Part shown: in pieces, positions 1 through 15,496 of the stretch
Layout: each line of letters begins with the position of its first letter
How positions within the stretch are numbered: position 1 is the stretch's first letter
DNA from: Planctomycetota bacterium
GTDB lineage: Bacteria > Planctomycetota > PUPC01 > DSUN01
Assembly (NCBI GenBank): GCA_016872875.1
Contig: VGYW01000187.1
Coordinates: forward strand, 1 to 15,496
Direction: 5' to 3'
Length of the DNA: 15,496 nt
Notes under the pieces: generated by a model
What the model was told of the DNA's origin: nothing
Databases searched by the model: none
What the model saw: the letters and a program-made list of their open reading frames with translations, nothing else
Made by a program: the position numbers and the translations under genes

Positions 1-2079
1 GCGGCGGGCCGCGGGGTCGAGGAACTCGCCGCCGTAGACGATGGAGTTGAAGCGGACGGGGACGGCGGCCTTGGAGGCGGGGTCGTAGACGAAGCCGCGC
101 TGGGGTTGGTGGGCCTCGGCGACCCAGCCGGCGTCGGGCAGGATGTCGCGGAACATGGCCACGGTGGGCGGGTCAGGCCCCATATCGCCGGCGAGGCCGA
201 GGACGATCTTGGCGTCCAGCCCTTTGGCCTTGAGCCTGTCGCGGAGGGCATGGAGGAGGGGCCGCCAGAGGGCCGCGCACTCGGGAGTTCCGTATTGCGG
301 CAGCTTGATGTTCTGCCGCGCGCCCGTGGTGGGGTCGAAGACGGTGACGCGCGCGCCATAGAAGCTGGCGTAGTCGCGCGGGCCGCGCCAGGTGCGGTTC
401 GATGCCTCGTAGCCCCAGACGTTCAGGCAGATGAACCGGAGCCTATCGTGGCTCTTCAGCGCCGTGGCGATGTAGCGGTCGAAGACGCCGACATCGTACT
501 GGTAAGAGCCGTCGGCGCGCTTGACCCAGGGCACCCACGATTCGGGGTTGCCCATCTGCGATTCGGCGAGGAGCGGGATGAAGAGGCCGATGTTGCCCAT
601 CCCGCCCATCAGCTCCAGGCTCTTCTCGACGAGCTTCCAGTGGGCCTCCGACCAGGGCTTGACCTTGTAGTATTCCGCGAGGGTCTCGGGCGACTGGTAG
701 ATGTTGATGACGCTCGTGTAGTCCTTCACGTCGGGCAGGGTCCAGTCAGCCACCTGGACCTCGATGGGCGCCTTGAGCGGCCCGCCCTTCGCATCAATCG
801 TCAGCTCGCCCGCGTACTGGCCTGCGGGACTGGCTCTGGGCACGCTTAGGGAGAGCCAGACGGCCACGGGGTTGGGCTTTCCGGGCGGGGTGTCGAGGAG
901 CACGTCGAAGCGGGTGCCGCCGCCGAGGCCCGCATCGAGCTTCCAGCGGATGGGCACGAGCATCCCGAGGTCGGCGAGCGCCGCAGGCCAGAAGGGGTTG
1001 GGCACGCCGTAGCGGATCTGGATAGCAGATGCAAGGATGGCACCCTCGCCACCCACCCGCCGCAACTGCGATGCCCTGGCTGAAAGCCCGTCCGCGTTCG
1101 TCACGACCACCTGCCCGGCGAAGACTCCGTTGCGCGCCGCCACGATGCGAATGGGGCCGGCCGCCTCGTTCGCAGTGGCCGCGGGATCGAACAGGGAGCG
1201 GCTGGTGTCCACTGTGAAGACCCGCTGCGTCGTGCCTCCGAACGCCCCTGGCTCCGCCGCCGCCGTCAACTCCAACAGGCAGAGGCCGACGGCGTTGAAT
1301 GTCACTCCGTTCCTCGCGGCCACGTCGGGATAGGCGCCGCGGTGAAGCTCGATGGCCAGGACGTTCACGCCGTCGCGCAGGGCGGTGAGCGGGATTTCGG
1401 CAGGGCCGAAGGTTCGCTCGCGCAGGCGCCACTGGCCGCTCCGCGCGTCGTTGGGGTCGAGGGGCCGCGGGCGGCCCTTCTCCAGGCTGTCGTGGTAGAA
1501 GAAGGCCTCGGGCGGATACGCCTCGGCCGGCGTGTCCGGCTTGGCTTCGCCGGCGGGCAGGCCGCCGCGTGCGACCTCGCGGCCGTTCAGGTAGGCCGCG
1601 AAGCCGCCACGATAGGTGAGCGACAGGGTCAGGGCCTTCACCCTGCGGCGGTCCTGGACAAGGAAGCGGCTGCGCTGACAGATGAGGCCGACGGGGAGGA
1701 ATCCAGGGTCACTCCCTCGCAGGTGCGCGCTTGTGGCGTCGAGGGTGATCTTCTCCACCATCCCCTTGTCCCTCACGCCGTGGGTGAACTCGCCGCCGCG
1801 GAGGAGGAGCCACTGGCCGTCGTCGAAGTCGGCCTGAGTCCATCCCGCGGGCGGCGGCGCCGGGAATATGCCGTAGATGCTGTCGCTCAGAGGCGGGGTG
1901 CCGGCCGGCACCCGGACGACCCCACCACCAGCGGCTACCGGCCTAGAGAAGGTGTAGTGCTTCCGCCAGGAGTCCCTGTGCGTCAGCAGGATGGCTTCAT
2001 CACGCACGTCGCCCGCCCGTGCGAGCGCAGGGAGCACGATGACCAGGAAAGAGCACACACGTTGGTGCATTGTCGCCAT
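1..2079 (-). CDS. Secreted GH123/DUF4091-like glycoside hydrolase, C-terminus beyond window
   Basis: The reading frame is open from an ATG at 2079 to the left edge, giving 693 residues with no stop, so the C-terminus is missing. The start MATMHQRVCSFLVIVLPALA is a signal peptide, which implies export. Roughly residues 60-235 look like a jelly-roll carbohydrate-binding or support domain (ADFDDGQW, then YLNGREVARG and GVNVLAIELHRGAYPD). Next comes a beta-rich region that resembles the N-terminal domain of GH123/DUF4091-type proteins, ending in PIEVQVADWTLPDVKDY. After it a probable TIM barrel begins (LMGGMGNIGLFIPLL, FICLNVWGYE, KIVLGLAGDMGPD). The catalytic residues cannot be assigned because the barrel is incomplete. 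The family call is from memory of such architectures. A role in breaking down complex glycans outside the cytoplasm is inference, supported by the second hydrolase in the window. The start is preceded only by a weak GAGAG. Confidence 0.7.
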   Translation of the reverse strand, partial: MATMHQRVCSFLVIVLPALARAGDVRDEAILLTHRDSWRKHYTFSRPVAAGGGVVRVPAGTPPLSDSIYGIFPAPPPAGWTQADFDDGQWLLLRGGEFTHGVRDKGMVEKITLDATSAHLRGSDPGFLPVGLICQRSRFLVQDRRRVKALTLSLTYRGGFAAYLNGREVARGGLPAGEAKPDTPAEAYPPEAFFYHDSLEKGRPRPLDPNDARSGQWRLRERTFGPAEIPLTALRDGVNVLAIELHRGAYPDVAARNGVTFNAVGLCLLELTAAAEPGAFGGTTQRVFTVDTSRSLFDPAATANEAAGPIRIVAARNGVFAGQVVVTNADGLSARASQLRRVGGEGAILASAIQIRYGVPNPFWPAALADLGMLVPIRWKLDAGLGGGTRFDVLLDTPPGKPNPVAVWLSLSVPRASPAGQYAGELTIDAKGGPLKAPIEVQVADWTLPDVKDYTSVINIYQSPETLAEYYKVKPWSEAHWKLVEKSLELMGGMGNIGLFIPLLAESQMGNPESWVPWVKRADGSYQYDVGVFDRYIATALKSHDRLRFICLNVWGYEASNRTWRGPRDYASFYGARVTVFDPTTGARQNIKLPQYGTPECAALWRPLLHALRDRLKAKGLDAKIVLGLAGDMGPDPPTVAMFRDILPDAGWVAEAHQPQRGFVYDPASKAAVPVRFNSIVYGGEFLDPAARR

Positions 2080-2151
2080 CTCTCTATCCTCGGTGTGCGA
2101 ATATGGCCACCAGTTGTGGTATCGTGCGTCGGCTCCGAAGCTCCGAAGGGA

Positions 2152-2333
2152 GCGTACTATATCAGCCCAGGGCGAAGCCCTGGGACGGGCGGGGCAGCGT
2201 GATTCAGCCCTGTAGGGGCGTACCAGACGACATGGGCGGGATCTGCCGCCCGGACCCCGTAGTACGCCCCTTCAGGGCTAACCTGCCTGTCGCCTCCTTC
2301 CCCAGGGCTTCGCCCTGGGCTGATATAGTACGC
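2152..2333. repeat. Nested palindromic repeat element in intergenic gap
   Basis: The 302-nt gap 2080-2381 holds no gene. It is mostly filled by a nested inverted repeat. The outer arms, 2152-2184 and 2301-2333, are 33-nt perfect reverse complements. Each arm contains its own hairpin, CCCAGGGC-GAA-GCCCTGGG. Inside sits a second pair of arms, 2207-2223 and 2262-2278, that match with one mismatch (GCCCTGTAGGGGCGTAC against its partner). The whole could fold into a multi-branched structure on either strand. It lies between the propeller gene's stop and the hydrolase gene's start, so it may act as an attenuator or terminator, or it may be a non-autonomous REP/MITE-type element. No run of T follows it, which argues against a simple intrinsic terminator. 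Confidence 0.85.
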
Positions 2334-2381
2334 CCCTGTCGGGGCTCCTGAACCGTTCACCACCACTGAGGGCCACTCTCC

Positions 2382-3884
2382 TCATTGTGGCACGAGCTTG
2401 ACGATGAAGGCGTCGGCGCCGCCGGCGAGGGTCTTCTGGGCGGCGTTGGGGGTCACGGGGAAGTCGGGCGAGGAGGTGTTGCCGACGAGATAGACCTCGC
2501 CCTTCGGGCCGAGGGCGATGCTGCGGATGAGGTCGCCCCCCTTCCCACCAAGGTAGGTGGCATAGAGGAGCTTCGCGCCATCGGCGCTGACGATGGCCAA
2601 CACCCCATCGCCCTCGCCCTCTTCGGGGCCGCGGAAGGTGGCCTGGAGGGCATCGGGCGTGACGGGGAAGTCGCGCGAGGTGGTGGTGCCGACGACGAGG
2701 ATGTTGCCCCGGGCGTCGGGGGTGGGCATGAGGAAGAACTCGCCGCCCGAACCGCCCAGGAGGGTGGAGAAGGCGAAGCGGCGCCCGTCGGGGGCGAGCC
2801 TGGTCAGGAAGCCGTCGTTCTTCCCCTTGAGCTCGCGCTGTAACGCCTTGCCGGTGGTCGGGAAGTCGGGCGACCCGCTCACTCCCGTGAGGAGGAACGA
2901 GCCGTCTGGCAGGAGAAGCGGGCGGTGCTCTGCGAACTCGTTCCCCTTGCCGCCGAGGTAGGTGGCGTAGAGGATGCGAGAAGCGTCGGGCGAGAGCTTG
3001 GCGAGATAGCAGTCGGACTCCCCTCCGAGCTTGGGCTGGGGCGCGCCCGCCGTGACGGGGAAGTCGTCGGACTTCGTGTGCCCCGCGACGTAAAGGTTCC
3101 CCGCGCCGTCGAGGTGGACGCCCATGATGGCGTCGTCCTCGCCCGAGCCGCCGAGGAGGGTGCCGAAGGCGAGGGCCGAGCCGTCGGGCTTCAGCTTCAC
3201 GATTGCGGAATCGCGCGGCCCATTACGCTTAGGCTGCACGACGCCAGAGGTCGTGGGGAAGTTCGGGGAGTTGCTGGTGCCGACGACGTAGACCGAGTCG
3301 TCGGGGCCAACGGCCAGGCCGCCGCGGGGAAAGTCGTCGCCCGAGCCGCCCACGTAGGTGCACCAGAGGAGTTTCTTGAGGTCGGGCGAGAGCTTGGCGA
3401 CCAGCATGTCCGATGGCCCGCCGCCGAACTTCGGCTGGAAGCAGCCCTCGGTCGTCGGGGCATCGACCGAGCGGGTCGCGCTCGTGATGACCACGTTCCC
3501 TTTGCTGTCGAGCCCCATGCCGTAGACGTTGCGCTCCTGCTTCGAGCCGCCGAAGTAGGTGGCGGCGAGCACCTTCGAGCCGTCGGGGCTGAGGCGCACC
3601 AGGAAGCAGTCGCCGCCGTAGATGCCGCCGTGGCCGAGGGCGGGGTCGTCGCCCGCGTAGGCCGGCTGCACGACGCCCTCGGTGGTCGGCAGGCCGGTCG
3701 AGCACACCTGTGCGCCGACGAGCACGGAGCCATCGGGGCACGGGATCACCTCGCGCGCCTGGTCCCACCCCTTGCCGCCGAAGTAGGTGGCGTATTCCAC
3801 CTTGTACCTGGGCTTCGCCTCGCCGGCGACCAGGCAGGCGCAGGTGAGCGCCACCACGGCAGCAGCGCACGCGAATGGTCTCAT
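2382..3884 (-). CDS. Exported SBBP-repeat beta-propeller protein
   Basis: This gene encodes 500 residues. The start chosen is the ATG at 3884, because AAGGAG lies 7 nt upstream and MRPFACAAAVVALTCACLVA follows as a signal peptide. An ATG 18 nt further upstream (3902) has no such site. After the signal the protein consists of seven repeats of about 60-70 residues. Each carries the SBBP signature, aromatic-T-Y/L-hydrophobic-GG (YATYFGGKGWD, AATYFGGSKQE, CTYVGGSGDD, GTLLGGSGED, YATYLGGKGNE, STLLGGSGGE, YATYLGGKGGD). The repeats are interleaved with SPDFPTT-like and LSPDG segments. Seven repeats fit one seven-bladed propeller. Proteins of this family are extracellular or envelope proteins, usually of unknown function, and binding or scaffolding is likely. 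No catalytic motif or anchor is visible. It may be co-expressed with the hydrolase upstream, but 70 nt with a tandem repeat lie between them. Confidence 0.85.
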   Translation of the reverse strand: MRPFACAAAVVALTCACLVAGEAKPRYKVEYATYFGGKGWDQAREVIPCPDGSVLVGAQVCSTGLPTTEGVVQPAYAGDDPALGHGGIYGGDCFLVRLSPDGSKVLAATYFGGSKQERNVYGMGLDSKGNVVITSATRSVDAPTTEGCFQPKFGGGPSDMLVAKLSPDLKKLLWCTYVGGSGDDFPRGGLAVGPDDSVYVVGTSNSPNFPTTSGVVQPKRNGPRDSAIVKLKPDGSALAFGTLLGGSGEDDAIMGVHLDGAGNLYVAGHTKSDDFPVTAGAPQPKLGGESDCYLAKLSPDASRILYATYLGGKGNEFAEHRPLLLPDGSFLLTGVSGSPDFPTTGKALQRELKGKNDGFLTRLAPDGRRFAFSTLLGGSGGEFFLMPTPDARGNILVVGTTTSRDFPVTPDALQATFRGPEEGEGDGVLAIVSADGAKLLYATYLGGKGGDLIRSIALGPKGEVYLVGNTSSPDFPVTPNAAQKTLAGGADAFIVKLVPQ

Positions 3885-3891
3885 GAGAGCG

Positions 3892-3897
3892 CTCCTT
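3892..3897 (-). promoter_or_regulatory. Ribosome binding site of the SBBP gene
   Basis: AAGGAG on the minus strand lies 7 nt before the ATG at 3884. It decides the start against the ATG at 3902, which would put this site inside the coding region and weaken the signal peptide. Confidence 0.75.
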
Positions 3898-3910
3898 GGC
3901 ATCGCCGATG

Positions 3911-3954
3911 GATCGGTCCGATCCGTCGGATCGGTCGGATCAGACGGATCAGCC
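3911..3954. repeat. 9-bp GATC-phased tandem repeat
   Basis: GATC occurs at 3911, 3920, 3929, 3938 and 3947, exactly 9 nt apart, in units of the form GATCNGNCN (GATCGGTCC, GATCCGTCG, GATCGGTCG, GATCAGACG, GATCAGCCT). The array starts directly after the stop codon of the DUF5060 hydrolase and lies in the 70-nt gap before the propeller gene. The units are partly self-complementary (GGATCGGTCCGATCC), so the array can also fold. Its function is unknown. A microsatellite-like repeat or a methylation-sensitive spacer are both possible. Confidence 0.8.
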
Positions 3955-6177
3955 TCACTCCTGCGGAAAGCTCAGGGGGTTGAGCGGGTCTGTGCCCGCC
4001 TTTTTCTCCTCGTCGTTGGTCCAGCCGTCGCCGTCGGCGTCGCTATCAGCGTTGTCGCCGATGCCGTCGCCGTCGGTGTCGCGCTGCTCCTTGGGGTCGC
4101 GCGGGAAGGCGTCCCAGGGCACGGCGGAGGCGTTTGGCACGCCGTCGCCGTCCCAGTCGGGCTCCTCGTTGTCGGGCACGCCGTTCTTGTTCCTATCATC
4201 GGCCTTCCCGTCGCCATCTATGTCGGCGTCCATACTATCACCGATGCGGTCCTGGTCAACGTCGGCCTGCTCCTCGCGTTCGAGGGGGAAGGCGTCCTTG
4301 GCGTCGGGTAAGCCGTCGTTGTCGTCGTCATCGTCCTGGTCGTTCGGCTTGCCGTCGCGGTCGGAGTCGGGCGGGGCGGCCTCGGTGATGAGGAGTGCGA
4401 GGTCAATCTTGAATGGGGGCGCGGCGAAGGTCTGCTTGCCCGCGGGGGCGTCAATGCGGGCGAGGATGGCCGCGTCGGTTGGGCTGTACCAGTAGCCCTT
4501 GGCGGTCGCCTGAACGTCAACCGTGACCTGGAGGTCCTTCACCTCGCCGCGGTCGTGGTCCCAATTGTGACGCTGGCGCTGGCCGGCGCATTGGGCGCAG
4601 GCGGTGTGGTGGAGGTAAACCGCGGCGCGCTTGTCGGAGCGGAGGCCGTAGGCGCGAACCTCCTTCGCCTGGGGGCCGGCCAGGTGGACGGGCGCCGGCT
4701 TCACGCCGGGGTCGAGGCAATACGAGAAGTCCTGGAGGGCTTTCGTGTACTGCCGCTCCTCGGGGCCGAGCCAGATGTTCATGCTGTGGCCGTCCTTGGC
4801 GTAGGACGTTTCCCAGAAGATGAATGAGATTTCGTTGAAGAAGGCGCTCCAAAGGCGGACGCGCATTCTGCGTGCGGAGCCTGGGTCCCACACGCCACCG
4901 ATGCCCTGGGGGATGAGGTCGGGCTTGCCGCCGCTATTGCCCTGCTCGCCGTAGACGACCGGCTTGCCGTGCCGCTTCTGGTTCTTCGCGTTGCCGGCGG
5001 AGGCGGCGTCGGAGCCAAGCTCGTCCTCGCGGCCATACCAGTGCGGCGCCGAGATGTCAATGCCCTCCAGCTCGGGCCGCTCCCAGCTCGTGGTGACGGG
5101 CTTGCCGTAGGGGTCAATGGACTTCAGGTAGGGGACGGTGATCTTATACCAGCCGTCGCTGGCTTTCTGCTCGTTGAGGAGTTCCCAGAAGTCCACATAG
5201 GCGCCCCAGCGGTCCACGGAGTACTTGATGAGGGCTTTGATCTTGGCCATGCCCTGCTCGTCTTCGGGATGGTCGTTGAAGACGCGGGCGAAGCCGAAGA
5301 CGCCGTAGAAGTTTCGAATGCCGTATCTCATCGTGAGCTGGAGCATCTCGTCAACCATCGCGGCCTGCTCCCATCGGATGCGGGCGGGGGCGGCGATCTT
5401 GGCGTCGTAGGCGATGTCGAAGACGGGGATGGAGAAGTTGTGGGGGGAGAAGCGCCAGAGGTTGAACCCCGCCCGCCCGTGGCGGCCGAAGTAGACGTCG
5501 CCGTTGGTGGGGTTCATCGAGGGGCCGCGGGCGAAGAGCGCCCCAGGCGGCGGCTTGGGGCGCGTGTCGGCCGAATCGAGCCGGAACGGCCCCTCCATTG
5601 ACTTCTGGTCCATCGCCGAGCCGTTGTTGTTGCCGTCGAACACCCCGTCCTGGGTGCCGATTGGCCAGAAGGGGCTGCCGTCCTCGTAAACGAATGTGAA
5701 CGGGTTGGCGGGGTTGATCCGCACCCAGCCTTTGGGCTGGACGCGCGGCTTGACGACCTTGAAGGCGCCTGTGCCCTTCGCGCTCTCGCCCGCGGCGTTG
5801 CGGAAGGTCCAGTCGAAGGCCCAATCGCCAATCTCGCTCGGCGCGTAGCGGGCTTTCCAGGTGTCGGCCGGGTCGCAGGGCCAGGTGGCGTCGGAGCGCT
5901 CGCGGCCCTTCGCGTCCTTGAACTTGCGGACCATCGGCTTCTGGGGCTTCGAGGAGCCGTAGAAGAAGCCGCCGACCTTGACGGCCTTGCCGCTCGGCGA
6001 CTTGAACGCCACGTCAATCGTCACGTCCCAGTTCGGGTCGCCGTACTTGCCCTCGTGCTGGAACGTCAGCTCGAATGCCTGATACGGCATCAGGCGCGGG
6101 GTGTTCTGAGTGGCCTTGACCTCGATGGCCCACGCTGGCCCACCGACAAGGAGCACAAGTGCAATCAGCCGTCGCAT
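3955..6177 (-). CDS. Secreted DUF5060/TIM-barrel glycoside hydrolase with thrombospondin-3 calcium repeats
   Basis: This gene encodes 740 residues from the ATG at 6177, which has AGGAGGAG just upstream. MRRLIALVLLVGGPAWA is the signal peptide. Residues 18-142 match the DUF5060 beta-sandwich that often precedes glycoside hydrolase barrels. Residues 160-490 form a probable barrel, opening with FTFVYEDGSPFWPIG as in DUF4038-like hydrolases. Candidate catalytic residues are E336 in ELLNEQ (clan-A style NE acid/base) and E411 in VVYGEQGNS (nucleophile). Residues 500-600 look like a C-terminal beta domain. Residues 603-735 are Asp-rich thrombospondin type 3 repeats (DSDRDGKPND, DIDGDGKADD, DTDGDGIGDN, DADGDGWTND) that should bind calcium. 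The gene begins 13 nt after the polyferredoxin stop and is probably co-transcribed. The substrate is not readable from sequence, and a polysaccharide is inferred. A CAQC pair at 527-530 may form a disulfide. Confidence 0.8.
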   Translation of the reverse strand: MRRLIALVLLVGGPAWAIEVKATQNTPRLMPYQAFELTFQHEGKYGDPNWDVTIDVAFKSPSGKAVKVGGFFYGSSKPQKPMVRKFKDAKGRERSDATWPCDPADTWKARYAPSEIGDWAFDWTFRNAAGESAKGTGAFKVVKPRVQPKGWVRINPANPFTFVYEDGSPFWPIGTQDGVFDGNNNGSAMDQKSMEGPFRLDSADTRPKPPPGALFARGPSMNPTNGDVYFGRHGRAGFNLWRFSPHNFSIPVFDIAYDAKIAAPARIRWEQAAMVDEMLQLTMRYGIRNFYGVFGFARVFNDHPEDEQGMAKIKALIKYSVDRWGAYVDFWELLNEQKASDGWYKITVPYLKSIDPYGKPVTTSWERPELEGIDISAPHWYGREDELGSDAASAGNAKNQKRHGKPVVYGEQGNSGGKPDLIPQGIGGVWDPGSARRMRVRLWSAFFNEISFIFWETSYAKDGHSMNIWLGPEERQYTKALQDFSYCLDPGVKPAPVHLAGPQAKEVRAYGLRSDKRAAVYLHHTACAQCAGQRQRHNWDHDRGEVKDLQVTVDVQATAKGYWYSPTDAAILARIDAPAGKQTFAAPPFKIDLALLITEAAPPDSDRDGKPNDQDDDDDNDGLPDAKDAFPLEREEQADVDQDRIGDSMDADIDGDGKADDRNKNGVPDNEEPDWDGDGVPNASAVPWDAFPRDPKEQRDTDGDGIGDNADSDADGDGWTNDEEKKAGTDPLNPLSFPQE

Positions 6178-6182
6178 ACGGT

Positions 6183-6190
6183 CTCCTCCT
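6183..6190 (-). promoter_or_regulatory. Strong ribosome binding site for the hydrolase gene
   Basis: AGGAGGAG fills most of the 13 nt between the polyferredoxin stop codon (6191-6193) and the ATG at 6177. It fixes that start over an upstream in-frame codon at 6276, which would lie inside the preceding gene and mask the signal peptide. Confidence 0.8.
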
Positions 6191-7990
6191 TCACTTGAGG
6201 AAGTCAGGCAGATAGCCATCGCCCCCGACCTTGGGCTGACGCTTCTTCCGCTCCTCTTCACGCTTGCGGCGCTCATCCTCGCGGAGGGCGAGATAGGAGC
6301 CGCGCGTCAGGCGGTCCTCCCTGTCCTTCCCGGCAATGACGACGATGGCGCTCTCGGCCAGGAGGTTCTGCTTGACGTTCTCGTGGAAGCAGCCGGTCTG
6401 GCACAGGCCGCAGCCGTTGCACTTCTCTGGCAGCACCACGGGGGCCGAGAAGCCGCTCCCCTCGATGGGCTGGTTGTTCTCGTCGAGCTCCACGTGGACG
6501 CGGACGAACTCGATGGCGTGATAGCCGGCGGCTTCGCACTCCTTGTGGCAGCGTTCGCAGGCCCTGGTGCCGAGGTGTGGGAGGCAGGTGGGCTTGACTA
6601 CGGCGAGGCCGATGCGCGCCGCCCGCTTCTCCTCCAGGGGCAGCGCGCGAATCGCCCCCGTGGGGCACACCTGGCCGCAGTTGTTGCACTTCGGCTCGCA
6701 GCCCACCCAGTCGGGCACGAGCCTGGGGGTCCAGAGGCACTCGAAGCCCCCCTCGAAGCCCATCGGCTGAAGGGCGTTGTAGGGGCAGGCCTTGAGGCAC
6801 TCGCCGCAGCGGACGCACAGTTGGAGGAACTGCGGCTCGGGCACGCTCCCCGGGGGACGGAGGGGAGGATGGTCAGGGGGCGCGCCGCGAAGCTGGCGGA
6901 CTCCGACTGCGGTGGCGAGGCCAGCGCCCAGGCCAGCGGCGAAGCCCCGGCGCGAAACCCGTGCTCTCTCCTCAGTATCACTGGTGGCACAGGCGTCCCG
7001 CCTGTGTCCCTCACAGGCCGGAGGCCTGTGCCACCGAAGCCCGAACTCGATTGCGGCGACGGGGCAGGCCCGGGCACAGCTCTGGCAGAAGGTGCAGTCG
7101 AGAGGGCGAGTGGTGAAATCAGGGTTGATGGCATCGAAGGAACAAGCTCGGACGCACTTGCGGCAGCCGATACAGGCGGGCGTGACCTTGCGCTCCGTCA
7201 GCCGCAGGAGATTGGCGGCGGAGAAGACGGCCCCGCTCGGGCACAGGCAGCGGCACCAGAAGCGCGCCGCGAGCAGGCCAAGCAGAATCGTGGCCACGAA
7301 CAGGCCGATGGAGAGCCAGTGCCCGGCGTGCAGGGCGGGGTTGAGATACCAGCCCTTCGCAAAGCCGAGTTGCACCGGGGCAGCAAGATACATCATCCCG
7401 CGCGTGAAGACGGGAATTGCGGCGACGAAGCCTGTGAGGAGCACCCCACACGCGGCCGCGGCGAGAACGCCCGCGAGCAGATAGTATCTCAGGTGAACCC
7501 ACCACCCACGCCTCAGGCTCCCTCTCCCTCTGGGAGAGGGTGGGGTGAGGGTTCCGGGAACGGGGGCCGCGCCAGCTCCGGCGCCCCTCACCCTACCCTC
7601 TCCCAGAGGGAGAGGGATTCGGAGACGCTTACCCACGGCCCAGTTGAAGGCATCGAGCAACGTGCCAAAGGGGCACACGTAGGAGCAGAAGCCCCTGGGG
7701 ATTGCCAGGCAGACGGCCAGGATCGCGCCGGCCCAGGTGAGCGACCAGACCCATGCCTTCGCCGCCAGCGCAGTCGAGACGCTCACCAGCGGGTCGAGGG
7801 CCAGAAACGCCTCGGCGTCCACCACCTCGCGGGCGGCCCGGGCCTCCGCGTGCTGCCGCACGTCATACGGCCAGCAGACGTAGAAGAACAGGAACACGAA
7901 GAGCGCGAAGCAGGCCGCCTGGACGAAGCGGCGTGCGCGGCCAAACCCCCGAAACGCCATTGAGACCAAGAAGTAAGCTCTACTGCTCAT
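6191..7990 (-). CDS. NapH-NapG-like membrane polyferredoxin fusion
   Basis: This 599-residue protein joins two families that are usually separate. Residues 1-315 resemble NapH: four hydrophobic segments (about 27-45, 77-97, 165-187, 223-242), loop motifs FCSYVCPFGTLLD (C102, C106) and RFWCRCLCPSGA (C246, C248, C250), and two 4Fe-4S motifs (C273/276/279/283 and C299/302/305/309). Residues 346-599 resemble NapG/MauM: SRRGF followed by a hydrophobic stretch (twin-arginine signal), then clusters at C392-402, C431-442, C469-485 and C524-534. NapGH pass electrons from quinol toward periplasmic acceptors, and the acceptor here is unknown. No nap reductase gene is present. Two palindromic repeats lie in frame, at residues 125-157 and 319-336, the latter exactly between the halves. 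The start (ATG 7990) has a GAAGGG upstream; an ATG at 7960 is an alternative without a good site. Confidence 0.85.
   Translation of the reverse strand: MSSRAYFLVSMAFRGFGRARRFVQAACFALFVFLFFYVCWPYDVRQHAEARAAREVVDAEAFLALDPLVSVSTALAAKAWVWSLTWAGAILAVCLAIPRGFCSYVCPFGTLLDAFNWAVGKRLRIPLPLGEGRVRGAGAGAAPVPGTLTPPSPRGRGSLRRGWWVHLRYYLLAGVLAAAACGVLLTGFVAAIPVFTRGMMYLAAPVQLGFAKGWYLNPALHAGHWLSIGLFVATILLGLLAARFWCRCLCPSGAVFSAANLLRLTERKVTPACIGCRKCVRACSFDAINPDFTTRPLDCTFCQSCARACPVAAIEFGLRWHRPPACEGHRRDACATSDTEERARVSRRGFAAGLGAGLATAVGVRQLRGAPPDHPPLRPPGSVPEPQFLQLCVRCGECLKACPYNALQPMGFEGGFECLWTPRLVPDWVGCEPKCNNCGQVCPTGAIRALPLEEKRAARIGLAVVKPTCLPHLGTRACERCHKECEAAGYHAIEFVRVHVELDENNQPIEGSGFSAPVVLPEKCNGCGLCQTGCFHENVKQNLLAESAIVVIAGKDREDRLTRGSYLALREDERRKREEERKKRQPKVGGDGYLPDFLK
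6983..7035. repeat. REP-like palindrome inside the NapH/NapG junction
   Basis: The outer arms GGTGGCACAGGC (6983-6994) and GCCTGTGCCACC (7024-7035) are perfect reverse complements. Inside are two further hairpins, CACAGGCG-TCC-CGCCTGTG and CACAGGCC-GGA-GGCCTGTG. The element is translated as residues 319-336 of the polyferredoxin, giving WHRPPACEGHRRDACAT-like sequence that is unlike its surroundings. The layout is that of a paired REP (BIME-like) unit normally found between genes. Confidence 0.85.
7519..7617. repeat. 99-bp long-armed palindrome inside the NapH-like domain
   Basis: The arms 7519-7551 and 7585-7617 are 33-nt reverse complements with a single mismatch. Each arm holds its own hairpin, CCCTCTCC-CTCT-GGGAGAGGG in type. 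The element is exactly 99 bp, so it adds 33 codons without a frame change. It encodes residues about 125-157 (IPLPLGEGRVRG ... LTPPSPRGRG), a Pro/Gly/Arg-rich insert between the second and third hydrophobic segments. From memory, palindromes of this CCCTCTCCC type occur widely in intergenic regions of many bacteria. Confidence 0.85.
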
Positions 7991-8006
7991 TGAACCCTTC
8001 GGGGGC

Positions 8007-8067
8007 GTTCGTAGTGCGGCCTTCAGGCCGTATCTGGAGCGTACGGGCTAAAGCCCGCACTACGAAC
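8007..8067. repeat. REP-like cruciform between PA14 and polyferredoxin genes
   Basis: The outer arms GTTCGTAGTGCGG (8007-8019) and CCGCACTACGAAC (8055-8067) are perfect reverse complements. They enclose two hairpins, CGGCCT-TC-AGGCCG and CGGGCT-AA-AGCCCG. The element fills most of the 106-nt gap between the PA14 gene stop (8097) and the next start (7990). It could attenuate transcription or stabilise the upstream message. Related units occur at 10353-10381 and 11900-12009. Confidence 0.85.
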
Positions 8068-8096
8068 ACAATCACCTACCTTGGTCGCTCACGGCC

Positions 8097-9542
8097 TCAT
8101 TCCGGTTGGTGAAACAGCGCACTGGCAGGGACGATTTCCATGACGTGATGATCGGAGCTCCAGAAGAGCTGGAGGCTTGCGCGTCCGAAGCGGCCGCGGA
8201 CGTTGTCGGCCTGGCAGTCAATCCCGATGTCGGCCAGGCCGCGCTTCAGCGCCACTGGCTCGGAGAAGTCAATGCGGTAGAAGAGCGCTCCACCCCAATC
8301 GCGTTGCTCGGCATAGAGGAGATTCTTGTCGTCGTCGGGCGAGACCACCTTGGCCCCGCCGACCCGCAGGGTGGCCCGCGCGCCGGGCGGGGTCTTGAGG
8401 TAGAAGCGGTAGGAGCCGTCGTGGGGCACCTGGAGCTTGCCGCGAATGGCGAGGAGGAATGGGCCGTCGGCGCTCGGGGGCACGGCCTCCTCCTTGTCCC
8501 AGAAGGGCACGAGGGCCTCGGGGAAGCGCTCGTTGCCCTTGAAGCCCACGTTCACGCACCGCAGCACCTTCCAGAGGGTGCGGCCCGGTTGGGCGGTCTT
8601 AGGGGTGAACTCGACGGTGAGGCCCGGCTTCAGCCCGGTCGGGGGCGCCGATGGTTGGAGCGAAGCCACGGCTTGCCGGATTTCCGGGTCCGCATCGTTC
8701 GCCACAGAGCGGGCGAGCTCGATTTCCCCAAGGTCCGCAAGGCAGAGGACTGCTGCGAAGCGGGCATCGGCCTCAGCCGCTTTCAGGCCGGCCTTCAGGA
8801 GGTCCGCCACCTGTTCCCGCGAGAGACGATCGCGGGTCTTGCCGTGTTGAAGGAGCGAGAGGAGGCGGTCGCCATTTGAGCGGCGGAACTTGCCCGGGGC
8901 CTCGCTCCGATACCATTCGGCCTTGCGGCGATAGGCGTCGGCCTCGGCCTTCTGCCCCTTCGCGGCGAGCTCGGCGGCCATCGTGGCGTAGTATGGGGCG
9001 CAGACACGCTCAGCGTAGTAGCCGGTGAGCCGCCGGCGGAACGAGGCGTCCCAGAACAGCCCCGTCCGCTCGAACAGCCAGGCCTTCCGCTGGAAGAAGA
9101 AGTCGCCCATCTCATCGAACTCGGGGGCCATGTGGTGCTCGACGTAGACGCGCACCCGCCTGTCGAGCCGGTCGAGTTGCTCCTCGGTGAGCTTGGCCTT
9201 GTCGAGCACCTCGGCGATTGCCTTCCGCTGGTTGTGGATGATGCCCCAGTAGCGGCGGTCCACCCGCACCTCCACCCCGAAGTGCTGCCCCGGGCCGTAG
9301 ATGCGGGGGAACTGGGGATAAACGCCGTCCATCTGCGGGTCGTAGGGCGCGCCCGACCAGGCGGCGTGGAGGGCGAGGGTCATGTCGAGGGTGGAGCGGA
9401 GGAAGAAGAGCGCCTCCTCGTATTGCCCGTTGGCGATGAGGCGCTGAAGCTCGCGGGTCACATTGGTCCGCACCGCATAGGCGGGCGCCCCGGCCGCGAA
9501 GACGGCCAGGAGCGCCGCGGTTGTCCTAGCGCGCCAAGCCAT
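8097..9542 (-). CDS. Exported protein with C-terminal PA14 domain, function unknown
   Basis: This gene encodes 481 residues from the ATG at 9542, with GGAG 7 nt upstream. It overlaps the end of the HEAT gene by 17 nt, so the two are probably translationally linked. MAWRARTTAALLAVFAAGAPAYA is a signal peptide with an AYA cleavage site. Residues 25-250 are helical and not recognised, with many charged and aromatic residues. Residues about 250-295 contain a HEAT-like helix pair (DARFAAVLCLADLGEIELA, DADPEIRQAVASL). Residues 361-479 match a PA14 domain: LAIRGKLQVPHDGSYRFYL, a Gly-rich ligand loop region, a LKRGLADIGID strand, LQLFWSSDH and the closing IVPASALFHQP. PA14 domains bind carbohydrate or occur in envelope and adhesion proteins. 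Its place between HEAT and polyferredoxin genes suggests an accessory or scaffold role in that module, which is inference. Confidence 0.75.
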   Translation of the reverse strand: MAWRARTTAALLAVFAAGAPAYAVRTNVTRELQRLIANGQYEEALFFLRSTLDMTLALHAAWSGAPYDPQMDGVYPQFPRIYGPGQHFGVEVRVDRRYWGIIHNQRKAIAEVLDKAKLTEEQLDRLDRRVRVYVEHHMAPEFDEMGDFFFQRKAWLFERTGLFWDASFRRRLTGYYAERVCAPYYATMAAELAAKGQKAEADAYRRKAEWYRSEAPGKFRRSNGDRLLSLLQHGKTRDRLSREQVADLLKAGLKAAEADARFAAVLCLADLGEIELARSVANDADPEIRQAVASLQPSAPPTGLKPGLTVEFTPKTAQPGRTLWKVLRCVNVGFKGNERFPEALVPFWDKEEAVPPSADGPFLLAIRGKLQVPHDGSYRFYLKTPPGARATLRVGGAKVVSPDDDKNLLYAEQRDWGGALFYRIDFSEPVALKRGLADIGIDCQADNVRGRFGRASLQLFWSSDHHVMEIVPASALFHQPE

Positions 9543-10404
9543 CGTATTTCTCCAGCAATGCCTTGGCTGCCGCGGCTATTGCCGGCTTGTCGCACGACCC
9601 AAGCCGCCGCAGGAGTGCCCTGCCCTGCTCGCCGCGGCGGAGGACGTCGCTCTCGTGGAAGCGGAACCGTGCCACGGGGTCGACAGACAGGTGGTCGAAG
9701 AGCGGCGCCAGCCTAGCCTCGAGACCGGGGTGCTTGCGGATGGCGGCCCAGAATGCCTCGCGTTCCTTCAGGCTCGCAAGCGCGGTCTCTGCCGCGTTGA
9801 GGACGAAGTTGGTGATGAACCCGCCCGGGCCTGCGCCCTTCTTCACGCCGTCCAGGAACTTCTCAACGGCGGAGATGGCGCTCGGGTCGCCGATCTGCTC
9901 AAGCGCCTCCAGGTGGCGGACGAAGACGGTGCTGGGCTGAAGCTCCTTTGGGCCGTGGACGTCGTTGAGCGCGCCCGGCCCAAGCCGCGCGAGCCATTCG
10001 GAGAGTGCGGGCACGGCCTTCCGCTCGCGGAGCACGCCCAAGACGATGCAGAGCTGGTTGCGGACCGCGAGGTCCTTCTTCTCGGCCGCCAGGAGGCCGA
10101 CGAGGGCGTCGCGTGCGGCGGGGGTGGCGATCTGGCCGAGGAGCTCGATGGCGAGCCAGCGGGGCGGGAGCGGCCCGGGGTCGGCCGCGAGGCTCTTGAG
10201 GGCGGGCACCGCCGCGTCGCCCAGCGCCGCCAGTGCGTGCCGTGCCTTCCACTCGGCCAGGGCGTCTGGGCCGCGGAGCGCGGCCAGGTGCGCCTCCATG
10301 CTCTCAGCCGCAGACACGCCTGCGAGGGCGCAGGCCAAGACGCCCCCGGCAAGATACCGCCTGAAGGCGGCACTACAAACCAGGAGGGCGTGTGACGGCA
10401 TCAT
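9526..10404 (-). CDS. Exported HEAT-repeat protein
   Basis: This gene encodes 292 residues. The start ATG (10404) overlaps the stop of the FMN-binding gene as ATGA, implying translational coupling; a second ATG follows directly. The open frame extends far upstream, but that part is out of frame with, and inside, the FMN gene and is not used. Residues 1-33 form a signal peptide (FRRYLAGGVLACALAGVSA), part of which is encoded by a palindromic repeat. From about 50 onward there are HEAT-like helix pairs: EWKARHALAALGDAAVPALKS, PRWLAIELLGQIATPAARDAL, VRNQLCIVLGVLRERKAVPAL, VRHLEALEQIGDPSAISAV. HEAT repeats form superhelical protein-binding scaffolds. No catalytic residues are visible. Being between an FMN carrier and a PA14 protein, it may assemble the exported components, which is inference. 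Confidence 0.8.
   Translation of the reverse strand: MMPSHALLVCSAAFRRYLAGGVLACALAGVSAAESMEAHLAALRGPDALAEWKARHALAALGDAAVPALKSLAADPGPLPPRWLAIELLGQIATPAARDALVGLLAAEKKDLAVRNQLCIVLGVLRERKAVPALSEWLARLGPGALNDVHGPKELQPSTVFVRHLEALEQIGDPSAISAVEKFLDGVKKGAGPGGFITNFVLNAAETALASLKEREAFWAAIRKHPGLEARLAPLFDHLSVDPVARFRFHESDVLRRGEQGRALLRRLGSCDKPAIAAAAKALLEKYDGLAR
10353..10381. repeat. Half REP element within the HEAT protein signal peptide
   Basis: CCGCCT-GA-AGGCGG (10357-10370) is a perfect hairpin next to GCACTACAAAC. This matches the arm-plus-hairpin layout of the GTTCGTAGTGC units at 8007-8067 and 11900-12009. On the coding strand it gives residues 8-18 of the HEAT protein, including the two arginines of the signal peptide n-region. 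It appears to be one half of that repeat family lying in coding sequence. Confidence 0.7.
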
Positions 10405-11765
10405 TTCATCGCCCCGGCCAGGGCCTTGGCGGCGGCGTTGACAATCGCCTCGGAGGTGATCGTGGCCTGGGTCACGGCGTCTATGCCCTTCAGGCTCTGC
10501 TTGTCCACGATCTGCTTGGGCACGGCGGTGAGCGAGGCGTAGTACTGCTTGTCTTCGGTGCGGGTGACTTTGACCTCCTCGATGCGTCCGGCGGCGATGG
10601 TGACGGCGACCTCGAGGGGCCCGGCGTAGGCGGGCATGGTCGCCCGGTAGGTGCCGTCGGGCACACGCTTGAGGTCGAGCGCGTCGTAGAGCTTCACGGC
10701 GTCTATGTTGGCCTGTGCCCGCTTGTGGGAGCGCTCGACGTGGCCCTTTCGCTGTCCGACGGCCGGGACGGCGAGGACCTTCTGGTATGCGGCGAGCGCC
10801 TCGCGGAAACGCCCGTGGAGGCGGTAGGTGTCGCCCATCAGCAGGTGGCCCTCGGCCACCCAGCCGGCGTCGGTCCGAACGTCCTCCTGCGTCATCCCGT
10901 ACGCGAGCTTGAGCGCCTTGTCCACCTCGCCCATGTCGGCCCAGAGCTTCACGATGCCCGACGAGATGTAGCGGTCCACCTCGCGGAGCTTCTCGGCGGC
11001 CATCGGCTTGGAGCCGAGGCGCCAGTAGCACTCGGCGAGGCGCACGGTGTTGAAGACGCTCGTGGCCCTCCGCTGCTCGCACTTCTGCCACCAGAAGGCG
11101 GCGCGCGCCCAGTCCTGAAGGAGGTTGAAGTAGCTGCTCCCCAGCGAGTCCATCACCCGCGCGAGGACGGCCGGGTTGTCCTTGTGCACGGTGAGGAGAT
11201 GGTGGAGGAAGCGGATGCCGCTGTGCCAGCGGCTCGGGTTCTCGTTGATCGTGCTCCAGATGTACTGGCCGACGTTTCTCGACGGGTTCCACGGGCCTTG
11301 CACCCTCTCGGGCCACGAGAGGTCGAGGGTCTGCGGGTAGTCCAGCGGCGTCTTCTCATACCAGTCGGGCGGCGTGCTGCCGGCCTGCTTGATGAGGGCC
11401 TCGACGTCGGCCCGCGAGCGTGTGACGCGGCCCGTGATCGGCTTCGGCGTGGGCGCCTCGCCCTCGCTCTTGGCCTCGGGCGCGGGCTCCGACTTCGGCA
11501 CGGGCCTGGGCGCAACGGCCACGGGCTTATCGTTCAGCACCCGCCGCTCCCCGCCCACCGTGATGGCGTGGATTCGGCTGGTGGGGAACTTCATCTGCGC
11601 CGAGCCGTCCCCCACCGCCAGGCGCACGATGACCATCGCGGCGGTCTGCTCCACCACCTCGCCCCGCACCCGCTGGCCGTTGAGCAGCTCCAGCTCATCC
11701 CCGCGCGCGCGGGCCAGCACCATGGAAAGAAGGAACCCCAGCCAAACCGACGCTCGCTTTGCCAT
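10401..11765 (-). CDS. Exported FMN-binding-domain protein with TPR-like middle
   Basis: This gene encodes 454 residues from the ATG at 11765, preceded by GAGGAAGAGA. Residues 1-22 are a signal peptide. Residues 23-80 form a small beta domain (LELLNGQRVRGEVVE, FPTSRIHAITV), followed by a Pro/Ala/Glu-rich linker to about 115. Residues 180-345 are helical and TPR-like (ARAAFWWQKCEQRRATSVFNT, LAECYWRLGSKPMAAEKLREV, EALAAYQKVLAV). Residues 370-454 are an FMN-binding domain of the RnfG/NqrC/NosR type: DGTYRATMPAYAGPLEVAV, then DAVTQATITS (D429 to S438). In this family ApbE attaches FMN to the second Thr of an S/T-G-A-T motif, here T435, but the Gly is replaced by Gln433. No apbE gene is in view. 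It heads the operon with the HEAT and PA14 genes and could exchange electrons with the polyferredoxin downstream, which is inference. Confidence 0.85.
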   Translation of the reverse strand: MAKRASVWLGFLLSMVLARARGDELELLNGQRVRGEVVEQTAAMVIVRLAVGDGSAQMKFPTSRIHAITVGGERRVLNDKPVAVAPRPVPKSEPAPEAKSEGEAPTPKPITGRVTRSRADVEALIKQAGSTPPDWYEKTPLDYPQTLDLSWPERVQGPWNPSRNVGQYIWSTINENPSRWHSGIRFLHHLLTVHKDNPAVLARVMDSLGSSYFNLLQDWARAAFWWQKCEQRRATSVFNTVRLAECYWRLGSKPMAAEKLREVDRYISSGIVKLWADMGEVDKALKLAYGMTQEDVRTDAGWVAEGHLLMGDTYRLHGRFREALAAYQKVLAVPAVGQRKGHVERSHKRAQANIDAVKLYDALDLKRVPDGTYRATMPAYAGPLEVAVTIAAGRIEEVKVTRTEDKQYYASLTAVPKQIVDKQSLKGIDAVTQATITSEAIVNAAAKALAGAMK

Positions 11766-11797
11766 TCTCTTCCTCAGACTCGGCCCCTATTGATGTA

Positions 11798-11881
11798 GCG
11801 GAGACCACAGCTTGGCGGCCCACCGCCTTCGCCAGGCCATGGTCTCCGCATTGGCTCGTCGCGAGGCCCCGGCCTCGCGAC
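11798..11881. repeat. Inverted repeat and perfect hairpin upstream of the FMN gene
   Basis: GCGGAGACCA (11798-11807) pairs with TGGTCTCCGC (11840-11849). Right after it lies a perfect 24-nt palindromic hairpin with arms GTCGCGAGGCC (11858-11868) and GGCCTCGCGAC (11871-11881). Both lie in the gene-free stretch 11766-12031 between the FecR gene stop and the FMN gene start. They could form structures in the leader of the FMN operon. No clear promoter was recognised in this gap. Confidence 0.75.
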
Positions 11882-11899
11882 GTTCAGCACTTCAGCAGG

Positions 11900-12009
11900 G
11901 TTCGTGGTGCGGGCTTCAGCCCGTCCTGTAGGCGGGGCCTCCGTGCCCCGCGTCTCTCTCCCCCGTGAGCGCGGGGAGGAAGAGACGGCCTGAGGGCCGC
12001 ACTGCGAAC
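11900..12009. repeat. REP-like palindromic cluster after the FecR gene
   Basis: The imperfect outer arms, GTTCGTGGTGCGG at 11900 and CCGCACTGCGAAC at 11997-12009, belong to the same family as the unit at 8007-8067. Inside are GCGGGGC...GTGCCCCGC and a larger hairpin with CGTCTCT (11951-11957) pairing AGAGACG (11981-11987) plus CTCCCC/GGGGAG. It starts 22 nt past the FecR stop, so in the minus direction it is well placed to slow or end transcription, but no T-run follows. Confidence 0.75.
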
Positions 12010-12031
12010 TCCCGATTCATTCGGCTCCGGC

Positions 12032-14254
12032 TCACTCGGCCTCGAGCTTCCTGAGCACCTCGACGAGGCGCATCGCCTTCCCCTCGTGGTGGATGGCGCC
12101 CGCGGCCACGCGGTCGCCCGCCTTCACCTCGCCCAGGGCCTTGACGAGCGCCTCGTTGGCGTTCGCGTCGTACTTCAGCGTGAGCGACACGAGCTTGCCG
12201 ACCATGGCCTCCGGCTTCTTCGCCGTGCTGCTCTGCCAGGACTTCACGACCTTGTCCACGCGCAGGATGACGGCGTCGGATGCCTTGCCGACGACCGTGC
12301 CTTCGAGCATGCCCCGGAAGCCTTCGAGGATTTCGGCGGTTGCCACGCCGCCGCTCTCGACGCGCGGCTTGGGCCGCTCCTCGCCCCCTTCGCCCTCGGT
12401 GCGCTTTTCACGCACCTCGCCTTCGCCTTCGCGCCGCACCGGCTTCTCGCGCCATTCGCCTTCGCCCTCGCCATCGCGGCGGATCTTCTTCTCACGCACC
12501 TCGCCTTCGTGCTCGCCGTCACGGCGCAGCTTCTTCTCGCGGACCTCGCCTTCGCCCTCGCGGTGGACCGGCTTGTCGCGCCGCTCGCCCTCGCCGGCCG
12601 GGCCGTCGAGCACGCGGAACTCCTTGATGACGATGGCCGGCTCCCCCTCGCCGGGCGTCACGATGCCGGCGACCCGCACGCGGCGGCCGCTGGCCTCGCG
12701 CACGAGCCCCTCACCCTTGCCTTCGTTCATGATGCGATAGACGACGGCCTTCTCCCGCACGCCTTCCTCCGTCTCGACCCTCTCGACGACCTTGAGGATG
12801 CCCAGGCAATCGCGGTCAGGCGTGGCCTTCACCCAGCCCGTCAGCTCCTTCATCCCCTCGGCGCGCGGCTCGGTCTTCTTCTCGCGCACCTCGCCCTCGC
12901 CCTCGCGGCGCTCGGTCCGCTTCTCACGCACCTCGCCTTCGCCCTCGCCGTGCGGGCGCTTTTCGCGGACTTCGCCCTCGCCGTGCGGGCGCTTTTCGCG
13001 GACTTCGCCCTCGCCGTGCGGCACGCGCTTCTCGCGGGCCTCGCCTTCGCCCTCGCGGTGGGTTCTCTTCTCCCTGACCTCGCCCTCGCCTTCGTGCGGG
13101 ATTCTCTTCTCGCGGACCTCGCCCTCGCTGCCGCCGCCTTCGGCCTTGCGGAAGAGCTCCATCACGGTCAGGCGGAAGCCCTGGAGGTCGAACGCCTCCA
13201 CGATCACCTTGTCGCCCTTCCGCATGCCCTTGAGGGCGTGGAGGTGCTGCTCGAGCATGCGGTTCTGGCCGACCGCGATCTCGACGGTCTTGCCGACCGC
13301 CCGCTCGGGGGCCTCGGCCTTGCTCTCAGGCCAGACCGTCGCGATCTTCTCGATCTTCAGGTTGAACTCGCGGCTCACCTCGCTCGTGATGGTGCCGACG
13401 AGGATGCCCTTGAAGCCCTTGAGCTCGGGCGGCAGGCTCGCGCGCGGCTCGTCGTGCCCGGCGAACACCTGGCTCATCCCTGGCCCCAGCACCGCCACGT
13501 CGCCGAAGTGGCAGGCCACCACCCCAGTCACCACCATCACCGTCACCACCGCCGACTTCCTCAGCTTCCCCATGTCACGTTCTCCTTTCAGAGAATCGGG
13601 GTACTCCACGCTGGTGAGGAACCGGGTCCCCTTGACCTCTACGGTGCCGATGGGCGTGAGGAGCGCGAACCGCCCCTTGCCCGGCGTGACCTCGGACACG
13701 ACGCGTCCCCGCTCAAGCTGGACCGCCTCGCGCCCGGCGCCGCCGCGCACGACCACCTCGGTGTTCGGGTCGAGGGTCAGGCGGCAGTAGCCGCCCAGGC
13801 GCAACTCAGCTCCCTTGTCTCCAACCGCCAGCCGCGCGCCGCGGCCAACCGCCGGCGAGCCGACGACCGCATAGTCCCCGCTCGCCTGTGGCTCTGGATA
13901 GCCCCGGCCCGAGAGCGCCAGGAGCGCGCCCAGTGCGGCCAGCAGGAGCGCCGCGGCGGCGGCAGCCGCCGCCACCGCCACGCGCCTCAGCCGACGCGGG
14001 GCGCCGGCGCGCAGGCTCACCGCCTTCGCGCGGAGAGCCGCCTTCGCGAGCAGCCGCTCGCGCGAGAGCGCGGCGCCCTCGCCCTCCGCCCCCGCAAGGC
14101 GCTCGCGCAGTTGCCCCTCGAAGCCGAGGAGCGCCACGGCCTCGCTCCGCCGCTCCTCGCTGGCAAGCGCGCGGGCAAGAAGCTCCGCCTCGCGGCCAGA
14201 GAGCTCTTCGCCCTCAAGCGCCCGGTCAAGCAGCTCGCGCCACTCAGTGCTCAC
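12032..14254 (-). CDS. FecR-domain membrane protein with duplicated domain and REK charged repeats, putative sigma regulator
   Basis: This gene encodes 740 residues from a GTG at 14254 that overlaps the sigma factor stop (GTGA). Residues 1-87 are cytoplasmic and helical (EWRELLDRALEGEELSGREAE type), a likely sigma-interacting segment. Residues 91-114 are a single Ala/Leu-rich transmembrane helix. Residues 125-266 are a FecR domain (LTLDPNTEVVVRGG, LLTPIGTVEVKGTRFL, VAVLGPGMSQVFAG). Residues 279-370 and 644-736 are copies of one unrecognised domain (GFKGILVGTI / GFRGMLEGTV ... VGK ... KGDKV / AGDRV ... LFRK / VLRK). Residues 375-460 (seven) and 563-620 (four) carry EGEVREKR-type repeats, and residues 467-552 form a different beta-rich domain. 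FecR proteins control ECF sigma factors across the membrane. The rest of the chain has no known role that I recognise. The frame stays open upstream of 14254, but that part overlaps the sigma gene. Confidence 0.8.
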   Translation of the reverse strand: MSTEWRELLDRALEGEELSGREAELLARALASEERRSEAVALLGFEGQLRERLAGAEGEGAALSRERLLAKAALRAKAVSLRAGAPRRLRRVAVAAAAAAAALLLAALGALLALSGRGYPEPQASGDYAVVGSPAVGRGARLAVGDKGAELRLGGYCRLTLDPNTEVVVRGGAGREAVQLERGRVVSEVTPGKGRFALLTPIGTVEVKGTRFLTSVEYPDSLKGERDMGKLRKSAVVTVMVVTGVVACHFGDVAVLGPGMSQVFAGHDEPRASLPPELKGFKGILVGTITSEVSREFNLKIEKIATVWPESKAEAPERAVGKTVEIAVGQNRMLEQHLHALKGMRKGDKVIVEAFDLQGFRLTVMELFRKAEGGGSEGEVREKRIPHEGEGEVREKRTHREGEGEAREKRVPHGEGEVREKRPHGEGEVREKRPHGEGEGEVREKRTERREGEGEVREKKTEPRAEGMKELTGWVKATPDRDCLGILKVVERVETEEGVREKAVVYRIMNEGKGEGLVREASGRRVRVAGIVTPGEGEPAIVIKEFRVLDGPAGEGERRDKPVHREGEGEVREKKLRRDGEHEGEVREKKIRRDGEGEGEWREKPVRREGEGEVREKRTEGEGGEERPKPRVESGGVATAEILEGFRGMLEGTVVGKASDAVILRVDKVVKSWQSSTAKKPEAMVGKLVSLTLKYDANANEALVKALGEVKAGDRVAAGAIHHEGKAMRLVEVLRKLEAE
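12949..13014. repeat. Exact 33-nt tandem duplication within the REK repeat region
   Basis: Two copies of a 33-nt unit (12949-12981 and 12982-13014) appear identical at the base level and encode two consecutive 11-residue GEVREKRPHGE units. The other REK repeats nearby (12390-13130) are diverged, so this pair looks like the newest duplication. It keeps the frame. Confidence 0.85.
13582..13588 (-). promoter_or_regulatory. Internal Shine-Dalgarno site in the FecR gene
   Basis: AAAGGAG on the minus strand lies 8 nt before an in-frame ATG at 13573 (M228). The peptide that follows, MGKLRKSAVVTVMVVTGVVAC, has a basic start and a hydrophobic core like a signal or lipoprotein peptide. It may allow a second, shorter product, or it may be chance, because the same residues fit the end of the FecR fold. 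Confidence 0.45.
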
Positions 14255-14835
14255 GTGCCCATCCCCCTCGCCAACTGCCCCTCCACGCACAACTTCAACG
14301 CCTGGCGGATGCGGAAGAGCTGCACCCGCACCGTCGCCGCGTTCCGGCGCAGCTCCGCCGCGATCTCCGTTATCCGCAGCCCCCGCTCGTAACGCCTCGC
14401 CACGAGCTCCCTGTCCTCCGCCGACAGCAGTCCGAGGCAGTGGTCGAGTGCCGCCTGGAGCTCCTGGCGGCTGGCGAGCGACGGCGCCTCGTCCGCCCTC
14501 TCCACCAGGGTAGCGAGGTGCTGCACTACGTCCCGCGGCAGCCGCCGCTTCTCGCGCCACCACGCCTTCACCAGGTTCCGCAGCGTCCCGCGGACCCACG
14601 CCCCGGCGTCGCCCGCGAACTCCTCGCCCGCCGCAAGCCTATCGAAGGCAAGGAGAAACGCCTCGTGAACCAGGTCCTCCGCCTCGGCCGCGCCGCGCGT
14701 GAGGAAGCGCGAATAGGCCCACGCCCCCTCGTAGTGGCGGTCCACAAGCTCCTCGAACCTTCGCCGAAGCGCGCGGATCGCTCTCTCCTGAATGCCCCTC
14801 ACACGAGCCCACAACCATACAGTACTGTCGGGCAC
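14251..14835 (-). CDS. ECF-type RNA polymerase sigma factor
   Basis: The open frame gives 194 residues from a GTG at 14835. A GTG at 14802 (183 residues, starting near VRGIQERAIRAL) is equally plausible, and neither has a clear Shine-Dalgarno site. Region 2 covers about 31-97: FEELVDRHYEGAWAYSRFLT, then DLVHEAFLLAFDRL, which corresponds to the core-binding and -10 recognition helices, and WVRGTLRNLVKAWWREKRR. Region 4 covers about 124-185: LSAEDRELVARRYERGLRI, TEIAAELRRNAATVRVQLFR, a helix-turn-helix for the -35 element. The absence of regions 1 and 3 and the length fit the ECF group. It directs RNA polymerase to a specific regulon. The GTGA overlap with the FecR-domain gene indicates a sigma/regulator pair. 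Which genes it controls cannot be read here; the FMN operon downstream is a candidate. Confidence 0.88.
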   Translation of the reverse strand: MPDSTVWLWARVRGIQERAIRALRRRFEELVDRHYEGAWAYSRFLTRGAAEAEDLVHEAFLLAFDRLAAGEEFAGDAGAWVRGTLRNLVKAWWREKRRLPRDVVQHLATLVERADEAPSLASRQELQAALDHCLGLLSAEDRELVARRYERGLRITEIAAELRRNAATVRVQLFRIRQALKLCVEGQLARGMGT

Positions 14836-14911
14836 CCATCAAACGTTTCATACTCCCAAGGTGGGGCGACGGAACCCCGAACATCACACCGAACACCCCT
14901 ATGGGCGCTCT

Positions 14912-15152
14912 GGCGATCCGGACGCATCCGGGGCCGTTTCTCCCATAGTGTATCAACTGCGTGCCTGATGTTTGACCCACTATGGGTACTTCGGCGATCC
15001 GGACGCATCCGGGGCCGTTTCTCCCATAGTGTATCAACTGCGTGCCTGATGTTTGACCCACTATGGGTACTTCGGCGATCCGGACGCATCCGGGGCGTCT
15101 TTTCCCATACTGGGTCAACTGCGCGCGCACGTTGACCCACTATGAGCGCTCC
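14912..15152. repeat. 81-bp tandem repeat, three copies, upstream of the sigma gene
   Basis: Copies begin at GGCGATCCGGACGCATCC at 14912, 14993 and 15074. The first two appear identical over 81 bp; the third is diverged and slightly shorter. A partial unit precedes the array (14895-14911). Each unit carries an inverted repeat, CCCATAGTG ... CACTATGGG (14942-14950 and 14978-14986 in the first), extending to GTTTGACCCACTATGGG facing GTTGATACACTATGGG. A smaller hairpin, CCGGA-CGCA-TCCGG, is also present. The period equals 27 codons, so frames stay open through it, but no coding signal supports translation. The array lies 80-320 nt upstream of the sigma gene and may be a regulatory region. Confidence 0.85.
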
Positions 15153-15206
15153 TGCGCTCCGGGCGGCTTCGGGGCCTTCCCTTCGGGGCTTCTCTGCTTC
15201 TGGCGC

Positions 15207-15312
15207 ACTAGGGTGTGTGCGGAAATGGGGCGGCATGCGTAGCGCCAGCGTCTCGCTGGCCGCCCGAGGCCGCCGGGACGGCGGCGCTACGAATTTCCGC
15301 ACACACCCTAGT
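15207..15312. mobile_element. MITE-like element with 20-bp perfect terminal inverted repeats
   Basis: ACTAGGGTGTGTGCGGAAAT (15207-15226) and its exact reverse complement (15293-15312) bound a 106-bp element. The inside is palindromic: GTAGCGCC (15239-15246) pairs with GGCGCTAC (15283-15290), with a CCAGCG-TCT-CGCTGG hairpin and a second CGCCG/CGGCG hairpin. There is no room for a transposase. The size and ends fit a non-autonomous miniature element, or a REP pair nested in older inverted repeats. No clear target duplication flanks it. Confidence 0.7.
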
Positions 15313-15373
15313 CCGGCTGTCGGCAGCGTAGGGGTCGGCCCTGTAGCCCGCGAAGTGGGCGACCCAGCCGTAG

Positions 15374-15473
15374 CCCAGGGCGACCGAAGGGAGCCCTGGG
15401 ATCGGGCGTCCCCCATGGTCCAAGCCCCCGAAGGGGGCGTTTCACGCCCATTGAATCGCCCCGCTTCGGGGGC
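15374..15473. repeat. Further REP-like palindromes at the right edge
   Basis: CCCAGGGC (15374-15381) pairs with GCCCTGGG (15393-15400), the same core as the arms at 2152-2333. GCCCCC-GAA-GGGGGC (15424-15438) and CCCCG-CTT-CGGGG (within 15458-15473) follow. The stretch 15313-15496 shows no believable gene, only these palindromes. Confidence 0.7.
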
Positions 15474-15496
15474 TCTACGCCGGCGGGGCCTCTTCC

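Follow-up and report, generated by a model that had tools for sequence, protein, structure and literature searches.

A dispersed palindromic repeat at the seam of a fused NapH-NapG-like polyferredoxin from Planctomycetota: a probable passenger in a tolerant linker

One polyferredoxin gene in Planctomycetota contig VGYW01000187.1 (15,496 nucleotides, referred to here as the window) joins a NapH-like and a NapG-like half in a single reading frame, and a palindromic repeat lies between the two. The question raised by this locus is whether the repeat made the fusion, as the earlier note had suggested, or entered a linker that already existed. The features on which the argument turns are as follows.

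6191..7990, minus strand: NapH-NapG-like fused polyferredoxin gene (599 aa, ATG at 7990), from the open reading frame list, Fer4 families and NCBIfam.
7519..7617, no strand: another inverted doublet, family B, that falls in a NapH-half loop and encodes residues 125-158, from the repeat scan (score 30).
7064..7096, minus strand: final cysteine cluster in the NapH half (C299-C309), from invariant columns of the 24-row and 113-row alignments.
6983..7035, no strand: REPIN-like inverted doublet (family A) encoding residues 319-336, from the repeat scan, the fold and matches in genome G001.
6947..6952, minus strand: twin arginine R347-R348, an internal Tat-like motif, from the 197-row alignment.

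The 599-aa polyferredoxin matches Fer4 families and, in NCBIfam, is NapH-like over residues 166-322 and NapG-like over residues 351-555. Both scores fall below the curated cut-offs (42.5 bits against 234 for the NapH equivalog NF007013, and 89.4 bits against 269 for the NapG equivalog NF007012), and the halves are for this reason called "NapH-like" and "NapG-like" only. C309 and R347, which bound the seam, are kept in all 197 aligned rows; position 348 is arginine in 196 rows and lysine in one. The protein has the layout that PMC5449189 describes for Dual Sec/Tat polyferredoxins, with both halves in one polypeptide and a conserved twin arginine between them. An AlphaFold model built from 113 rows (mean pLDDT 84.7, pTM 0.84) predicts a helix at residues 347-366; a model from 24 rows (mean pLDDT 49.6) was set aside in its favour. 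Confidence is lowest at the last residues (57) and in both regions translated from a repeat (block means of 47-62 over residues 121-160 and 53-64 over 321-340), although low pLDDT is expected anywhere that few rows align. Foldseek comparison of the 113-row model with the PDB gave no matches at E ≤ 0.001.

P0001, the database entry for this polyferredoxin, is only 510 aa long, and therefore the gene caller picked a start further downstream; similarity to relatives sets in near residue 18-20. Elsewhere in the window, positions 10401-11765 encode a TPR protein with an FMN-binding domain. Because a relative of it is present in the fetched stretch at 70 of 80 polyferredoxin loci, the two proteins probably work together.

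The family A palindrome consists of two 24-nt arms (6983-7006 and 7012-7035) separated by a 5-nt spacer. It had been described as perfect; the inverted repeat is real and in frame, but 22 of 24 arm positions pair (92% complementarity). The RNA fold of 6983-7035 has an energy of -47.5 kcal/mol against a mean of -25.9 for shuffled sequences (z -7.0), and none of 200 shuffles was as good. The unit begins with GGTGGCACAGGC and ends with GCCTGTG, and so carries at its end neither the GTAG nor the CGTC tetranucleotide used as the test for those two REP superfamilies. A REPIN is two inverted REP units with a short spacer, and family A has this arrangement (24-nt unit, 5 nt, inverted unit). Translated in frame, the repeat gives RWHRPPACEGHRRDACAT, and the proposed repeat-made segment of 18 residues between C309 and R347-R348 is thereby confirmed as residues 319-336. 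This segment is not, as had been thought, the sole stretch of the seam that fits neither family: few positions are conserved across P310-R347 (P310, A313/I314, F316 and R319) in the 24-row and 113-row alignments, in which the linker outside the insert is hardly better conserved than the insert itself. In an open-frame test, families A and C were barely above shuffles, family D and that of the Pirellulales gene L023 (see below) were above them, and families B, E and F were not.

Relatives of the polyferredoxin were collected in two ways. A protein search listed the best 120 of 1888 homologues, one being P0001, and took only lengths 0.55-1.75 times that of the query; the other 119 listed homologues are single proteins covering 92-99% of the query, in a search whose length filter kept out any NapH or NapG encoded on its own. 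A DNA scan of genome contigs gave 466 confirmed relatives, the best 80 of which were examined. A single open reading frame of at least 480 aa spans the seam in 77 of these 80 loci, and the remaining three also read through it (L072 is cut by a contig end, and L076 and L077 are frameshifted only past the seam). The 197-row alignment comprises the 77 loci, the 119 database homologues and the window, and is partly redundant (for example, L001 is P0003); L072, L076 and L077, with open reading frames below 480 aa, and P0001 are left out of it.

All 197 rows are fused. The seam, measured from C309 to R347, has a median length of 30 aa and is at most 31 aa long in 169 rows, 32-35 aa in 4 and at least 36 aa in 24; the seam of the window gene exceeds the overall median by approximately 7 residues and the seams of several close relatives by 12. 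A scenario in which family A inserted itself where napH and napG adjoined, deleted the stop/start boundary and so produced the fusion is suggested by the exact position of the repeat at the seam and by E. coli, in which napH and napG are separate genes (PMC5449189). We give it almost no credence: 169 of the fused rows have short seams, the closest of these rows (P0004, P0007, P0008, P0010 and P0011) are fused with a seam of 25 aa, and the syntenic orthologue L001 is fused and carries a different repeat. The proposed comparison with homologues, as a search for split genes or for fusions lacking the repeat, thus turned up fused relatives without it, and the idea that the repeat erased the boundary between two genes is contradicted. 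Fused NapH-NapG polyferredoxins in which the twin arginine precedes the fifth helix have also been published from other phyla (PMC5449189).

The dispersal of family A was measured in G001, which is the nearest genome searched and not the window's own. It contains L001, an orthologue 72% identical to the window polyferredoxin, in a stretch with relatives, 85% and 80% identical, of two proteins encoded next to it in the window. Family A has 88 matches in G001 (both strands counted), which by our grouping represent approximately 40 places; they occur as doublets and as singles, and the best is 96% identical over 56 nt. Among the six genomes reached through the loci, family A is strong in G001, weak in G003, G005 and G006 (best E values from 0.005 to 0.2) and was not found in G002 or G004. 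Across the phylum, at least 3 of 392 genomes have it at E ≤ 1e-6, with at most two candidates scored per genome. The polyferredoxin itself was matched in two of 59 G001 relatives (G001 and G011). None of the 19 Y1_Tnp matches in G001 has family A beside it in the fetched flank. Several of these matches have other palindromes alongside.

Some G001 copies lie in linkers or loops of other proteins. In CarA the element starts at residue 176, between domains at 26-151 and 203-360. A radical-SAM protein of TIGR03960 has it from residue 222, between domains at 65-214 and 274-438, and an AMP-binding enzyme has it in a loop, from residue 398. The notion of a mobile palindrome acting as a protein linker therefore holds in part: the family is dispersed in G001 and has copies in the linkers of other proteins, but it did not create this fusion. 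Copies in genes are rarer than random positions would be (19 of 37 against 1118 of 1708 controls at a score of 0.2), with the same direction at scores of 0.3 (12 of 37 against 924 of 1708) and 0.4 (5 of 37 against 637 of 1708), suggesting that genic sites are disfavoured by selection overall; this test used 37 copies from 39 scored stretches and a codon model trained on open reading frames of the same loci. When the 19 copies above 0.2 were compared with Pfam, 12 had a same-frame domain (E ≤ 1e-5) and 7 had none, and in 3 of the 19 a domain was found on both sides of the element or across it (Pfam; for 9 of the 19 also NCBIfam). Survival at tolerant linkers fits both the linker copies and the overall rarity of family A in genes.

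The same seam holds other palindromes in other genes. L001 has a different palindrome there (68 matches in G001), its G001 paralogue L074 a third (family C, 99 matches in G001) and L023, from Pirellulales, a fourth, whose 30-nt arms are perfect and which is matched 81 times in the L023 genome. At the L017 seam there is a looser doublet (14 matches in its genome) that is below the threshold of the inverted-repeat scan, its layout being our reading of one copy. All four match counts include the query's own place and both strands. As a control, a non-seam stretch of L001 gave six matches: itself, two in the contig of the paralogue, and three at E values from 5e-6 to 9e-3. Among the six inserts (five from seams, one from the loop of the window gene), none of the 15 pairs showed similarity above the best of 200 shuffles; the closest pair was that of the window and L001, a score reached by 8 of the 200.

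A scan of 78 family genes (167,352 nt) gave nine inverted repeats with a score of at least 13. Four of these are at the seam (window, L001, L074 and L023); the other five are in the NapH loop of the window gene (one), in the residue-45 loop (L029 and L033) and upstream of the start (L004 and L006). Four of seven coding repeats thus fall in approximately 5% of the protein (binomial 2.5e-4, or 1.4e-3 for three of five without the window), in a post hoc calculation on which it bears that L001 and L074 share one genome. The 24 seams of at least 36 aa comprise five that are repeats by DNA, P0003 (the product of the L001 gene), P0002 (which has the peptide of the window) and 17 without a demonstrated repeat. 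By eye, the long seams of L065 and L080 contain short tandem repeats (NPKSEIRNPK and SSQITDYELRV).

Transposase-like neighbours were found for one of these families. At L174, ten family C units flank a Y1_Tnp-like (RAYT-like) gene at 1407-2135, with four in frame within it; the Y1_Tnp match (22.0 bits) is just under the Pfam cut-off of 23. The family of L023 was beside none of the three Y1_Tnp matches in G065, save for one unit with six mismatches, and that of L017 was beside none of the five in G066.

P0002 has the same 17-residue peptide as the window with the same flank lengths (10 + 17 + 10), at 76% overall identity. In trees built without the seam, P0002 groups with P0008, whereas P0003 and P0010 are the partners of the window protein; a tree joining the window and P0002 is not rejected (p-AU 0.155). 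The two inserts may reflect one insertion, two, or recombination. Two insertions, which the shared peptide and flanks in separated branches could mean, would suit a true hot spot, at which the transposition machinery prefers the sequence or structure of the seam and targets it beyond what tolerance would explain, and five families at a single seam point the same way. Such targeting is nevertheless improbable, as it would require a target common to different families, inserts are found in further loops of the polyferredoxin, and the tree test does not reject a common origin of the two inserts.

Repeats are prone to misassembly, and the palindrome-bearing loci are metagenome contigs; the palindromes could in principle have been put at the seam by misassembly. 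We judge this extremely unlikely given that the frame is open and both halves are conserved in each case, that P0002 carries the same peptide as the window on another contig, and that seam palindromes occur in three separate genomes. The insert might instead be kept for a function, for example as an mRNA hairpin at which translation pauses once the Sec-inserted half is made and before the Tat-exported half follows. The strong hairpin at the seam, the long inverted repeats at four seams and the peptide common to the window and P0002 at 76% overall identity would agree with this; however, 169 of 197 relatives manage without a long seam and the L017 doublet is under the inverted-repeat threshold, and we consider such a function very unlikely. 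A broader proposal is that REP families are a recurrent supply of linkers in these Planctomycetota, with seams refilled by whichever family is active and the NapH-NapG hairpin kept for translational pausing, by which the repeat would have gained a use; this is speculative, and we hold it to be unlikely.

The fusion is general in the sampled relatives, family A is dispersed in G001 with copies in other genes, and the seam carries other dispersed palindromes. Because the protein was already fused and different palindromes are found at the joint in relatives, the palindrome looks like a tolerated passenger. We consider it very probable that the fusion is old and general and that a mobile palindrome was inserted in its tolerant linker, as a passenger and not as the cause of the fusion. 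An old NapH-NapG fusion would have consisted of a membrane-bound NapH-like half, a short and poorly conserved linker, the internal Tat-like motif and a NapG-like half, and a REPIN-like doublet of the dispersed family would have been inserted in frame into this pre-existing linker. The insertion may have been carried out by a RAYT-type transposase; it is for family C of the paralogue that the L174 units point to this. The seam would be one of few sites in the protein that tolerate a foreign peptide, and this tolerance would account for different REP families at the seam in different lineages: five in five genes, with a sixth in a second loop of the window gene. The inserts would then have persisted through tolerance and not through site choice. 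Another Sec/Tat protein, Sco2149, is still recognised by Tat after up to 30 residues of its loop have been deleted, and approximately 8 residues are enough (PMC5449189); by analogy, the tolerance of large deletions in the loop before its twin arginine may count in favour of tolerance at this seam.

Rickettsia palindromic elements are the classic case of in-frame palindromes. They are inserted in frame in unrelated protein genes (PMC10969869). These elements are approximately 150 bp long and come from Rickettsia, whereas family A is 53 nt long and comes from a Planctomycetota contig; the two are likened here by description. The intragenic REPs described in PMC3733652 occur singly or as inverted dimers in frame within open reading frames, including in the PVC group (Opitutus terrae). 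That paper also describes different REPs at about one recB site in two Xanthomonas, and proposes linkers and loops as neutral places. Family A resembles these intragenic dimers in being short, palindromic, inverted and read in frame; unlike the REPs described there, it has no GTAG or CGTC end tag, and unrelated families share one inter-domain seam. It resembles REPINs (PMC3116915) in its inverted units and short spacer; REPINs are also dispersed in many copies in their genome, and for family A the 88 matches were counted in G001. It differs from REPINs in that no RAYT was found beside it in G001 and many copies look intragenic. The layout of the window polyferredoxin, compared by description, is shared by Q1NSB0, a fusion polyferredoxin of MLMS-1 whose single chain runs from NapH through a twin arginine and one more membrane segment to NapG; the account of Q1NSB0 in the cited part of PMC5449189 mentions no repeat insert. 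In searches of the open literature we found no description of REPs in a linker between NapH and NapG. Both types have been published before, REP dimers read in frame (PMC3733652) and fusions of NapH with NapG (PMC5449189), and what is distinctive here is five families at one seam.

A guessed gene-fusion event is thus replaced by a clearer case, one protein seam with five different mobile palindromes. As a natural series, these genes allow one to ask whether mobile repeats select where they insert or simply persist where they are tolerated; the series also bears on how much linker sequence in such genomes derives from repeats. For annotation it carries a warning: a peptide like HRRDACAT or GGTGVPPV can come from translation of a repeat.

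The seam repeat is one of two in the gene; the family B doublet at 7519-7617 is also inside it. In G001, family B is matched 106 times, in part within a single tandem cluster; G006 and G011 gave no matches. P0004, P0010 and P0017 have other inserts near the residues 125-158 loop. Palindromic, AT-richer inserts encoding NIEHPT-type peptides are present in the residue-45 loop of L029 (752-841) and L033 (767-842), within the open reading frame of the gene.

Further repeats are found in the window outside the polyferredoxin gene. GTAG-type palindromic repeats (GTTCGTAGTGCGGCCTTCAGGCCGT and inverted copies) lie at 8007-8067, 10356-10380 and 11900-12009, mostly outside the main open reading frames, and one family C unit is located at 11927. 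An inverted palindromic pair (AGCCCAGGGCGAAGCCCTGGG) is found at 2164-2321, on the start side of the gene at 1-2079. Three 81-nt tandem repeats lie at 14896-15138, near a sigma-factor-like gene, and positions 12378-13136 hold a repetitive open reading frame with ten similar 57-nt copies.
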